This document shows, piece after piece, positions 1 to 64,000 of a stretch of 64,000 bases of DNA. How positions within the stretch are numbered: position 1 is the first letter of the stretch; every line of letters begins with the position of its first letter. Under the pieces are notes generated by a model. The model had not been told where the DNA came from, searched no databases, and saw nothing but the letters and a program-made list of their open reading frames with translations. Origin of the DNA: Acidobacteriota bacterium (GTDB lineage: Bacteria; Acidobacteriota; Vicinamibacteria; Vicinamibacterales; JAFNAJ01); NCBI GenBank assembly GCA_023384575.1, contig JAHDVP010000002.1, positions 216,222 through 280,221 on the forward strand, written 5' to 3'. Both the position numbers and the translations under genes were made by a program.

Positions 1-980
1 GCCTTTCGGCCGCTGATGAGGCCCATGCCGCCCGCGCGCTTGTTGATGACGGCCGTCCGCGCGGCCTCGGCGAAGTCGTTCTCGCCGCTCGCCCCGCCCG
101 AGTTGATGAGCGGCGCGCGCCCCATGTAGCAGTTGGCGACCTGATAGCGCGTCATCTCGATCAAGTGGTCGGCCGGCGTCAGCTCCGAGTACACCTTCTT
201 GTGCGTCTTGCCGAACTTGAGCGCGTTGTAGCCGCCGTTGGTCTCGGGCAGCTTCTGCTTGATGATGTCGGCCTCGATCGTGACGCCCAGGTGGTTCGCC
301 TGTCCGGTGAGGTCGGCGGCCACGTGGTAGTCCTTGTCGGCGGTCTTGAACGCCGGGTTGCGCAGGTAGCACCAGAGTACCGTCACGAGACCGAGCTCGT
401 GCGCCCGCGCGAAGGCCTCCGATACCTCCTGAATCTGCCGCGTCGACTCCTCCGACCCGAAGTAGATGGTCGCCCCGACGGCCGCGGCGCCGAGCTCGAA
501 GGCCTGCTCGACACTCGCGAACATGATCTGATCGTAGCGGTTCGGGTAGCTGATGAACTCGTTGTGATTGAGCTTCACCAGGAACGGAATCCGGTGCGCG
601 TACCTGCGAGAGCAGGCCCCGAGCACGCCGAGCGTCGACGCCACCGCGTTGCAGCCGCCCTCGACCGCGAGCTTCACGATGTTCTCGGGGTCGAAGTACT
701 CCGGGTTCGGCGCGAAGCTCGCCCCGGCCGAGTGCTCGATGCCCTGGTCGACGGGCAGGATCGAGACGTACCCGGTGCCGGCCAGCCGGCCGGTGTCGAG
801 GATCGCCTGGAAGTTGCGCATGACCTGCGGCGACCGGTCGGACGTGGCGAGGATCCGGTCGACGAAGTCGGGGCCGGGCAGGTGCAGCTGGCTCTTCTCG
901 ATGCCTTGCGCCGTGTAGCCGAGCAGCGCGTCGGCTTCCGGGCCGAGCAGCTCGTGGATCTTGGTGGTGACGGTGCTCAC
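1..980 (-). CDS. fbaB: Class I fructose-bisphosphate aldolase (DhnA/FbaB type), 3' end cut off
   Basis: Reversible aldol cleavage of fructose-1,6-bisphosphate in glycolysis and gluconeogenesis, cytoplasmic. About 326 residues are visible and the frame is still open at the window edge. Seen: [14 protein letters not shown] (substrate-site segment), [10 protein letters not shown] with the lysine/asparagine block, [16 protein letters not shown], and the [10 protein letters not shown] segment expected to carry the Schiff-base lysine region. This layout is that of the archaeal-type/DhnA class I aldolases. The start is GTG at 980, chosen because AAGGAG lies 8 nt upstream. The gene reads away from dprA's 3' end, separated by a 107-nt gap in which I see nothing else. 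Family certain; exact catalytic lysine not proven by eye. Confidence 0.93.
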
Positions 981-1087
981 GACGGTTCTCCTTGAGGCGG
1001 GATGGGCAATGACGAGCGATGAAGACATGGGCGGTCCGGCGGCCGGCCGGCCCGCTTTCGGGAAGCATAACACGCCGCTTGCGGCCC

Positions 1088-2047
1088 TCAGAAGAGCGTC
1101 TGCTGGCTGTCGCCAGCCGCGTCGAGGTTCCCGGCCGGCCTGCCGGTGACGAGCCGCCCGACCTGCCCCGCCTCGATGCGCGGCACCCCCTCGGCCACGA
1201 GCCGGGCCGTGCCCTGCTGGGCCTCGGGCCAGCCGGCCCCGTCGCCCGTGCCGCCGGGCGCCGCCTCCGGCAGCGTCGCCCACACGGGCACCCCCAGCGC
1301 GCGCGCAAAGCGCACCGTGTGCAGGGTGCCACCGGTCAGGCCGGTCTCGATGACGACCACCGCGGCCGACAACGCGGCCTGCAGGCGGTCGCGCTCGACG
1401 AAGAACGTCGCGTGCGGTCGCGTTCCCGGCGGGTACTCGCTGATGAGCGCGCCGCCGGCGCCGATCATCCGCTCGGCGAGGACGTGATTCGACGGAGGGT
1501 AGACGAGGTCGAGTCCCGACGGGAGCGTGGCCCACGTGACGCCGCCCGCCGCCACCGTGGCCTCGTGCGCCGCGGTGTCGATGCCCCACGCCAGGCCCGA
1601 CACGACGGTCGCTCCCACGGCCACGGCCGCCTCGGCGGCGATCTGGGCCTGCTCGATGCCCCAGACGGTCGGCTCGCGCGTGCCGACGATCGCCACCCGC
1701 GGCGCGTCGACCGCTCGGTGGCCGCCGTGGACGAAGAGCAGCGCCGGCGGATCGTCGAGCCGCATCAGGCCGGAGGGGTAATCGGCGGCGTCGATGATCC
1801 AGAGCCGCCAGTCGCGCCGCAGGCAGGTGTCGACGAGACGGGACGCGGCGTCCCAGGCGCGATCGACCGCCGCGGCCTCGATTGGGCGCAGTTTGAGACC
1901 GCTGGCGGCGACGCGCACGAACTCCGCGACGTCGGTCGCCGAGGTGGGTGTATGCCCGGCCCGGCGCTGCAGCAGCGTCCGCAGCCGTCGACGGCCCACA
2001 CCCGGCAGGGCGGAGAGCGCGAGGGCGAATCGGGCCTCGGCGTGCAC
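1088..2047 (-). CDS. dprA: DprA/Smf-like DNA-processing protein
   Basis: DprA binds incoming single-stranded DNA during transformation and loads RecA; in non-competent bacteria its role is often unclear. 319 residues. An N-terminal helical part ([17 protein letters not shown]) precedes the Rossmann-like core: [53 protein letters not shown], then [13 protein letters not shown]. That last segment replaces the usual FPxRNRxIxxLS, so the copy is divergent. There is no obvious C-terminal winged helix. The start is GTG at 2047, preceded by GAGAGA. The frame stays open far upstream, but there it overlaps the TrmH gene. A TATAAT (minus strand, 2073-2078) overlaps the end of the TrmH gene and may give dprA its own promoter. 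Confidence 0.85.
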
Positions 2048-2073
2048 GGTCGGTCTCTCGAGTCTCTCCCAGA

Positions 2074-2901
2074 TTATAGGGTCCGCCCCATCGCCGAGGC
2101 GACCTGGGACAGCACGACGGCTGCGGCCGCGACGACGTTCAGCGAGTCGGCCCGCGGCGCCATCGGCACGCGCACGACCGAGGTCGCCACCGCGCGCGTC
2201 GACGCCGCCAGCCCGTGGCCCTCGTGGCCGACGACGAGAACGAGGCGCGTCGGGGACGCGCCGCCACGTTCGCGCCAGGCACCTGTCGCTTCCCCATCGG
2301 GCGACAGGCCAACGACGTCGAAACCCTCCTCGAGCAGGCCGACGAGCGTCGCAGAGAGGTTGGCGGCCTGCACGAACGGCACCTCGAACACGCCGCCCAT
2401 CGACGTTCTGACCGCCTTCCGGTAGAACGGGTCGACGCACCCGGGCCCGACGACCACGGCATCGACGCCAAACGCGCGGGCGCAGCGGAACAGCCCGCCG
2501 ACGTTGTCGGCGCTGGCCACGCCGTCGAGCGCCAGCACCAGGGCCGACGCTTCTCCGCCCGGGACCACGGTCTCGAGCCGGACGGGTGCCGGACGACGTC
2601 CGAGCGCCAGACAGCCGCGGTGGATGTTGAAGCCGGCCACCTCCGAGAACACGGCCGGGGGCGCGACGAAGACGGGCAGGTTCAGCCGCTCGCTCTCGAG
2701 CAGGTCGGCCAGCGCCGAGCGGGCGGTGGGCGTGACGAACACCGACTCGACCTCCAAGCGCGCCGACTCGAGCAGGCGGCGCACGACCAGGCGCCCTTCC
2801 GCGACGAAGCGTCCCGCCGTGCCAACGAGCGCAGGCTCGGCCACGCCTCGATACAGCGCCACCCTGGGGTCGCCGGCGTGGTCGATGGCGATGTCCGGCA
2901 T
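2074..2901 (-). CDS. TrmH/SpoU family RNA 2'-O-methyltransferase
   Basis: Transfers a methyl group from S-adenosylmethionine to a ribose 2'-OH of tRNA or rRNA. 275 residues. The N-terminal substrate-binding part is followed by a SPOUT knot domain with its three motifs: [17 protein letters not shown] (motif 1), VVGHEGHGL (motif 2) and [15 protein letters not shown] (motif 3). The target nucleotide cannot be told from sequence. The gene lies 22 nt after the polysaccharide deacetylase on the same strand and its stop is 26 nt before the dprA start, so the three may be co-transcribed without an obvious shared function. Confidence 0.9.
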
Positions 2902-2923
2902 CGGGTCGGGAACGTCGCCGGGG

Positions 2924-3691
2924 CTACCCCTCCGTGCCGGGGCCGCGGTGCGCGACCGCGCGCGGCGCTGGAGCGGGCGTGAGAGCCTCGCACACGCTGG
3001 CGAACCGGAACCCGCGGGCCTTGAGGGCCGGCACGATCGCGGCGGTGGCGTCGACGGCGTACTGCCGGTCCGGCCGCGGGTCGACGTGGTGCCCGTCGTG
3101 GATGACGACGATCAGTCCGTCGGAGGCGCGGTCGATGATCCGCCCGGCGAGGCTCCCGGCCGATTTCGGTCGGAACCAGTTGAAGTCCCACGCCATCCAG
3201 CCCCAGCCGACGAGTTGATGATCGATGCGGGCGAGGCCGCGCAGCATCGACCGGCTGCGCCAGCCGGCGTGCGGGCGGAACGCCGGGCACGGCCGCTCGC
3301 CAGCCATCGACTCGATGCGGTCGCCGACGCCCTCGACCCACGCGGCGAGCTCCGCGGGCAGCATCGTCGTCGGACGCCGAGAGTTGGCGTGGACCGCCAC
3401 GCCGTGCCCCTCGGCGAACATGCGCCGGACGAGGGGGGCGGTGTCGGCGGTCACGTGCTCGTCAATCAGGAAGAAGGTGGCCCGCGCGTCTTCGCGCGCC
3501 AGCACGTCGAGCAGCGCCCCGGTGGCGGTCGGGTTGGGCCCGTCGTCGTAGGTCAGATAGACCGTGGGGGCCGCGGGATTGCGGGGCATCCGCCACACGA
3601 CCCGGTCGGGCGCGAAGGCGTCGAGCAGCAGGGGAAACGGCGCGACGTGCGAGACGACCAGCAGGCCGAAGAGAATGGTGACGAAGATCAT
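2924..3691 (-). CDS. Polysaccharide deacetylase (NodB-homology) family protein
   Basis: A metal-dependent carbohydrate esterase (CE4 type) that removes acetyl groups from an envelope or extracellular glycan. 255 residues. An N-terminal hydrophobic segment (residues 1-25, ILFGLLVVSHVAPFPLLL) acts as signal or anchor. The NodB motifs are LTYDDGPNP (motif 1, catalytic and metal Asp), AVHANSRRP in place of the usual H-S-x-x-H-P metal motif, FRPHAGW (motif 3) and VVIHDGHH (motif 5). Motif 2 is unusual: the second histidine is not obvious, so activity should not be assumed. The start ATG overlaps the stop of the preceding 64-codon frame (ATGA). Confidence 0.85.
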   Translation of the reverse strand: MIFVTILFGLLVVSHVAPFPLLLDAFAPDRVVWRMPRNPAAPTVYLTYDDGPNPTATGALLDVLAREDARATFFLIDEHVTADTAPLVRRMFAEGHGVAVHANSRRPTTMLPAELAAWVEGVGDRIESMAGERPCPAFRPHAGWRSRSMLRGLARIDHQLVGWGWMAWDFNWFRPKSAGSLAGRIIDRASDGLIVVIHDGHHVDPRPDRQYAVDATAAIVPALKARGFRFASVCEALTPAPAPRAVAHRGPGTEG

Positions 3692-3882
3692 CGAGCGACC
3701 GCCACCCCGCAGGTTGCGTTCGTGAGGCGGCCGTCGATGCCGAAGACGTCGATGGCCGGAGCGAGGCTGACGTCGACGCTCGCCTCGCCGACCACTTCGT
3801 GACGTCGGTCAGCAGGCGCGGAGGGCGCCGGCCCGCTGCCTGCCAGCGTGGCGTCGAGCCAGGTGACCAACGGACGTCGCAT
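3688..3882 (-). CDS. Small hypothetical protein, 64 residues, coupled to the deacetylase
   Basis: An open frame of 64 codons from ATG 3882 whose stop overlaps the deacetylase start as ATGA. The product begins MRRPLVTWLDATLAG and contains a short beta-like stretch (VSLAPAIDVFGIDG). I recognise no family, signal peptide or membrane segment. The main argument for it is the ATGA coupling and the lack of any other promoter or ribosome-binding site for the deacetylase. Against it: the same frame stays open much further upstream, so the coding signal is not distinctive. It could be the 3' remnant of a longer gene. Low certainty. Confidence 0.3.
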   Translation of the reverse strand: MRRPLVTWLDATLAGSGPAPSAPADRRHEVVGEASVDVSLAPAIDVFGIDGRLTNATCGVAVAR

Positions 3883-3999
3883 GTCCCAGCATCGCACGAC
3901 TCGCGAACCGACGCCAGCCGGCATGCGCCGCCGGCCCCGGTGTCGTGCCAGCCTCCCGGTGCATTGACGCGCGCCACCCCCTGGACGACGATAGAAGTC

Positions 4000-5208
4000 G
4001 TGGCGACCGGCATCGAGATCTTCGGCGACATCGACTCGAGGTCGCTCGCACAGCTCGAGCGTTGTCGCACGGTCGAGCGCGACCCGCCCGCGGCCTTGTG
4101 CGCCGACCATCATCTCGGCTATTCGATGCCGATTGGCGGTGTCGTCGGTTACCGCCAGCACGTCAGCCCGAGCGCGGTGGGCTTCGACATCGCCTGCGGC
4201 AACCTGGCCGTACGAACGCCACTCCGTGCGGCCGACCTGCGGCCCGACCTGCCGCGGATCATGGACGCCATCTGGCGGCGCATCTCGTTCGGCATCGGTC
4301 GCGCCAACCGCGAGGTCGTCGACAGCCCGGTGCTCGAGCGCGTCGCCGGCAGCCCGGTGTCGGGCCAGCGTCGCCTGCTCGACGTGGCCCGCGAACAGCT
4401 CGGCACCGTGGGCGCCGGCAACCACTACGTGGATCTGTTCGAGGACGAAGCCGGGTGGCTGTGGGTCGGCGTGCACTTCGGCAGCCGCGGCTTCGGCTTC
4501 AAGACCGCGACGGGGTTCTTCGCGCTCGCCGCCAACCGGGCGTTCGACGCGCACGTCCCACAGGCCGGCATGGACGCGCCGCCCGTCGTGCTCCGTCTCG
4601 ACACCCCCCTCGGCCAGGACTACCTCGCCGCCATGGAGATCGCCGGTGAGTACGCCTACGCGGGCCGCGAGTGGGTCGTCGACACCATCGTGTCCCGAGT
4701 ACTCGGCACGACGGTGACCGACCGCGTGCACAACCACCACAACTTCGCCTGGCGCGAGCAGCATGGCGGCGAGTGGCTGTGGGTGCACCGCAAGGGCGCG
4801 ACGCCAGCGTTTCCTGGCCAGCGCGGGTTCGTCGGCGCGACGATGGGCGAGCCGGCGGTGATCCTGCGTGGGGTCGACCACCGGCGGAGCCGTCGAGCGC
4901 TCTACTCCACCGTGCACGGTGCCGGACGCGTGATGTCGCGGACGGCCGCCGCAGGCAAGTACAAGGGATGGGGTGCGAAGCGCCGCCAGGTGTCGCGCGG
5001 GGTGGTCGACTTCGCGAAGTGGAAGCGCCGGATGCGCGATCTCGGCATCGAGCTGCGCGGGGGTGCGGCCGACGAGGCGCCCGAGTGCTACAAGCGCCTC
5101 GACGAGGTGCTCGGGGCACATGAGGGGACGATTGAGATCGAACACCGGCTCACGCCGATCGGCGTGGCCATGGCCGGACCGGATGTCTTCGATCCGTACA
5201 AGGACTGA
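4000..5208 (+). CDS. rtcB: RtcB family RNA ligase
   Basis: GTP- and Mn2+-dependent ligase joining RNA 2',3'-cyclic phosphate (or 3'-phosphate) ends to 5'-OH ends, used in RNA repair or tRNA splicing. About 402 residues. Key elements: VGFDIACGNLAVRT (metal-binding Asp63 and Cys66), GAGNHYVDLF, GVHFGSRGFG (metal His), HNHHNFAW (metal and substrate histidines), and HGAGRVMSR near the C-terminus, containing the histidine that becomes guanylylated. The start is put at GTG 4000 because the product then begins directly with the family core; a TTG at 3964 is possible and no strong ribosome-binding site decides it. No archease or RtcA/RtcR gene is adjacent. Confidence 0.92.
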   Translation: MATGIEIFGDIDSRSLAQLERCRTVERDPPAALCADHHLGYSMPIGGVVGYRQHVSPSAVGFDIACGNLAVRTPLRAADLRPDLPRIMDAIWRRISFGIGRANREVVDSPVLERVAGSPVSGQRRLLDVAREQLGTVGAGNHYVDLFEDEAGWLWVGVHFGSRGFGFKTATGFFALAANRAFDAHVPQAGMDAPPVVLRLDTPLGQDYLAAMEIAGEYAYAGREWVVDTIVSRVLGTTVTDRVHNHHNFAWREQHGGEWLWVHRKGATPAFPGQRGFVGATMGEPAVILRGVDHRRSRRALYSTVHGAGRVMSRTAAAGKYKGWGAKRRQVSRGVVDFAKWKRRMRDLGIELRGGAADEAPECYKRLDEVLGAHEGTIEIEHRLTPIGVAMAGPDVFDPYKD

Positions 5209-5220
5209 CGGGGGGCTGGT

Positions 5221-5290
5221 CCTTGGTTGTTGGTTCTTGGTTCTGGTCAGGCCTGCAGCCTGTCGCCTGCAGCCCGCAGCCTGTCGCCTG
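5221..5290 (+). repeat. TTGGTT-rich plus CCTGCAGC-rich tract in the 5' leader of the next gene
   Basis: A short T/G-rich stretch of TTGG and TTCTTGG units (5221-5245) passes into a run of degenerate CCTGCAGCC/CTGTCGCC heptamer-like units (5249-5290). It ends directly at the AAGGAG of the following gene. The same two-part structure recurs at 62167-62253, also ending at a ribosome-binding site. Composition is very unlike the surrounding coding DNA. Function unknown. Confidence 0.6.
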
Positions 5291-5301
5291 AAGGAGTTCC
5301 C

Positions 5302-5613
5302 ATGCTGCGTGTGGTCGAACGGGTCCTCGGCGAGGGCGCCCTCGTGCAGAACGGCAAGGTCGTCCTGCGGGCCGGCTACGAGCTGACCCTCTATCGCGAG
5401 TGGACGCCGAGGGGGACCGAGCTGGTCGCCGGGTCCTTCCAGGTCGAGGGCCATCTCCTGGCATCGCCAGACGGCCTCGAGCCGTTGCTCGGTGTCGCCA
5501 GCGTGCTGACCCTGCGTCTCGACGAACGCCGGGCCGTCGATCTCTACGTCGTCAACCCGGACGGCTTGATCACGAGCGCCGACGACCGTGGGTTCTACGA
5601 GGTCGCCGGGTGA
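5302..5613 (+). CDS. Hypothetical protein, 103 residues, first gene of an envelope ABC cassette
   Basis: I do not recognise the family. The product (MLRVVERVLGEG...) has no signal peptide or membrane segment and alternates short hydrophobic strands with turns (VVLRAGYELTLYREW, SVLTLRLDERRAVDLYVV), suggesting a small beta sandwich. The start ATG follows AAGGAG with 6 nt between, so translation is well supported. Its stop overlaps the GTG of the barrel gene (GTGA), so it is translationally coupled to the trans-envelope cassette. A regulatory or accessory role there is inference from position only. Confidence 0.7.
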   Translation: MLRVVERVLGEGALVQNGKVVLRAGYELTLYREWTPRGTELVAGSFQVEGHLLASPDGLEPLLGVASVLTLRLDERRAVDLYVVNPDGLITSADDRGFYEVAG

Positions 5614-6899
5614 CCACGGCGCGCTCGGCGCACGTCGGCCCGCTCGGGATCGCCGTGGCGCTCCTGATCGTGGTGGCACCCGCACGGGCCCAGGACGTGC
5701 CCGTCGCGGTCCGCGCCTCCGTCGAGTGGATCACGGCCGTGCGCGGTGTGGCGCCCGCCCACGCGCCGCTCAATCCGACCGCTGTCATCCTCGGCGTGCC
5801 GCAGTTGGGCGTCGTCAACGAGTGGCGACCCAACGTCCGCGTCGAGGTCGGCCCCCGCCTCCAGATCGTGGCCAGGCCCCGGTTGCGCGTGACGAGCGAC
5901 ACGGTCTGGCAGGGTGGGCGCGAGGGGGTGACGGCAAACGACGTCACCGCCAACTGGACCGAACTCTACGCCGACTGGAAGCCGAGCGACTGGCTCGGCG
6001 TCGGCTACGGGCTGCAGAACTACCAGTGGGGGCCGGCGGAGCTCGTCGGCCCGAGCAACCGCCTGTTCCACGAGGTCGCGCTCTTCCGCGACGCGCTGTA
6101 CTACGTGAAGGGTCGACACCTCGCCAGGGTCAACCTCTCGTTCGGGCGGCAGTGGAGCATCGTCTCGCTGGCGGAGGTCGGCGCCGTCTCCGACGTCGAG
6201 TTCACCGCGGGCGAGCCATTCGCGCGGAGCGGCCAGGTGAAGGCCGAGTTCGCTACCGCGTCGGGCTCGGGGTACGTCGGCGTCACCGTCGGCGGCCGGG
6301 ACGGCGCGCGACCGTGGGTCGGTGAGTACTTCTCGATGGAACTTGCCGGCGGCTGGTCCGTCTACGCCGACGTCGTCCACCGACGCGGGTCGCGAGCCTG
6401 GTATCCGCGTGAGGCCTCGCAGGAGCGTACAGTGTTCGTGCGCGACGAGGTCGACGCGTCCGGCGTCAGAACCTTCGGGGTCGCCGGCGTGCGCTACGCG
6501 TTCGTCGCCGGCACCGACGCCCGCGTCGAGTTCGTGCACCAGGAGGCGGGCTGGTCGCGAAGGCAGATCGACCTCGCCGCCCTGGCTGCGGCCTCGAGGG
6601 CGCCGGGTGATGCCGCCGGGCCGTACGCGCTGCCGGGCATCGAGTTCCTGGGCCGCCGTCTGCTGCTCGGCAGCGTGCGACTGCCCGACGTCGGCCCGGG
6701 CAAGCGCGTCGACCTGCAGGCGCGCCACCTGCGATCGATCACCGACGACTCGTCGGTGACGTTCGTCAACGCCACGGTCGATGCGACCGACGCGCTCGTG
6801 GTGTTCGTCTCGGCGTCGACGACGGCTGGCAACGCGACGGCGGAGTTCTCGCGCTTCGTCCGGGGCGCACTGGTCGTCGGCGCGGTCCACACGTGGTAG
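5610..6899 (+). CDS. Outer-membrane beta-barrel protein of the ABC/LolA-like cassette
   Basis: 429 residues, starting at GTG 5610, which overlaps the stop of the preceding gene. There is a signal peptide (residues about 10-30, GIAVALLIVVAPARAQ, cleavage after ARA). The mature part shows repeated amphipathic strands with aromatic girdles (GVGYGLQNYQWGPAEL, WSVYADVVHRRGSRAWY, VAGVRYAFVAG), as in outer-membrane barrels. A GYGLQNYQWGP segment resembles those in capsule-assembly/porin-like proteins, but I cannot name the family. It lies 14 nt before an ABC ATPase gene and is followed by two FtsX-type permeases and a LolA-like protein, so it is probably the outer-membrane end of the same export or lipid-trafficking route. 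Confidence 0.75.
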   Translation: MTTARSAHVGPLGIAVALLIVVAPARAQDVPVAVRASVEWITAVRGVAPAHAPLNPTAVILGVPQLGVVNEWRPNVRVEVGPRLQIVARPRLRVTSDTVWQGGREGVTANDVTANWTELYADWKPSDWLGVGYGLQNYQWGPAELVGPSNRLFHEVALFRDALYYVKGRHLARVNLSFGRQWSIVSLAEVGAVSDVEFTAGEPFARSGQVKAEFATASGSGYVGVTVGGRDGARPWVGEYFSMELAGGWSVYADVVHRRGSRAWYPREASQERTVFVRDEVDASGVRTFGVAGVRYAFVAGTDARVEFVHQEAGWSRRQIDLAALAAASRAPGDAAGPYALPGIEFLGRRLLLGSVRLPDVGPGKRVDLQARHLRSITDDSSVTFVNATVDATDALVVFVSASTTAGNATAEFSRFVRGALVVGAVHTW

Positions 6900-6913
6900 G
6901 CACACGGTACGGT

Positions 6914-7605
<692 letters not shown>

Positions 7606-7609
<4 letters not shown>

Positions 7610-8967
7610 GCCCCCTCTGGCGGCTGTCGCTTCGCAACCTCTCGCGCAACCGGCGGCGCAACCTGGCCACGGCGTCGGCCGTCGCGCTCGGTTACGCCGC
7701 GCTGATCCTGATTGGCGCCTGGGTCACACGGGTCGAGTCGTTCCTGCGCGTGAACGCCATCTACCTTCAGCATCACGGGCACGTGGCGGTGTTCCAGGCC
7801 GAGGGCCTCGAGAAGGCGGCCGCCCGGCCGGCGCGGTACAGCCTGACGGCCGCCGACCAGGCGCAGGTTCTCGAGGCCATCGGAGGCGACCCGCGCGTCG
7901 AGTTCACCGGCCGGTACCTGCGCGGCATGGGGCTCGCCGGCAACGGCTGCCGGACGGTGCCGTTTGTCGGCATCGGCGTCGAGCTCGACGTCTACCGCAG
8001 GGCGATTGCGCACCCCGAGGTGCTCAGGGTCAACCCGGAGTTCGCCGTGCCCCTTCGCGGCCGCCCCCTGCCCGAGTATCGCGCCGTCCGCGGGGCGGTG
8101 GGGCTTGCCTCCGGGCTGGCGCGACTGCTCAACAAGCCCCGCGTTCACGACGACTTCCCGCCCGACGCCGAGCTGATCCTGGTTCCCGACTGCACCGCAC
8201 CCGACGCGGCGGCCCAGGTCGCCTCCGACGCCAACGTGCAGCTCGCCGGCCTCTCGTTCGACGGCTCGCTCGCCGCCGTCGACGGCGAGGTCGTCAACAT
8301 CTTTCGGACGCCGTCGATCGACACCGAGGACCAGACGGTGCTGACGTCGCTCGAGACGTTGCAGGAGCTCTACGGGACCGACGCCGTCACCTACCTCGCC
8401 GTGTACCTGCGCGACGGGCGGGAGACGGCGACGTTTGCCGCCGATCTCGCACGACGCCTCGAGAGCGCCGGCGTGGCCTCGGCCGTGTACGCCTACGACG
8501 ACGATCGGCTCAATCCGTTCTACGTCGGCACGATGGCGTTTCTCGCGTCGCTCGTCACCTTCATCGCGTTTCTCGTCACCTCGGTGGTCGCGCTCGGCGT
8601 CATGAACGCGATGACCCTGACGATGCTCGAGCGCACGCAGGAGATGGGCACCTTTCGCGCGCTCGGGTACCGGCGCCGCCACCTCCTCGGGCTGTACGTC
8701 CGCGAGAGCGTGCTGCTCGCCGCCGCGGCGCTCGCGGCCGGCCTCGTGCTGGCGTACGCCGCGTCGGCGCTCGTCAACGCGCTCGATCTGCGGATCAGCC
8801 CGCCCGGCGTGCCCGGCACGCTGCGCGTGTACATCATGCCGGGCGCCGGCGTCGCTCTCGCCGCGGCAGCGCTGTTGCTGCCGTTGACGAGCCTGGTGAC
8901 GTGGCTCGTCGTCCGGCGGCGCGCGCGGCTCGAGACGGCGACGCTGCTGACCATGGCGACGGCATGA
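7606..8967 (+). CDS. FtsX-family ABC transporter permease (first of two)
   Basis: 453 residues. One N-terminal transmembrane helix (about 25-48, NLATASAVALGYAALILIGAW) is followed by a large periplasmic domain (about 50-300) and three C-terminal helices. The FtsX/MacB C-terminal hallmark is MTMLERTQEMGTFRALGYRR just after the second helix. This is the 4-TM MacB/LolC/E topology in which ATP hydrolysis moves a periplasmic domain rather than passing substrate through the membrane. It is coupled to the ATPase by ATGA. The partner permease at 9802 shares the topology, so a heterodimer like LolCE is the natural model (inference). Confidence 0.9.
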
Positions 8968-9022
8968 CGCCCGGATGTCGCGGCAGACGGCGACGTCGGC
9001 GTCGCCGGAGAGGACCGACACG

Positions 9023-9802
9023 ATGATGTTCGCCGCCCCGAACGGTCGGCACCGTCTCGCGAGGGGACACGCGCCGGCGCTCATCGCCGCCATCCTCCTG
9101 ACGGGCCCGATCGCCGCAGCCGACGGGCCGACGGCCCAGCGCCTCCTCGAGGACGCCGACCGAGCGCGGGGAGGGCTCGCCGCCGGCATCACGTGGAACG
9201 TCACGCTCACGACGACCGAGGACGGCAGGACGTCGGCGCGCACGTTCCTCGTCAAGGCGCGCGGCAACGACGCGCTCGCCGAAGCGCTGTCGCCGCCGCG
9301 CTACAAGGGCGAGATCATGCTGTTCAACGACCGCACGATCTGGTTCCACAAACCGGGCCTGCGCAAGCCGGTCTCCATTTCGGCCAGACAGCGCCTCTCT
9401 GGCGACGCCGCCAACGGCGACATCGCGAGCACCAACTACGCGCGCGACTACGAGGGCACCATCGTCGGCGAGGAGGACGTCGACGGGGAGCCAACCTATC
9501 GGCTGGAGCTGAAGGCCCGGGCGCGCAACGTGACCTACGATCGCATACGGTACTGGATCTCGAAGGCACGTCACCTCGGGGTGAAGGCCGAGTTCCTCAC
9601 CGTCGGCGGCGACGTCTTCAAGACGGCGACGTTCCTGTACGGCAACCGCCTGAAGGCCGATGGGCGAGAGTTCGACTTCGTGAGCCGCATGACGATTCGC
9701 GACGCGACGGGTGCCGGCACGACGACGGTCCTCGAGTTCGGTGCCCCGAAATCGGAGACGCACGCGGCGTCGCTCTTCAACATCAACAACGTGGTGCGTT
9801 GA
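9023..9802 (+). CDS. Outer membrane lipoprotein-sorting protein, LolA-like
   Basis: 259 residues with a signal peptide (HAPALIAAILLTGPIAAADG). The mature part matches the LolA-like domain found beside MacB/FtsX cassettes: FLVKARGNDALAEAL, MLFNDRTIWFHKPGLRKPV, SARQRLSGDAANGDIASTNY, and the C-terminal MTIRDATGAGTTTVLEF. LolA-like folds shield an acyl chain in a half-barrel, so this is the probable periplasmic carrier between the permeases and the outer membrane. The start at ATG 9023 follows GGAGAGG. It overlaps the next gene as TGATG, which fixes it in the operon. Confidence 0.88.
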   Translation: MMFAAPNGRHRLARGHAPALIAAILLTGPIAAADGPTAQRLLEDADRARGGLAAGITWNVTLTTTEDGRTSARTFLVKARGNDALAEALSPPRYKGEIMLFNDRTIWFHKPGLRKPVSISARQRLSGDAANGDIASTNYARDYEGTIVGEEDVDGEPTYRLELKARARNVTYDRIRYWISKARHLGVKAEFLTVGGDVFKTATFLYGNRLKADGREFDFVSRMTIRDATGAGTTTVLEFGAPKSETHAASLFNINNVVR

Positions 9803-11136
9803 TGACAGGGTCGGCCGTCGCGCCGCTCGCTCGCATCGCCTGGCGCAACGTGCGCAAGCACTGGCGGCACAGCCTCGGCGCGCTGCTCTCGATAGTCGTC
9901 GGCTTCGTGTCGATTGGGCTGTTCGAGGGTTACCTGGCCGACCTCGAGGACATCCAGGCGGAGTGGTACGTCAAGCGCAGCATGCTCGGGAGCGTCATCG
10001 TCGAGCGGCGAGGTGCGTTCGAGGCCGCGGGGCGCGAGGAGCCCTTCCGTTACTCGCTCGACCTCGACGACCAGCGGCTCATCGATGAATTTCTCCAGGA
10101 GCGCGCCGGCGACGTCGAGGCCCGCGTGCGTTTCCTCATCGCAAGCGGTCTGGCGAGCACCGGGCCGACCGGCGTCGTCTTCGCCGGGTGGGGCTACGAC
10201 GTCGAGGATGCCGCGCGGCTGCGCGGTGAGTGGTCCTGGAACACAAGCGGCGGACGGCCGCTGCACCAGGCCGGCCCGGAGAGCGTCATCACGGGCAATG
10301 GTCTCGGCTCGTTGCTCGACTGTACCCCGCCGCCAGCCGAACAGGCACTCGGTGCCGATGGCCGGCCCGTGCCCGAAGTGCGCTCGTTCACCTGTCGAAC
10401 GGCGCGCGTCCAGCTGACGTCGACGACGGAGTCGGGACAGCTCAACGCGATCGAACCGGAGATCGTGGGCTTCTTCGACGCGGGGCTCAAAGAGCTCGAC
10501 GGACGGTTCCTGCACCTGCCCCTGCCGCTCGCCCAGCGCCTGCTCGACACCGACCGCGTCACCTACTACTCGGTGCGACTGCGCGACCCTTCGCGAGCCC
10601 AGGCGTTCGCGCGCGAGATCGAACGGGCGGCCGCCGCCCGCGGACTCGACCTCGTCGCCGTGCCGTGGTATGCGCATCAGATGGCCGACCTCTACCGCAA
10701 GGGCATGACCGTGCTCGGCCTCTATCGGACCTTCGTCGTGATCATCGTCGTGACGATTGCCGGCATGGCGGTGCTGACGACGATGCTGAAGTCGGTGAAC
10801 GAGCGGATTCGCGAGATCGGCACCTTGCGCAGCCTGGGGTTCCGCCGGCGGCACATCGTCTGGCTCTTCACGTTCGAGGCCGCGCTGCTGGCGGCCGTCG
10901 CCTCGGCGGCCGGGTTCGTGGTCACCTTCCTCGTGTCGCGCGCGGTCGCCGTCGCCGGCATCAGCTACAAGGCCGGGCTGGCCGCCCAGGCGATCCCCTT
11001 CACGGTGAGCCTCGTGCCGTCGGCGCTGGTCTTCGCGCTCGTGTTCCTGTCGGCCGTGGCCGTGCTGGCGGCGTTCCTGCCGGCCCGGCGCGCGGCGCGG
11101 CTGCGGATTCCCGACGCGCTAGGTCACGCCGGCTGA
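9802..11136 (+). CDS. FtsX-family ABC transporter permease (second of two)
   Basis: 444 residues, with the same plan as the first permease: helix about 27-47, periplasmic domain about 50-300, three C-terminal helices, and the signature MLKSVNERIREIGTLRSLGF. The sequence is only distantly similar to the first permease, consistent with an asymmetric heterodimer. It contains two cysteines in the periplasmic domain (LLDCTPPP and FTCRTARV) that could form a disulfide. The start overlaps the LolA-like stop (TGATG). This is the last gene of the cassette; a 167-nt gap follows before the serine hydrolase. Confidence 0.9.
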   Translation: MTGSAVAPLARIAWRNVRKHWRHSLGALLSIVVGFVSIGLFEGYLADLEDIQAEWYVKRSMLGSVIVERRGAFEAAGREEPFRYSLDLDDQRLIDEFLQERAGDVEARVRFLIASGLASTGPTGVVFAGWGYDVEDAARLRGEWSWNTSGGRPLHQAGPESVITGNGLGSLLDCTPPPAEQALGADGRPVPEVRSFTCRTARVQLTSTTESGQLNAIEPEIVGFFDAGLKELDGRFLHLPLPLAQRLLDTDRVTYYSVRLRDPSRAQAFAREIERAAAARGLDLVAVPWYAHQMADLYRKGMTVLGLYRTFVVIIVVTIAGMAVLTTMLKSVNERIREIGTLRSLGFRRRHIVWLFTFEAALLAAVASAAGFVVTFLVSRAVAVAGISYKAGLAAQAIPFTVSLVPSALVFALVFLSAVAVLAAFLPARRAARLRIPDALGHAG

Positions 11137-11168
11137 GATCGACCACCCGACCGGCCGCGGCGCTCGCG

Positions 11169-11174
11169 ATACAA
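11169..11174 (+). promoter_or_regulatory. Candidate -10 element (TACAAT) before the serine hydrolase gene
   Basis: A TACAAT hexamer stands out in very GC-rich spacer DNA about 130 nt before the hydrolase ATG. No good -35 is visible. Position within one or two bases. Confidence 0.35.
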
Positions 11175-11303
11175 TCACCGCACACCAGCCCGCCGCCGCG
11201 TCGGGACATCAGCCGGGGTCGTCCTATGCCTTCATCGCTTGCACGTCATCCAGGACTCGTTGACCCCGAAACGGACGCCGAAACCCCACGAAGGAGATCG
11301 TCG

Positions 11304-12767
11304 ATGAGAAAGACCGTCCTGGCGTTCGCGCTCGTCGTCACCGTCTCGGTCGGCCCGGCATGGGCGCAGACGCCGAGCGTCGTAGAGCACCCGAGGGTGG
11401 CGGCGGCTCTCGACGTCGTCCGCGTGTGGGTCGACGCGCAGCGCGACTTCGAGCAGATTCCCGGACTCTCGGTCGCGATCGTGTCCGACCAGGACGTCCT
11501 CTGGGCGGGAGGCTACGGCGTCGCCGACCTCGAGCGGCGCACACCCGCCGACGCCGACACCCTGTACAGCATCTGCTCCGTCTCGAAGCTCTTCACGAGC
11601 ATCGCGGTGATGCAGCAGCGCGACGCCGGGCGGCTCCGGCTCGACGACGCCGTGCGGACGCACCTGCCGTGGCTCGACATCCACCTCGCCACGCCCGAGA
11701 GTGGCGACATCACCGTGCGCGGGCTGCTGACGCACGCCTCGGGACTGCCACGCGAATCGGCGCAACCGTACTGGACGGGGCCCGACTTCACCTTCCCGAC
11801 GCGCGAGGCCATCATCGCCGGCTTGAAGAGCCAGCAGACGCTCTACCCGGCCGACACGTACTTCCAGTACTCGAACCTCGGGCTCACGCTCGCGGGCGAG
11901 GTCGCTGCGGCGGCGGCCGGCCGACCCTACACCGACCTCGTGCGGACCGATATCCTGGAGCCGCTGGGGCTGAAGAGCACGTTCCCGGACATGCCCGCGG
12001 ACGAGCGCGGGCGCCGGCTCGCCACGGGCTACGGGGCCATCGGGCGCGACGGACGGCGTGTGCCGATGCCCTTCTTCGAAGCCCGGGGCATTGCTCCGGC
12101 CGCCGGGTACGCGTCGTCGGTCACCGACCTCGCCCGCTTCGCCTCGTGGCAGTTTCGCCTGCTCGCGAAGGGCGGCACCGAAGTGCTCGCCGCCAACACG
12201 CTGCGGGAGATGCACCGCGTGCACTGGGTCGACCCCGACTTCGACGCGACCTGGGGCCTCGGCTTCTCCGTCTGGCGGGCCGACAACAAGACGTTCGTCG
12301 GACACGGCGGGTCGTGCCCGGGCTTTCGGACGCAGTTGTTGATCAAGCCGGACGAGCGCGTCGCGGTCGTCGTCATGGCCAACGCCCAGGGAGTCGACAC
12401 GGGCCGCTTCGCCGCGCGCATCTACGACCTCGTGGCGCCGGCCCTCAAGGCCGCCCTGAAGGCCGCCGACGGGGACGACGCGCCGAAGCCGCCCGACCCC
12501 GCGCTCGTCCCGTACCTGGGTCACTACGCCTCTGGGTTCGCCGGCGAGGTGGCCGTGGTCCGCTGGGAAGACGGTCTCGCCACGTTGGGTCTGCCTACGT
12601 TCAACCCCGGGCAGGCTCTCAGCAAGCTCCGCCAGACCGGCACGCACACGTTCCGTCGAATTCGCAAGGACGAGACGCTCGGCGAGGAACTCGTGTTCGA
12701 GATGGGCCCGGACGGCCGTGCCGCCCGGATCGTGTGGCACAGCAACTTCTACGCGCGGGTGCGCTGA
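11304..12767 (+). CDS. Secreted serine hydrolase, beta-lactamase/class C (S12) family
   Basis: 487 residues with a signal peptide (1-21, ending AWA). The catalytic S-x-x-K is S92-V-S-K95; the Y-x-N motif is YSNLG; an H-G-G (GHGGSCPGF) replaces K-T-G. A short C-terminal beta domain (from about 400) follows. Such proteins act as D-aminopeptidases, carboxypeptidases or esterases in the periplasm; the substrate is not predictable. The start at ATG 11304 has AAGGAG upstream. It stands alone between the ABC cassette and the ergothioneine genes. A second, unrelated-in-detail S12 protein lies at 35424. Confidence 0.9.
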   Translation: MRKTVLAFALVVTVSVGPAWAQTPSVVEHPRVAAALDVVRVWVDAQRDFEQIPGLSVAIVSDQDVLWAGGYGVADLERRTPADADTLYSICSVSKLFTSIAVMQQRDAGRLRLDDAVRTHLPWLDIHLATPESGDITVRGLLTHASGLPRESAQPYWTGPDFTFPTREAIIAGLKSQQTLYPADTYFQYSNLGLTLAGEVAAAAAGRPYTDLVRTDILEPLGLKSTFPDMPADERGRRLATGYGAIGRDGRRVPMPFFEARGIAPAAGYASSVTDLARFASWQFRLLAKGGTEVLAANTLREMHRVHWVDPDFDATWGLGFSVWRADNKTFVGHGGSCPGFRTQLLIKPDERVAVVVMANAQGVDTGRFAARIYDLVAPALKAALKAADGDDAPKPPDPALVPYLGHYASGFAGEVAVVRWEDGLATLGLPTFNPGQALSKLRQTGTHTFRRIRKDETLGEELVFEMGPDGRAARIVWHSNFYARVR

Positions 12768-12950
12768 GGGTCGGGCGTGGCCGGGGCTGAACAGCCGGCC
12801 GCCCAGCCACCGCGCGAACGGACGCACCACCGAGCGCACGCGGCGACGAAACGGCCGACGAGCCCGGGGCGTCTCACGGGACGACGCAGGTTTCGTAGCG
12901 GCCACTGCGCGACGAGGGCCACGTGCACCGGCGCGCTGGAGTATGACGCC

Positions 12951-14294
12951 ATGCCCCCATCCCCCACGGCCGTGCTCGACCGTTCGGCCGCGCTCGAGTG
13001 GTATCGCAAGAACCGCGCGCGGTCGGCGGAGATCTTCGATGTGATCGACGAAGGCGCGTACTACTCACGCCCGATCGCCTTGCGCAATCCCATCGTCTTC
13101 TACGAGGGACATCTCCCTGGGTTCAGCGTGAACACGCTGATCAAGAAGGGACTGGGACGCGCGGGGGTCGACGCCCGGCTCGAGGACATCTTCGCGCGCG
13201 GCATCGACCCCGACGACGAGCAGTCGGCGGCGCCGCGGGGCAACGTGACCACCTGGCCGGCGAGAGTCGAGGTGCGCCGCTTCGCGGACGCCTGTGACGC
13301 GCTCGTCGAGCGGGCGCTCTGCGAGGATGCGGTTGAGCGCGAGGGCGCGCCCGTGCTCGATCGCGCCGAGGGCGTCTTCACGCTGCTCGAGCACGAGGCC
13401 CTCCACCACGAGACGCTGCTCTACATGTGGCATCGGCTCGACCTGCGAGACAAGCTGCGGCCGGCCGGTGACGAGCCCGTCACGGGCGTTGACGCGCCGA
13501 CGCCATCCCAGGTGCTCGTGCCCGCTGGGACGGCCACGCTCGGTGCGCGGCGCGGCGCCATGCCGTTCGGCTGGGACAACGAGTTCGAGGAGCATCGTGT
13601 GGAGGTCGCCGCCTTCGAGATCGACGTGTACGACGTCACGAACGCGGCCTTCCTCGAGTTCGTCGAAGGAGGGGGCTACGGCGATCCCCGATGGTGGAAC
13701 GACGCCGATCTTTCCTGGCTCGAACGCGAGCGCGTTCGTCATCCGATGTTCTGGGAGCGCCACGACGGCACATGGTACTGGCGAGGGCAGTTCACGCTCG
13801 TCCCGCTGCCGCTCGCGTGGCCCGTGTACGTGACTTACGCCGAAGCCGCCGCGTTCGCCCGGTGGCGGGGGCGTCGTCTGCCCTCCGAAGCGGAGTTCCA
13901 CCGGGCCGCCTACGGGACGCCGTCGGGCGACGAGCGCACGCACCCCTGGGGCGACGCGAGGCCCGACACGACGCGCGGCCGCTTCGACTTCTCAGGCTGG
14001 GATCCCGTGCCCGTCGGGTCGTTCCCCGCCGGCGTCAGTGCCTGGGGCCTCCACGATCTCGTCGGCAACGGGTGGGAGTGGACGAGCACTGTGTTTGCGC
14101 CCTTCCCCGGCTTTCGGCCGTCGCCGTCGTACCCTGAGTACTCGGCCGACTTCTTCGACGGCCAACACTACGTGTTGAAAGGTGCCTCGCCGGTGACGGC
14201 ACGGGAGCTGATTCGCCGCAGCTTCCGGAACTGGTTCCGCCCGCAGTACCCGTACGTCTACGCCACCTTCCGGTGCGTCCGGAGCCTCGACTGA
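12951..14294 (+). CDS. egtB: Ergothioneine biosynthesis sulfoxide synthase EgtB
   Basis: A non-haem iron enzyme that joins trimethylhistidine (hercynine) to a cysteine-containing thiol with O2. 447 residues in two parts. The N-terminal DinB-like helical domain carries the iron histidines: YEGHLPGF near residue 45, and HEALHHETLLYM near 145 as the H-x3-H-x-E-like pair. The C-terminal formylglycine-generating-enzyme-like domain begins near PSQVLVPAGTATLGA and includes GWDNEFEEH, LPSEAEFHRAAY and NGWEWTST. The gene overlaps egtD by TGATG, which secures the assignment against other SUMF1 proteins. No EgtA or EgtC is adjacent, so free cysteine may be the thiol donor (inference). The frame opens earlier, but ATG 12951 begins at the family N-terminus. 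Confidence 0.88.
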   Translation: MPPSPTAVLDRSAALEWYRKNRARSAEIFDVIDEGAYYSRPIALRNPIVFYEGHLPGFSVNTLIKKGLGRAGVDARLEDIFARGIDPDDEQSAAPRGNVTTWPARVEVRRFADACDALVERALCEDAVEREGAPVLDRAEGVFTLLEHEALHHETLLYMWHRLDLRDKLRPAGDEPVTGVDAPTPSQVLVPAGTATLGARRGAMPFGWDNEFEEHRVEVAAFEIDVYDVTNAAFLEFVEGGGYGDPRWWNDADLSWLERERVRHPMFWERHDGTWYWRGQFTLVPLPLAWPVYVTYAEAAAFARWRGRRLPSEAEFHRAAYGTPSGDERTHPWGDARPDTTRGRFDFSGWDPVPVGSFPAGVSAWGLHDLVGNGWEWTSTVFAPFPGFRPSPSYPEYSADFFDGQHYVLKGASPVTARELIRRSFRNWFRPQYPYVYATFRCVRSLD

Positions 14295-15298
14295 TGCCGG
14301 GCTCCTGGCGCCGCCACCCGGCCGGCTCGTCGTCTCACGAACATGCGCGTAGCCCCCTGGCGTCCGACGTCCGCGCAGGTATCGCACGGGCGCCACGACG
14401 ACTTTCCTCGAGATACCTGTACGACGACCTCGGATCGGCCCTGTTCGAGACGATCTGTCATCTGCCCTGGTACCGGATCACCCGAGCCGAGTCGGCGCTG
14501 CTCGACCGCCACGCCGGCGAGATCGCGGCCCGTTCCGGTCCGGCACCCTTCGTCGTCGAGCTGGGACCGGGCAGCGGCGACAAGCTGCGGCGCCTGGGCA
14601 ACGCCTTTGCCGCGTGCGGCCGCGCCGTCCACCTGCACCTGGTTGACATCTCGTCGGGCGCGCTCGCCTCGGCCCGACGCGCGCTGAGCGACCTCGACGG
14701 CGTTTCCATCACCGCCGATCACGCCACGTACGAGGCGGGCCTGGCACGCGTCGACCGGGTACGTCCGCCGGGCCTCTCGATGCTCACGCTGCTGCTCGGC
14801 TCGAACATCGGCAACTACGAGCGCGACGAGGCGGTCGCGTTGCTGCGCCGCATCCGGACGGCGGGCCGGCGAGGCGACTGGCTGCTGCTTGGAGCCGACC
14901 TCGTCAAACCGGAAGCCGACCTGCTGCTCGCCTACGACGACCCGCTCGGCGTCACGGCCGCGTTCAACAAGAACCTGCTGTTCAGGATGAACACCGAGCT
15001 CGGCGCCGACTTCGACCTCTCGAGCTTCGACCACGTGGCGCGCTGGAACGCGGAGCACGCCCGCGTGGAGATGCACCTCGTGAGCCGCTCGCTGCAGCGC
15101 GTGCAGATCCCGGGCGCTGGCCTCACGTTGCGCTTCGAGGCCGGTGAGACGATCTGGACTGAGAGCTCCTGCAAGTACACCCCGGCCAGCCTGGCCGCGC
15201 TGACGGCGGAGGCAGGGTTCGCCATGAACGCCCACTGGACGGACCACGAGGCAGGCTTTGCGCTGGCGCTCTTCCAGGCGAGCGACGACAGGCGGTGA
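14294..15298 (+). CDS. egtD: L-histidine N(alpha)-methyltransferase EgtD
   Basis: Trimethylates histidine to hercynine with S-adenosylmethionine, the first step of ergothioneine synthesis. 334 residues. Family hallmarks: SSRYLYDDLGSALFETI, LPWYRITRAESALL, FVVELGPGSGDKLR (SAM motif I), LLLGSNIGNYE, FNKNLLFRMNTELGADF, and the C-terminal ETIWTESSCKY (histidine carboxylate and amine contacts). All conserved blocks are intact. The start overlaps the egtB stop. Together they supply hercynine and its sulfoxide; the final C-S lyase (EgtE) is not in the window. Confidence 0.93.
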   Translation: MPGSWRRHPAGSSSHEHARSPLASDVRAGIARAPRRLSSRYLYDDLGSALFETICHLPWYRITRAESALLDRHAGEIAARSGPAPFVVELGPGSGDKLRRLGNAFAACGRAVHLHLVDISSGALASARRALSDLDGVSITADHATYEAGLARVDRVRPPGLSMLTLLLGSNIGNYERDEAVALLRRIRTAGRRGDWLLLGADLVKPEADLLLAYDDPLGVTAAFNKNLLFRMNTELGADFDLSSFDHVARWNAEHARVEMHLVSRSLQRVQIPGAGLTLRFEAGETIWTESSCKYTPASLAALTAEAGFAMNAHWTDHEAGFALALFQASDDRR

Positions 15299-15452
15299 GT
15301 GAGGGGACGCAGCTTGCGCCCGACACGTGCGAGGTCGGGTCGGCCTGACGGCCGGCAGCCGAGGGTGCCGTTCTGCGGCAAGTCGGCCGACGAGCGCTTG
15401 CCGGACGCGCCTGCCCGGGAGCACACTGGAAGGAGGCTGCGAAGGAGGGGGA

Positions 15453-15815
15453 ATGACCGCGACCTCACGGACGCTGCTGCTCTGGGGTCCTCGCCTGCTC
15501 GGCATCGCCTTGTGCCTGTTCCTGAGCCTCTTCGCGCTCGACGCGTTCGAGCCCGGAAAGCCCGTCCTCGAGGCCCTGCCGGCCTTCTTCATTCATCTCA
15601 GTCCGGTGCTGCTCCTGCTCCTCGTCGTCGCCGTCTCGTGGCACTGGGAGTGGGTGGGCGCGCTGGTGTTCACGGCGCTCGCGATGGCCTACGCCGTCTG
15701 GGCGCGCGACCACCTGACGTGGGTCCTCGCCGTCGGCGGGCCGATGCTCGTCGTCGGGCTGCTGTTTGCGTGGAGCTGGCGCCGTCGGGCCGAGCTCCGC
15801 GGCCATCACGGCTGA
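15453..15815 (+). CDS. Small four-helix membrane protein (DUF7670-like)
   Basis: 120 residues, almost entirely transmembrane: helices near 8-28 (WGPRLLGIALCLFLSLFAL), 42-60 (FFIHLSPVLLLLLVVAVSW), 65-83 and 88-107. Between helices 1 and 2 is DAFEPGKPVLEALPAFFIHL, a pattern I associate with the uncharacterised DUF7670 family. The start at ATG 15453 is preceded by GAAGGAGGGG. It converges on the M16 peptidase gene with 52 nt between. Function unknown. Confidence 0.75.
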   Translation: MTATSRTLLLWGPRLLGIALCLFLSLFALDAFEPGKPVLEALPAFFIHLSPVLLLLLVVAVSWHWEWVGALVFTALAMAYAVWARDHLTWVLAVGGPMLVVGLLFAWSWRRRAELRGHHG

Positions 15816-15867
15816 CCCGCGCGACCGGGATCCGGCCCGACGGCGGCTGGCGTGCCTCGTCGCGCCG

Positions 15868-18800
15868 TCAGCGCGCGCCGACGAGCGACCTCTCGGCCTC
15901 GTCGGCCGCCGCCTGGATGCGCGCGAGAGGCCCGGCGACCGCGATCACCAGATCGTCGGGGTGCAGGTACTTGCGCGCCGCCCGGTTCACGTCGTCACGC
16001 GTCAGCCGGCGCATGGCCTCGGCCTGCCGCGCGTCGCCTGCGTAGTAGTTCAAGTACTGCGGCGACTGGTAGGAGTACAGGCCGAAGAGGTGCTGCTCGG
16101 CGAGCCGCTCGGCCACCTTGTGCGACGTCTCGTACGACGCCGGAATGAGACCGTCGAGAAACGCCGTCCGGGCGGCTTCGAACTCCGCCTCGGTCACGCC
16201 CTCGTCGCGCATGGTCCGGATCTGCTCGAGCGCGAGCCGGACGCCGCGCGCCAGCGTCTCGGGCTGCCCGCTGAACCGCCACAGGTACGGCTGCACGCCG
16301 TGCCGCCCCGGACGGACGTCGCCGTAGAGCGCCGCCGTGATGCCGGTATCGGTGCGCAGGAGCTTCATCATCCGCGAGACGAAGCCGCCTCCGGCCAGGA
16401 TGTAGTGCATGACCTCGAGCGCCGCGTGATCGTCTGGCGGCGCCCCGATGCCGAGGTGTCCCAGCATCACGTGACCCTGACGCGTGTCGATCTCCTCGGT
16501 GACCACGACGCGACCGCGCGGCGCCGCCGGCGTCGGGAGGGCCGGCGGCGGCGCGGGCGTGGCGTCGGCCGGCGCGTCGGCGAACGCCGCGGCCAGCACG
16601 CGTTCGACGTCCGCACGCGGCGTGGGACCTGAAACCGCGAGCACCATGTGGCGCGGGCGATATCGGGCTTCGAGCCATCGCCTCACGTCGTCGAGCCCGA
16701 TGGCGCGGACCGACGCGGCCGTCGGCCGCCGCCCCATCGGATGGTCGCCGCCGTACAGGCGACGATCGAAAAGGGCCTGCAGGCGCACGCCCGCGTTGTC
16801 GCCCGCCCGTTCGGCCGCCAGGGCGGCCCGCTCGCGCTCGGCGTCGAATGCGCCGTCGAACCGGGGCGACGTGACGAGCTCGAGCACGAGTTGCAGCGTC
16901 TCGACCGCACCGGTCGCGGGCGCCACGGCGTCCACGCGCGTGCCCGCCCGGTCGGTCGACACGCGCATCGACGCGCCGAGTCCATCGAGCGCGGTCTGCA
17001 GCTGCTGCCGGGTGCGGTTCGCCGTGTCGGCCCGCTGCAGCAGCGAGGCCACGAGGCCGGCCAGGCCTTCCTTCCCCGCCGGGTCCGCCAGTGACGGGGC
17101 GTCGATCATCAGGGCGATCTGCGCCATCGGCAGGAGGGCGTCTTCGACCACGAACGCGGCGGGCCCCCTGGCCGCCTGCACCCGATGCGGGGCCGGATCG
17201 GGCGGCACGAACGGACTCGGCACGAAGGTCAGATCCTCGTACCGCCGGGTGGGCGCCGGGCTCGCAAAGCGGCTCGGCCGCTGTCCGGCCATCCACGGCG
17301 GGGCGTACCACGGCTGCTCGGCCACCGCGAGGCCCTCCGGGTCGCCAGGCTCCGGCGCCGTCGGCAACGTCGTCTGCCAGGCAGGATCGTCGGTGAGGGG
17401 CACCGGCTCGAGTCGAGACGCCGAAGGAGCGGGCCGTCGGTCGACTGGACGCAGGTGCCGCTCGCCCACGGGCCCGCCGTACGGCCATGCGCCCGGTCGT
17501 ACGATGGGCACCTCGTCGGCCCGGATCGGTGCATCGTCGGCGACCGGGTCGCCCACGACGCCTCGGCCGGCCGTGCTCGCGGTCTCCTCCCGCCGCAGGA
17601 TGCCAACCACGCGCTTGTCGCTTTCGAAGTACGTCTGCACGACGCGGGAGAGGTCGGCCCCCGTCACGCGCGCCCACAGCGTCGGGAGTTCGTTCAGGTG
17701 ATCCCACCGATGGATCGCCTCCATGCTGCCGAGAGTGACAGCCGCGTTGCCGATCTCGTCGAGGCTGCGTGCGAGGGCGAGCTCCAGGCGACTCGCCGCG
17801 GCGCGGATCTCGGCGGGATCGACCGCGCCCCGGCCAATCACCGCGACGACCTCGTCCAACCCGCGTTCGAGCGCGGCGAGGTCGCCGTTCGAGCGCGCGT
17901 CGGCCCGCCACTCGAAGTGCGACGGGTACTTCGAGGTCCAGGCCGAGGCGCCCGTCGACGTGGCCAGGGCCCGCTCGTCGACCAGCACCCGCCTGAGCCG
18001 CCCCTGCGGACCATCGAGCAACTCGGCGAGCACCTCGAACACCGGCGCGTCGGGATGGCCGATCGCCGGCATCCTGGCGTGCATCACGACACTCGGCCCC
18101 GCGGCGGCCGTGACGACCGTCCGGCGCTCGCCCACCGGCGGCGGTTCCACCGTGCGCAGGCGAGGCGAGGGCCGGCCTCGCTGCCAGTCTCCGAAATACG
18201 CCTCCACCTGCTCGAAGACGGCCTCGGCCTTCACCTCGCCGACGACGACGACGATGGCGTTCTGAGGAATGAAGTACTTGTGGAAGATCTCCCAGTGGTC
18301 TTCTCGGGTGGCACGGGTGAGGTCGCTGAACCAGTGGGCCCAGCCGTACGGATGCGCATCGTAGGTCATCGATCGCAGGGCGCGGCTGAACTTGCCGTCG
18401 GGCCGGTTGTCGTATCGCCGAATCTGATCGACGACGACCTCGCGCTCCGCCTCGAACTGCCGGAACACGGGGTGCTCGAGACGTGCCCGCTCCGTCCACA
18501 GGAACAGTTCGAGCTTGCTGGCAGGCAGGTCGATGTCGAACTTCATCCAGTCGCGCCCGGTCGACGCCGTCGAGTTCGATCCACCTGCCGACTGCACCGC
18601 CCAGTCGTACCAGGTCGGATCCGACAGCGCGTCCTGCTCGGCGACAGCCGCCTCGAGCGCGCGCTGCAGCTCCGCGAGCCGTGGCGTGTCGCACTCGCGC
18701 TCGACCTCCGCGAACACCTCGCGCTGGCGGAAGCAGTCGCGGTGGCGGTTCTTCTCGTCCGTGATGTCGCGCTCGAGCCGCTCGATCCGCTCGGCGATGG

Positions 18801-19092
18801 CCCGTTCCTTCTCCCAGTCGCTGGTCCCGGCGACGTCGCTGCCCTTGAACAGGAAGTGCTCGAGCATGTGCGTGAGACCGGCCGTCCCGGGCCGCTCGGC
18901 GGCGATATCGACGCGGTAGAACATCCGGGCGCCGATGCGCCCGGCAGACGGGCGCTCCCAGACGATCACGGTCACGCCGTTGTCGAGGACCTTCCGCTGC
19001 GCTTCGACCCGAAGCGTCTGCGCTTCGACGACGTCAGCCGCCAGTGCGACCAGCCCGGCCACCAAGACGACTCGAACGAACGCCTGCATCAC
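15868..19092 (-). CDS. Secreted M16 family zinc peptidase, fused double unit
   Basis: 1074 residues with a signal peptide (ending VVEAQ, about 25). Both halves of the M16 pair are in one chain: the catalytic N-terminal half with the inverted zinc motif H75-M-L-E-H79 plus a downstream glutamate, and a C-terminal non-catalytic half (from about 560) without the motif but with the M16 R/Y region (SYQSPQYLNYYAG). There is an unusual charged coiled insertion at about 93-160 (ERIERLERDITDEKNRHRD) right after the zinc motif, containing two cysteines (C124-like and C134-like). M16 enzymes degrade peptides in a closed chamber. The start follows GAGGAGGGTG. It stands alone; 84 nt separate it from rluA. 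Confidence 0.93.
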   Translation of the reverse strand: MMQAFVRVVLVAGLVALAADVVEAQTLRVEAQRKVLDNGVTVIVWERPSAGRIGARMFYRVDIAAERPGTAGLTHMLEHFLFKGSDVAGTSDWEKERAIAERIERLERDITDEKNRHRDCFRQREVFAEVERECDTPRLAELQRALEAAVAEQDALSDPTWYDWAVQSAGGSNSTASTGRDWMKFDIDLPASKLELFLWTERARLEHPVFRQFEAEREVVVDQIRRYDNRPDGKFSRALRSMTYDAHPYGWAHWFSDLTRATREDHWEIFHKYFIPQNAIVVVVGEVKAEAVFEQVEAYFGDWQRGRPSPRLRTVEPPPVGERRTVVTAAAGPSVVMHARMPAIGHPDAPVFEVLAELLDGPQGRLRRVLVDERALATSTGASAWTSKYPSHFEWRADARSNGDLAALERGLDEVVAVIGRGAVDPAEIRAAASRLELALARSLDEIGNAAVTLGSMEAIHRWDHLNELPTLWARVTGADLSRVVQTYFESDKRVVGILRREETASTAGRGVVGDPVADDAPIRADEVPIVRPGAWPYGGPVGERHLRPVDRRPAPSASRLEPVPLTDDPAWQTTLPTAPEPGDPEGLAVAEQPWYAPPWMAGQRPSRFASPAPTRRYEDLTFVPSPFVPPDPAPHRVQAARGPAAFVVEDALLPMAQIALMIDAPSLADPAGKEGLAGLVASLLQRADTANRTRQQLQTALDGLGASMRVSTDRAGTRVDAVAPATGAVETLQLVLELVTSPRFDGAFDAERERAALAAERAGDNAGVRLQALFDRRLYGGDHPMGRRPTAASVRAIGLDDVRRWLEARYRPRHMVLAVSGPTPRADVERVLAAAFADAPADATPAPPPALPTPAAPRGRVVVTEEIDTRQGHVMLGHLGIGAPPDDHAALEVMHYILAGGGFVSRMMKLLRTDTGITAALYGDVRPGRHGVQPYLWRFSGQPETLARGVRLALEQIRTMRDEGVTEAEFEAARTAFLDGLIPASYETSHKVAERLAEQHLFGLYSYQSPQYLNYYAGDARQAEAMRRLTRDDVNRAARKYLHPDDLVIAVAGPLARIQAAADEAERSLVGAR

Positions 19093-19176
19093 ACCCTCCT
19101 CGACACCGCTCCGTCGACGTGCCGGGCGACTCCGCCTCGTGCGAGGCCGACGTCTCGCGCGGTGTCCCAGGGCACC

Positions 19177-20136
19177 CTATCGGCCCGCCCGAAGCCTCGT
19201 CAACAGTTTCCGGAAATCGGCCGGTACGGGGGCCTCGAAGCGGAGCGGCCGTCCATCGACCGGGTGCTCGAGGCCCAGGCGCCAGGCGTGCAGCGCCTGC
19301 CGGCCGAACGCCGGCGTGGCAGCGGCCTCCCCCTCATCGATGTACGAGCGCTCGCCGACGAGCGGGTGTCCGTGATGCCAGGCTTGTGCGCGGATCTGGT
19401 GTTGCTTGCCCGTCTCGAGCCGCACCTCGACGAGCGATGCCCCTTCGAACACCTCAGCGATCCGATAGTGGCAGATCGCCTCGACGGCACCGCGCGTGCG
19501 GACCGTCGCCGCTCGCTGGCGCAGCACGCGGTCGTCCCATTTCAGCCAGTCGCGCCAGATGCCGACCGCCGGGGCCGGATGGCCGCGCACCACGGCCAGA
19601 TAGGTCCGTTCCGCGCGCCGGTCGAGGAACTGGGCTTTCAGGGCGCTCTGCGCCTCCGGCGTTCGGGCGAACACCACCAGGCCCGACGTGTCGCGATCGA
19701 TGCGGTGCACGACGGCGGGCCGCCGCCGCCCGTGCGATCGCCAGTGCTCCGCCACCCGATCGGCCACCGATTCGGCTTCGGGGTCGGCCGGCAGCGGGAC
19801 CGTCAGCAGGCCGGCGGGCTTGTCGACGACGATCAGGTGCCCGTCCTCGAACACGACGGCCAGGGCGCCGAATCGCCGGGCAGGTCGACGCGACGCGCTG
19901 CCCGGGCGATCGGCCCACCATTCGACCTGCTCGCCGCCCGCGAGACGCCGGCCGGCATCGGCCAGTGTGAGCTCGATTCCTTCCAGGAACACGCGTCCCC
20001 GCGCCAGCGCGTCAGCCGCCCGGGCCCGCGACCCGAGGCGAGTCGCATCGGCGAGCCAGCGGTCGAGGCGCGCGCCGGCGGCAGCCGCTTCGACGATCCA
20101 CGACGGCCGGTTCGGACGCGTCGAGGTGGTCGTCAT
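19177..20136 (-). CDS. RluA family pseudouridine synthase
   Basis: Isomerises uridine to pseudouridine in rRNA or tRNA. 319 residues. An S4-like N-terminal domain (LDRWLADATRLGSRARAADALARG, quoted here only in part as LDRWLADATRLGSRARA) is followed by the catalytic core: DGHLIVVDKPAGLLTVP, HRIDRDTSGLVVFA (catalytic Asp147 in the R-x-D motif), ERTYLAVVRG, and LETGKQHQIRAQ (the RluA family end motif). Target position unknown. The start ATG overlaps the SDR stop (ATGA), making it the last gene of a three-gene coupled operon with the phosphotransferase and SDR. Confidence 0.9.
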   Translation of the reverse strand: MTTTSTRPNRPSWIVEAAAAGARLDRWLADATRLGSRARAADALARGRVFLEGIELTLADAGRRLAGGEQVEWWADRPGSASRRPARRFGALAVVFEDGHLIVVDKPAGLLTVPLPADPEAESVADRVAEHWRSHGRRRPAVVHRIDRDTSGLVVFARTPEAQSALKAQFLDRRAERTYLAVVRGHPAPAVGIWRDWLKWDDRVLRQRAATVRTRGAVEAICHYRIAEVFEGASLVEVRLETGKQHQIRAQAWHHGHPLVGERSYIDEGEAAATPAFGRQALHAWRLGLEHPVDGRPLRFEAPVPADFRKLLTRLRAGR

Positions 20137-20969
20137 CGGCGACTGACGGCCGCCCGCCCGACGACCCGTCGCAGGACCGACAGCGTCACGCCGTCGGGAA
20201 CGAGCCACGCCGCGGCCCTGAGCGTCCGGTTCACCCAGCCATTGACGTAGATCACCCGCCCGGCCATGGCCGCGTCGAGGCCCGATCGCGCGACGGTACG
20301 GGCATCGGCCCAGAACGGGCGCGGCAGCCGGCCGAGCGCCCGATGAGAGCCGGCGAGGTCGTGGAACTCGCTGCGCGTGAACCCGGGACAGACCGCCGTC
20401 ACGTACACCCCGTGCTGGCGGACCTCGGTCGCCAGCGACTGCGAGAACCGCACGATGAACGCCTTCGACGCACCGTACAGCGTCGACCCCGGCAGGCCCG
20501 GCGTCAGGCCCATGAGCGACGACACGTTGACGATCCGGCCGTACCCGCGGTCGATCATGCCGGGCAGGCATCGATGCGTCATGTCGCAGACCGCGACGAG
20601 CAGCACCTGGAGCAGATCGCGCTGCCGCTCCCACGGAATGCGCCGGTAGGTGCCGCCGAGGGCGTACCCGGCGTTGTTGACGAGGACGTCGACGACCCGG
20701 CCGGCGCCGGCAATCCGCTCGACGATCTCCGCCGGGGCACGAGGGTCCGCGAGGTCGGCCGGGATGACCAGGGTCTGGACACCGTGGACCTCGCCGAGCG
20801 TCGCCGCGAGAGCCGAGAGACGGTCGCCACGCCGGGCCGTGAGCGCGACGTCGAAGCCGCGCTCGGCGAGCAGGGCCGCGAACGCCTCGCCGATGCCGGA
20901 CGAGGCGCCGGTGACGAGCGCGAGGCGGCGCCCGCCTTCTGCTGGCGTGGCGTCCGGAGGCACGCTCAC
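20133..20969 (-). CDS. Short-chain dehydrogenase/reductase (classical SDR)
   Basis: NAD(P)-dependent oxidoreductase of unknown substrate. 278 residues. TGASSGIGEAFA (cofactor-binding TGxxxGxG), LVNNAGYALGG (NNAG), IVNVSSLMG (catalytic Ser), and YGASKAF (catalytic Tyr and Lys) are all present; CPGFTRSEF follows. The TGASSGIG and an Arg soon after (ARRGDRL) favour NADP(H). The start is GTG 20969, overlapping the end of the phosphotransferase gene (GTGA); its stop overlaps the rluA ATG. Both overlaps make the reading frame secure. Confidence 0.93.
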   Translation of the reverse strand: MSVPPDATPAEGGRRLALVTGASSGIGEAFAALLAERGFDVALTARRGDRLSALAATLGEVHGVQTLVIPADLADPRAPAEIVERIAGAGRVVDVLVNNAGYALGGTYRRIPWERQRDLLQVLLVAVCDMTHRCLPGMIDRGYGRIVNVSSLMGLTPGLPGSTLYGASKAFIVRFSQSLATEVRQHGVYVTAVCPGFTRSEFHDLAGSHRALGRLPRPFWADARTVARSGLDAAMAGRVIYVNGWVNRTLRAAAWLVPDGVTLSVLRRVVGRAAVSRR

Positions 20970-22492
20970 GCGTCGACCTTGGCCATCGCCTGTTCGAGGC
21001 GCGCGCACGCCGTCTCGATGACCTTGATCCGCGCAAACCACTTGTCGTTCGCCTCGACGAGCGTCCAGGGCGCGACGAGGGTACTCGTGCGTTCGACCAT
21101 GTCGCTGACCGCCACCTCGTAGTCCGCCCAGTGCCGGCGGTTGCGCCAGTCCTCCGGCGTCAGCTTCCACTGCTTCCACGGCGACCGTTTGCGCTCGCGA
21201 AAGCGCCGGAGTTGCTCGTCCGAGGTGACGTGCAGCCAGTACTTGACGAGCACGGTGTCGTTCTCGACCAGTTCCTCCTCGAACTGGTTGATCTCGGCGT
21301 AGGCGCGTCGCCACTCGTGCTCTTGCGCGAACCCCTCCACGCGCTCCACGAGCACGCGGCCGTACCAGCTGCGGTCGAACATCGTCACGCGCCCCCGCCG
21401 GCTGAGGTGACGCCAGAAGCGCCAGAGATAGTGGTGCGCGCGCTCCTCGTCCGTGGGGGCCGCAATCGAGATCACCTGATACGTGCGGGCATCGAGCGCG
21501 GCGGCCACCCGCCTGATCGCGCCGCCCTTCCCGGCCGCATCCCACCCCTCGAACACCATCACCATCGAGATGCCCCGTTCGGCGGCGCGCCGCTGGAGCA
21601 GGTTCAGGTGTCCCTGCGCCTCCTCCAGACGGCGGCCGACCTTCTTCGGCGGGAGCTTCTGCGTCATGTCGAGCTTCGACAGAATCGACGCCGGACCGGA
21701 GACCTTCACACGATGCCCCGGGGCGCCGACGGCAGCCGTGCTGACGGCCACGCCGCGCGGCCTCCGTTCCGGTGGAGCCGCCCGCTGACCGAGGTGTCCC
21801 TCGATGGCCCCGAGCAGCGCCGTCCCCACCGTCAAGCTGCGATACCTGAGGTCGCGGCCCTCGACGATGGTCCAGGGTGCGTACGCACGGCTGGTGATCC
21901 TGATGGCCTCTTCGGCGGCCTCGATGAAGCGATCGTACCGTTTCCAGTTCGCCCACTCGCGACGCGTCACCCGCCACCGTGTGAGGGGGTTCTCTTCGAG
22001 CGTCGTCAGGCGGCGTCGCTGGTGCTTCTTGTCGAGATGCATCCAGAACTTGAGGATGAGGGCCCCGTCGTCGGCCAGCATCCGCTCGAACCGGCGGATC
22101 CGGTTGAGACGCGCCTGGAAGGCCGCCGCGCCAATGCGTCGATAGACGCGACTGAGGACGGGCGTGGAGTACCAGCTGCTCTGGAACAGCCCGAGGCGGC
22201 CTCGCGCCGGAAGCGCGCGCCAGTAGCGCCAGAACTCCGGGCGCTCGCTCTCCTCGTCGGAGGGCGGTCCGAACGCCCGCGTCACGATCCACCGCGGGTC
22301 CATCCACTCGTTGAGCAGGTTGACGGTCTCGCCCTTGCCCGCGCCGTCGACGCCGGCGAAGACGACGATGACGGGAAAGCTCGCGTCGAACAGCCGCCGC
22401 TGCACGTCGAGCAGGGCCGCGCGCAGCACGGGCACCTGCGCGCGGTACTCGTCCTTCGAGATGGTGCGTCCCAGTTCGGCCGTCTCGAACAC
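20966..22492 (-). CDS. pap: Polyphosphate:AMP phosphotransferase (tandem PPK2 domains)
   Basis: Uses polyphosphate to phosphorylate AMP to ADP in the cytoplasm, an ATP-independent route to adenylate recharging. 508 residues containing two PPK2 modules: module 1 at about 10-245 with Walker A FAGVDGAGKGE and a lid segment LFQSSWYS, and module 2 at about 285-505 with FEGWDAAGKGG, Walker B-like MFDRSWYGRVLVERVEG and WKLTPEDW. Tandem length is typical of class II PPK2/PAP enzymes, in which the C-terminal unit is usually the active one; module 1 lacks the DRSWY (it has QSSWY), consistent with that. A TATAAT at 22541-22546 (minus) could be its -10. Confidence 0.92.
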   Translation of the reverse strand: MFETAELGRTISKDEYRAQVPVLRAALLDVQRRLFDASFPVIVVFAGVDGAGKGETVNLLNEWMDPRWIVTRAFGPPSDEESERPEFWRYWRALPARGRLGLFQSSWYSTPVLSRVYRRIGAAAFQARLNRIRRFERMLADDGALILKFWMHLDKKHQRRRLTTLEENPLTRWRVTRREWANWKRYDRFIEAAEEAIRITSRAYAPWTIVEGRDLRYRSLTVGTALLGAIEGHLGQRAAPPERRPRGVAVSTAAVGAPGHRVKVSGPASILSKLDMTQKLPPKKVGRRLEEAQGHLNLLQRRAAERGISMVMVFEGWDAAGKGGAIRRVAAALDARTYQVISIAAPTDEERAHHYLWRFWRHLSRRGRVTMFDRSWYGRVLVERVEGFAQEHEWRRAYAEINQFEEELVENDTVLVKYWLHVTSDEQLRRFRERKRSPWKQWKLTPEDWRNRRHWADYEVAVSDMVERTSTLVAPWTLVEANDKWFARIKVIETACARLEQAMAKVDA

Positions 22493-22540
22493 GTCTCGTG
22501 CCTCCGGTGCGGGCCTCGCAGGTCCGCGAAGGTCGGGGCG

Positions 22541-22546
22541 ATTATA
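22541..22546 (-). promoter_or_regulatory. Candidate -10 element (TATAAT) for the phosphotransferase operon
   Basis: A perfect TATAAT on the minus strand, in the 90-nt gap between the outer-membrane protein gene and the phosphotransferase. It would give a leader of roughly 40 nt. No convincing -35 at 17 nt. Confidence 0.45.
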
Positions 22547-22582
22547 GCGTCCAACCCACCGGCTGCACCCGCCGCACGGCTC

Positions 22583-23089
22583 TCAGAACGTGTACCCGAC
22601 GCCGAACTTGAACCCCGGACTGTCGATGGCGCCGACCTTGACCTCGAAGAAGACCCCCTCGCGGCTCGCCAGGCCGACCAGGAAGTTCAAACCGCCCCGG
22701 ACCTCCGTGTCGTCGCGGCCGCGCGGAGCCCGCCCCTGATCGTAGCTGTAGATGTTCATCGCCGGCCCTCCTCCCAGGTACGCGCTCCACGGGCTGCGGG
22801 GAAGGGGGAAGCGCCAGGCGAACTCGATGTTCGCGGCGACGAGCGTGCGGTCGTTGCCCACACCCACTTCCAGGTTCGGCTGGAATCGCAACTGGTCGAC
22901 GAGCGGCGCGCTCCAGTAGTGCCCGCCCAAGTAGAACTGCGACGGGTCGGCGCTGACGCCGGCGCGAAGGCCGGGCCCCTGCTGCGCCGCCGCAGGAACG
23001 GCCACGAGGACCAGGGTCAAGGCGAGGCCGGCCAACACGCCGGGTCGCGCGATCGGGGGCAAGGCCGGGCGGACGTGAGGTAGTCTCAT
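22583..23089 (-). CDS. Small outer-membrane beta-barrel protein
   Basis: 168 residues with a signal peptide (ending AAAQQ). The mature part has the features of an 8-stranded barrel: GLRAGVSADPSQFYLGG, ANIEFAWRFP, WSAYLGGGPAMNIYS, GGLNFLVGLA, and a final strand ending in Phe (FKFGVGYTF), the usual BAM recognition C-terminus. Related in style to OmpW/OmpA-barrel-like proteins of unknown function. The start ATG has AGGAGATCACGCC upstream. It diverges from the glycosyltransferase gene. Confidence 0.8.
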   Translation of the reverse strand: MRLPHVRPALPPIARPGVLAGLALTLVLVAVPAAAQQGPGLRAGVSADPSQFYLGGHYWSAPLVDQLRFQPNLEVGVGNDRTLVAANIEFAWRFPLPRSPWSAYLGGGPAMNIYSYDQGRAPRGRDDTEVRGGLNFLVGLASREGVFFEVKVGAIDSPGFKFGVGYTF

Positions 23090-23252
23090 GGCGTGATCTC
23101 CTATCGAAAGCCGCAGGGGCGGTCCCGAGCTCTGTGGATCGCAGGGCAAAGATGGTGCCGGGCAGCCGGCGGCACCTCGGCCGGAGAACACGGACGATCG
23201 AGCCGGATCGCGTGTCGGCAGAAGGAACACGCCGGGTAGAAATGCCACGGCG

Positions 23253-24263
23253 ATGACCAGCGCGCCCCGGGTCTCGGTGCTGCTCCCCGCGTTCAACGCC
23301 GCGGCGACGCTCGGCGCCTGTCTCCGCAGTCTGACCCGCCAGCGCGAGACCCGTTGGGAATGCGTGCTCGTCGACGACGGGTCGACCGACGCGACGCCAC
23401 ACATCGTGGCCGCCGCCGCGGCGGCCGATGCGCGCGTGCAGGTCGTCAGGCGGCCCCATCGGGGGCTCGTGGCCGCCCTCTCCGCGGGACTCCCCCTCTG
23501 CCGCGCGCCATACGTGGCACGCATGGATGCAGACGACATCATGCACCGCGATCGTCTGGGCGCGCAGGTCGAACTGCTCGATCGTCACCCGCACCTTGCC
23601 GCCGTCGGCTGCCACGTCCGACTGTGGCCGCGGACCGGCCTCACCGACGGACGGCGCGCGTACGAACGCTGGCTGCTCTCGATCCGCGATGCCGGCGCCG
23701 TGCGCGCCGAGGCGTTCGTCGAGTGCCCGGTCGCGCACCCCACGCTGCTGGTGCGCCGCGACGTGCTCCGCCTGTTCGGCTACCGGGACGCCGGCTGGCC
23801 CGAGGACTACGATCTCGTCTTGCGACTTCTCGCGGCCGGGCACGAGATCGGGATGGTGCCGCGCCGGCTCGTCTCATGGCGCGACCACCCCGGACGCCTC
23901 TCGCGCCTCGATTCGACCTACTCGCTCGACCGGTTCACCGCCTGCAAGGCCGAGTTCCTCGCGATGGGCTTCCTCCAGGGCCACGCGCGGTACGTGCTCT
24001 GGGGCTACGGGAGCACGGGGAAGGCCCTGGCGAGGGCCCTCGCGGAACACGGCAAGCAGCCGTCGGCCATCGTCGACGTGCACCCGAGGCGCATGGGCCA
24101 GCGCATTGGCGGGGTGCCGGTCGTACCGCCCGACGCGCTCGCCGGCCTGCGCCCCCCGCGCCTCGTGGTGTCGGTGGCGGGTCCGGGCCCTCGCGCCCTG
24201 ATTCGCGACGCGCTGGCGACCATGGGGTTCGTCGAGTTGCGCGACTTCGTGTGCGCGGCGTGA
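23253..24263 (+). CDS. Family 2 glycosyltransferase with a C-terminal Rossmann-like domain
   Basis: Transfers a sugar from a nucleotide sugar onto an acceptor, probably for a surface glycan. 336 residues. GT-A domain (1-240): VLLPAFNAAATLG, VLVDDGSTDATP, ARMDADDI (the D-x-D metal motif), and WPEDYDLVLRL (catalytic acidic region). The last 95 residues add a separate nucleotide-binding-like module (YVLWGYGSTGKALARAL, AIVDVHPRRMG, GVPVVPPDAL) as in some sugar-modifying or capsule enzymes. The start ATG 23253 is the first in frame. The gene is alone; 257 nt of spacer (24264-24520) with no recognisable element precede the next gene. Confidence 0.88.
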   Translation: MTSAPRVSVLLPAFNAAATLGACLRSLTRQRETRWECVLVDDGSTDATPHIVAAAAAADARVQVVRRPHRGLVAALSAGLPLCRAPYVARMDADDIMHRDRLGAQVELLDRHPHLAAVGCHVRLWPRTGLTDGRRAYERWLLSIRDAGAVRAEAFVECPVAHPTLLVRRDVLRLFGYRDAGWPEDYDLVLRLLAAGHEIGMVPRRLVSWRDHPGRLSRLDSTYSLDRFTACKAEFLAMGFLQGHARYVLWGYGSTGKALARALAEHGKQPSAIVDVHPRRMGQRIGGVPVVPPDALAGLRPPRLVVSVAGPGPRALIRDALATMGFVELRDFVCAA

Positions 24264-24520
24264 GCGCGTGCGCCCGTTCCGGCCCGCCGCGCGGGACCCC
24301 GATTCCCGTTCGTCGCCCCGCGGCATCGCACCGAGCCGCGTGCCCAACCCCACGGCCACAACCCGTCCAGCGTGTAAGAAGGACACGACACTTGTTGTCA
24401 CCTCGGCCGGTACCGGGGGACCGAGGCCGCAGACGAGCCAGTTTTTCGGGCACTTGGCGCCATCTTGACCCGTCGATGCGCTGGCGCGGGACTTGCTCCG
24501 GCTGTGCCCAGGAGGATCGC

Positions 24521-25912
24521 ATGGGTCGTTCATCTCTGGTCGCCCTGGTCGTGCTCGCGCTCGGGAGTGTGGCCTGCAGTGGGTCCGGGTCGAGCCCGTC
24601 AGCGGTACTGCCCACGTCGCCTTCCGCCGTCACCCCGCCGGTCTTGGGTCCCGCGAGCAGCGGAGCCACGGTCACGGGATCGGTCGCCCTTCCGTCCGGC
24701 AGTCGAACGGCCAGCGGCGCCTCGACCTCGGCGACGGGGATGTCGGTGGGCGTCGTCGGCACCACGCTCTCTTCGCGGGTCGACGAGCGCGGCGAGTTCT
24801 CCCTCGCGGGCGTGCCGGCCGGCGACCAGCGGCTTCACTTCAGTGGAAACGGCAACGACGCCACGACCGCCCTCAACGGTGTCCGCGCGGGTGAGGCCAT
24901 CCGCATCCAGGTCGTCGTGACCGGGACGACGGCCGTGATCGAGGCCGACTCACGCCAGCCCGGGACGCAGGTGGAGATCGAGGGGCTCGTCGAGTCGCTG
25001 CCGCCCACGGCCGCGGCGGGCACGCTCGTCGTGGCCGGGCGGACGATTCGGGTCGACGCGTCGACGACGATTCGCGAGGGCGCGACGGCACGAACGTTCG
25101 ACGACCTGCGCGTGGGCTACCGCGTGCACGTCCGGGCGCGATCGGTCGAGGGCGCGCTCCTGGCCGAGTCGATCGTCATCCAGAACACGAGGACCGACGC
25201 GCCGGTGAACTTGAACGGCGTGATCAGCGACCTCTCGGGCGCGGCGTCGGCGTTCCGCTTCGTCGTCAACGGCCGCGAGGTACGGGGCGACGCGGCGACG
25301 CAGCTGACCGGCAACACGACGAGGACGGTCGACTTCGGCAACCTCGAGAACGGCCTGCGGGTCGAGGTGAAGGGCGTCCAGCGCGACGGCTACGTCTACG
25401 CGGAGCGCATCCACGTCACGTTCGAGGCCACCGCACCCGCGCCGACACCCGATCCGGATCAGCAGGACTCGGCTTCGATTCACGGGACGCTGACGTCGAT
25501 CTCCGGGTCGGCACCAAACCTCGTGCTCGTCGTCGGCGGCACGACGGTGCGCACGAGCGGGGCGACGGAGGTGCGGCGCCGCGGAGACGTGCAGCCGCTG
25601 TCGGCGCTGGCGCTCGGCCAGTCGCTCCACGTCGTCGGGACGCGTCGAAGCGACACGTCGCTCGACGCACGGATGATCCGCATCGAGGAGGACGCCGTCG
25701 GCGGCGCCTTCGAGATCGCGGGACCGGCCGGCGGCGTGAAGGGGACCTGTCCCTCGCTCTCGTTCGTGGTCATGGGCTACGAGATCGCGACCAACGGCGC
25801 GACGACGTTCGTCGGCGGCACGTGCAGTTCGCTGCGGAGCGGCCACGGTGTGCACGTGAAGGGCACGCGCCGCGCCGACGGCAGCGTGCTCGCGACGGAA
25901 GTCAAGCGCTGA
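24521..25912 (+). CDS. DUF5666 repeat lipoprotein
   Basis: 463 residues. The signal peptide ends in a lipobox-like sequence (ALGSVACSGSG, Cys about 19), so a lipid-anchored envelope protein is likely. After a Ser/Thr/Pro linker and a small beta domain come four tandem DUF5666-type units of about 70 residues, each opening with a strand such as VEIEGLVESL, VNLNGVISDL, ASIHGTLTSI or FEIAGPAGGV and closing with the RVHVRARS/RVEVKGVQ/LHVVGTRR/GVHVKGTRR strand. The role is unknown. The start ATG 24521 has AGGAGGATCGC upstream. It precedes the penicillin acylase on the same strand but is separated by a palindromic promoter region. Confidence 0.85.
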   Translation: MGRSSLVALVVLALGSVACSGSGSSPSAVLPTSPSAVTPPVLGPASSGATVTGSVALPSGSRTASGASTSATGMSVGVVGTTLSSRVDERGEFSLAGVPAGDQRLHFSGNGNDATTALNGVRAGEAIRIQVVVTGTTAVIEADSRQPGTQVEIEGLVESLPPTAAAGTLVVAGRTIRVDASTTIREGATARTFDDLRVGYRVHVRARSVEGALLAESIVIQNTRTDAPVNLNGVISDLSGAASAFRFVVNGREVRGDAATQLTGNTTRTVDFGNLENGLRVEVKGVQRDGYVYAERIHVTFEATAPAPTPDPDQQDSASIHGTLTSISGSAPNLVLVVGGTTVRTSGATEVRRRGDVQPLSALALGQSLHVVGTRRSDTSLDARMIRIEEDAVGGAFEIAGPAGGVKGTCPSLSFVVMGYEIATNGATTFVGGTCSSLRSGHGVHVKGTRRADGSVLATEVKR

Positions 25913-25977
25913 CGTCCGTCCGGCTGGCGGGTGCTGGCTGCAAGGCTCGCGCGTCCGCCGTCCGATCACCGGCCGCA

Positions 25978-26009
25978 CATGACGGCATCACCGGTATGAT
26001 GCCGTCATG
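25978..26009. promoter_or_regulatory. Perfect 32-bp palindrome over the -10 and start codon of the acylase gene
   Basis: The arms CATGACGGCATCA (25978-25990) and TGATGCCGTCATG (25997-26009) are exact inverted repeats, with a 6-nt centre CCGGTA. The right arm contains TATGAT (25995-26000, starting in the centre), a -10 hexamer followed by 6 nt and then the acylase ATG, which is the last triplet of the palindrome. If transcription starts at the ATG, only part of the right arm is transcribed, so this would be a protein-binding operator rather than an RNA hairpin (inference). Confidence 0.6.
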
Positions 26010-28268
26010 CGCGACCGGCCATTCCGTCACGTCCTCCCCGCAACCTTCTCGCTGACCGCACTCTGTCTCGTCCTGACGCCGGTCTGGCTCGATGGCGCGC
26101 GGGCGCTCGCCGATCGGGTCGAGATCCGGCGCGATACCTTCGGCGTACCGCACATCCTGGCCGAGCACGAGGAGGCTGCGGCCTTCGGTCTGGGCTACGC
26201 CATGGCCGAAGACCACGCCGAGGAGATGGGCCGCCGGTACCTGCGGGCGCGCGGCGAGGCCGCCGCGGCGTTCGGCCCCGACGAGCTCGCGAACGACTTC
26301 GCCGTGCGACGGGCCGACAACCGTCGGCAGGCCGAGCGCGCGGTGCGAGAGCGCGGCCGGGGATTCCGCCGATGGCTCCGCGGCTTCGCGGCCGGCTACA
26401 ACGCCTACGTCGAAGGTCGCCGCGATCGCCTGCCGGCCTGGATGCCCACCATCGACGAGGCCGATCTGCTGGCTCACGGGCGTGCCGCAGCCGCGACGAG
26501 CCTGCACGATGCGGTACCGGCGCTGCGGCGAAAGTACGGAACAGGCGAGTCGTGGGCCGGCGACCGCTCGGGGGACAAGGTCGCGACCGACGTCAATCCC
26601 TGCTCGCCGCTCCCGCTGCACGGGGCGGGAAGGAAGTTCCGTCCCGATCCGATCTGCGACGATCTCGTCGGCTCGAATGCGCTGGCGCTCGCCGGCAGCC
26701 GTACGACCAGCGGGTCGCCGGTCCTCCTCGGCAACCCGCACCTCCGGTGGTCGATGCTCTACTGGGAAGCGCACGTCACGGTCCGGGACCGGCTCGACTT
26801 CTACGGCTCGACCCTGGTCGGCATGCCGGTGCTGCGCGCCGGGTTCAACGACCGCCTCGGGTACGTGCAGACCAACAACGACCCCGACCAGACCGACGTC
26901 TACGCCGTCCCGCTCGATGCCGCGCGCGCCGACCACTACGTCCACGACGGCCGGTCGCGCCGCCTCGCGACACGCCGCGTCGTCGTCGACGTCGCGACGG
27001 AGGCGGGTGGCCCGCCGCGACGGGAAGCGCGCGACTACTGGGACACGCACCTCGGCCCCGTGATCCTGCGCACCGACACGCAGATCTTCGTCGCCCGGTC
27101 CGTCGCCCTCGATTCGTGGACCCACTTCGAGGGGTTCTACGAACTGGCGCGCGCGCGACGCCTCGACGACTTCCTGGGCGTCATGCGGAAGGCCCTGCTG
27201 ACGACGTCCAACTTCACCTACGCGGACGTCGACGGCCAGGTGCTCTACCTCTGGAACGCCCACCTGCCGCGCCGGATCGACGACGGCACCGACTACTCGC
27301 TCGACGTCCCTGGCGACACGTCGAAACACATGTGGAGGGGCCTGCACCGCGTGCTCGACCTCCCACGCCTGCTCAACCCGCCGGGTGGATACGTGCAGAA
27401 CGCCAACAACTCGCCGTGGTGGACCTCGCTCAGCGACCGCCTCGACCCGGCACGGTACCCGTCGTACGTCGAGCGGCACCCGCTCAGCCTTCGAGCCCAG
27501 GCAGCACTCGACCTCATCGAGGCCCGCGAGCGGTTCACGCTCGACGACGTGAAGGCGCTGAAGTTCTCGACGCGGATGCTCGTCGCCGAACGCGTGCTCG
27601 ACGATCTGCTGAGCGCCGGGCGGACCGTGAGCGGGCCGTCGGCCGACCTGATCGAGGGCCTGGCGGTGCTCGAGCGATGGGATCGGCGGGTCGACGCGGC
27701 CAGCCGCGGCGCGGTCCTGTTCCAGAGGTTCTGGGACCGCTACCGGGCCGAACACGACGAACCGTTCGCGGTGACGTGGGATGCGGACGCGCCCCTTGCC
27801 ACGCCTCGCGGGCTCGCGGCGCCGGCCGCCGCCCTGGCGCACCTCGAGGAGGCCGTTCACTGGACGCGCGAGACCCACGGGCGTGTCGACGTGGCCTGGG
27901 GCGACGTCCACCGTTACCGGTTCGGCGCAATCGATCTGCCAGCCGACGGAGCTGCGGGCGCGTACGGCGTGTACCGGGTGATGGGCTTCGACGGGACGGG
28001 AGTCGATGGCGACCCCAGGCGCATCGCGGGCCGCCTCGCGGACGAGCCGCCGCTCGTCGGCACCGGCGACGCGTGGGTGCTGCTCGTCCACTTCACGCGC
28101 CCGGTGCGCGCGTGGTCCGTGCTCGCCTACGGCCAGACGGCCGACGCGGCGTCACCACACAGTACCGACCAGATCCGGCTCTTCGCGCAGCACGAACTGC
28201 GGCCCGTGTGGTTCACGGAAAGCGAGATCGCGGCGAACCTCCTCAGGCGCTACCACCCGGGGCGCTGA
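26007..28268 (+). CDS. Penicillin acylase family N-terminal-nucleophile hydrolase
   Basis: Periplasmic amidase of the penicillin G/acyl-homoserine lactone acylase superfamily; the physiological substrate is unknown. 753 residues with a signal peptide (ending about ARA, 33). The alpha chain begins VEIRRDTFGVPHILAEHE (family start motif) and includes YAMAEDHAEEM. The autocatalytic junction is G222-S223 (DLVGSNALALAGSRTTSG), giving the beta chain with N-terminal Ser; conserved PVLLGNPHL, FNDRLGYVQTNNDPDQTD and YVQNANNSPW follow. There is no Shine-Dalgarno; the ATG is 6 nt after TATGAT and sits in a palindrome. Confidence 0.93.
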   Translation: MRDRPFRHVLPATFSLTALCLVLTPVWLDGARALADRVEIRRDTFGVPHILAEHEEAAAFGLGYAMAEDHAEEMGRRYLRARGEAAAAFGPDELANDFAVRRADNRRQAERAVRERGRGFRRWLRGFAAGYNAYVEGRRDRLPAWMPTIDEADLLAHGRAAAATSLHDAVPALRRKYGTGESWAGDRSGDKVATDVNPCSPLPLHGAGRKFRPDPICDDLVGSNALALAGSRTTSGSPVLLGNPHLRWSMLYWEAHVTVRDRLDFYGSTLVGMPVLRAGFNDRLGYVQTNNDPDQTDVYAVPLDAARADHYVHDGRSRRLATRRVVVDVATEAGGPPRREARDYWDTHLGPVILRTDTQIFVARSVALDSWTHFEGFYELARARRLDDFLGVMRKALLTTSNFTYADVDGQVLYLWNAHLPRRIDDGTDYSLDVPGDTSKHMWRGLHRVLDLPRLLNPPGGYVQNANNSPWWTSLSDRLDPARYPSYVERHPLSLRAQAALDLIEARERFTLDDVKALKFSTRMLVAERVLDDLLSAGRTVSGPSADLIEGLAVLERWDRRVDAASRGAVLFQRFWDRYRAEHDEPFAVTWDADAPLATPRGLAAPAAALAHLEEAVHWTRETHGRVDVAWGDVHRYRFGAIDLPADGAAGAYGVYRVMGFDGTGVDGDPRRIAGRLADEPPLVGTGDAWVLLVHFTRPVRAWSVLAYGQTADAASPHSTDQIRLFAQHELRPVWFTESEIAANLLRRYHPGR

Positions 28269-28316
28269 CGCTCTCCCGTCGGCTCGGTGGGGGCGGCGGG
28301 CTCGGCCGCGGGTCGC

Positions 28317-28562
28317 CTACTCCACCGTCAGCCGCGTGCCCTTCGGCGCCTCGCGGGCCTGCTGTGCCGAGATCGCGTCGATGCGCTGGTCGATCAACGT
28401 CCTGACCGCGCGCAGCAGTTCCACCTGCGCGCCTCGCAGGTGACGCATCACCTCGTCCGACGGCCCGAGCTGACGCACCAGCTCGGTCAGCGCCGGCCCG
28501 AGGCCCATGCAGGCGCACGCGGGACGTCCCTCGTCGGCGGGGGCCTTCGGGTCGTCGGTCAT
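28317..28562 (-). CDS. Small hypothetical protein with a Cys-x-Cys motif, coupled to the ArsA ATPase
   Basis: 81 residues. The acidic N-terminus carries C16-A-C18 (GRPACACMGLG), followed by an amphipathic helical body (LTELVRQLGPSDEVMRHLRG, LLRAVRTLIDQRIDAI). No signal peptide or membrane helix. Its ATG overlaps the stop of the ArsA gene (ATGA), so it is made in step with that ATPase. I do not recognise the family. The CxC motif could bind metal or form a disulfide, and the helix could dimerise; a partner or adaptor for the ATPase is inference from coupling. Confidence 0.7.
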   Translation of the reverse strand: MTDDPKAPADEGRPACACMGLGPALTELVRQLGPSDEVMRHLRGAQVELLRAVRTLIDQRIDAISAQQAREAPKGTRLTVE

Positions 28563-29749
28563 GACGCGGTCTCCATGTCCACCGTGAGCACGCCGGCTTC
28601 GAGCCGTGCCCGCCTCGGCTCGAGACTGGCCATCGACGTCGGCAGCCCGATGTGCCGCCGGATCACGCCCACCTCCACCACGAGCTCGTCGGCCTTCTTG
28701 AACAGCGTCACGTCGCCCCTGGCGGTGAACGGCAGCGAGATGCGGACCTGGAAGCGGCCGGTGGCGTCGCGCTCGAAGGAGTAGGCGCGTTCGGTGCGCG
28801 TCACCGCCGAGGGATCCTCGCCGGGCGCGTACAACGAGTCGGCGAGGACGCGCAGGCGGTCGCGGCCGAGGACCTCGTCGTCGAAGAGCGGGACCCGGCG
28901 CACCGGCACCGGGGCGAAGTAGGTCTCGATCTCGGCCAGCACCTCGCGATGCGTCGTGGCCCACTTCGCGAAGAAGCCGTCGACGCCGTCGGGCAGCACG
29001 CGGTTGGCGATGACCGTGTCGACCGTCAAACCGTGCAGCGAGAAGTAGACGAACGCACGCTGCGTCTCGCGCAGCACCACGCGCTCGGGGTTCGTGACGA
29101 GGCGGACGCTCGTCACGAGCGGGTCCTCGAGCAGGTGCTCGATGCCCTCGAGGCGCTTGAACAGATCGAGCACGTTGGCGAAGTAGCTGTCGGGCGGCAG
29201 TTCCACTGGAGAGACTCGGTTCGCGATGGGCCGCACCGCCTTCAGCACCGTCCGCTGCATCGGGAAGATGTGGCGCATGTACCACTCGAGCGTGGTCGGC
29301 ATGCTGACGAAGCGCAGCGACTCGGCCGTGGGCGCGCAATCGAGCACGACGACGTCGTACCGCCCCTCGCGACGGTACTGGTTGACGTACATCATGGCCG
29401 ACAGTTCTTCCATGCCCGGCAGGATCGCCAGTTCCTCGGCTTCCACCTCGCCGATGCCCGTCGTCCGCAGCACCGACATGACGTACGACGAGACCTCGGC
29501 CCAGTGCCGCCGGATTTCGGCCTGGATGTTGATCTCGTGGACTGCGAGCCGATCGGCGATGGAGAACGGCTCGGCGGTGGTGCGCGAGAAGAGGTCGGGG
29601 CCGAGATCGAAGGAATCGGAGAGCGAGTGCGCGGGGTCGACGCTCATGACGAGCGTCCGGTAGCCGAGGTCGGCGAGGCGGAGGCCGGTAGCGGCCGCGA
29701 TGCTGGTCTTCCCTACCCCACCCTTGCCGCTGAACAGCAGGATGCGCAC
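28559..29749 (-). CDS. ArsA/Get3-family ATPase with C-terminal HSP20-like domain
   Basis: 396 residues. Deviant P-loop GKGGVGKTS at about 8-16, then MSVDPAHSLSDSFDL (switch I), VLDCAPTAESLRF (switch II/Walker B), and VTNPERVVLRETQRA (adenine-site region). From about residue 310 a beta-rich tail (YSFERDATGRFQVRISLPF, LFKKADELVVEVG) matches the alpha-crystallin-like module of bacterial ArsA_HSP20 proteins rather than the metal-pumping tandem ArsA. Those resemble plant and cyanobacterial Get3d, proposed to handle hydrophobic clients. No arsB or arsenic gene is near, so an arsenite pump role is unlikely. The start GTG 29749 lies 6 nt after a minus-strand TACAAT, implying a leaderless message. Confidence 0.88.
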   Translation of the reverse strand: MRILLFSGKGGVGKTSIAAATGLRLADLGYRTLVMSVDPAHSLSDSFDLGPDLFSRTTAEPFSIADRLAVHEINIQAEIRRHWAEVSSYVMSVLRTTGIGEVEAEELAILPGMEELSAMMYVNQYRREGRYDVVVLDCAPTAESLRFVSMPTTLEWYMRHIFPMQRTVLKAVRPIANRVSPVELPPDSYFANVLDLFKRLEGIEHLLEDPLVTSVRLVTNPERVVLRETQRAFVYFSLHGLTVDTVIANRVLPDGVDGFFAKWATTHREVLAEIETYFAPVPVRRVPLFDDEVLGRDRLRVLADSLYAPGEDPSAVTRTERAYSFERDATGRFQVRISLPFTARGDVTLFKKADELVVEVGVIRRHIGLPTSMASLEPRRARLEAGVLTVDMETAS

Positions 29750-29755
29750 CCTCCC

Positions 29756-29761
29756 ATTGTA
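29756..29761 (-). promoter_or_regulatory. -10 element (TACAAT) of a leaderless promoter for the ArsA ATPase
   Basis: TACAAT on the minus strand ends 6 nt before the GTG of the ATPase gene. The RNA start expected 6-7 nt downstream would fall on the start codon. It diverges from TATACT at 29786. Confidence 0.55.
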
Positions 29762-29785
29762 CGGAATTCCGCGCCCCGTGATCGC

Positions 29786-29791
29786 TATACT
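29786..29791 (+). promoter_or_regulatory. -10 element (TATACT) of a leaderless promoter for the oxidoreductase
   Basis: TATACT followed by 7 nt and then the GTG at 29799. No Shine-Dalgarno is present. It mirrors the divergent TACAAT of the ArsA gene; only 49 nt separate the two start codons. Confidence 0.55.
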
Positions 29792-29798
29792 GCCGGCT

Positions 29799-31954
29799 GT
29801 GCTCTCCAGACACTTCGTCACGTGTCCGCTCTGCGAGGCCATGTGCGGCCTCACCATCGAGACGACCGGCGCCCGCGTCGTCTCGATTCGCGGCGACGAA
29901 CGAGACCCGTTCAGCCGCGGTCACCTGTGCCCGAAGGCCGTCGCGCTCCAGGACGTGCACGAGGATCCCGACCGCCTGCGACGTCCGTTGCGTCGGGATG
30001 GCACCGGTTGGCGCGAAGTCGACTGGGACGAGGCCCTTGACGACGTCGCCTCGCGACTCGCGCGGACGCAGGTGACGACCACGGGCCCGATGCCGTCGCC
30101 GTCTACGTGGGCAATCCCACGGTGCACAGTCTCGGCGCGATGCTGTTCACACCGCGGTTCATCCGCAGCCTCCGGACGAGGAACCGCTTCTCGGCGACCT
30201 CGGTCGACCAGTTGCCTCACATGGTCGTGGCGCACGAGATGTTCGGGCACCAGTTGCTGCTGCCGGTGCCCGACGTCGACCGCACCGATCACCTCCTCGT
30301 CTTCGGGGCGAACCCCGTGGTCTCGAATGGCAGCCTCCTGACCGCGCCGGGCATCGAGAAGCGCCTGAAGGCGCTCCGAGCCCGCGGCGGACGACTCGTC
30401 GTCTTCGATCCGCGACGCACCGAGACGGCGTCGATGGCCGATGCCCATCACGTCGTCCGCCCCGGCACCGACGCGCTCGTGCTGCTGGCGCTGCTTCACA
30501 CGATTTCGGTCGAGGGACTGCACCACCCCGGCCCTTCCGAAGGCTTCACCGACGGGTTCGACGTCGTGCGGGACCTCGCGACGCGCTTCCCGCCGGAGCG
30601 CGTCGAGGCGGCCACCGGCATCGACGCCAATACGCTGCGCCAGGTCGCCCGCGACTTCGCGCGGGCGGAACGGGCCGCGTGCTACGGGCGTGTCGGCGCA
30701 TCGACGCAGGAGTTCGGCAGCCTCACCTGCTGGCTGATCACGGTCCTCAACACGGTGACCGGTCGTCTCGATGCCGTCGGCGGCGTCATGTTCACGCGTC
30801 CGGCGATCGACCTCGTCGGTCGCCATGTCGGTCGGGGTCACCTGGGTCGATGGCGGAGCCGCGTGCGAGGGCTGCCGGAATTCGCCGGCGAACTCCCCGT
30901 GGCCGCGCTCGCCGAGGAAATCGACACGCCGGGACCGGGTCGGGTGCGCGCGCTCGTCACGGCGGCGGGCAACCCGGTGCTCTCGACGCCCGACGGGGCC
31001 CGGCTCGACCGGGCGCTGTCGGGCCTCGACTTCATGGTCTCGATCGACATCTACCTGAACGAGACGACGCGCCATGCCCACCTGATCCTGCCGCCGACCT
31101 CGCCGCTCGAACGCGACCACTACGACCTCGTATTCCACGCCCTCGCCGTCCGCAACACCGCGAAGTGGTCGCCCGCCGTCTTCGCGCCGCCCGCCGGCGC
31201 TCGACACGACTGGCAGATCCTGAACGCGCTGGCGTGGCGACTCGAGCGACGCAGCCCGCTGGCGCGCGCTCGAGCCTGGCTCACCTCGGCAGCACTCGCG
31301 TGGATGGGTCCGCCGCGCATGGTCGATCTCGCCCTGCGCGCCGGCCCGTACGGCACCGGCTGGCGACCGTCCGCGCGAGGACTGCGCCTCGGCCGGCTTC
31401 GCCGCGCGCCGCACGGCCTCGACTTCGGCGCACTCGTGCCCTGCCTGCCCCAGCGTCTCTTCACGCCCGACAAGCGGGTCCGCCTTGCGCCGCCTGCCTT
31501 GCTCGCCGAGGTACCGCGCCTGGAGCGAGCGCTGCTCGAGGGCGAACGGCCGTCCGGCCTGGTCCTGATCGGGCGGCGCGACCTGCGGTCGAACAACTCG
31601 TGGATGCACAACAGCGCGCGGCTCGTGAAGGGCCCCGAGCGCTGCACGCTGCTCATGCATCCAGACGATGCGGCGCACCTCGGGCTGGCCGACGACCACC
31701 GCGTCACGGTTCGCTCGAACGTCGGCGCCGTCGACGTCGTGCTCGAGGTCTCGACCTCGATCGCGCCGGGTGTCGTGTGCCTCCCGCACGGCTTTGGTCA
31801 CGGTCGGGCGGGCACGCGGCTCGCCGTGGCGGCCGAGCGTCCCGGCGCGAGCTTCAACGACCTCACCGACCCCGCGCGCGTCGACCTCGTCTCTGGCAAT
31901 GCCGTGCTGACGGGCGTGCGCGTCGTCGTCACGCGGTCGCCTGCGACCGCGTGA
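29799..31954 (+). pseudogene. Molybdopterin-dependent oxidoreductase, interrupted by a -1 frameshift
   Basis: A large Mo/W-bis-MGD enzyme of the DMSO-reductase superfamily, about 718 residues if joined. The first frame (from GTG 29799) gives the [4Fe-4S] motif HFVTCPLCEAMCGL...GHLCPKA and runs to WDEALDDVASRLARTQ. From about 30071 the family sequence continues in the -1 frame (DDHGPDAVAVYVGNPTVHS) and stays intact to the stop, including VFGANPVVSNGS, DPRRTETASMAD, NETTRHAHLILPP and LPHGFGHGR. The break therefore lies near 30065-30085. No Tat-type signal is evident, so it is probably cytoplasmic. The rest shows no decay, so a one-base sequencing error, a recent mutation, or slippage at GGGCCCG (30083-30089) are all possible. 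Confidence 0.85.
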
Positions 31955-31960
31955 TATCCT
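31955..31960 (+). promoter_or_regulatory. Candidate -10 element (TATCCT) close to the phosphodiesterase start
   Basis: TATCCT followed by 10 nt and then ATG 31971, with no Shine-Dalgarno. It overlaps the stop region of the upstream oxidoreductase. An identical hexamer at the same distance precedes the gene at 34000. Confidence 0.4.
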
Positions 31961-31970
31961 CGGCCGATTC

Positions 31971-33440
31971 ATGCCCATCGACCGATTCGTCCGCCGCCTG
32001 GCCGCCACCCTCGCGCTCACCCTGCCCCTCGCGCTCGCTCCGGCCGGCCCCGTTTCGGGCACGGCCCGGAGCTCGCCGCAGGGAGAGGCGTCCGTCGCGA
32101 ACGAGTTGAGGGCGCCGTCGTCGAGCCAGCCCGCCCGGCCGGCCGACCACGTGATCGTGATCTCCATCGACGGCTTCCATCCGGCGACCTATCTCGACGC
32201 CGAGCGGCACGGCTACGAAATGCCGACGCTCGCCGCGCTCAGCGACGCGGGCAGCCATGCCGATGGCGCCATCGTGTCAGCGCCCTCACTCACCTACCCG
32301 TCGCACACCTCGCTGGCGACGGGCGTGCGGCCGGCCCGTCACGGGATCGTCAGCAACACGATCTTCGACCCCGGCACGGGGTCGCAGATGTGGTACTTCG
32401 AGGCCCGCCATCTCCGGGTGCCGGCGCTCTGGGACCTCGCCAGGGGACACGGGCTCACGACGGCCGGCGTCTCGTGGCCCGTCACCGTCGGCGCCACGAT
32501 GGACGTGCTGTACCCCGAGACGAACCAGGCGCCGCGACACATGTCGTGGCTGGCGCTGGCGCGCCAGCAGTCGACGCCAGGCCTCATCGATGCCGTCGTC
32601 GAGCGGCTCGGCGGGTTCGGCGAGAACGACAACCGTGACCCCGTGCAGCGCGACCGGTTCGCCGCGGCCGTCGCGACCCACGTCATTCGCGCCCACCAGC
32701 CGCACCTGCTGATGGTGCACCTGATGCAGACCGACAGCGCGCAGCACGCGCACGGCCCGCATTCGCCCGAGGCCAGGGAAGCCTTCGCGAACGTCGACGC
32801 GCACCTCGCCGCCATCGTGCGGGCGACGGAGGAGGCCGGCATGCGCGAGCGCACCGCCTTCGTGGTCTCCGGCGACCATGGCTTCTACCGCATCCACTCG
32901 GTGTTCCAGCCGAACGTGATCCTGCGGCGAGCCGGCCTGCTCACCACCAACGAGCGCGACCGGCTGCTCGCGTGGCGCGCGCTCGCGCACGGCCTGGCCA
33001 TTCGAGTCGACGAACCGGCGAACGCGGAGCTCGTCGAGCGGGTGGCCACGCTGTTTGAAGACCTCGCCCGCGGGCAGTACCGAGGGTTGTTCCGCGTGGT
33101 CCGCCGGGCCGAGCTCGACGAGCACGGGGCCTACCCCGACGCCGCGTTCTTCCTCGAGCCAGCCGAGGGGTACTACGTGTCGGACGGGTTCGCCGATGAT
33201 GCGTTCCTCGTGGCGTCGAACCGGCGGGGCGCGCACGGATACCTGCCGACGAACCCCGCCCTGCACACCGGCTTCGTGGCGTCCGGGGCGGGCGTCGCAC
33301 GCGGCGTCCCGCTCGCGGTCATCCGCCAGATCGACATCGCGCCGACCGTGGCGCGGCTGCTCGGCTTCGAGCTGCCGGATGCCGACGGTGTGCCCCTCGT
33401 TGGACTCGTCGCCGCGCCAGGGGCAGAGGCCGCCCGATGA
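31971..33440 (+). CDS. Secreted type I phosphodiesterase/nucleotide pyrophosphatase (alkaline phosphatase superfamily)
   Basis: Hydrolyses phosphodiester or pyrophosphate bonds outside the cytoplasm. 489 residues with a signal peptide (about 1-30). VIVISIDGF gives the first zinc Asp67; SLTYPSHTSLATG holds the nucleophile Thr108; RHGIVSNTIFD, MVHLMQTDSAQHAHGP (zinc Asp and His) and VVSGDHGF (Asp-His pair) complete the metal site; a late His is in LHTGFVASG. All expected ligands are present. The ATG is 16 nt downstream of the oxidoreductase stop, so the two may share transcripts. Confidence 0.92.
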   Translation: MPIDRFVRRLAATLALTLPLALAPAGPVSGTARSSPQGEASVANELRAPSSSQPARPADHVIVISIDGFHPATYLDAERHGYEMPTLAALSDAGSHADGAIVSAPSLTYPSHTSLATGVRPARHGIVSNTIFDPGTGSQMWYFEARHLRVPALWDLARGHGLTTAGVSWPVTVGATMDVLYPETNQAPRHMSWLALARQQSTPGLIDAVVERLGGFGENDNRDPVQRDRFAAAVATHVIRAHQPHLLMVHLMQTDSAQHAHGPHSPEAREAFANVDAHLAAIVRATEEAGMRERTAFVVSGDHGFYRIHSVFQPNVILRRAGLLTTNERDRLLAWRALAHGLAIRVDEPANAELVERVATLFEDLARGQYRGLFRVVRRAELDEHGAYPDAAFFLEPAEGYYVSDGFADDAFLVASNRRGAHGYLPTNPALHTGFVASGAGVARGVPLAVIRQIDIAPTVARLLGFELPDADGVPLVGLVAAPGAEAAR

Positions 33441-33461
33441 CCGGCCGCTCTTCGACTCGAC

Positions 33462-33655
33462 CGTGATTCGATCCTCGCCTTGCGACTGTCGGCGACCGGC
33501 TGCCGGCCAGCACGCGGATGTCCGGCGGGCCGTGGCCGCTTCGTCGCCTCACCGGCGATGGTGCAAAGCGGCTGGCTCGCATCCCGGCGTGCTGCCGGTC
33601 AGCCCGGCAGGCGCCAGCCGGACGCCGCCAGCCCGATCGTCGAATTGGGGTGGAA
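33462..33655 (+). repeat. Degenerate copy of the dispersed intergenic repeat
   Basis: Recognisable modules include CCTTGCGACTGTCGGCGACC, CCGGCTGCCGGCCAGCACG, and a tail GGCGCCAGCCGGACGCC then GATCGTCGAATTGGGG. They match, in the same order, copies at 38.9, 44.3, 47.1 and 60.0 kb but are more diverged. It occupies most of the gap 33441-33999; the rest holds only a doubtful 39-codon frame. Confidence 0.5.
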
Positions 33656-33676
33656 TTCGGCCCGCGCGAGCGTCCG

Positions 33677-33796
33677 TCACCCGGTGAACACGCCGATTGC
33701 GACGCCGGCCGCAACGCCGACGAGCAGCCAGAGGGCCGGCCAACGCAGACTGCGGCCCAGGAGGTCGATCGCCCCGTCGGGGTCGTAGGGCACCAT
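33677..33796 (-). CDS. Possible 39-residue single-pass membrane protein
   Basis: ATG 33796 opens a short frame whose product starts MVPYDPDGAIDLLGRSL and ends with one clear transmembrane helix (WPALWLLVGVAAGVAIGVF). No ribosome-binding site, no neighbour overlap and no family recognised. In a GC-rich genome a chance hydrophobic frame of this length is plausible. Kept only because the helix is well formed and the space is otherwise empty. Confidence 0.22.
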   Translation of the reverse strand: MVPYDPDGAIDLLGRSLRWPALWLLVGVAAGVAIGVFTG

Positions 33797-33983
33797 GACG
33801 GGTGAAGTGGCAAGTTCACGGCCAAACGTGACACCGGGTCGGCCGGACGTCGGCGTGGCCCGATGTTCGGCCGGATCCATCAGAGGGTGCCGACCGAGGC
33901 ATCTGACACGGGAGCGGCTGTCGCCAGATCTGCGATGCCGGGCGACGACCCCCGTGGGAGAATCTGCCACCTGAGCCTCGCGT

Positions 33984-33989
33984 TATCCT
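33984..33989 (+). promoter_or_regulatory. Candidate -10 element (TATCCT) for the voltage-sensor-like gene
   Basis: TATCCT followed by 10 nt (GTGAGAGCCG) and ATG 34000. GAGAG in the spacer could alternatively serve as a weak ribosome-binding site. Confidence 0.4.
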
Positions 33990-33999
33990 GTGAGAGCCG

Positions 34000-35415
34000 A
34001 TGCGGACCGCACTCAGCCACGCTTGGTACACCCTGCGCACGCGTCTCACCGCACGCGTTGCGTGGGACGTGGTGATGGTCTACATCGCCATCGCGAACCT
34101 CACGCTCATCACGTTCGACTTCACCTACCTGTGGCTGCGCCCGGGTTACTTCGACTACGCGCCCCTCGTCACGCGCCTGTACGATCCGGTCAAGGGCATC
34201 GCCCCCCATCCTGGCACCGAGGCCCTGCTCGACCAGGTCGATCGTCTGCAGGCGCTCGTCGACCAGGGCGCGCCGCCGCACGAGGTGGAGGCAGCGCTCT
34301 CGGACGTGCGGGCTGCGAGCCGCGTCGAGCTCGCCGCCAACCCGTTCGAGCGCTCGGGTCAGTCGTGGGCGTTCCGGGCCCTCGAGCGGCGCGTGCTCGA
34401 TCTCGCCGCGACCGAGCTTGGCGTGCCCTCGTCGAGCCTCGATGCGGCCCGGGCCTTCGAGCAGTTCTGGAACGTGCCCGCCGACCGCCTCACCGAGCGC
34501 CTCGACCTGTTCGACGAGATCCAGCGCCCGGCGCTCGCCCGCAATTTCCATCGCGACTACGGTCTCGACGGCCAGCTCGAAGACTACTTCTGGCTGATCG
34601 ACCTGCCGTTTCTCGCGGTCTTCGCGCTGGAGTTCTTCGGGCGGTGGGGGTGGTCGATCTACCGGCGCGAGTATCCGCGCTGGTTCATCTTTCCGATCCT
34701 GAACTGGTACGACCTGCTGAGCCTGGTGCCGGTCAAGGAGCTGCGCTTCCTGCGCCTGTTCCGCGTGGCGTCGATCTACGTCCGCCTCCGCCGCAGCGGC
34801 GCCACCGGCCTCACGACCGACCCGGTGAGCCGCGCGGCCGACTATCTCTTCAACATCATCAAGGAAGAGGTATCGGACATGGTGACGCTGCGCATCCTGA
34901 GCGAGACCCGCGCCGAGCTCACGGCGGGCACCCATACGCGGATCGTGCGGTCGGTCGTCACGCCCCGGCGCGACCGCATCGCGCGCGAGATCGCCACACG
35001 CCTTCAGCACGCCCTCGCGAGCGCCGAGGTCCGCGAGAAGCTGCGCGCGCTCGTCCAGCAGCACCTCGACCAGTCGGTCGAGAGCGCGGGCGCCTTTCGC
35101 ACCATCCCGCTGCCGAACGCCGTGCTCGGCCCGCTCGTGCGCACGATCGGCGAGGTGGTCTTCGATTCGCTCGCCGACACGATCACCGCGACGTTGCAGA
35201 CCGACGACGGCCGCCGCACGCTGGAGGGCGTTCTCGCCGACACCATCGACGGCATCGTCGTCGAGTTGACCGACGGCGAGCTCGAGGCGGTCATCCGCGA
35301 GATCAGCATCGAGACCATCGACCACATCAAGACCCACGTCCGTGTCAGGAAGTGGCTCCAGAACGGCGAGCGCGGCGCCGGGGTAAAGTCTTCGCCGGTC
35401 GTGCCGAATCCGTGA
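34000..35415 (+). CDS. Membrane protein with a voltage-sensor-like S1-S4 module and no pore domain
   Basis: 471 residues. Helices: about 22-46 (S1-like), 196-216 (S2-like, LPFLAVFALEFFGRW with Glu211), 229-244 (S3-like, NWYDLLSLVP with Asp238), and 247-265, an arginine-studded helix ELRFLRLFRVASIYVRLRR with Arg249, 252 and 255 at every third place. That is the classical charge-transfer set of voltage sensors. A charged, mostly helical loop of about 150 residues is inserted between S1 and S2, and a soluble helical C-terminal half (about 270-471) replaces the pore. No selectivity filter exists. Annotation pipelines may call it an ion transporter. Function unknown. Its stop overlaps a GTG of the next gene. 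Confidence 0.8.
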   Translation: MRTALSHAWYTLRTRLTARVAWDVVMVYIAIANLTLITFDFTYLWLRPGYFDYAPLVTRLYDPVKGIAPHPGTEALLDQVDRLQALVDQGAPPHEVEAALSDVRAASRVELAANPFERSGQSWAFRALERRVLDLAATELGVPSSSLDAARAFEQFWNVPADRLTERLDLFDEIQRPALARNFHRDYGLDGQLEDYFWLIDLPFLAVFALEFFGRWGWSIYRREYPRWFIFPILNWYDLLSLVPVKELRFLRLFRVASIYVRLRRSGATGLTTDPVSRAADYLFNIIKEEVSDMVTLRILSETRAELTAGTHTRIVRSVVTPRRDRIAREIATRLQHALASAEVREKLRALVQQHLDQSVESAGAFRTIPLPNAVLGPLVRTIGEVVFDSLADTITATLQTDDGRRTLEGVLADTIDGIVVELTDGELEAVIREISIETIDHIKTHVRVRKWLQNGERGAGVKSSPVVPNP

Positions 35416-35423
35416 TCGTCGAC

Positions 35424-37103
35424 ATGCGCGCCCAGCCTTCCGGCCCTCTTCGCCGCTTCTTCTCCTCGCTCTCGGTCGCCGCGGCGCTCGGCGTGTCGCT
35501 CGGAGCCCAGGCACCCGCAGCCCGCACGGCCGGGGTCGCGCCGGAGGTCGGCACGCGCGTCGACGCGGTGTTCGCGAGGTGGAACTCGACCGCCACGCCG
35601 GGATGCAGTGTCGGCGTGAGCCGCGGCGGGCAGCCGGTGCTCGCGCGCGCGTACGGCATGGCCGACCTCGAGCACGCGGTGCCCAACACGCCCGACACGG
35701 TATTCGAGGCGGGGTCGGTCGCCAAGCAGTTCGTGGCAGCGGCGGTGCTTCAGCTCGCCCGGAGCCGCAAGCTCTCGCTCGACGACCCCGCACGAACGTA
35801 TCTGCCCGAGTTGCCCGACTACGGCGCCCCGATCACGGTTCGGCAGCTCCTGCAGCACACGAGCGGCCTGCGCGACTGGGGCGCGGTCGCGGCCCTCGGC
35901 GGCTGGCCCCGGCACACCCGGGCCTATACGCACGCGCACGTGCTCGACATCGTGAGCCGGCAGCGGGCGCTAAACTTCAACCCGGGCGACAGCTACTCGT
36001 ACACCAACACCGGCTACAACCTCGCGGCGATTCTCGCCTCCCGCGTGTCGAGGATGTCGTTTGCCGACTACACGCGCGACACGCTCTTCCGTCCACTCGG
36101 GATGACGCGCACCGGCTGGCGCGACGACTTCACCGCCATCGTCAAGGATCGGGCGATTGCGTACACGCGCACGGAGCAGGGCTGGCGCATGCAGATGCCG
36201 TTCGAGAACGTCCACGGCAACGGAGGCCTGCTCACCACGGTGGACGACCTGCTCGCCTGGAACGAGAACTTCGTGCACGGCAGGGTGGGCGGCCCGGAGT
36301 TCGCGCGCGACATGCTGCAGCCGGCCCGGCTCAACGACGGCCGCGACATCGAGTACGCCCTGGGCCTGTTCGCGACCACGTGGCGGGGCATCCGCGAGAT
36401 CCACCACCCCGGCGCGACGGCCGGCTACCGGGCGTTCCTGGCCCGCTACCCGGACCAGCACGTGTCGGTGGCGGTGCTCTGCAACGCCGACGACGCCGAC
36501 GCGGCGTCGCTCGGTCGGCAGGTGGCCGAGCTCTTCCTCGACCGGTTGTCGACGCGCTCGGAGATCAATGGCGTGCGCCTGGTCCGGGCGGTGCTCGACG
36601 CGCGCGCCGGCCTCTATCGGAACGTCGCGACTGGCGACGCGTTGACGCTCGTCGTCGACGGCGAGGGGCTCCGGGTCCCTGGCGGCCGGCGGTTCATCCC
36701 GTTGTCGCAGACCCGGTTCCAGTCGCCCGACGGCGCGCTGATGGAGTTCGACATCGGCACCAATGGCCGGCCCCGCGGGTTCAACGCGGCATGGTCGGCC
36801 AACGAGCGGCACCGCTTCGAGCCGACCGCGAAGGCCTCGCCGACGCCGGCCCAGATGAGGGAGCTCGAGGGCAGCTACACGAGCGCCGAGGTCGAGACGG
36901 CGTTCACGGTGTTCGTCGAGAAGAACACCCTGAAGCTGCGCCAGCGCCCCGACCGCGAGTGGACGCTGCGACCGCTCTACGCCGACGCCTACTGGACGCC
37001 GCTCGCCCTGGTCCGCTTCATCCGCGACGCGGAGGGACGCGTGATCGAGATGAGCCTCGGCGTCAGCCGCGCGCGTGACGTGCGGTTCGCGCGCATGCCG
37101 TGA
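35424..37103 (+). CDS. Secreted serine hydrolase, beta-lactamase/class C (S12) family
   Basis: 559 residues with a signal peptide (ending SLGAQA, about 30). The catalytic S98-V-A-K101 (FEAGSVAKQF) is followed by Y-T-N (YSYTNTGYN) and H-P-G (IHHPGATAGY) in the K-T-G place. The last 150 residues form a lipocalin-like beta domain often attached to such esterases and peptidases (ELEGSYTSAEVETAFTVFV). ATG 35424 is used; a GTG at 35412 overlapping the previous stop (GTGA) would add four residues and is equally possible. Translational coupling to the voltage-sensor-like gene is implied either way. Confidence 0.9.
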   Translation: MRAQPSGPLRRFFSSLSVAAALGVSLGAQAPAARTAGVAPEVGTRVDAVFARWNSTATPGCSVGVSRGGQPVLARAYGMADLEHAVPNTPDTVFEAGSVAKQFVAAAVLQLARSRKLSLDDPARTYLPELPDYGAPITVRQLLQHTSGLRDWGAVAALGGWPRHTRAYTHAHVLDIVSRQRALNFNPGDSYSYTNTGYNLAAILASRVSRMSFADYTRDTLFRPLGMTRTGWRDDFTAIVKDRAIAYTRTEQGWRMQMPFENVHGNGGLLTTVDDLLAWNENFVHGRVGGPEFARDMLQPARLNDGRDIEYALGLFATTWRGIREIHHPGATAGYRAFLARYPDQHVSVAVLCNADDADAASLGRQVAELFLDRLSTRSEINGVRLVRAVLDARAGLYRNVATGDALTLVVDGEGLRVPGGRRFIPLSQTRFQSPDGALMEFDIGTNGRPRGFNAAWSANERHRFEPTAKASPTPAQMRELEGSYTSAEVETAFTVFVEKNTLKLRQRPDREWTLRPLYADAYWTPLALVRFIRDAEGRVIEMSLGVSRARDVRFARMP

Positions 37104-37173
37104 CGACTGCCGGAGCCGCTCGCCGCCCAGACCAGATTCGTCTCACCACAAGCGCATCCCGGGGGCAGGGCGC

Positions 37174-38847
37174 TCACCGCCCCGCGAGCATGGCCTCGCG
37201 CACCGCCTTGAACTCCGTGCCGGGCTTCCACTCCGGCCAGGTCGTCGCCTGCAGCACGCGATACCCCACCAGGAACATGAACTGGGTGTCCTCGACCATG
37301 CCGCCGAGATCCCAGTCGGGCTTCACCTCGTCGCTCGGCTTGTGGTAGTCGTTCGCGGTGAACGCGTCACGCTTCTCCTGCCCGTACCCGTCGGGCTTGC
37401 CGACGAACGTCGGCCCGCTGTCGGCGTAGAGCGCCGGCACGCCCTGCTTCGCCAGTTCGAAGTGGTCGGACCGGTAGAAGAAGCCCTTCTCGGGCTCGGG
37501 ATCGCCGATGATGGCCCGCCCCTGCGTCGCGGCCACCTCCGACGCGAGGTCGTCGAGTGTCGAGTTCCCGAGGCCGATGATCACGATGTCGCTCGTCGGT
37601 CCCCACGGGTTCATCGCGTCCATGTTGATGTTGGCCAGGGCCTTCGACAGCGGGTAGAGCGGGTGCTCGGCGTAGTACTTGGCGCCCAGCAGGCCCTGCT
37701 CCTCGGCGGTGACCGCGAGGAACACCACGCTCCGCTGCGGCTTCTCGGGCAGCGCGGTGAACGCCTTGGCCACCTCGAGCAGCGACGCGGTTCCGGTGGC
37801 GTTGTCGACCGCCCCGTTGTAGATCTGGTCGCCCTCGAGCGACTCGTCTCGCCCGAGGTGGTCCCAGTGGGCCGTGTAGATCACGTGCTCGTCGCGGCGC
37901 TGGGGGTCGGCCCCCTCGAGGCGCGCGATGACGTTTCTCGATGCGACGTCGCGCATCTCGTTCGCCACCGAGAAGCTCGCGCGGGCCTTGAGCGTCACCG
38001 GCCGGAAGTCCTTCGCCGTCGCCGCGCGCTTCAGCTCGAAGAAGTCGAATCCGCCGCCTCTGACGAGACTCTGCGCCTTGTCGATCGTGATCCACCCTTC
38101 GACCGGCACGCGGCCAGCGTTGCCGTCGGCTCGCCGCAGGTCGAAGTTCTCGGCGCCCCAGCTGCCCACGACGACCTCCCAGGGGTAGCCGGCCGGCCCG
38201 GTCTCGTGCACGATGATGGCCGCCGCCGCGCCCTTCTCGCTCGCGATCTCGTACTTGTAGGTCCAGCGTCCGTAGTAGGTCATCGCCTTGCCGCGGAACA
38301 TGTCCGGATCGAGCGCGGTCGGATCGGCCGGATCCGGCACGGCCGGATCGTTGACGAGCATCAGGATCGTCTTGCCGCGCACGTCGACGTCCTTGTAGTC
38401 GTCCCACCCGTACTCGGGCGCCACGACGCCGTAGCCCACGAAGACCACCTCGGTGTCCTTGACCTCGACGAGCGGTTCGGTGCGCCGGGAGTTGAGCACG
38501 TAGTCGGTCTTGAACACGAGCGGCAGCGGCCGCCCGCCGGCCTCGATCGTCACCGACGGCGTCGACTTGATGCCGACGAGCGGCACCTCCTGCACGTAGG
38601 TGCCATCGGGATTCCCTGGTCCGAGCCCGAGCCCGCGGAAGGCGTCCTCGAGGTACTTGACGGTCAGTTCCTCGCCCTTCGTTCCCGGCAGGCGCCCCTC
38701 GAACTCGTCGGACGCGAGCGTGGAGATGTGGCGCAGCAGGTCATCGGCGGTGATCGTGCGCAGGGCCACCTGATCGGGTGGCTCGGCTTTCGCGCACGCG
38801 GCCACGGTCACGCCGCACAGCAACAGGCACGTGAGCAGGTAGCGCAT
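37174..38847 (-). CDS. M28 family metallopeptidase, probable lipoprotein
   Basis: 557 residues. A lipobox-like signal ([15 protein letters not shown]) predicts lipid anchoring at about Cys18. The architecture is an inserted PA domain (about 130-280) within an M28 zinc aminopeptidase: YTAHWDHLG (zinc His, Asp), NGAVDNATG (bridging Asp), [12 protein letters not shown] (catalytic and zinc Glu), NINMDAMN (Asp), and YHKPSDEV (final His). All ligands are intact, so it is presumably an active extracytoplasmic aminopeptidase. The start ATG 38847 has GAGGGA 4 nt upstream; an earlier in-frame ATG at 38910 would precede the signal peptide awkwardly. Confidence 0.93.
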
Positions 38848-38910
38848 GGGTCCCTCGAAGATGAGCGATGAATGGAGACGACAGGGGCACGTAAGGTTCA
38901 CCCGGGTCAA

Positions 38911-39006
38911 CCCTGATACGACACTCGGCTTGCGACGATCGGCCAGCGGCTACCGGCCAGCACGATGAAGATCGCCGTCCCAGCCGCCAGCCGGATGGTC
39001 ACACTC
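38911..39006 (+). repeat. Dispersed intergenic repeat, short copy (modules A and C)
   Basis: Begins CCCTGATACGACACTCGG, shared almost exactly with 47054-47070. It continues with CGGCTTGCGACGA (38926-38938), GGCCAGCGGCTACCGGCCAG and CACGATGAAGATCGCCGTC, then jumps to the tail CAGCCGCCAGCCGGATGGTC. The middle module present in the copies at 44.3, 47.1 and 60.1 kb is missing, as if deleted. Confidence 0.7.
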
Positions 39007-39080
39007 AGGCCAATAGTACCGCGACGTGGCGCGCCGCTTCCAGCCGTCCTCGCCACGGCCGCCGCTGGTCTCGCCCGGCC

Positions 39081-39848
39081 TCATCCGCCCGCGGTGTCGT
39101 GTTCGAGCACCCAGATCATCACGGGGCTCGCGTCAGCCACGAAGGGGCCGCGCTCGTAGTCGCCGTACAGGGCGGCGACTCGGAATCCGGCGTCGCGCGC
39201 CATCGACTCGAACGCATCTCGCTCGACGAGCTCGAACGTCATCGGCAGCACGCGCTTCGAGCGCAGCACGCCGTCGCCGCCGTAGATCTCGAAGAACTGC
39301 AGTCGCCGCACGACCGGATCGCCGCCCTCTTCGACACCGGTCACGACGAGGGTGCCGTCGGTCACCGGCCACCAGCCGACCGCCCTCACCCGCCCGTCCA
39401 CGTGGGCTCGGCGCAGCGTCGGATTGTGCAGGGTACAGATGAAGCGTCCGCCCGGGCGGAGCAGCCGTTTCACGGCAGCGAGGGCGGCGCGCTGCCGCAT
39501 CTCGCCAACGATCTCCATGAACGACTGGAAGGGCAGCAGCACCAGGGCGAACGGATTCGCGAGCTCGAGCGCGCAGACATCGACGCAGTACAGGGTCGCC
39601 GAGAGGCCGCGGGCCTCCAGCTTGCGGGCCAGGACCTCGAGCATGCGCGGCGAACCATCGACCGACGTCAATGCGGCCCCCGCCTCGACGAGCGGGATCG
39701 AGAGCCTGCCGGTGCCGGCCATCAGCTCGAGCACGGGGCCCGACGCACCGGCCGCCTCCGACGTGAAGAACCGCACGTCGGCTTCCGTGGTGACGTAGGT
39801 GTCGTACAAGTCGGCGATGCGGTCGTAGTCGATGGGCGACGGGCTCAC
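39081..39848 (-). CDS. Class I SAM-dependent methyltransferase
   Basis: 255 residues. YDRIADLYDTYVTTEADVRF opens the family; motif I is LELMAGTGRLSIPL, then SVDGSPRMLEVL, and motif IV region ALVLLPFQSFMEI. The C-terminal half (VRRLQFFEIYGGDGVLRSKR) resembles small-molecule methyltransferases. Substrate unknown. The start is GTG 39848, overlapping the stop of a second methyltransferase gene (GTGA), so the two are co-translated. Confidence 0.88.
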   Translation of the reverse strand: MSPSPIDYDRIADLYDTYVTTEADVRFFTSEAAGASGPVLELMAGTGRLSIPLVEAGAALTSVDGSPRMLEVLARKLEARGLSATLYCVDVCALELANPFALVLLPFQSFMEIVGEMRQRAALAAVKRLLRPGGRFICTLHNPTLRRAHVDGRVRAVGWWPVTDGTLVVTGVEEGGDPVVRRLQFFEIYGGDGVLRSKRVLPMTFELVERDAFESMARDAGFRVAALYGDYERGPFVADASPVMIWVLEHDTAGG

Positions 39849-40591
39849 CGGCGTGCCCCGCCAGGCCGGCGTGCGACGAACAGCTCGTGAACGCCAGGCT
39901 CGACCTCCGAGTGCTCGAAGGGCACCACTGTGGGCTCGAAGCCGGCCTCGGCGAGCAGCCGGAGCCACGTCGCCCGGGTGAAGACGCCCTCGATGTGCCG
40001 ATCGAACTCGACGCGTGGCATGCCGTTCCCCTCACGCAGCAGGTACGCCATGTCGACGATGTAGCGGCAGTCGGCCGGATCGGGGTCCCACGTCCACTCG
40101 AGGTACCGGAGGCTTCGATTCGGCCCGTCGTGGCCGCCGTGGTCGGTGGAGGGTCGAAACGTCTCGCGGACGTAGTCCGGCGCGAAGAGGGCGACGCCGC
40201 CCGGCGCGCAATGGACGGCGGCCGTCTCGATGGCCTGCCGGAGATCGGCCTCGCTCGTCATGTAGCAGATCGCATCGTGGACGAACACGCCGTCGAACGC
40301 ACGGGCGAGCCGCACCGTGCGCATGTCGCCCGCGAGGTGCTCGCATTCCGGGTTCAGGCCACGACTGACCTCGAGCATCCCCGGCGCGCAGTCGACGAGC
40401 GTCATCGCGAAGCGCGCCTTGAGGAACGACGCGTTGTTGCCGCCGCCGCTCCCCAGCTCGAGCAGCGTCCGCATCGGCCGGGCCGCCGCGCCGAGCAGCA
40501 GGCGTTCGTAGATCGCCGCCTCCTCGGCGTACTCCGCCGGCGCCGACAGCAGCGGCCACCACGACGCGAGCTCGTCGTAGAGTCTCGGCAC
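39845..40591 (-). CDS. Class I SAM-dependent methyltransferase
   Basis: 248 residues. LYDELASWWPLLSAPAEY at the N-terminus, motif I LLELGSGGGNNASFL, TLVDCAPGMLEVSR, HLAGDMRTVRL and FVHDAICYM. The YDELASWW...YAEEA start is typical of a methyltransferase group acting on small molecules; the substrate is unknown. It is related to, but clearly distinct from, the following methyltransferase, and the two are coupled. GTG 40591 lies 6 nt after the DUF1330 stop, so DUF1330 and both methyltransferases form one operon. Confidence 0.88.
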   Translation of the reverse strand: MPRLYDELASWWPLLSAPAEYAEEAAIYERLLLGAAARPMRTLLELGSGGGNNASFLKARFAMTLVDCAPGMLEVSRGLNPECEHLAGDMRTVRLARAFDGVFVHDAICYMTSEADLRQAIETAAVHCAPGGVALFAPDYVRETFRPSTDHGGHDGPNRSLRYLEWTWDPDPADCRYIVDMAYLLREGNGMPRVEFDRHIEGVFTRATWLRLLAEAGFEPTVVPFEHSEVEPGVHELFVARRPGGARR

Positions 40592-40596
40592 GATCG

Positions 40597-40902
40597 TCAG
40601 GCGGCGGGATCGAACGACGGGCCGTCGACGAGCACCATCTCGGCCGAGGCGCTCGCGAGCCGGACCTGCCGGGCCTCCGCGTACTCGGGCGAGCGCCACC
40701 ACGCCTCGGCCCGTTCCCTCGAGGGAAACTCGAGCACGACCACACGCCCGGGCCTCCACTGCCCCTCGAGCGTGGCCGTGTCACCGCCCCGCACGAGGTA
40801 CCGCCCGCCGTGGCGGGCGATCGACGCCGACGCCAGCAATTTGTACTTCTCGTAGGTGTCGGGGTCGGTGACGTGGATGTCGACGATGACGAGCGTGGGC
40901 AT
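40597..40902 (-). CDS. DUF1330 family protein
   Basis: 101 residues with a ferredoxin-like alpha/beta fold by family. MPTLVIVDIHVTDPDTYEKY, GGRYLVRGGDTATLEG, VVLEFPSRERAEAWWRSPEY, and the ending VLVDG are the hallmarks. Such proteins resemble dimeric antibiotic-monooxygenase-like barrels, but no activity is assigned. First gene of the methyltransferase operon. There is no clear ribosome-binding site; TAGGGT lies 6 nt before the ATG, as in other leaderless candidates here. Confidence 0.9.
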   Translation of the reverse strand: MPTLVIVDIHVTDPDTYEKYKLLASASIARHGGRYLVRGGDTATLEGQWRPGRVVVLEFPSRERAEAWWRSPEYAEARQVRLASASAEMVLVDGPSFDPAA

Positions 40903-40908
40903 GGGTTC

Positions 40909-40914
40909 ACCCTA
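40909..40914 (-). promoter_or_regulatory. Candidate leaderless -10 element (TAGGGT) for DUF1330
   Basis: Minus-strand TAGGGT, then GAACCC (6 nt), then ATG 40902. The TANNNT form fits leaderless promoters described in other GC-rich bacteria. GGTAGGG could instead be read as a poor ribosome-binding site. Confidence 0.4.
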
Positions 40915-41007
40915 CCAGAATGCTCCGCCCGACCCAAGCGCGTTCCCGGCCGGCCACGCCTCGCGATCCGCAGCCCCGCCGCCCCGACGCGCGGCCCCCG
41001 TCGTGCC

Positions 41008-42726
41008 CTACCGTCGCGACCCGCCGCCCTCGAAGGCTTCCGCGAACGCGCGCCGCTGTTCGAGGCTGCCCAGCATGATGAGCTCGGCCCCCGAATGCAG
41101 GATCGTCTCCACGGTCAACTGTGTCACGAGCACCCCCTCGCGCTTGAGGGCGACCACGCTCAACCCGGTCTTCGAGCCGATGCCCGATTCCCGCAGGGGA
41201 CGATCGGCGAGCGAGGCGGGCACCGGGATCGAGAACAGCTCGACGCCTTCCCCGAGCAGCACGAGGTCGTGACCCCGCAGGATCGAGAGCACGGCCTCGA
41301 TGCCCAGCGATGTGTAGCTCAACACGAAATCGGCGCCCGCCCGGTGGATGGCCTCGACGTTGCGCTCGTAGGTGATCCGGCTGACGATGCGGACCTGGGC
41401 GTTGAGCCGCCGGCAGTACACCGCCAGGTAGATGTTCATGGCGTCGTCGTTGGTCGTGAGCAGCACCGAGGGCGCCTGTTCGATGCCAGCGCGCTCGAGC
41501 AGCCGCCGGTCGGCCGCATCGCCCGAGAACACGCGGTCGACCTCGGTGGCGAGCGACACGAGCGCCCCGGCCTCCCGGTCGATCACGTGCACGGGCAGGC
41601 CCTTGCGCTTGAGCGCGATCGCCGCGGCCTGCCCCACCTTGCCGGCCCCGATCACCAGCACCGGCACGACGGGCGTCTGACGCGCCGGCAGCAGGGCGTC
41701 GAGCGCCGCCACCTGCGGGGCCGTGCCGGCGACCACCACGACGCTGTCGGGCTGAATCACCGTCTGGGGGTACGCCGGCCGCAGGCGGCCGCGTTCCCAC
41801 AGCCCGACGACGTTCAGCCCCGTGCGCTCCCGCAGCCGCGTGCCCCGCACCGTCTCGCCCGACAGCAGCGTCCCCCGCGCCGGCAGCTCCGCAATCTGCA
41901 GGTCGCCGAAGCTTCCGATGACGTGCGCCTCGGCACGGCCCACGTCGACGCGGTTGGCGAGGTACTCGCCCAGCTGGTGCTTGAGCGGCAGGACGTGCGT
42001 CGCCCCGGCCAGTTGGAGGATGTCGAGCGATTCTTCTTCCTCGACGATGGCCACGATGGGCACGTCGGGCGCGACCTCGCGCACGGTCAGCGTGATGTTC
42101 GTGTTCGTCGTGTCGGCGCAGTTGGCCAGAACGAGGCGGGCCGTTCCCGCCTCGAGACGCTGGTAGGTGGCGCCGCTGTCGCTCTCCCCCGCCACCACCG
42201 AGACGTCGTCGCCGACCAGCTGGGCGGCCCGGGTCGGGTCGGACTCGATGACGAAGTAGGGCACGCCCTCGCCCTTCAGGCGATCCACGAGCCCCGCCGC
42301 GACGTCGTCGTGCTCGGCGATGATCACGTGACCACTGGTCTTCGCCGGGACCTTCCGGGGTGCGCGCAGCCGCACCCGCGCCTCGAGCCAGGGGGCGTAG
42401 AACAGCCTGATGAAGAGAAACGGCATCAGGACGAGCAGCAGGAAGACGCCCGACAGCAGGACGACCACGCTGAAGACACGGCCGAGGTCGCTCGTGAACG
42501 TGATGTCGCCGAACCCGAGCGTCGTCATCACCACGAGCGTCCAGTAGAAGCCCGTGACCCACGAGTGCTGCTCGCCCTCGACGTGGAGCTTGATCAGGTG
42601 GAAGACCACTGTGTGCGTGGCGATGACGAGCGCCACAAACAGCAGGTACTTCACGAGCGAGCGCAGGTTGCCCTGCATCTCGCGCTCGCTCACGAGGTAG
42701 GCGAACTCGCTGCCGAGGAACTTCAT
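41008..42726 (-). CDS. Two-helix potassium channel with two RCK (TrkA-N/TrkA-C) modules
   Basis: 572 residues. The pore unit (about 25-105): helix LFVALVIATHTVVFHLIKL, pore helix plus filter WTLVVMTTLGFGDITF (TLGFGD in place of TVGYGD), then helix VVVLLSGVFLLLVLMPFLF. RCK1 (about 125-345) starts HVIIAEHDDVAAGLVDRL and has TrkA-C near GDLQIAELPARG; RCK2 (about 345-572) has VLVIGAGKVGQAAAIAL (GxGxxG) and VHVIDREAGALVSL, with TrkA-C at ELFSIPVPASLADRPLRESG. RCK1 lacks the full glycine motif, so nucleotide binding is more likely in RCK2. A TAGAAT lies 9 nt before the ATG. Confidence 0.92.
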   Translation of the reverse strand: MKFLGSEFAYLVSEREMQGNLRSLVKYLLFVALVIATHTVVFHLIKLHVEGEQHSWVTGFYWTLVVMTTLGFGDITFTSDLGRVFSVVVLLSGVFLLLVLMPFLFIRLFYAPWLEARVRLRAPRKVPAKTSGHVIIAEHDDVAAGLVDRLKGEGVPYFVIESDPTRAAQLVGDDVSVVAGESDSGATYQRLEAGTARLVLANCADTTNTNITLTVREVAPDVPIVAIVEEEESLDILQLAGATHVLPLKHQLGEYLANRVDVGRAEAHVIGSFGDLQIAELPARGTLLSGETVRGTRLRERTGLNVVGLWERGRLRPAYPQTVIQPDSVVVVAGTAPQVAALDALLPARQTPVVPVLVIGAGKVGQAAAIALKRKGLPVHVIDREAGALVSLATEVDRVFSGDAADRRLLERAGIEQAPSVLLTTNDDAMNIYLAVYCRRLNAQVRIVSRITYERNVEAIHRAGADFVLSYTSLGIEAVLSILRGHDLVLLGEGVELFSIPVPASLADRPLRESGIGSKTGLSVVALKREGVLVTQLTVETILHSGAELIMLGSLEQRRAFAEAFEGGGSRR

Positions 42727-42735
42727 CGCGCGCCG

Positions 42736-42741
42736 ATTCTA
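42736..42741 (-). promoter_or_regulatory. Candidate leaderless -10 element (TAGAAT) for the K+ channel
   Basis: Minus-strand TAGAAT, 9 nt before ATG 42726, within the 12-nt gap and the end of the upstream gene. No Shine-Dalgarno in the GC-only spacer. Confidence 0.45.
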
Positions 42742-44223
42742 CCGGAGGCGCACACGACGCACGACGGTTTCGGTGCCAGCGCCGGCGCCGTCGCTGGCGG
42801 CGACCTCCGTCCCGGCGACGTAGTAGAACTCGTCGCCGGCGAGCGCGGCGACGAGTTCGCCGGCGGTCGAGGTCACCGCCCCGTCGATGATCTCGACACC
42901 AGCCACCGACCGGCCCGTGCTGCCGAGGGCGAAGCGCACGACCCGCCGCTCGCCACCGGGCAGCGCCTGAACCGCGACGAGCGCGCCGCGATACCATCGC
43001 AGCCGGCGGACACCGCTGGTGTCGACCTCGGGCGGATGCGACAGCGGAGTGGCGACGCCGCTCGCCAGATCGACGCGCGCCAGGCCCCCGGCGTGCGCCA
43101 CGTAGAGGTGGCGTTCGCCACCCGACGGCGACAGGCTCACCGGGTCGAGGTCGTCGAGGCGGGCCGCCAGCTCGAGGCGACGGCTGCCAGGGTTCAGGCG
43201 GAAGATCCGTCGTCCCAGCGTGTCGAGCACGACCACCAGACCCGCGTCGGTCACGGCGACCTCCGTGAACCGGGCGGGCTGGTCGGCGTCGTCCACCGAC
43301 CAGGTGTCGAGGGGCCGCCCCGAGATGAGCTGAACCTTGTGCAGCGCTGCCGATGGCCCGGCACCGGGGGCGGCCCCGGCCTCCACCTCCCCCGCGCTCA
43401 CGACCCACAAGTCGCCGCGCCGCGGGTCGATGGTCATGGCGGTGATGTCGAAGAAGCCGGCCGAGTCGGCTCGCACGAGGTCGTCGACCCGTCGCGACTC
43501 CTCCGCAACGACGAGAATCTTGCGCTGCGGGCTGCCGAGGAGGAACCGGCCAGACACCGCGTCGTAGGCGAACGCGGCGGAGTTGATCGACGACATGGGC
43601 AGTCGCACGGCTTCTTCGACGCGCGAGCGCGACACCATCGCGGGAGCGACCACCGGAGCGACCGCGGGGGCCGCCCCCGGCGTCGCGGGCAGCGTCTCCG
43701 GCAGAACGGCGGGCCGGGGGGGCGAGCCGCCGGCAGGCGCGACCGCCGTCGTTTCGCTTCCCGCCACGGGACTCTCCGAGACCTTCGAAGGCGCCGGACC
43801 CACGCTCGCGGCAGACAGCGAGGCGGCCGCCTCGAGGGCGGCGAACATCGCCTCGACCTCCGGCCAGCCGCTCAGCGCCCGAACACGGCGGAAATCGTCG
43901 TTCCGGGCGGCATCGGTCCAGACGCCCCGCTCCGCCAGGCGCCGAAGCATCACAATGGCATCGCCGGGTCGACCGCTCAGGCTCATCGCCCGGGCGAGCA
44001 GCAGCATCAGGTCCGCGTCGCGCGGTGGACCTTTCTGGACGGTACGCCAGGCGAGGTCGTGGTAGCGCTCGAAGTCCTCGCTCGCGGCCGCAGCGAGCGC
44101 GGCGTCGCGGCACGCCTGCCAGGATGAACACTCGGGCGTCTGGGCGAACACGGGGGAAACGAGGGTGGTGCAGACAACGACCAGGAACGCCGGCAGCCAC
44201 CGGACGCCGCACGGGAAGAGCAT
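42739..44223 (-). CDS. Secreted protein with TPR-like N-terminus and beta-propeller-like C-terminus
   Basis: 494 residues with a signal peptide (ending PVFAQ, about 26). Residues 30-130 form TPR-like helices (CRDAALAAAASEDFERYHDL, LLARAMSLSGRPGDAIVMLR), then a Pro/Ala-rich linker (about 145-205), then about 280 residues of repeated strands as in a propeller (FAYDAVSGRFLLGSPQ, TAMTIDPRRGDLWVVSAGE, VSLSPSGGERHLYVAHAGG). Probably a periplasmic binding or scaffold protein; no catalytic site is seen. Its stop is 13 nt before the K+ channel ATG. Confidence 0.72.
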   Translation of the reverse strand: MLFPCGVRWLPAFLVVVCTTLVSPVFAQTPECSSWQACRDAALAAAASEDFERYHDLAWRTVQKGPPRDADLMLLLARAMSLSGRPGDAIVMLRRLAERGVWTDAARNDDFRRVRALSGWPEVEAMFAALEAAASLSAASVGPAPSKVSESPVAGSETTAVAPAGGSPPRPAVLPETLPATPGAAPAVAPVVAPAMVSRSRVEEAVRLPMSSINSAAFAYDAVSGRFLLGSPQRKILVVAEESRRVDDLVRADSAGFFDITAMTIDPRRGDLWVVSAGEVEAGAAPGAGPSAALHKVQLISGRPLDTWSVDDADQPARFTEVAVTDAGLVVVLDTLGRRIFRLNPGSRRLELAARLDDLDPVSLSPSGGERHLYVAHAGGLARVDLASGVATPLSHPPEVDTSGVRRLRWYRGALVAVQALPGGERRVVRFALGSTGRSVAGVEIIDGAVTSTAGELVAALAGDEFYYVAGTEVAASDGAGAGTETVVRRVRLR

Positions 44224-44229
44224 CCACCT

Positions 44230-44235
44230 AGCGTA
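44230..44235 (-). promoter_or_regulatory. Candidate leaderless -10 element (TACGCT) for the TPR protein gene
   Basis: Minus-strand TACGCT, then AGGTGG (6 nt), then ATG 44223. AGGTGG might act as a ribosome-binding site but would be only 0-1 nt from the ATG, too close to work. Confidence 0.4.
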
Positions 44236-44304
44236 GCGCGGATCGTCGCCAATCGGATGGCGCGAGTGCACCGGGGCGTCCGCGCGGCGGCGGGGGTGGG
44301 CCAC

Positions 44305-44464
44305 CCGCCACCAGCCTGCAGGCGCCAGCCAGACGGTCGGGGATCGCGGCCTTCTCCGTCGGTCGGTCACCCCACTGGGAGTGGAGCGAGGGCCAGCCGT
44401 CCCAACCGCTGATTTCGCCCACCAGGCCGCCAGTCGCCAGCCGCCAGCCGGATCGTCACATTGG
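44305..44464 (+). repeat. Dispersed intergenic repeat (modules B and C)
   Basis: GATCGCGGCCTTCTCCGTC, then CACTGGGAGTGGAGCGAGG, GGCCAGCCGT, CCGCTGATTTCGCCCACC and the tail CGCCAGCCGCCAGCCGGATC. Closely matches 47113-47238, including the order of all blocks. It lies immediately upstream of the parA promoter region (TAGACT near 44467). Confidence 0.7.
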
Positions 44465-44510
44465 AGTAGACTCTGGGCATCATGCCGCACTGCGGCAGAA
44501 GGAGTCATCC

Positions 44511-45278
44511 ATGCGCCGGGTCGTGTTCAACAAGAAGGGGGGCGTCGGCAAGACGACCATTGCGTGCAACCTTGCCGCGGCCTCGGCGGCGCGGGGTCGC
44601 CGGACGCTGGTGGTCGATCTCGACCCCCAGGCCAACACCACGCGGTACCTGCTCGGCCACGACGCGAACGACGTCGCGCCGACCCTGTGCGACTACTACC
44701 AGGAGTCGCTGGGGTTTGCGATGTTCGGGGGCGGCGAGCGCCCGCTCCGGGCCTTCGTTCACCGTACTCCGATCGACCACCTGTCGCTGGCGCCGTCGCA
44801 TCGCGACCTGGACGCGATCGAGTCGAAGCTGCAGGCGCGGTACAAGATCTTCAAGCTGCGCGAGGCCCTGACGGGGATCGAGTACGACGAGGTGTTCATC
44901 GACACGCCGCCCGCGTTGAACTTCTACACGATGTCGGCGCTCGTGGCCGCCGATCGGTGCCTCATCCCGTTTGACTGCGACGATTTCTCGCGGCACGCGC
45001 TCTACGCGCTCAAGGGCCACGTCCGCGAGGTCGCGGCCGACCACAACCCCGACCTCCGCATCGAGGGCATCGTCGTCAATCACTTCGACACGCGCGCGCG
45101 GCTGCCCCAGCAGTTGATTGACGAGCTCGAGGGTGAGGGGTTTCACCTGTTGCGGCCGTTCTTGACGACGTCGGTGAAGATCCGGGAATCGCACCAGGCG
45201 GGCCGCCCGCTCGTGGCGATGGCACCAACGCACAAGGTGGCGGGGCAGTTCATGGCGCTCTTCGACGCACTCGGCTGA
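44511..45278 (+). CDS. ParA-family ATPase (orphan)
   Basis: 255 residues. Deviant Walker A KKGGVGKTTIACN at about 8-20, VVDLDPQANTTRYLL (Walker A'), and FIDTPPALNFYTM (Walker B). This is the standard single-domain ParA/Soj/MinD-type fold without an N-terminal DNA-binding domain. ParA ATPases position DNA or protein clusters through dynamic nucleoid or surface gradients. No ParB, centromere-like repeat array or cargo gene is beside it, so the cargo is unknown. The start ATG follows AAGGAG with 7 nt spacing. Confidence 0.9.
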   Translation: MRRVVFNKKGGVGKTTIACNLAAASAARGRRTLVVDLDPQANTTRYLLGHDANDVAPTLCDYYQESLGFAMFGGGERPLRAFVHRTPIDHLSLAPSHRDLDAIESKLQARYKIFKLREALTGIEYDEVFIDTPPALNFYTMSALVAADRCLIPFDCDDFSRHALYALKGHVREVAADHNPDLRIEGIVVNHFDTRARLPQQLIDELEGEGFHLLRPFLTTSVKIRESHQAGRPLVAMAPTHKVAGQFMALFDALG

Positions 45279-45445
45279 AAAGGGGACACTCACCTTTTTC
45301 CGCTGTCGGCCAGCCGACCGTCCGTCCGGGGCGACCTCCACCGGCCTCCGCTCCGCGTGCCCGAGCGCACGACCGGCGGGCCGTCGCCTCGCGGTATGGT
45401 GAAAGTCTCACCCCGTCATCTCTCATCGCGGAGGAGTAGACCCCG

Positions 45446-46306
45446 ATGTCCATTCTCGTCACCGGTGGCACTGGAGCCGTCGGCAGCAACGTCGTCCGCA
45501 ACCTCATCGCGCGGAGTCGAACGCCGCGCGTCATGACCCGCTCTCCCGAGAAGGCGGCGCAGGTGCCGGCCGGGGCGGTCGGCGTGGTCGGCGACATGGG
45601 CCGACCCGAGACGCTCGGTCCGGCGCTGGCAGGCATCGAGCGCGTCGTGCTCATCACGGCTCTCTCGGAGCGCGAGGAGCAGGAAGGACTCGCGGTGGTG
45701 ACGGCCGCCGCGGCGGCCAGCGTCAAGCGCATCGTGTACATGTCGGTGCACGATGTCCACAAGGTGCCGGAAGCGCCGCATTTCGCCTCGAAGACCGCCA
45801 TCCAGGCGGCCATCGAGCGTTCGGGTCTCGAGTGGACCTTCGTGATGCCGAACAACTTCTACCAGAACGACTACTGGTTCCAGCAACCGATCACGCAATA
45901 CGGGGTGTACCCGCAGCCCATCGGAGAACGCGGCTGCCAGCGCGTCGACACGCGCGACATCGCCGATGCAATGACGACGGCCGTCCTCGAGGACGGTCAC
46001 GCAGGCGAGCGCTACCCACTCGTCGGCCCCGAGGTCTGGACTGGCACGTCGACGGCGGCGGCGTGGTCACGCCATCTGGGGCGCGAGGTCCGATACGGCG
46101 GCGACGATCTCGACGCCTGGGCGGCCCAGGCGGGGCAGATGCTGCCGGCATGGCTCGTGGCCGACCTGAAGATCATGTATGGCGCGTTTCAGAAGACTGG
46201 CCTGCCGGCCACCGACGCCGACCTCGCGCAGCAGGAGAGAATCCTGCGGCGGTCGCCACGCCGCTTCGACGATTTCGCGGCCGAGACGGCCGCAGCGTGG
46301 CGATGA
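45446..46306 (+). CDS. NmrA-like NAD(P)-binding protein (atypical SDR)
   Basis: 286 residues. ILVTGGTGAVGSNVVRNL gives the N-terminal GxxGxxG Rossmann motif, VVGDMGRPETL the usual post-beta acidic turn, and VYMSVHDVHKVPEAPHFASK the active-site area, in which the catalytic Tyr-x3-K pattern is altered (HFASK). FVMPNNFYQNDYW and VDTRDIADA are typical of the NmrA/YtfG quinone-reductase or redox-sensor group. Either a quinone oxidoreductase or a redox sensor is possible. The start follows GGAGGAG. Confidence 0.88.
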   Translation: MSILVTGGTGAVGSNVVRNLIARSRTPRVMTRSPEKAAQVPAGAVGVVGDMGRPETLGPALAGIERVVLITALSEREEQEGLAVVTAAAAASVKRIVYMSVHDVHKVPEAPHFASKTAIQAAIERSGLEWTFVMPNNFYQNDYWFQQPITQYGVYPQPIGERGCQRVDTRDIADAMTTAVLEDGHAGERYPLVGPEVWTGTSTAAAWSRHLGREVRYGGDDLDAWAAQAGQMLPAWLVADLKIMYGAFQKTGLPATDADLAQQERILRRSPRRFDDFAAETAAAWR

Positions 46307-46311
46307 GGTAG

Positions 46312-46395
46312 ACAGGCTGCAGGCGACAAGGCTTCAGGCGGCGGACGGGCTTCTTCAGGCCTGTGCTGCGGCCTGTGGCCCGCAGCCTCTCCTGG
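46312..46395 (+). repeat. Degenerate CAGGC/GCAGC-rich tract
   Basis: Irregular units such as AGGCTGCAGGCGAC, CTTCAGGC, CAGGCCTGTG and GGCCCGCAGCCTC between two convergent genes. It resembles the CCTGCAGC half of the tracts at 5249 and 62227, partly in the opposite orientation. No hairpin with a T-run that would suggest a terminator. Confidence 0.35.
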
Positions 46396-46434
46396 TGTCC
46401 ACCAGCATCTCGGGCGTGCGCGGTTCGACGCGAC

Positions 46435-46938
46435 TCACCCCGCCGCCCCGAGCCGCTCGCGGATCTGCTTGACGTGGTGCTTCGTGTGCACGAGGTGGAA
46501 CCTGCGCCACGTGCGAACGTCGAGCGTGCCGAAGTACGGGTGGTTCATGAGCGGCGTGCGCTCGCCGAAGCGCTCGGCGGCGCCGGTCAGCGCGCCATCG
46601 AGCGCGTCGAGCGCCGCCAGCGTGTCGGCGACGATCGTCGGTGCGGGCGTGCCCTTGGGCGTCGCCTGTTCGGGCGCCCTCGCCTTCGGGAAGACCTGCA
46701 GGGTGATGACGAGGAACCCTGCGAGGCGCTGCGCCATCGAGCGAGGGCGTGCGCGGGTCTGCCCTTGATCGACGCACCGCGCGGCCCCGCCCGTGCTGTT
46801 CGAGAACGCCAGACGCAGGTGCTCGAGCACTTCCGCAGGCGACCACCTGCCGTCCACGGGTTTCGCCAGTTGCTCGTACGAAACGCCCCGCGTGACGTCG
46901 TCGAGGAGGTGCCGGGCCGCCTGCAGGTGTGGGTGCAT
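46435..46938 (-). CDS. DUF1569/DinB-like four-helix protein
   Basis: 167 residues. RHLLDDVTRGVSYEQLAKP, GRWSPAEVLEHLRLAFS, HPYFGTLDVRTWRRFHLVHT and KHHVKQIRERLG are the DinB/DUF1569 helices; the metal histidines of the DinB fold correspond to H in LEHLRL and in LVHTKHHVKQ. DinB-fold enzymes include thiol transferases, but the substrate is unknown here. A minus-strand TAGGCT lies 9 nt before the ATG and no Shine-Dalgarno is seen. Confidence 0.85.
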   Translation of the reverse strand: MHPHLQAARHLLDDVTRGVSYEQLAKPVDGRWSPAEVLEHLRLAFSNSTGGAARCVDQGQTRARPRSMAQRLAGFLVITLQVFPKARAPEQATPKGTPAPTIVADTLAALDALDGALTGAAERFGERTPLMNHPYFGTLDVRTWRRFHLVHTKHHVKQIRERLGAAG

Positions 46939-46947
46939 GGTGTCAAC

Positions 46948-46953
46948 AGCCTA
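46948..46953 (-). promoter_or_regulatory. Candidate leaderless -10 element (TAGGCT) for DUF1569
   Basis: TAGGCT, 9 nt (GTTGACACC), then ATG 46938 on the minus strand. Confidence 0.4.
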
Positions 46954-47050
46954 CGTCGGACGGCGGGGACGCACAAGGCGGGCTGCGGGCCACCGGCCCA
47001 GCGGCGAGTCGACGACCGAGCACGCAAGACGAATGACCCACGGGCCACCA

Positions 47051-47238
47051 AGACCCTGATACGACACTCGGCTTGCGACGACCGGCCAGCGCCGGCCGGT
47101 CAGCACGGTGAAGATCGCGGCCTTCTCCCTGCTCGGTGACCCGACTGGGAGTGAAGCGAGGGCCAGCCGTACCGATCGCTGATTTCGCCAACCAGGCCGC
47201 CGGTCGCCAGCCGCCAGCCGGATTGCCACATCGGGGCT
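47051..47238 (+). repeat. Dispersed intergenic repeat, full-length copy (modules A, B and C)
   Basis: Module A: ACCCTGATACGACACTCGG, CGGCTTGCGACGA (47069-47081), CCGGCCAGCGCCGGCCGGTC. Module B: GAAGATCGCGGCCTTCTCC, GAGTGAAGCGAGGGCCAGC, CGCTGATTTCGCCAACCAGG. Module C: GTCGCCAGCCGCCAGCCGG, ATTGCCACATCGGGGCT. This is the best reference copy in the window. It fills the gap between the DUF1569 and DUF1499 genes. No open frame of note and no terminal inverted repeats typical of an insertion sequence. Confidence 0.75.
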
Positions 47239-47257
47239 CCAACCACGGGCGACCGCC

Positions 47258-48007
47258 TCACTCCCGCACCCCCCGTCGCACCTCGGCGAGATACTCGCGA
47301 ATCCGTGCGGCGTTCTTCCCGACGTCGCTGCGTCCAACGCGCGACTTCGACCGCACGTCCACGCGGGCGCCGGTGTCCGTCGCCGCAACCCGCACGACGA
47401 TGTCGTCCTTGAACCTGAACCAGAAGGTCGTGTCGACCGCTTCGAGGCGGCCGCGGACCGCGTCCACGGCGACGATCTCCCAGCCCATCACCTCCGCCGC
47501 GCGCCGCGCCGCCTCGAACACCTCGTCGACAGGACGCGCCACGTCGAGCGGCACGACGTCGGGGTACGCGTCCCGTTGCTGCGCCGCGACGGCCGGATCG
47601 TAGTCCGGCGGGTTGCTCGCCCCAGCGCGGAGCGGCACGACGGCCTCGAACGCCGGCGGTGACGCGGTGTCGGTCGTGATGTCGTGAATCGGGGGGACGC
47701 TACGCGCCGTCCGCAGCCACTGCCACGGCACCGCCAGCACCACGAGCGCCAGCGCCCCGGCGGCCAGGGCCGGACCCACCCGTCGGGCGAGCAGGCCGCC
47801 GGCGAGCCCGAGCGCGCCGGCCGCGATGGCGACGTAGGCCGCCCAGCGCAGGAGCGTGAACCCGCCGCGAAACGTCCAGAGGCCAGCCTGGCTGCCGAGC
47901 GGCGCCGCGAGCAGCAGGACGGCGGCGGTACCCGAGAGCCCCAGGCTCGCGATCCAGCACCAGCGTCCCCAGCGCGCCGTTGGCGAAGTCGACGAGGGAG
48001 GTGACAT
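47258..48007 (-). CDS. DUF1499 family membrane protein
   Basis: 249 residues. Three N-terminal transmembrane segments (about 17-37, 50-72 and 78-100) precede a soluble DUF1499 domain with VPPIHDITTDTASPPAF (hallmark PPIHDI.TD), DVVPLDVARPVDEVFEAARR, GWEIVAVDAVRGRLEAVDTT and a C-terminal RVGRSDVGKNAARIREYL. Function unknown in the family. ATG 48007 is preferred over an upstream frame opening because it begins just before the first helix. It diverges from the S9 peptidase. Confidence 0.87.
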   Translation of the reverse strand: MSPPSSTSPTARWGRWCWIASLGLSGTAAVLLLAAPLGSQAGLWTFRGGFTLLRWAAYVAIAAGALGLAGGLLARRVGPALAAGALALVVLAVPWQWLRTARSVPPIHDITTDTASPPAFEAVVPLRAGASNPPDYDPAVAAQQRDAYPDVVPLDVARPVDEVFEAARRAAEVMGWEIVAVDAVRGRLEAVDTTFWFRFKDDIVVRVAATDTGARVDVRSKSRVGRSDVGKNAARIREYLAEVRRGVRE

Positions 48008-48124
48008 GCCGGGCAGAGTGCCACACGTCGCGGTGCAGTGCCAACTGACCGCTATCCCCCGCACCGCTCGCCGTCGGCACTCACCTGCGAGCCGCCAGTT
48101 GACTCCCGGGACCGGGTCGGCCAG

Positions 48125-48150
48125 TATTCTACCCATCGGTCAATTCACCG
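48125..48150. promoter_or_regulatory. Divergent -10-like elements next to an imperfect palindrome
   Basis: TATTCT (48125-48130, plus) and TAGAAT (48126-48131, minus) overlap in the gap between the DUF1499 and S9 peptidase genes. They adjoin CGGTCAATTCACCG (48137-48150), a dyad with one mismatched pair. A similar GGTCAATT core occurs, reverse-complemented, at 50660-50668 before the TonB receptor promoter. A shared repressor is possible but unproven. Confidence 0.35.
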
Positions 48151-48249
48151 TCCGGCCCGCGCCGTCCCGGAGGATGCGGGCCCGGCCGGGCCGTTCGCCA
48201 GCGCGCGCACCGCCCGTCCGCCCGGGTTCCGGCAAGAACGAGCGTCCCC

Positions 48250-50559
48250 ATGTCAGGTGTCTCCCCCGGCCCCACGTCCAGTCCTTGCCGCGGCTCCCGA
48301 TGGCGTCGTGTCGTCGCGGCGCTCGGCGTTGCCGCGTGGCCGCTGGTGCTCGATGCGCCGGCGTTCGCGCAGGCCGCCCCCCCGATCGAGCGCGTCGCCG
48401 CGCTGCCGAGCCTGACGGGCACGACGCCGTCGAGTCCCGTCTGGGCCCCGGACGGGTCGCGGCTCGCGTTCCTGTGGAACGACCAGGCGCTGCCGTTCCG
48501 GGACGTCTGGGTCGTGGCGGCGGACGGCGCGGCGCCGACGCGGCTGACGGCGCTCGACCCGACGGCGGCCACGCTCGCGCCCCCCGGTGACGATCTGTCG
48601 CTCGCCGCCCTGACGTCGCGGGCGGCCTCGCGTGCGCGAGGGGGTGTCTCCGAACTGCTCTGGAGCCCTGACGGCGAGTCGGTGGTGTTCGTCTACCGGG
48701 GCCGCATCCACACCGTACCGGCGGGCGGCGGCTCGCCGGCGACACTCGCGCCATCGACGGGCGCGTCGCGTGTGGCGTATTCGCCAGACGGGCGGTTCCT
48801 GTCGTTCCTGCAGGACGGCGACTTGTGGCTGTACCGCTTCGACGGAGCCCACCTGATGCGCGCCACGCACGTGGGCGTGCCCACGATCGCCCGCGTGCCG
48901 GTCGGCAGCTATCCGCGGCCCGACGTCGAGATGCGTGACTACGCCTGGTCGGCCGACTCGCGGTACCTCGCGCTCGACTACGTCGACCGGCGGAACGTCC
49001 GGAGGGTCACCATTCCGTCGTATCTGCACGACGAGCCGATCCTCCAGGAGATCCGGCGCCCCTATCCCGGCGACAGCGACGAGATTCGCCGCCTGGGCCT
49101 CTACACGGTGGCCGACGGCCTCGTCCGCTTCCTCGATCTCGATGAGCCCACGAACCGCAACACGCTCGACTTCGCCTGGTCGCCGGTCGCCGCCGAACTG
49201 CTGATCCACCAGGACTCGGACGAGGGCGAGCACCGCTGGCTCTTCGTCGCCGACGCCGCCAGTCTGTCGGTGCGTCAGGTCTGGCACGATCACCGGCCCC
49301 GGCGGATCTATCCGTTCTTCACCGCGCGCTGGAGCAGCGACGGCAAGGCGATCCACTACGTGGGTGACACCGATCGGCACTATCGCCTCTATTCGATTCC
49401 CGCCGCCGGCGGGAAACCGGTCGTGCTGACGACAGGCGACTTCGACGTGGCCGGGTCGCGGTCGACCGCGCGCGTGAGCGTCTCGCCGAAGACGCGTGAG
49501 ATCTTCTACGTCTCGGCCGAGCACAGCCCGTACGAGCGCCACGTGTACCGCATGCCCGAGGGCGGAGGCCGGGCGGTCAAGGTGACGTCGATGCCGGGCG
49601 TGCACGATCCGGTGGTTTCGCCAGACGGGCGGCGCGTGGCGCTCGTGTCCTCGAACGACGCGACGCCGGCCGAGCTGTACGTGGTGGACGCCGCGGGCGG
49701 GGCCGCGGAGCGGCGGGTCACCACATCGCCCCCGGCCGAGTTTGCGACCTACCGGTGGGCCCGCCCGCGCTACGTCACCTTCAAGAGCCGCATCGACGAC
49801 TTCACGTTGCACGCGCGGATCATCGAGCCCCCGAACCTCGACCCGACCCGGAAGTACCCCGTCGTCATCGGCAGCGTCTACTCGAACACCGTGCGCAACG
49901 AGTGGCGGGGCGCCTCGGCGACGCTCCAGCAGCACCTCGTGCTGGCTGGCGAGTACATCAACGTCCAGGTCGATCTCCGCGGCAGCGTGGGGTACGGCGT
50001 CGACTTTCGCGAGATTTTCCAGGGAGACTGGGGCGGGGGCGACCTCGAGGACCTGCACAGCACGGTCGACTACCTGAAGACGCTGCCGTACGTCGATCAG
50101 AATCGCATCGGGATCTGGGGCAGCAGCTACGGCGGCATGATGGTGCTCTTCGCGCTCTTCGAGCGGCCGGGCATGTTCGCGGCAGGGGTGTCTGGCGCGC
50201 CGGCGATCGACGTGAGCCACTTCACGGCGTTCGACCAGCACCTGTCGCGGCGGCCGCACACCCACCCCGACACGTTCGTCAAGTCGACGCTGCTCAACTA
50301 CGGCGAGAAGCTGCAGGATCCGCTGCTCTTCATCCACGGCCTGCACGACGACATCGTCCCGTTCAAGACGACGGTCCAGATGATGGAGAAGCTGATGCTG
50401 CTTGGCAAGGACTTCGACGTCGCGGTGGCGCCGAACTCGGCCCACGGCTGGACGCAGCGGGAGCACTACGCGGTGTTCCTGCAACGCAAGCTGGTGCAGC
50501 ACTTCGACCGCCACCTCGGACGGGGCGGCCGCCCGGCGGGGACAGCCACGGGGCGATGA
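48250..50559 (+). CDS. Secreted S9 family prolyl oligopeptidase/DPP IV-like peptidase
   Basis: 769 residues with a signal peptide (ending AFAQA, about 41). Beta-propeller domain about 50-510 (repeated blades such as PVWAPDGSRLAFLWND, LWSPDGESVVFVYRG, VAYSPDGRFLSFLQDG). Alpha/beta-hydrolase domain about 530-755: nucleophile elbow GIWGSSYGGMM, acid region LFIHGLHDDIVPF, and the histidine in VAPNSAHGWTQ. This is the DPP IV arrangement, cleaving short peptides, often after proline. The start ATG 48250 lacks a strong ribosome-binding site. It stands alone before the TonB receptor; peptide scavenging fits the many peptidases nearby. Confidence 0.93.
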   Translation: MSGVSPGPTSSPCRGSRWRRVVAALGVAAWPLVLDAPAFAQAAPPIERVAALPSLTGTTPSSPVWAPDGSRLAFLWNDQALPFRDVWVVAADGAAPTRLTALDPTAATLAPPGDDLSLAALTSRAASRARGGVSELLWSPDGESVVFVYRGRIHTVPAGGGSPATLAPSTGASRVAYSPDGRFLSFLQDGDLWLYRFDGAHLMRATHVGVPTIARVPVGSYPRPDVEMRDYAWSADSRYLALDYVDRRNVRRVTIPSYLHDEPILQEIRRPYPGDSDEIRRLGLYTVADGLVRFLDLDEPTNRNTLDFAWSPVAAELLIHQDSDEGEHRWLFVADAASLSVRQVWHDHRPRRIYPFFTARWSSDGKAIHYVGDTDRHYRLYSIPAAGGKPVVLTTGDFDVAGSRSTARVSVSPKTREIFYVSAEHSPYERHVYRMPEGGGRAVKVTSMPGVHDPVVSPDGRRVALVSSNDATPAELYVVDAAGGAAERRVTTSPPAEFATYRWARPRYVTFKSRIDDFTLHARIIEPPNLDPTRKYPVVIGSVYSNTVRNEWRGASATLQQHLVLAGEYINVQVDLRGSVGYGVDFREIFQGDWGGGDLEDLHSTVDYLKTLPYVDQNRIGIWGSSYGGMMVLFALFERPGMFAAGVSGAPAIDVSHFTAFDQHLSRRPHTHPDTFVKSTLLNYGEKLQDPLLFIHGLHDDIVPFKTTVQMMEKLMLLGKDFDVAVAPNSAHGWTQREHYAVFLQRKLVQHFDRHLGRGGRPAGTATGR

Positions 50560-50658
50560 CGCCGGGCTGAGCCGGGCCGGTGAGGGCGGCCGACAGACCA
50601 CGGCCCGCCGCCCTGCCGCCTGTGGCCTGTCGGCGTCAACTGCACGTGGCCGCACGGT

Positions 50659-50714
50659 TTAATTGACCAGTCAGTCGAATTTTCCTTGACAACAGGGCGA
50701 ACACACCGTATAAA
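50659..50714 (+). promoter_or_regulatory. Near-consensus sigma70 promoter with upstream dyad, for the TonB receptor
   Basis: TTGACA (50686-50691), 17 nt, TATAAA (50709-50714): an almost perfect housekeeping promoter, exceptional in this window. Just upstream, TTAATTGACCAGTCAGTCGA (from 50659) is an imperfect repeat/dyad of the GACCAGTC type seen in TetR-family operators. Predicted RNA start about 50721, leaving a leader of about 100 nt. Strong basal promoter with repression is the likely logic (inference). Confidence 0.75.
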
Positions 50715-50818
50715 CCAGCATCATCGTATTCATGTGTCCGCAGGGCGCCCGGGGGGTTCGGGCGTCCGGCCTCGATGGCGTGCCGCGTGGCGCGCCTCAC
50801 TCAAGGGGAGGGTTCTCG

Positions 50819-53710
50819 ATGAAGGTCGTCGAACGCGTGCTGCTCGTCGCGGCGGGCCTGCTGCTCGCCAGCGCGGCCGGCGCGCAAGTCCGCCAGGCGG
50901 AAATCTCCGGTACCATCACGGATCAGGCTCGGGCCGTCCTGCCCGGCGTCACGGTCAGCGCGACCCACGTGGGCACGCAGCAGACGCGGACCACGGTGAC
51001 CGACGGCACCGGCAGCTTCCTGCTCACCGCCCTGCCGATTGGCGAGTACGAGATCCGGGCGGAACTGTCGGGCTTCGCGCCGGTGGTCATCACCGGGTAC
51101 CGTCTCAGCCTCGGCGACAGCACCCGGCTCGACCTCACGCTGCAGATCAGCGGCCTCGAGGAGACGATCACGGTCGCCACCGAGATCCCGCTCATCGACA
51201 CGAAGAAGTCGGACCTCGCCGGGCGCATCGACCAGGTGCAGATGGAGGAGCTGCCGCTCAGCGGCCGCAACTGGCTGAACTTCGCGACGCTCGCGCCTGG
51301 CGTCAAGTCGGACGGGTCTGGCGGGCAGCCCACCGCGGGCGTCGGCGACAACCGCATGAGCAAGGTGTTCGTCGACGGCGGGTCGGTGCAGAACCTCTCG
51401 ACGGTCGCCATCGACCTCGAGGTCTCGAAGGAGATCGTCGCCGAGTTCGAGGTCATCACGAACCGGTTCGACGCCGTCATGGGCCATGCCGGCACGAGCG
51501 TGGTCAACGCGGTCACCAAGTCGGGCGCCGACCGGTTCTCGGGCTCGGCCTTCATCTACCAGCGCGACGACTCCCTGAACGCGGAGGACTTCTTCACCGG
51601 CCGGGTCGAGCCGTACTCGAACCGTCAGATGGGCTTCACGCTCGGCGGACCCATCGTCCGCGGCAAGACGCACTTCTTCGGCAGCTACGAGCGGCAGGAG
51701 GAGCCGAACACGAAGTCGTCGAACACCGGCATCGCGTCGCTCGATGCGCCCGTGGCCGCCGACGACGTCGCCGACCTGTACTTCCTGCGGGGCGATCACA
51801 GCCTGACGCAGAACCACCGGATGAGCGTGCGCTACAACCGCTTCCTGCGCGACCAGCCGCTCTCAGACCTCGGCGGCACGCGGCCGCTCTCGAATTCGCA
51901 CAACAACATCTTCGAGACCAATCGCGCGGGCATGACGCTCAACTCGGTCTTCGGCAACCGCTTCGTCAACACGACGTCGGTCACCTATCTCCGGAGCTTC
52001 CGCCGGTTCAACCGCCAGAGCGGCGTGCCCGACCGCGAGACCTACGGGTTCGCCGGCAGGGGCGACAACCAGCACACGTTCCCGGCGGTCACGATTGGCG
52101 GCGTCACCAACGTCGGCAACGAGCGCCCGTGGTTCTGGTACTTCCGCAACGACTCGTCGTACTTCTTCCAGGCGAAGGGGGCGCACAGCCTGAAGTTCGG
52201 CGGCGAGTGGAACCACCAGTACATCAGCGGCATCTTCGCCGCCAACTCGAACGGCACGTTCTTCTACGACCGCAACCCGGCCAACCTCGCCACCTGCTGC
52301 GCGAGCGGCAACCAGGCCGACTGGGACAAGTCGCAGTTCCCGATTCCGATCCGCTACTCGCAGGCGCTCGGCGACTTCTTCTACGACGCGCCGAACGACA
52401 TCATCAGCGCGTTCGTCCAGGACGACTGGAGCGTGAACTCGCGGCTGACGCTCAACCTCGGGCTGCGCTACGACCTCGAGATCGGCTCGCTCGGTCACGA
52501 TCAGACCGGCCTCGTCACCGACCCGCGCAGCAACGACAAGAACAACTTCCAGCCGCGGGTCGGCTTCGCCTGGGACCTGCTGGGCACGGGACGCACGATC
52601 GTGCGCGGCGGCGGTGGTCTCTACTACGATCAGGTGTTCCTCAACGTCACCTTCAACCAGCGGCGGTCGAACACCGGCCGCCAGGTGTCCGTGACGACGT
52701 TCAACACGAACAACGACCCGAACTTCGCGTTCGACCCGCTGGGCGGCCGCACCTTCGACGATTTCATCGTGGCGGCGGGCGCGACCAACGCGACGCGCAT
52801 CGGCAGCGACACGGAGCAGCCGCACGTCTGGACGTGGTCGGGCGGCGTCGCGCACCAGCTCACGCCGGTGCTCGCCGTGAGCGCCGACTACGTCTACCAG
52901 CGATCGGACTCGATGCTCCGCTCGGTCGACGCCAACCTGTTCTGCTGCTGGCCCGACGGCAACCCTCTGCCCATCCGCGCGGGCAATTTCCCCGAGCTGG
53001 GCGGCGCCGTCCCGGGCTTCGGCCGGCCCGACCCCAGGTTCAACGCGATCACCGAGTACACCTCGTATGGCAAGTCGCGATACCACGGCCTGCAGCTCGC
53101 CCTCAACAGGCGGATGAGCGAGGGGTACCAGTTCGGGCTCTCGTACCTGCTCTCACGCAACCAGGACGACCACAACGGCGCGTTCTCGCAGCCGCACAAC
53201 CCCTTCAACCTCGCTGACGAGTACGCCGACTCGCTGCAGGACCAGCGGCATCGTTTCGTCGCCAACTGGGTGGTCCGCCTGCCCTGGGACTTCAACTTCA
53301 GCGGCATCCTGTTCGCCGCGTCAGGGCGCGCCATCGGCGTCTCGAGCGGCGGCATCGACATCAACGGCGACGGCGTCACGGGCGGCGATCGGCCGATCTG
53401 TGGCCAGGACCCGCGGTTCAACCCCGGTTGCAGCTTCCTCGGCATCCCGAACGGCCAGCGAGTGCCGAAGAACGCGCTTCGCTCCGACCCAGTGTACCGG
53501 ACCGACCTGCGGGTCGCGCGTCGCTTCACCTTCGGTCGCGTCTCGTTCGACCCGAGCATCGAGGTCTTCAACGTCTTCAACCGGCAGAACAACAACCCGG
53601 GGAGCTACAACAACAACCTGGCCAACGCCCGGTTCGGTCAGCCGGGGCGTTCCGCCCTGCTGCCCTACCTGCCTCGTCAAGCGCAGGTCGCCGTCCGCAT
53701 GTCGTTCTGA
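50819..53710 (+). CDS. TonB-dependent receptor-like outer-membrane protein, Oar/carboxypeptidase-regulatory type
   Basis: 963 residues. Signal peptide (ending ASAAGAQ), an N-terminal carboxypeptidase-regulatory Ig-like domain about 28-110 (GTITDQARAVLPGVTVSATH), a plug domain about 120-230 (LSGRNWLNFATLAPGV, FVDGGSVQNL, TSVVNAVTKSGADRFSGSA), then a large barrel ending in Phe (QAVAVRMSF-like C-terminus, RQAQVAVRMSF). This arrangement is abundant in Acidobacteriota and related to Oar. Uptake of large carbohydrates or peptides is proposed for the group; the ligand is unknown. The start ATG follows GGGGAGG. An inverted-repeat terminator follows 43 nt after the stop. Confidence 0.92.
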   Translation: MKVVERVLLVAAGLLLASAAGAQVRQAEISGTITDQARAVLPGVTVSATHVGTQQTRTTVTDGTGSFLLTALPIGEYEIRAELSGFAPVVITGYRLSLGDSTRLDLTLQISGLEETITVATEIPLIDTKKSDLAGRIDQVQMEELPLSGRNWLNFATLAPGVKSDGSGGQPTAGVGDNRMSKVFVDGGSVQNLSTVAIDLEVSKEIVAEFEVITNRFDAVMGHAGTSVVNAVTKSGADRFSGSAFIYQRDDSLNAEDFFTGRVEPYSNRQMGFTLGGPIVRGKTHFFGSYERQEEPNTKSSNTGIASLDAPVAADDVADLYFLRGDHSLTQNHRMSVRYNRFLRDQPLSDLGGTRPLSNSHNNIFETNRAGMTLNSVFGNRFVNTTSVTYLRSFRRFNRQSGVPDRETYGFAGRGDNQHTFPAVTIGGVTNVGNERPWFWYFRNDSSYFFQAKGAHSLKFGGEWNHQYISGIFAANSNGTFFYDRNPANLATCCASGNQADWDKSQFPIPIRYSQALGDFFYDAPNDIISAFVQDDWSVNSRLTLNLGLRYDLEIGSLGHDQTGLVTDPRSNDKNNFQPRVGFAWDLLGTGRTIVRGGGGLYYDQVFLNVTFNQRRSNTGRQVSVTTFNTNNDPNFAFDPLGGRTFDDFIVAAGATNATRIGSDTEQPHVWTWSGGVAHQLTPVLAVSADYVYQRSDSMLRSVDANLFCCWPDGNPLPIRAGNFPELGGAVPGFGRPDPRFNAITEYTSYGKSRYHGLQLALNRRMSEGYQFGLSYLLSRNQDDHNGAFSQPHNPFNLADEYADSLQDQRHRFVANWVVRLPWDFNFSGILFAASGRAIGVSSGGIDINGDGVTGGDRPICGQDPRFNPGCSFLGIPNGQRVPKNALRSDPVYRTDLRVARRFTFGRVSFDPSIEVFNVFNRQNNNPGSYNNNLANARFGQPGRSALLPYLPRQAQVAVRMSF

Positions 53711-53753
53711 TTCCGAAGGTCGCTGCGCCCCTCCTCCGCAGCACACCCCCTGG

Positions 53754-53782
53754 CCGCCGGCGAGTCCCTCCCTCGCCGGCGG
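53754..53782. terminator. Stem-loop between convergent genes
   Basis: The arms CCGCCGGCGAG (53754-53764) and CTCGCCGGCGG (53772-53782) pair over 11 bp around a 7-nt loop. There is no T-run on either side, so it is a bidirectional, possibly Rho-assisted or pausing hairpin. The right arm abuts the HAD gene stop at 53783. Confidence 0.65.
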
Positions 53783-54460
53783 TCAGGGATCGTTTCGCGT
53801 TCCACCAGCACCCACACCCACGACGTCACGCAGGTCGTCGGGCGACTCGAGCCAGTGCGTCGGCTCGCCCCGCGCGAGCTCGTCGCGGCCAAACGGCCCC
53901 CACAACGCGGCCGCCGTGGCCACGCCGGCCGCCCGGCCGCATGCGAGGTCGTGCAGGCTGTCGCCGATGAACAGCACCGCCGCGCGGTCGTGCCACCGCA
54001 GGCGCTCGAGCGCGACGTCGACAGGTTCCCGGTCCGGCTTCGGCCGGCGCACGTCGTCGCAGCCCACGACGACCTCGAAGGCATCGGTCAACCCCATCAC
54101 GTCGAGTCCGCGCTTCGCCGTAGACCTGTTCTTGCTCGTGACGAGGCCCAGACGGCGTCGGGCCCGCCGCAGGTCCTCGACGAGGCCCACGACGCCGTCG
54201 AACGCCGACACCCGGGCATCGTGATGCGCCAGGTTGAACGCGCGGTAGTGCGCGAAGAGCGCCGCCTGTTCGTCGGCGCGGGTGGTCCACCGTGCGAAGT
54301 GATCGACGAGGGGCGTGCCGACCCCGGCGAGCAGCTCGGCGCGCGGCGGGGGCGTGCGGCCGATGGCTTCGAAGGCATGTTCGAAGCTGTCGAGAATGAG
54401 CGGCACCGAGTCGAGCAGCGTGCCGTCGAGATCGAAGAGGAGCACCGAGTAGGTCGTCAT
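53783..54460 (-). CDS. HAD family phosphatase, phosphoglycolate/pyrophosphatase-like
   Basis: 225 residues. VLLFDLDGTLLDSVPLIL (nucleophile Asp and acid Asp of DxDGT), an alpha-helical cap (about 18-85, HAFEAIGRTPPP), LGLVTSKNRSTAKRGL (motif II Ser/Thr and Lys), CDDVRRPKPDREPVDVAL (motif III Lys), and VLFIGDSLHDLACGRAAG (motif IV). The Gph/PpaX subgroup is the best fit; the physiological substrate is uncertain. ATG 54460 begins just before the first motif; one upstream in-frame ATG at 54484 is less likely. It converges on the TonB receptor gene and diverges from the DUF5916 gene. Confidence 0.9.
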   Translation of the reverse strand: MTTYSVLLFDLDGTLLDSVPLILDSFEHAFEAIGRTPPPRAELLAGVGTPLVDHFARWTTRADEQAALFAHYRAFNLAHHDARVSAFDGVVGLVEDLRRARRRLGLVTSKNRSTAKRGLDVMGLTDAFEVVVGCDDVRRPKPDREPVDVALERLRWHDRAAVLFIGDSLHDLACGRAAGVATAAALWGPFGRDELARGEPTHWLESPDDLRDVVGVGAGGTRNDP

Positions 54461-54562
54461 GAGGCGTTCAGCGGGGGCGCACATCACGCCGGCAAGCATA
54501 GCCGACTCGCTGTGGTACGATCGCGTCGGCGAGCGACCTGCGCGCGCCCCTTCCGCTCCACG

Positions 54563-56761
54563 ATGATCCCTCCCGTGCGTGTGTCCTTCGTCTCCGTCGG
54601 GGCCGCCCTCGGCCTGCTGCTCGCGTGCGATCCGGGCGCGGCCTCGCCTGCGTCCAGTACCGGACGCCCGACGGTGCGCGGCGAGCGGCTGGCCGACGAC
54701 GAGCGCGTCGCGCTCGACGGACGCCTCGACGAACCGATCTGGCGGCGCACGACGCCCGCCGCCTCGTTCCTGCAGCGCGAGCCGATCGAGGGCGCCGATC
54801 CGACGCAGCTCACCGAGGTCCACGTCGCCTACGATCGCCACGCGCTCTACCTGGGCATCCTCCTGCACGACACCGACCCGTCGGCCGTGCTCGGCTACCA
54901 GCGCCAGCGCGACGCCGACCTCTCGTCCGACGACCGCTTCCAGTTCGTCCTCGACACGTTCCTCGATGGCCGGACGGCCTACTTCTTCGAGATCAACCCG
55001 GCGGGCCAGATGGGCGACGGCCTGCTGCGGGCTGGGAGCGTCAACCGCTCGTGGGATGGCATCTGGGAGGCGCGCGTCGCGCGCGACGCCCACGGCTGGT
55101 CGGCCGAGATCCGCCTCCCGTTTCGCACGCTGAACTTCGACCCGAAGCTCGAAGCCTGGGGCATCAACTTCCAGCGGACCATCCGCCGGTACAACGAGGA
55201 TGCCCTCTGGAGCGGGCATCGTCGCAACGAGGGACTGTTCTCGGTGGTGCACGCCGGCCGGCTGGTCGGCCTCGAGGGCGTCTCGCAGGGGCTCGGCCTC
55301 GAAGCCCGGCCCTACACCGCCGCGTCGTCGAAACAGGCGCCCGGGGCGCAGGGCGTCGGCGCGACCGATGTCGGCGTCGACATCGGCTACAGCATCACGC
55401 CGAGCCTGCGTGCGGCGCTCACGGTGAACACCGACTTCGCCGAGACCGACGTCGATCAGCGACAGGTCAACCTCACCCGGTTTCCGCTCCAGTTCCCCGA
55501 GCGGCGCCAGTTCTTCCTCGAGGGGTCGAGCGTCTACTCGTTTGCGCCGGCAAGTGGCGTCAACCCCTACTTCAGCCGCCGCATCGGCCTCGTCGACGGT
55601 GAGCCCGCGCCGATCGTCTACGGCGCGCGACTCGGAGGCCAGGCCGGCCCCTTCGACGTGGGCCTGCTGCACGTGCGGACCGCGCGCGAGGGCACGGTCG
55701 CCGCCGAAGACTTCACGGTCGCCCGTCTGCGGCGCAACGTCTGGCGGCAGTCATCGCTCGGCGCCATCTACACGCGTCGTGCCACCGACGGAACCGACGG
55801 GATCGATTCGCTCCCGGCACGGCAGACAGTCGGCGTCGATGTCGACCTGAACACGTCGACCTTCCTCGGCGACAAGAACGTGCGCTTCGAGGGCTTCTAC
55901 GTGTGGCACACGAACCCCGCATCGACCGCCACGCCGGCGCGCGAGCGATCGTCGCGCGGGGTGCGCCTCGCGTTTCCACAGGACGCCTGGCGCGCGCACG
56001 TGTCGCTGCGCGAGTTCGGCCGCGAATGGGACCCGGCGGTCGGCTTCGCGCCACGCCGGGGGTTCCGCCGACTCCAGCCGAGCGTAGCCTGGTCGCCGCG
56101 GCCGCGATGGCGGGCCGTGAGACAGCTCGACTTCGAGGTGAGCTTCGAGCACCTTACCGACCTGAGCGGCCGTCTGGAGACGCAACGCCTTTCTCTCACA
56201 CCCGTCGACATCCGGTTCGAGAGCGGGGACCGTCTCGAATGGGAGTGGACGCGCGCCTTCGAGCGGCTCGACGTACCGTTTGCCATCGCCTCGGGCGTCG
56301 TCCTCCCGGCGGGCGACTACCGCTTCGACGACATGGAGCTCAGCGTGAGCTCCGCGAGCCGGCGGCGCGTCTCGGCCGGCGGCAGCCTGCGCTGGGGTGA
56401 GTTCTGGTCGGGCACGCGACGCCAGGTCGATGGCGGGCTGACGATCCGGCCGACCAGCGGCGTGCGGGTCACGTTCGAGGGCGACCGCCGCCTGGTTCGC
56501 CTGCCGGAAGGACGCTTCGCGACCACGCTGGGCCGACTGAGCGCGCAGTGGCAGGCGAGCCCGTGGACGGCGGCCACGGCCACGGTACAGTACGACACGG
56601 TGAGCCGGATCGCGGGACTCTACTCGCGCCTGCGCTGGATCGTCCGCCCGGGCAGCGACGTCTACGTCGTCTACACCCACAACTGGCAGCAGCACGACAC
56701 GCGATGGTCGACCCTGTCGCGCGGGGCGACGACGAAGGTCAACTACACGCACCGGTTCTGA
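54563..56761 (+). CDS. DUF5916 protein with N-terminal carbohydrate-binding-like domain
   Basis: 732 residues. The signal region GAALGLLLACDPG has a lipobox-like Cys. An N-terminal CBM9-like beta sandwich (about 45-240, RVALDGRLDEPIWRRT, VHVAYDRHALYLGILLHD, WSAEIRLPFRTLNF) is followed by a DUF5916 beta-barrel-like region (about 260-732; DFAETDVDQRQVNLTRFPL, FFLEGSSVYSF) ending in Phe (VNYTHRF), as in outer-membrane barrels. The arrangement is common in Acidobacteriota and Bacteroidota; function unknown, probably surface-located. The start is ATG 54563, with a TACGAT about 45 nt upstream. The stop lies 6 nt from the convergent peroxidase gene. Confidence 0.87.
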   Translation: MIPPVRVSFVSVGAALGLLLACDPGAASPASSTGRPTVRGERLADDERVALDGRLDEPIWRRTTPAASFLQREPIEGADPTQLTEVHVAYDRHALYLGILLHDTDPSAVLGYQRQRDADLSSDDRFQFVLDTFLDGRTAYFFEINPAGQMGDGLLRAGSVNRSWDGIWEARVARDAHGWSAEIRLPFRTLNFDPKLEAWGINFQRTIRRYNEDALWSGHRRNEGLFSVVHAGRLVGLEGVSQGLGLEARPYTAASSKQAPGAQGVGATDVGVDIGYSITPSLRAALTVNTDFAETDVDQRQVNLTRFPLQFPERRQFFLEGSSVYSFAPASGVNPYFSRRIGLVDGEPAPIVYGARLGGQAGPFDVGLLHVRTAREGTVAAEDFTVARLRRNVWRQSSLGAIYTRRATDGTDGIDSLPARQTVGVDVDLNTSTFLGDKNVRFEGFYVWHTNPASTATPARERSSRGVRLAFPQDAWRAHVSLREFGREWDPAVGFAPRRGFRRLQPSVAWSPRPRWRAVRQLDFEVSFEHLTDLSGRLETQRLSLTPVDIRFESGDRLEWEWTRAFERLDVPFAIASGVVLPAGDYRFDDMELSVSSASRRRVSAGGSLRWGEFWSGTRRQVDGGLTIRPTSGVRVTFEGDRRLVRLPEGRFATTLGRLSAQWQASPWTAATATVQYDTVSRIAGLYSRLRWIVRPGSDVYVVYTHNWQQHDTRWSTLSRGATTKVNYTHRF

Positions 56762-56767
56762 AGCGCG

Positions 56768-57805
56768 CTACATCTCGGGGCGCGGCGTCGTCGCGGTGCT
56801 CGGCGGCAGGATGGGATAGACCACCTGCGGCTGGTCGCCGGTGAGCGACTCGAGGAACGCGGCGATGTCGCGCGCCTCGGCGTCGGTCAGGGTTGCGCCG
56901 AGCTGGCTGCTGCCCATGATGGCGACCGCCTCCACGAGATCCCACACCTCGCCCGAATGGAAGTAGGGCGCGGTGAGCGCGATGTTGCGCAGGGGCGACG
57001 CGCGGAACACGTACTCGTCGCTGGCCGTCTGAGTGACCTCGAACCGCCCGCGATCGCCGGCCGGCAACACATCGGCACCGGGCTTCTTGACCACGCCGAA
57101 GGGGAAGTAGCCGTCGCCACCGAGGTTGACGCCGCTGTGGCACGTCACGCACCCCTTGTCGACGAACAGCTCGAGCCCCCGATGCTGCACGGGCGAAAGC
57201 GCCCGGTCGTCGCCGCGGAGGAAGCGATCGAACGGCGCGTTCGGCGTCAGGAGTGTGGCCTCGAAGACCTCGATGGCCCGCGCCATGTTCTCGAAGGTCA
57301 CCGGGTCGGCCTCTCCAGGAAACGCGGCTTTGAATCGCTCGACGTACTCGGGAATGCTCTTGAGCGTCTCCACGGCGCGCGCGGGCGTGTTGTTCATCTC
57401 GACGGCCGCCTGCACCGGCCCCTGCGCCTGCTCCATGAGGTCCTTCGCCCGGCCGTCCCAGAACTGCGCAGTGTTGAAGACGGCGTTGAGCACCGTGGGC
57501 GCGTTGCGGGGCCCGCGCTGCCAGCCATGACCGACGGAGGTCGGTACGTTGTCGGCCCCGCCCGTGCCGATGGCATGGCACGTGTTGCAGCTGATGATGC
57601 CGCTCTTCGAGAGTCGAGGCTCGAAGTAGAGCATCCGGCCCAGATCCACCTTCTCGGGACTGGCCGGGTTGCCCGGAATCTCGGGCGCGGTGGTGGGAAT
57701 CGGTTCGAAGTAGTCACCCACCCGGCTGCGGAGGTCGTCGGCCGTCACGGCCACGCTGACGATGAGGGGCAACACGAACAGGCCGCCCCAGAACGCGTTC
57801 GACAT
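56768..57805 (-). CDS. Di-heme cytochrome-c peroxidase (CcpA/MauG family)
   Basis: 345 residues, exported by an N-terminal signal (about 1-22). Two heme c motifs, C73-N-T-C-H77 and C-V-T-C-H at about 219-223, with NAPTVLNAVFNTAQFWDGR (bridging helix), MARAIEVFEATLLTP and the heme-2 region RNIALTAPYFHSGEV. The high-potential heme's distal Met is likely in VAIMGSSQ. It reduces H2O2 in the periplasm with electrons from small cytochromes or azurin; MauG-type oxidation of a protein is the alternative. The ATG has GAGGAG upstream. Confidence 0.92.
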   Translation of the reverse strand: MSNAFWGGLFVLPLIVSVAVTADDLRSRVGDYFEPIPTTAPEIPGNPASPEKVDLGRMLYFEPRLSKSGIISCNTCHAIGTGGADNVPTSVGHGWQRGPRNAPTVLNAVFNTAQFWDGRAKDLMEQAQGPVQAAVEMNNTPARAVETLKSIPEYVERFKAAFPGEADPVTFENMARAIEVFEATLLTPNAPFDRFLRGDDRALSPVQHRGLELFVDKGCVTCHSGVNLGGDGYFPFGVVKKPGADVLPAGDRGRFEVTQTASDEYVFRASPLRNIALTAPYFHSGEVWDLVEAVAIMGSSQLGATLTDAEARDIAAFLESLTGDQPQVVYPILPPSTATTPRPEM

Positions 57806-57949
57806 CGCTCGTCTCCTCTTCCGCGTCGCGCGACACGCGCGGACGTCTGGGGGCCATCGCGCCCGGCTAGTCTACAACGGTTGCCCGATCGCCCGCCAAG
57901 AGCGGCAGCCGAGCGCGATCCGCGGGCGGCACGCGGGTCGACCGCACGG

Positions 57950-58510
57950 TCACACGTCGTAGCGCTGGTCCTCCATGCCGAGGTCGAGCGTCTTGCCGTC
58001 GAGCGTGATTTCGCCAGCCGCAATCCGGTCGCGGAGGATGCGCCGCGCCGCGCCGAAGTACTCGTGCGGTACGACGAGACGCCGCGCTGCCTGCTGCGAC
58101 TTCGGGACGAGCAGCAGCGTCACCTGGTCGTCTTCATGCCACTTGATCTCGCCGATGTCCCGGTAGGCCAGGAACCCATCGTGCATCCACACCCCGCGAC
58201 CGAAGAAGCCGTACGCGAGCTGGAGACGCCGAGGGCGCATGTAGCCGTAGTAGACGAGCATCATGATCTCGCCGAAGGCCGTGGTGGGCAGCTGGCGCAG
58301 CACGATCAGCTTCACGAAGACCAGGATGAAGAGGATCACGCTGAGCGTGACCTCGACGCTGTGAAACGGCGGGTGGGGCACGGGCCAGGTGAGCACGGCC
58401 GAGGGCCGCAGACGCCGGTTGCGGAGAATGCGCAGACCCAGCGTGACGTTGGCCACGAGGAACCCGAGGCCGAAGACGAGCAGCACGCGCGGTAGGAGCG
58501 CTTCGGGCAC
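57950..58510 (-). CDS. Small membrane protein with a cytoplasmic beta domain, unknown family
   Basis: 186 residues from GTG 58510 (206 from GTG 58570). Two or three transmembrane segments: about 4-24 (LLPRVLLVFGLGFLVANVTL), 53-73 (LSVILFILVFVKLIVL) and a weaker one near 82-92. Then a soluble part resembling PH-like or DUF5673-type domains (GRGVWMHDGFLAYRDIGEIK, QVTLLLVPKSQQAARRL, LVVPHEYFGAARRILRDR). I cannot assign a function. Downstream of thymidine kinase on the same strand with 107 nt between. Confidence 0.6.
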   Translation of the reverse strand: MPEALLPRVLLVFGLGFLVANVTLGLRILRNRRLRPSAVLTWPVPHPPFHSVEVTLSVILFILVFVKLIVLRQLPTTAFGEIMMLVYYGYMRPRRLQLAYGFFGRGVWMHDGFLAYRDIGEIKWHEDDQVTLLLVPKSQQAARRLVVPHEYFGAARRILRDRIAAGEITLDGKTLDLGMEDQRYDV

Positions 58511-58617
58511 GGGCGTAACTCGGGATGGGGGAAGCCGGGACGGGGACGCCCCTGCTTGTACTCCGCCCACCGCCGAGCGTCAAGCCGCGGCACGGGCCGG
58601 CCGCGGGAACGCGCCGC

Positions 58618-59217
58618 TCAGCGGGGCGAAGCCGGCTCGGTGCCGGGGCCGGACAGCCGCGGGTCGAAGCAGGCGCGGCAACGCGCCTCGTACGTGCCGC
58701 TCGCGCCCACGAGGACGCGCTCGCTGCTCGCGACGAGCCGCTGGGTGTGATTGGCCGGGCTGCCGCACACGACGCAGATGGCGAGCGTCTTGGTGATGTA
58801 CTCGGCGATGGCCAGCAGTTGCGGCATGGGCTCGAACGGCTTCCCGAGGTAGTCCTGGTCGAGGCCCGCCACGAGCACGCGCCGCCCCTGATCGGCCAGC
58901 GTGTTGCAGACGGCCGGCAGCTCGACGTCGAAGAACTGCCCCTCGTCGATGCCGACCACCTCCGTCTCGGGCCGCACGCGCTCGAGCAGCTCGCGCGACG
59001 TGGACACGTTCTCGGAGGGAATGCGCATCTCGCTGTGCGACGTGATGTGGTCGTCGCCGAAGCGGTCGTCGATGCCTGGCTTGAAGATCTGGACCTTCTG
59101 GCGGGCGATCTGCGCGCGGCGCAGGCGGCGGATCAGCTCCTCGCTCTTGCCGCTGAACATGCTCCCGGTGATCACCTCGATCCAGCCCGCCCCCGGCTTG
59201 TGTCGGACGATGTCCAT
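58618..59217 (-). CDS. tdk: Thymidine kinase (type II)
   Basis: Phosphorylates thymidine with ATP in pyrimidine salvage. 199 residues. P-loop [32 protein letters not shown], Walker B-like [10 protein letters not shown] (catalytic Glu), the lasso/thymidine-binding region [16 protein letters not shown], and a structural zinc site C-V-V-C plus C-R-A-C. Length and order are standard. The start ATG follows GGGAGCGGG; 21 nt after the efp stop, so it is in the same operon. Confidence 0.95.
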
Positions 59218-59238
59218 CGGCCCGCTCCCCGCGCGGCC

Positions 59239-59802
59239 TCAGGCGCGCGACAAGTACTCGCCCGATTCGGTGTTGATCCGGACCACGTCGCCGGTGTTGA
59301 CAAACGCCGGCACGTTCACGACCAGCCCCGTCTCGAGCGTCGCCGGCTTCACCTGGGCGCTCGCCGTCGCGCCCTTGATGCCGGGCACCGTGTCGGTGAC
59401 GCGCAGGTCGACCGTCTGCGGCAGCTCGATGCCGACCGGCGCCCCCTCGAAGAACTCCACCTTGATGGTCGCCTCGGGCAGCAGGTATTGCATCGAGTCG
59501 CCGAGCGCTTCGGCCGAGAGGTGGATCTGCTCGTAGCTGCTCGTGTCCATGAAGAAGTAGTCGGTGCCGTCGTTGTAGAGGTACTGCATCTCTCGCTCGT
59601 CGAGCACGGCCTTGTCGACGACGTCCTCCGACCGGAAGCGGTGATCGATGAGCGACCCGTTGCGGACGTTCCGCATCTTGGCGCGCACGAACCCGCGAAG
59701 GTTCCCTGGCGTCACGTGCTGAACCTCGAGCAGCCGACAGAGCTCGCTGTTGTGCTTGATGAGGTGCCCCTTGCGGAGGCGCGTCGCGGGCATGGAAGGC
59801 AT
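59239..59802 (-). CDS. efp: Elongation factor P, with Asn at the modification tip
   Basis: Relieves ribosome stalling at proline runs. 187 residues, three beta-barrel domains: KOW-like N-domain (RLRKGHLIKHNSELCRLLEV), middle OB domain (MQYLYNDGTDYFFMDTSSYE), and C-terminal OB domain ending RINTESGEYLSRA. The loop that enters the peptidyl-transfer centre reads TPGNLRGFVR, so residue 34, which is a modified Lys in Escherichia coli and an Arg in the rhamnosylated type, is Asn34 here. GTG/ATG choice: ATG 59802, with GGGAGAGGG about 12 nt upstream; ATG 59793 is a close alternative. Confidence 0.93.
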   Translation of the reverse strand: MPSMPATRLRKGHLIKHNSELCRLLEVQHVTPGNLRGFVRAKMRNVRNGSLIDHRFRSEDVVDKAVLDEREMQYLYNDGTDYFFMDTSSYEQIHLSAEALGDSMQYLLPEATIKVEFFEGAPVGIELPQTVDLRVTDTVPGIKGATASAQVKPATLETGLVVNVPAFVNTGDVVRINTESGEYLSRA

Positions 59803-59888
59803 GACGGTTGGGCGGGTCCCTCTCCCTGGACGATTCGGGCCAGTAGAACCCCCGGATCGTAGCACAGCCCTCCGAGGCCGGCGACACC

Positions 59889-60214
59889 TCGATGAGCCCT
59901 CGGCTTGCCACCGCCACAGAACGGCCGCCGAACGGCGCGCGGCGCATCGCCCCCGACTGCCCGGTGGCCCCCGTGAGCCGCCGGCGCCGGGCGCCAGCCG
60001 AATCGTCGCATCCGGGCTTCTGACCCCAGTCCGACGTTCGGCTTGCGACGACCGGCCAGCGGCTACCGGCCAACACGATGACGATCGCCGTCTTCTCCTT
60101 GACCGGTCGCCTCACTGGCAGTGAAGCGACGGCCAGTCGTTCAATCGTCGATGTCTCCAACCAGGCCACCAGCCACCAGCCTGTCGCTGCCAGCCAGATT
60201 GTCGGATCAGGGCT
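59889..60214 (+). repeat. Tandem cluster of two dispersed-repeat copies
   Basis: The first, diverged copy (59889-60021) opens CTCGGCTTGCCACC and ends CGCCAGCCGAATCGTCGC, ATCCGGGCTTCTGACCCC. The second (60022-60214) has CGGCTTGCGACGA (60039-60051), CCGGCCAGCGGCTACCGGCC, CACGATGACGATCGCCGTC, CAGTGAAGCGACGGCCAGTC, CCAACCAGGCCACCAGCC and the tail GCCAGCCAGATTGTCGGATC. Lies in the 620-nt gap between efp and Hsp20, which holds no gene. Confidence 0.7.
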
Positions 60215-60341
60215 ACCCTTGAGGCGTGAAAGCGGCTGGCGACCGACGGCCAGCGACTGGCGGCCCCACTCGACCTGACGTGACGAATCGAGCCCCGGCG
60301 ACACGTCACCGGGCGTGGGACGAAGGGATCGGGGCTCTCGG

Positions 60342-60409
60342 GGTGGAATGCCGTGCACGCCGGCAGTCTGCAGCCGGTAGCCTGTAGCCGGATTGTCGGA
60401 TCGGGGCTA
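60342..60409 (+). repeat. Partial dispersed-repeat copy (module C only)
   Basis: TGCAGCCGGTAGCCTGTAGC then CCGGATTGTCGGATCGGGGC, matching the end of the copy at 60190-60214. Also shares CAGCCTGTAGCC units with the leader tract at 62227. Ends a few bases before the Hsp20 start. Confidence 0.55.
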
Positions 60410-60413
60410 ACAT
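60408..60413 (+). promoter_or_regulatory. Candidate leaderless -10 element (TAACAT) for Hsp20
   Basis: TAACAT, 9 nt, then ATG 60423; alternatively CATACT (60411-60416) with 6 nt. No Shine-Dalgarno. The element starts inside the end of the repeat copy, so the repeat may provide part of the promoter. Confidence 0.4.
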
Positions 60414-60422
60414 ACTGGCGCG

Positions 60423-60818
60423 ATGGCGTGGGATCCGCTCCACGAGCTCCTTCACGTGCACAATCGCGGCAGCGACTGGCGTCAGCGAGCCGCCGCCGGC
60501 TGGCTTCCCCCGGTCGACCTGCACGAGACGCCCACCGCGTTCGTGATGGTGGCCGAGTTGCCCGGGTTCGGTCCGGCCGACGTGCAGGTCAACGCGACGG
60601 TCTCGAGCCTCACGCTCTCCGGCCACCGGCCGCCCCCTGAGGCACCGGGCGACCAGTACCTCCGCATGGAACGGGGCCAGGGGCCCTTCTCGCGAACGTT
60701 CGAGTTTCGCGACGCCATCGATCCCGCGGGGATCACGGCCGAGTTCGACCGCGGCCTGCTCACGGTCACCATTCCCAAGTCCCGCACGCTGCAGTCGCGC
60801 CGCATCGACGTGCGGTGA
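60423..60818 (+). CDS. Hsp20/alpha-crystallin small heat-shock protein
   Basis: ATP-independent holdase chaperone. 131 residues. The alpha-crystallin domain runs about 28-118: PPVDLHETPTAFVMVAELPG (strand 2-3 start), SLTLSGHRPPP, PFSRTFEFRDAIDPAGITA, and FDRGLLTVTIPKS (the A/F-x-x-G-x-L motif). The N-terminal arm is short (WDPLHELLHVHNRG), and the C-terminal I-x-I/V motif is IDV at the very end. Heat or stress control is likely by family but no heat-shock element is visible. The DegP-like protease gene follows 113 nt later, giving a proteostasis pair. Confidence 0.92.
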   Translation: MAWDPLHELLHVHNRGSDWRQRAAAGWLPPVDLHETPTAFVMVAELPGFGPADVQVNATVSSLTLSGHRPPPEAPGDQYLRMERGQGPFSRTFEFRDAIDPAGITAEFDRGLLTVTIPKSRTLQSRRIDVR

Positions 60819-60931
60819 GCCACGCCGCGGTCCTGCGCCGATGCTCCCCGGTAGCGCCGGGCGTCCCGCCGTCGTATGCTGGGGCATCCACGGAGACGGC
60901 CGGGTGCGACTTCCCGCTCGGCCCCCGAACC

Positions 60932-62146
<1,215 letters not shown>

Positions 62147-62166
62147 GCTGGACGACGGGGGGCGGG

Positions 62167-62253
62167 GTTCCTGGTTATTGGTCATTGGCTATTGGTTGTT
62201 GTTGGTTGTTAATGATTGGTTGTTGGTAGCCTGTAGCCTGCAGCCCGCAGCCT
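62167..62253 (+). repeat. TTGGTT-rich plus CCTGCAGCC-rich tract in the 5' leader of the kinase-like gene
   Basis: 62167-62226 is a run of ATTGGTT, TTGTTGG and related units, strikingly T/G-rich and A+T-rich against the genome background. 62227-62253 is AGCCTGTAGCCTGCAGCCCG and similar. It ends at the GAGGAG just before the start codon. Same two-part order as 5221-5290. Confidence 0.65.
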
Positions 62254-62265
62254 GAGGAGTCATGG

Positions 62266-63093
62266 ATGCGCCGATGGGTGGGGATGTCGGTGGTCGGAGT
62301 GCTCGCGGGCCTGTTCCTCTCGCTGGCTCCGCTCGTCGCCCAGCAGGCCGCGGTCGTGCCGCGGCCGGGCGCGAGCGCCACCGAGGCCGAGAGCGCGAAG
62401 GTCTGGGTTGGCCGGTACGAGGAATACGAGCAGTACCTGCGCGAGGCGGAGATCGTGCGGACCCGGGACATCGGCCTCGGCGTCACCAAGCCCCAGCGTG
62501 CGTGGTTCGCCGAGGGCGGCCTGGCGGAGAGCGCGGCCTGGAAGGCCATTGTCCCCTCCCGCCGCACGGGCTTCCTCGAGAGCTACAAGTCGGAGATCGC
62601 CGCCTACCGGCTCGACCGCCTGCTCGGCCTCGACATGGTGCCGGTCGCCGTCGAGCGGCGATTCCGCGGCAGCCTGGGCGCGATCATTCTCTGGGTCGGC
62701 CCGACGCGCATGTGGACCGACGCCAAGACGTCGCCGCCTGCCGGCGTCACGTGGGCCCGCGACATCGTCCGCATGAAGATGTTCGACGCCCTGGCGGGCA
62801 ACATCGACCGCAACGCCGGCAACATGCTGATTGACGCTCAGAACCGCCTCATCCTGATCGACCACTCCCGGGCCTTCGTGACGAAGGGCGACCTCCCGGT
62901 GGACATCGAGCACGTCGACCGCGAACTGTGGACGAAGTTCCAGGCGCTCGACGCACCCACCATCCACACCCATCTCGGCGAGTGGCTGTCGAACGACCAG
63001 GTACGCTTCATGCTGAGGCGCCTCGCGCGCCTCGGGAAGGAGATCGACGCGTTGGTGGCACGGCGCGGCGAACACGCGGTGTTCATGCGATGA
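62266..63093 (+). CDS. Secreted protein-kinase-like (FAM20/HipA/PI4K-like) protein
   Basis: 275 residues with a signal peptide (VVGVLAGLFLSLAPLVAQQ, cleavage about 26). The mature chain carries every element of a kinase-like fold: WKAIVPSR with Lys93 (ATP-binding Lys), ESYKSEIAAYRLDRLLGLD with Glu110 (helix-C Glu), GNIDRNAGNMLID with Asp181 (catalytic) and Asn186 (metal), and LILIDHSRAF with Asp199 (the DFG-like metal Asp). The LDRLLGLDMVPVAVER segment is like those in HipA and FAM20 families. The product would act outside the cytoplasm. Its stop overlaps the phosphatase start (ATGA). The ATG follows GAGGAG. Substrate and phosphate donor unknown. Confidence 0.78.
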   Translation: MRRWVGMSVVGVLAGLFLSLAPLVAQQAAVVPRPGASATEAESAKVWVGRYEEYEQYLREAEIVRTRDIGLGVTKPQRAWFAEGGLAESAAWKAIVPSRRTGFLESYKSEIAAYRLDRLLGLDMVPVAVERRFRGSLGAIILWVGPTRMWTDAKTSPPAGVTWARDIVRMKMFDALAGNIDRNAGNMLIDAQNRLILIDHSRAFVTKGDLPVDIEHVDRELWTKFQALDAPTIHTHLGEWLSNDQVRFMLRRLARLGKEIDALVARRGEHAVFMR

Positions 63094-64000
63094 CGTGGCG
63101 CCGGCCTTTCGGGTGGCGCGCCCTCGCCGCGACCGGTGCGGGCCTGGCCTTGGCCACGAGCCTTGCGGCCTTCGCGTCGGCCGGTCAGGGGAGATCGCCG
63201 GAGACGTCCGACCGCCGGGTGGTCGCGGTCGGCGACATTCACGGCGATCTCGAGACGTTCGATGGTCTGCTTCGGAGGGCCGGCCTGATCGACGAGCGAG
63301 GGCGTTGGAGCGGCGGGCGCGCCGTTCTCGTGCAGACGGGCGACGTGACCGATCGCGGTCCACGCGTCCGGGGCGTCTTCGATCGGCTGATGTCGCTCGA
63401 GGGACAGGCGCGGCGAGCCGGAGGACGGGTCGAGGCCCTGCTCGGCAACCACGAGACGATGAACCTCACGGGTGAGTTCAGGGACGTGTCGCCAGACACC
63501 TACGCGGAGTTCGCCGACGACCGGTCGGAGCGCCGGCGCGCCAGCGCCTACGACGCGACCGTCCGCCTCATGACGCGCCAGGCCGCGCGGCTGAAGGACG
63601 GCCCCCCCCCGACACTCCCCGACCGCGACCGGTGGATGGCCACGCATCCGCCGGGCCTCATCGAGTACCTCGACGCGCTCTCCCCCACCGGACGGTACGG
63701 CCGGTGGCTGCGACAGCGCTCCGCGGCCCTGCAGATCGACGGCACGGTCTTCGTGCACGGCGGGCTCGATCCCGACTTCGTCGACGTCGACGTCACGGCC
63801 ATCAACGACCGCATCCGCTCGGAGCTCGCGGAGTTCGACCGCGCGCGCGAGGTCCTCGTCGCGCGCGAGGTGATTCTGCCCAGTTTCACGCTCGACGAGG
63901 TGGTCGCCGCCGTGGGACGCGAGGTCACACAGCTCAACCAGGTGCTGGCGGCGGAGGGCCGGGACGCGCGCCTCGCCGACGGCCCGCTGCTCGAGGCGCT
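63090..64000 (+). CDS. Secreted calcineurin-like metallophosphatase, 3' end cut off
   Basis: 303 residues are visible and the frame is open at the edge. An N-terminal signal (ALAATGAGLALATSLAAFASA) is followed by the PPP-type metal motifs in order: AVGDIHGDLETF (GDxHG), VQTGDVTDRGPRV (GDxxDRG) and LLGNHETMNL (GNHE), then a Ser/Thr-phosphatase-like insert and VFVHGGL, a later metal His. This matches the Shelphs/bis-nucleosyl-tetraphosphatase-like branch of calcineurin phosphatases. Coupled by ATGA to the kinase-like gene, so the pair may add and remove the same extracytoplasmic phosphate (inference). A run of seven C in CCCCCCC near 63602 could be a site of sequencing error. Confidence 0.85.
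   Translation, partial: MTWRRPFGWRALAATGAGLALATSLAAFASAGQGRSPETSDRRVVAVGDIHGDLETFDGLLRRAGLIDERGRWSGGRAVLVQTGDVTDRGPRVRGVFDRLMSLEGQARRAGGRVEALLGNHETMNLTGEFRDVSPDTYAEFADDRSERRRASAYDATVRLMTRQAARLKDGPPPTLPDRDRWMATHPPGLIEYLDALSPTGRYGRWLRQRSAALQIDGTVFVHGGLDPDFVDVDVTAINDRIRSELAEFDRAREVLVAREVILPSFTLDEVVAAVGREVTQLNQVLAAEGRDARLADGPLLEA

Follow-up and report, generated by a model that had tools for sequence, protein, structure and literature searches.

In eukaryotes, voltage-sensor domains are found in proteins that lack a pore. Hv1, a voltage-gated proton channel, is a pore-less S1-S4 bundle with cytosolic C-terminal helices, while in Ci-VSP a domain resembling a voltage sensor precedes a soluble, cytosolic domain with enzyme activity. 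The S4 of eukaryotic Hv1 holds a totally conserved Trp (PMC10377628). According to a 2023 review, all prokaryotic voltage-sensor domains come with an S5-S6 pore, as verified by database searches (PMC10377628), and prokaryotes are reported to lack Hv1 itself (PMC10377628, PMC13095418).

The 64,000-nucleotide stretch of Acidobacteriota DNA analysed here (the window) encodes a protein that departs from this picture. It has four membrane segments at the N-terminus and a helical cytosolic C-terminus, and S5-pore-S6 is absent; by anatomy it resembles a voltage-sensor-only protein, and it is not a channel of the PF00520 type. Its S4 (R249-R265, RFLRLFRVASIYVRLRR) has no counterpart of the conserved Trp of Hv1, and the enzyme that follows the sensor of Ci-VSP is replaced in the family by an all-helical domain. 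A literature search, which left most subscription journals and all preprints outside its scope, found no paper on a prokaryotic voltage-sensor-only family, nor one on the family described here.

The gene and its product

The gene is an intact ORF starting at ATG 34000, upstream of which the open frame continues for two codons only, and its translation agrees with the residue numbers of the preliminary description of this DNA. The product was modelled with AlphaFold2 on an alignment of 76 rows, yielding a model that is all-helical and confident (mean pLDDT 88.7, pTM 0.65), with predicted membrane helices S1 (18-53), S2 (197-222), S3 (225-240) and S4 (251-265), after which come a long helix (275-308) and more soluble helices up to residue 460. 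The features are as follows:

34000..35415, + strand: whole gene of a long-form pore-less voltage-sensor-like protein, 471 residues (ORF analysis)
34051..34158, + strand: S1 helix, residues 18-53, with D23, N33 and D40 (model, conservation, hhalign)
34159..34587, + strand: S1-S2 insert, residues 54-196, a folded helical domain found in the long form only (model pLDDT about 88-98)
34588..34665, + strand: S2 helix, residues 197-222, with D201, F208, E211, R215 and W216 (FxxExxxR charge-transfer motif)
34666..34731, + strand: basic S2-S3 loop and S3, residues 223-244, with W228, P232, W236-Y237-D238, L240 and P244 (conservation, model, hhalign)
34744..34794, + strand: S4, residues 249-265, with R249, R252, R255, R262 and R265 (conservation, model, family HMM)
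34822..35379, + strand: C-terminal cytosolic helical domain, residues 275-460, with an EEVSD motif and weak resemblance to DUF445 (model, hydropathy, Pfam, hhalign)

Homology to voltage sensors

Alignment by hhalign of the family, and of its S1-S4 part, to Ion_trans proteins of Acidobacteriota gave probabilities of 97.3-97.5% (E 1.6e-11 to 7.9e-12 for the family), colinear over S1-S4. D40, D201, F208, E211, D238, P244 and the S4 arginines fell on or beside the matching channel residues, D40 being aligned with the Glu that bacterial Kv channels carry in S1 (ALETLP). Among the controls, none of 12 column shuffles exceeded 0.7%; reversing the alignment gave 7.8%, and comparing the C-terminal domain with channels gave 0.0%. 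The family HMM picks TVGYG K+ channels over S2-S4, the best being a channel of Salinicola (L150, E 1.6e-8) whose nearest solved relative is KvAP, and among the Pfam families matched by the S1-S4 set, PF00520 ranked first in recurrence, with hits at E<1 in 27 of 47 members (best 9.5e-5). Searches with single sequences against Pfam, NCBIfam and PDB returned nothing above cut-off; in PDB sequence searches, the whole-family profile retrieved helical-repeat noise only and the S1-S4 profile had no match.

KvAP and KvAP-like bacterial six-segment K+ channels (PF00520), such as that of Salinicola, share with the family the order of S1-S4, the acidic residues of S1, S2 and S3, the F/YxxE/D motif in S2, the D-5x-P spacing in S3, and R-x-x-R in S4. 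They differ in having S5, a pore helix, a TVGYG filter and S6 where the family has a soluble helical domain; KvAP itself also has a longer S3b-S4 paddle. The spacings D201-x6-F208-x2-E211 and D238-x5-P244 are those of Shaker/Kv1.2 (E283/F290/E293; D-x5-P). On these profile comparisons, the family is very probably homologous to voltage sensors while lacking their pore. The central proposal of the preliminary description, that a pore-less sensor module is coupled in one chain with a soluble helical domain, is supported as regards this architecture by profile-profile homology and by charge conservation across phyla.

Comparison of predicted structures with known sensors, the other check that the preliminary description proposed, brought no significant PDB match. 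Foldseek of the full model against PDB gave nothing significant (best E 0.95), and its matches, several TRPM3 and other channel chains, were taken as noise (TM about 0.1). For a short relative, the S1-S4 model (pLDDT 85, pTM 0.74) had no PDB match at E<=10. The absent match may stem from a limit of the method or model with short membrane helices, or from the shortness of S3 and S4 themselves. The four-helix arrangement with Arg facing E211/D238 is a prediction supported by homology.

Conservation of the charge pattern

Conservation was counted over 76 relatives, whose identity is about 25-50%. W216, P232, W236, Y237, L240, P244, R252 and R255 are invariant, and D23, N33, D201, F204, E211, W228, D238, R249 and others nearly so. 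The aromatic and acidic residues of S2 and the Asp of S3 that define a charge-transfer centre are found across this set: position 208 is F in 61 and Y in 13 relatives, position 211 is E in 73 and D in 3, and position 238 is D in 74 and E in 2. In S1, position 40 is D or E in 73 of the 76. The S4 arginines keep their three-residue spacing (R249 in 74/76, R252 and R255 in 76/76), the loss of which among homologues had been named beforehand as evidence against a sensor. A basic residue (R/K) also occupies position 262 in 74/76 and position 265 in 67/76. Of the arginine helix as first described, with 249/252/255 followed by 262/264/265, only R264 is not conserved, its position varying among Q, R, H and N. 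Taken from the aligned sequences, the S4/S2/S3 charge pattern is not due to chance.

S3 and S4 extend over only 16 and 15 residues, and the gap from P244 to R249 is four residues in 74/76 relatives, so that the S3b-S4 paddle is truncated. The travel of S4 may consequently be small. In the window protein, the positions of R4 and K5 (258 and 261) are non-basic. A truncated paddle also occurs in pore-bearing channels, since the Salinicola channel has a very short S3-S4 turn.

A helical domain in place of the pore

Neither S5, a pore helix, a filter nor a clear membrane segment was found after S4 in the window protein or its relatives. Past residue 275, the top 19-residue hydropathy of the window protein is 1.25, and only one of 75 relatives exceeds 1.6 after S4. 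A search for the K+ filter motif in the C-terminal part of all relatives found none, the S5-pore-S6 unit with selectivity filter of a whole PF00520 channel was not found, and the hhalign alignment stops after S4. These scans confirm the initial reading that pore helix and filter are absent; low hydropathy after residue 275 and the modelled helices 275-460 likewise agree with its view of the C-terminal half as soluble and helical.

The C-terminal domain comprises about 190 residues. Conserved in it are P370, W452 near the end and, immediately behind S4, an EEVSD/EEISDR motif. DUF445 (PF04286) was considered as its family, given an hhalign probability of 49% and matches at E<=0.1 in 9 of 49 members, and membership was rejected because the resemblance is weak and lies below the Pfam cut-off (20 bits against a gathering score of 33.8). 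The N-terminal part shows no relation between the family and DUF445, whose members are membrane proteins of the YheB/YjiN type (hhalign 0.1%). No enzyme family, including phosphatase/PTEN, appeared among the Pfam matches of the domain, and a signalling or interaction role is therefore more likely than catalysis.

Distribution and two forms of the family

When 100 relatives were sampled, most of them from the host's own order, no carrier of the gene other than the host itself was seen; a phylum-wide sample contained it in 5 of 396 genomes, host included. A small alignment, used as query against 84,980 species genomes, confirmed at least 576 loci. Carriers belong to Acidobacteriota, Leptospiraceae and other Spirochaetota, Bacteroidota, Rhodothermota, Balneolota, Calditrichota, Bdellovibrionota and Myxococcota, and to the gammaproteobacterial genera Alcanivorax, Marinobacter, Salinicola and Acinetobacter; a protein search adds Halomonas and one Nocardia. 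Full-length matches occurred in 6 of 274 genomes in the class of Alloalcanivorax and in 7 of 296 in the phylum of Salinibacter (about 2% each), with one full-length copy per genome in 12 of 12 genomes checked. The family is unnamed, widespread in bacteria and broader than supposed in the preliminary description: the bacterial pore-less, sensor-like protein with a soluble helical domain described there is a member of a large family and not a lone protein. This family, with its at least 576 loci, contradicts the statement that every prokaryotic sensor domain comes with a pore (PMC10377628).

The spacing between S1 and S2 is bimodal, with 9-14 residues in a short form of about 340 residues and about 140-150 in a long form (241-248 in two members). 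The window protein, with 142 residues, belongs to the latter, close to the insertion of about 150 first estimated. Its insert is modelled as about six helices (55-181) and had no match in a Pfam search. In a tree of the shared part, a single branch with support 100/99 divides long from short forms, which indicates that the insert probably changed state once; the window protein lies within an Acidobacteriota long-form group (support 99/98). The basic S2-S3 loop suggests that the N- and C-termini are cytosolic, and if so, the insert is expected to lie outside the cytosol.

Proposed mechanism and alternative explanations

The explanation towards which the analysis leans, by a small measure, is that of a membrane-potential sensor without a pore, in which S4 moves a cytosolic helical effector. 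The sensor keeps the acidic counter-charges D40, D201, E211 and D238, the aromatic plug F208, and the arginines R249/R252/R255. In an energised membrane, the S4 arginines would be drawn inward past F208/E211/D238. Upon depolarisation, S4 would shift outward, tugging the long helix 275-308 behind it, and this pull would rearrange the cytosolic helical domain and so pass a signal to a partner. In the long form, the helical domain outside the membrane would cap the sensor. Functional voltage sensing by the family is rated as slightly favoured, and we infer the role of the C-terminal domain in coupling. The broader proposition, that this is a multi-phylum bacterial family of true pore-less voltage sensors turning membrane potential into a conformational signal of the cytosolic helical domain, is evenly balanced.

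The main competitor, appreciably less probable, is a degenerate voltage-sensor fold serving as membrane anchor or scaffold, with the arginines statically paired with E211/D238 for folding. S1-S4 plays such a part in several non-voltage-gated channels, and the short S3 and S4, the mere three in-register arginines of S4 and the lack of a Foldseek match to voltage sensors would fit it. However, the degree of conservation across phyla, absolute for R252/R255 and nearly so for F/Y208, E211, D238 and D201, exceeds what an anchor needs, and no part of the protein is better conserved than S1-S4 (mean column identity 45% in the sensor part versus 31% in the C-terminus, on partly different row sets).

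Unlikely is a voltage-gated channel for protons (or small ions) of the Hv1 type, with ions passing through the S1-S4 bundle itself and the helices of the C-terminus holding an oligomer together: a pore-less sensor with a conserved acidic S1 residue (D40), N33 and a helical, cytosolic C-terminus recalls such a channel, but S4 lacks the Trp of Hv1, D40 is aligned to the outer Glu in S1 of Kv channels, its match to the selectivity Asp of Hv1 is unsupported, and the C-terminus is a multi-helix domain unlike a single coiled coil.

Gene neighbourhood

Upstream of the window gene lies a gene of the phosphodiesterase family, and downstream one for a serine hydrolase of the beta-lactamase family; neither recurs beside the relatives. 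Neighbours are conserved only within genera, namely an exonuclease/phosphatase-like gene in Alcanivorax, and an acyltransferase gene and minC in Acinetobacter, and gene context hence points to no general partner.

In Acinetobacter, the short-form gene (3752-4798 in L010; also L065 and L085) lies between the acyltransferase gene and minC, and in L010 it adjoins minCDE. Its annotation there as 'preprotein translocase subunit SecA' is apparently wrong, as no SecA resemblance was seen.

Genes for pore-only K+ channels (PF07885) were found within 8 kb of the sensor gene in the window and in L018, L017, L014 and L067. The window channel (41008-42726, - strand) has 572 residues, an Ion_trans_2 domain, a TLGFGD filter and two TrkA_N/TrkA_C (RCK) units; it lies 5.6 kb from the sensor gene and is the only PF07885 channel found in the 5.9 Mb host genome, as the channel of L018 is in its own. 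Those of L018 (5374-6387, +) and L017 (5298-6362, +), both in Thermoanaerobaculia and two genes upstream of the sensor gene, are 2TM-RCK K+ channels with the unusual filters TVGFREA and TVGYREV. L067 has a ligand-gated K+ channel-like gene (8837-9934, -), convergent with the sensor gene, with periplasmic-binding-protein halves around a TVGYGD pore. Elsewhere in the host genome (C20:68240-68863, -; L104), a six-segment NaChBac-like channel with a TLESW filter is encoded.

That the protein is the voltage-sensing half of a split channel, pairing in trans with a pore-only K+ channel from another gene, is the least probable explanation and indeed very improbable, for although these 5 loci (4 independent) exceed the roughly 0.6 expected from 939 kb of flank at 0.61 PF07885 genes per Mb, the excess was noticed after the fact, the neighbouring channels vary in architecture and orientation, most loci have no such channel near the sensor gene, and PF07885 has no match in the assemblies of seven genomes that carry the sensor gene. 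Since it was noticed afterwards and orientations differ, K+ channel proximity is a lead only.

Significance

To our knowledge, dedicated bacterial sensors of membrane potential other than channels are hardly known, and the family bears on how bacteria sense changes in that potential. The short members, of about 340 residues, are compact candidates for gating-charge measurement, with Alcanivorax, Salinicola and Salinibacter as culturable carriers. If the sensor works, the account of how pore-less sensors originated changes, and new parts for voltage indicators become available. Were the proposed function true, these proteins would be the first prokaryotic counterpart of voltage-sensor-only proteins of the VSP/Hv1 type, and would give bacteria a direct route to read their own membrane potential.

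Follow-up and report, generated by a model that had tools for sequence, protein, structure and literature searches.

A putatively exported FAM20-like kinase-like protein and its Shewanella-like phosphatase neighbour in Acidobacteriota, and their association with TLC-type nucleotide transporter genes

Bacterial phosphorylation driven by ATP is usually taken to end at the inner membrane, there being no known ATP pool beyond it, and we know of no phosphatase or transporter partner for CotH, the spore-coat kinase of Bacillus. In STK-STP operons the kinase domain is cytoplasmic and of another family than the kinase-like protein (K) considered here, and the FAM20 kinases have conserved disulfide cysteines. 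The points of likeness are that, in the excerpt of PMC12189002 on which we draw, the STK and STP of S. aureus are a co-transcribed kinase and phosphatase and CotH is an atypical bacterial kinase whose sequence resembles that of FAM20C; CotH acts in spore coat integrity, a description that sets it apart from K. Shewanella-like PPP phosphatases are recognised by the motifs GDxHG, GDxxDRG, GNHE, and (I/L/V)D(S/T)G (PMC2887360, in the part used here), and nucleotide transporters of the NTT-HEAT and NTT-HEAT-cNBD types are known from free-living bacteria, where the section of PMC5381601 available to us calls them uncharacterised. Here we describe relatives of these families that recur together, namely K, a phosphatase (P), and a transporter of the TLC (NTT) type. 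What is new is the combination and the tie to TLC; the parts themselves belong to or resemble known families, and no report of the three together was found among the papers listed in searches of an open-access library.

In the window (i.e., the whole 64,000-nucleotide stretch of acidobacterial DNA that was analysed), K is a predicted exported FAM20-like protein of 275 aa encoded on the plus strand at 62266..63093, with GAGGAG, a possible ribosome-binding site, on the same strand at 62254..62259, six bases 5' of its ATG. As the initial annotation had noted, the TGA stop of K and the start of P overlap as ATGA (63090..63093, plus strand), and we infer that the two are translationally coupled. 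P, a putatively exported Shewanella-like PPP metallophosphatase by its motifs and profile matches, occupies 63090..64000 (plus strand), where the window end cuts the gene; in the contig the full protein has 403 aa and ends at C2:280522, equivalent to window position 64301. Between 62155 and 62262, 5' of K, lies an A/T-rich low-complexity stretch (TTGGTTATTGG..., GTAGCCTGTAGCCTGCAGCC), similar pieces of which match 16 other places in the genome. Farther upstream, also as annotated, are a small heat-shock gene (HSP20, 60423-60818; PF00011, 1.6e-16) and the gene for an HtrA/DegP-like protease that ends at 62146 (TIGR02037 at 8e-118, with a score of 394 bits that falls short of the 416-bit cut-off). 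A link to envelope stress had been proposed through these two genes; we set it aside as weak, since an HtrA-cluster ORF occurs in 10 of the 84 loci mapped and adjoins the pair only in the window's locus; in the other nine, 2.2-4.2 kb separates it from the closest K or P. At L118:239-2485, 2.2 kb upstream of a P-K fusion and co-directional with it, is a long ORF that includes a region like an HtrA protease.

Both window proteins begin with a charged and then hydrophobic N-terminus resembling a signal peptide, as judged by a simple n/h/c rule rather than a dedicated predictor; the putative Sec signal of K covers approximately residues 1-24 (62266..62337, plus strand) and that of P, beginning MTWRRPFGW, approximately residues 1-32 (63090..63185, plus strand). 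The expectation that homologues would retain these signals held for most relatives examined. With starts limited to the 60 aa before the domain, and some ORFs cut by contig ends, 57 of the 68 K, 50 of the 59 P, and four of the five fused proteins from class loci passed the rule, as did 38 of 47 K, five of seven P, and all seven fusions from phylum loci. None of 52 cytosolic controls passed, and 20 of 28 exported controls did so when a longer start range was allowed. Tat export of P, which RRPF in the window protein might suggest, was rejected in favour of Sec export because twin arginines are inconsistent, by eye, among the N-termini of its relatives.

No Pfam family claims window K at its cut-off when the protein is searched alone: PI3_PI4_kinase (PF00454) gave 8e-5 and 23 bits against 27.1, HipA_2 (PF20613) 0.014 and 15.1 bits against 27, Fam20C (PF06702) 0.021 and 14.9 bits against a curated 26.8, and FAM198 0.016, also below cut-off; the SCO1664 family reached 30 of 172 bits. 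Profiles of its relatives were more informative against solved structures. The profile built on 55 class relatives placed FAM20A first in the PDB (1.2e-9), followed by FAM20C, FAM20B, and C. elegans FAM20, so that the first six matches were all FAM20 and type II PI4K (5e-4) came after them. A second profile, built from 39 domains at other loci of the phylum, matched FAM20A at 2.3e-13, FAM20C at 1.1e-7, FAM20B at 5.7e-7, and C. elegans FAM20 at 8.8e-7, and its sole PDB matches below 0.08 were six FAM20 sequences. The alignment is colinear through the N-lobe helix, the catalytic region, and a C-terminal helix around an Arg-Arg-Asp stretch of K, and in both K alignments the similarity covers both kinase lobes. 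Because two profiles each put FAM20 first, we conclude that K is, by sequence, a FAM20-like kinase-like protein and a distant relative of the FAM20 secretory kinases; because the curated PF06702 cut-off is missed (the family was matched at E 0.01 by 6 of the 55 and 10 of the 39 relatives), we call it FAM20-like and do not file it as a FAM20 member.

The likeness extends beyond scores, as K too carries an export signal and intact and degenerate relatives co-exist, FAM20 proteins being the best-scoring solved relatives. The differences are that K is bacterial, falls below the Pfam Fam20C cut-off, has no cysteine in the window copy (a count of zero in the translation), retains Asn186, which the class-profile alignment pairs with a Glu of FAM20A, and is tied to phosphatase and TLC genes. 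CotH was absent among the Pfam matches listed for K and its relatives, and none of 25 pattern matches in one scan of viral contigs was confirmed as a K relative. AlphaFold models (mean pLDDT 36 for K with the four K domains of the L022-L025 fusions, and 40 for the L022 fusion) were too poor for fold comparison.

Window K has Lys93, Glu110, Asp181, Asn186, and Asp199 at the positions first assigned to them. It also departs from its relatives, with Leu in place of an Arg253 that is kept in 71 of 72 rows, Ala in place of Asp254, and Asp in place of the usual Gln166. Among the 131 K domains in fetched loci, which are no random sample, Asp181, Asn186, and Asp199 are all kept in 113 and all five residues in 70; a paired change, K93Q/E110N, occurs in 21, and Arg93 in 16. 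The supposition that homologues would keep the catalytic residues thus stands for most, although half of the 16 fused proteins described below have lost Asp181 and/or Asn186 from K. A subfamily with Gln93 and Asn110 and with Asp181, Asn186, and Asp199 intact was seen in L011:1436-2392, L012:5202-6881, and 19 others, including two paralogues in the window's genome; these proteins possibly have an altered nucleotide-binding mode.

The three metal motifs attributed to P are present (GDIHG at residues 48-52, GDVTDRG at 84-90, and GNHE at 119-122, by translation), together with IDTG at 374-377. Eleven positions (D49, H51, D85, D88, R89, N120, H121, E122, H223, H355, and D375) are invariant in 50 aligned P sequences, an alignment that excludes the motif-breaking P of L204. 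The family profile matched the Shewanella phosphatase at 1.6e-55, far ahead of RLPH2 (7.3e-9), ApaH (2.7e-8), and PP2A (2.4e-4). Judged from its residues and profile, P is a Shewanella-like PPP phosphatase, having all the motifs of this family (e.g., psychrophilic phosphatase I, 1v73) and differing from it in its export signal and in being paired with, or fused to, a kinase-like domain.

The association of K with P is not due to chance. Among the matches listed for the 193 genomes of the class, K occurs in 73, P in 80, and both in 57 (Fisher p 4e-16, kinship ignored). When the 71 strongest P rows (E <=1.7e-25) were compared with the 150 K rows among the matches listed, a K lay within 600 bp of 33 of them, in 31 genomes and ten family codes; two of the genomes account for two rows apiece, and in one of them both rows are pieces of a single gene. 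K is upstream on the same strand in 24 of the 33, the genes are convergent in six, K is downstream in two, and one pair is divergent; a gap of only a few bases is frequent in co-directional pairs, and the surroundings vary between families. Outside the class, 31 of 84 P loci were within 5 kb of a K among the matches listed, where random placement predicts 0.32; this count used the 150 TLC and 150 K rows listed and P rows down to 4e-18, with second pieces of one gene dropped or merged. Random-placement expectations, here and below, rest on listed rows and, outside the class, on one genome size of 4.2 Mb. The conserved adjacency foreseen in the initial annotation was therefore only partly borne out, as the other 38 of the 71 strongest P rows had no K among the matches listed within 600 bp (10 of 20 fetched unlinked P loci were on contigs shorter than 12 kb), and P is present in the fetched stretch at only 14 of the 40 K loci drawn from the phylum. 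Because 26 of the 40 lack P there, in many cases K seems to function with no P beside it.

In some genomes the two domains form one protein. P at the N-terminus is fused to K at the C-terminus in 16 ORFs from 13 genomes, with three more seen in L228, L231, and L232, and a quick tree built from 129 K domains needs at least three changes to account for the fused state. Of the 16 fusions, four were found elsewhere than in the phylum's genomes: L022 and L025, both named as Gammaproteobacteria; L023, from Proteobacteria; and L024, which is unclassified and cut, with its K residues present and most of P off the contig. Asp181, Asn186, and Asp199 together with all eleven P positions are found in six (L022, L023, L025, L210, L205 with Asp110, and L197 with Arg93). 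In eight, Asp181 and/or Asn186 is gone from the K half and P is intact. The fusion at L204:3924-5627 has intact K residues and has lost several metal ligands of its P half. In all four of the L022-L025 loci the P-K fusion is followed by an OmpA-family gene whose product has thrombospondin type 3 repeats; as a substrate that product is a lead only, because the four loci are close relatives.

Tandem K genes, one intact and one degenerate, were seen beside P-K and TLC genes in L202, L207, L209, and L211. This arrangement is reminiscent of FAM20C, which has the pseudokinase FAM20A as its partner (PMC7948968, as excerpted), and the analogy suggests that degenerate K domains may regulate rather than catalyse. 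The pair had originally been read as a writer and an eraser of phosphate. Its recurrence, the export signals, the retained residues, and the fusions found elsewhere favour that reading, but it does not apply literally to every member, being weakened where one half of a fusion is degenerate.

Clustering of neighbouring ORFs identified a further recurring partner, a membrane protein of the Pfam TLC ATP/ADP transporter family, often with HEAT and sometimes with cNMP-binding domains. PF03219 scored over its curated cut-off in 18 of 20 candidates (neighbours of K or P and one copy from the window's own genome), the two below it being L211:7945-9999 and L109:8992-11313, and the TLC profile matched a solved ADP,ATP carrier at 1.2e-29 and a chloroplast carrier at 6e-27. 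These proteins resemble the NTT-HEAT(-cNBD) transporters of free-living bacteria in their PF03219 scores and in the HEAT and cNMP-binding domains of several; they differ in lying beside genes for a putatively exported kinase and phosphatase, a context that goes unmentioned in the part of PMC5381601 used here.

Their distribution follows that of K. In the class, TLC is found in 98 of 193 genomes, as compared with 0 of 14 control genomes, and in 63 of the 73 genomes with K versus 35 of the other 120. Over the 396 genomes of the phylum, which both searches are taken to cover, TLC is present in 125, including 78 of 80 with K versus 47 of 316 without it (kinship ignored); the two K genomes without TLC (G221 and G371) both have weak K matches (1.7e-4 and 3.4e-9). 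If codes f20-f94 represent the 75 families outside the class, TLC occurs in 20 of 21 families with K versus 13 of 54 without. Proximity is also in excess of random placement: among the matches listed (150 TLC pieces), 10 of 129 TLC loci in the class were within 5 kb of K or P (0.64 expected), and outside the class the figure was 44 of 105 among the matches listed (0.55 expected), in 29 genomes and 13 family codes. One-strand runs of the order P-K/TLC/K/K are found in L207 and L228, and like runs in L232 (whose contig ends after one K) and L234 (with P and K unfused); in L114 the one-strand order is K/P/TLC. TLC is also present in three of the four L022-L025 assemblies, a statement about the assembly only. 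In the window's genome (G000) TLC is not beside the pair, being a divergent pair on contig C13 with K-P on C2. Divergent TLC/NTT pairs were seen in several genomes, also away from K and P (e.g., L227:3-1959), and genes for FHA-GAF-SpoIIE-type phosphatases were seen near P-K/TLC/K (L207:2146-3861 and L211:5788-7941, with a homologue in L202).

Because K, P, and TLC adjoin one another in different orders, are fused in part, and are present in the same genomes, we join them in a single scheme. We regard it as an evenly balanced proposition that K and P would form an extracytoplasmic phosphorylation module, periplasmic or at the surface, to which TLC would supply nucleotide. The initial annotation had left the phosphate donor outside the cytoplasm as a problem, and TLC/NTT is a candidate answer to it. 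By homology, TLC may carry ATP out of the cytoplasm through the inner membrane in exchange for ADP; K would use that nucleotide to phosphorylate an envelope target, whether protein, glycan, or lipid, and P would take the phosphate off again. K copies that lack catalytic residues may regulate or target a partner, as FAM20A does for FAM20C, and the window's genome would have its three parts split between C2 (K-P) and C13 (the TLC-HEAT gene). More tentatively, and leaning slightly toward doubt, we suggest that these bacteria have a secretory-pathway phosphorylation of their own, in which an NTT antiporter sends ATP out and brings ADP back, FAM20-like kinases and their pseudokinase helpers act on the envelope, and a Shewanella-like phosphatase, sometimes on the same chain, reverses the modification. 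Counted against the module are the Pfam cut-offs that K misses, the Leu253, Ala254, and Asp166 of window K, the degenerate K in 8 of 16 fusions and the one degenerate fused P, the 26 of 40 K loci without P, the separation of TLC from K-P in G000, and the 47 of 125 TLC genomes that lack K.

The module could act on targets other than proteins. K may modify an envelope glycan or lipid from which P trims phosphate, much as animal FAM20B phosphorylates xylose; indeed, the glycan kinase FAM20B and the type II PI4K lipid kinases are among the matches of the K profiles, a weak match to the Kdo kinase PRK01723 was found in 4 of 55 K proteins, and Fam20B is described as the ancestral Fam20 and a xylose kinase (PMC7948968, in the same excerpt). 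However, FAM20B scores below FAM20A and FAM20C, the solved structures nearest to P bear protein-phosphatase names, and the neighbour clusters found in at least four class-locus genomes held no glycan-synthesis set, apart from a nucleotide-sugar-epimerase-like gene (labelled by inspection) in one family's block. We thus regard this version as unlikely, if still worth weighing.

Loss of residues in K raises a second alternative, that K chiefly serves P, as a regulator that binds nucleotide or as an adaptor for substrate, with its own catalysis secondary or lost. This would accommodate the 8 of 16 fusions that keep the P residues and lack Asp181 and/or Asn186 in K, as well as the K93Q/E110N pair in 21 of 131 domains. 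It is nonetheless improbable: 113 of the 131 domains keep Asp181, Asn186, and Asp199 (70 keep all five residues), the L204 fusion is reversed, with intact K residues and a degenerate P, and 26 of 40 phylum K loci have no P in the stretch. Scavenging, in which P and K would act on outside nucleotides or phosphate and TLC would import them as in intracellular parasites, appears very improbable, since P is far nearer the Shewanella protein phosphatase (1.6e-55) than ApaH (2.7e-8) and K is nearest the FAM20 kinases, with no nucleoside kinase among its matches, even though nucleotide import by TLC homologues is known from Chlamydia and Rickettsia (PMC5381601, in part) and Ap4A hydrolases are among the PPP relatives.

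If the reading of K, P, and TLC as an extracytoplasmic phosphorylation module is true, an exported kinase and phosphatase served by a nucleotide transporter would break the rule that phosphorylation ends at the inner membrane. It would give NTT proteins a role in many free-living bacteria and an exported kinase a route to its donor, and the system would be a bacterial counterpart of the animal FAM20 system.
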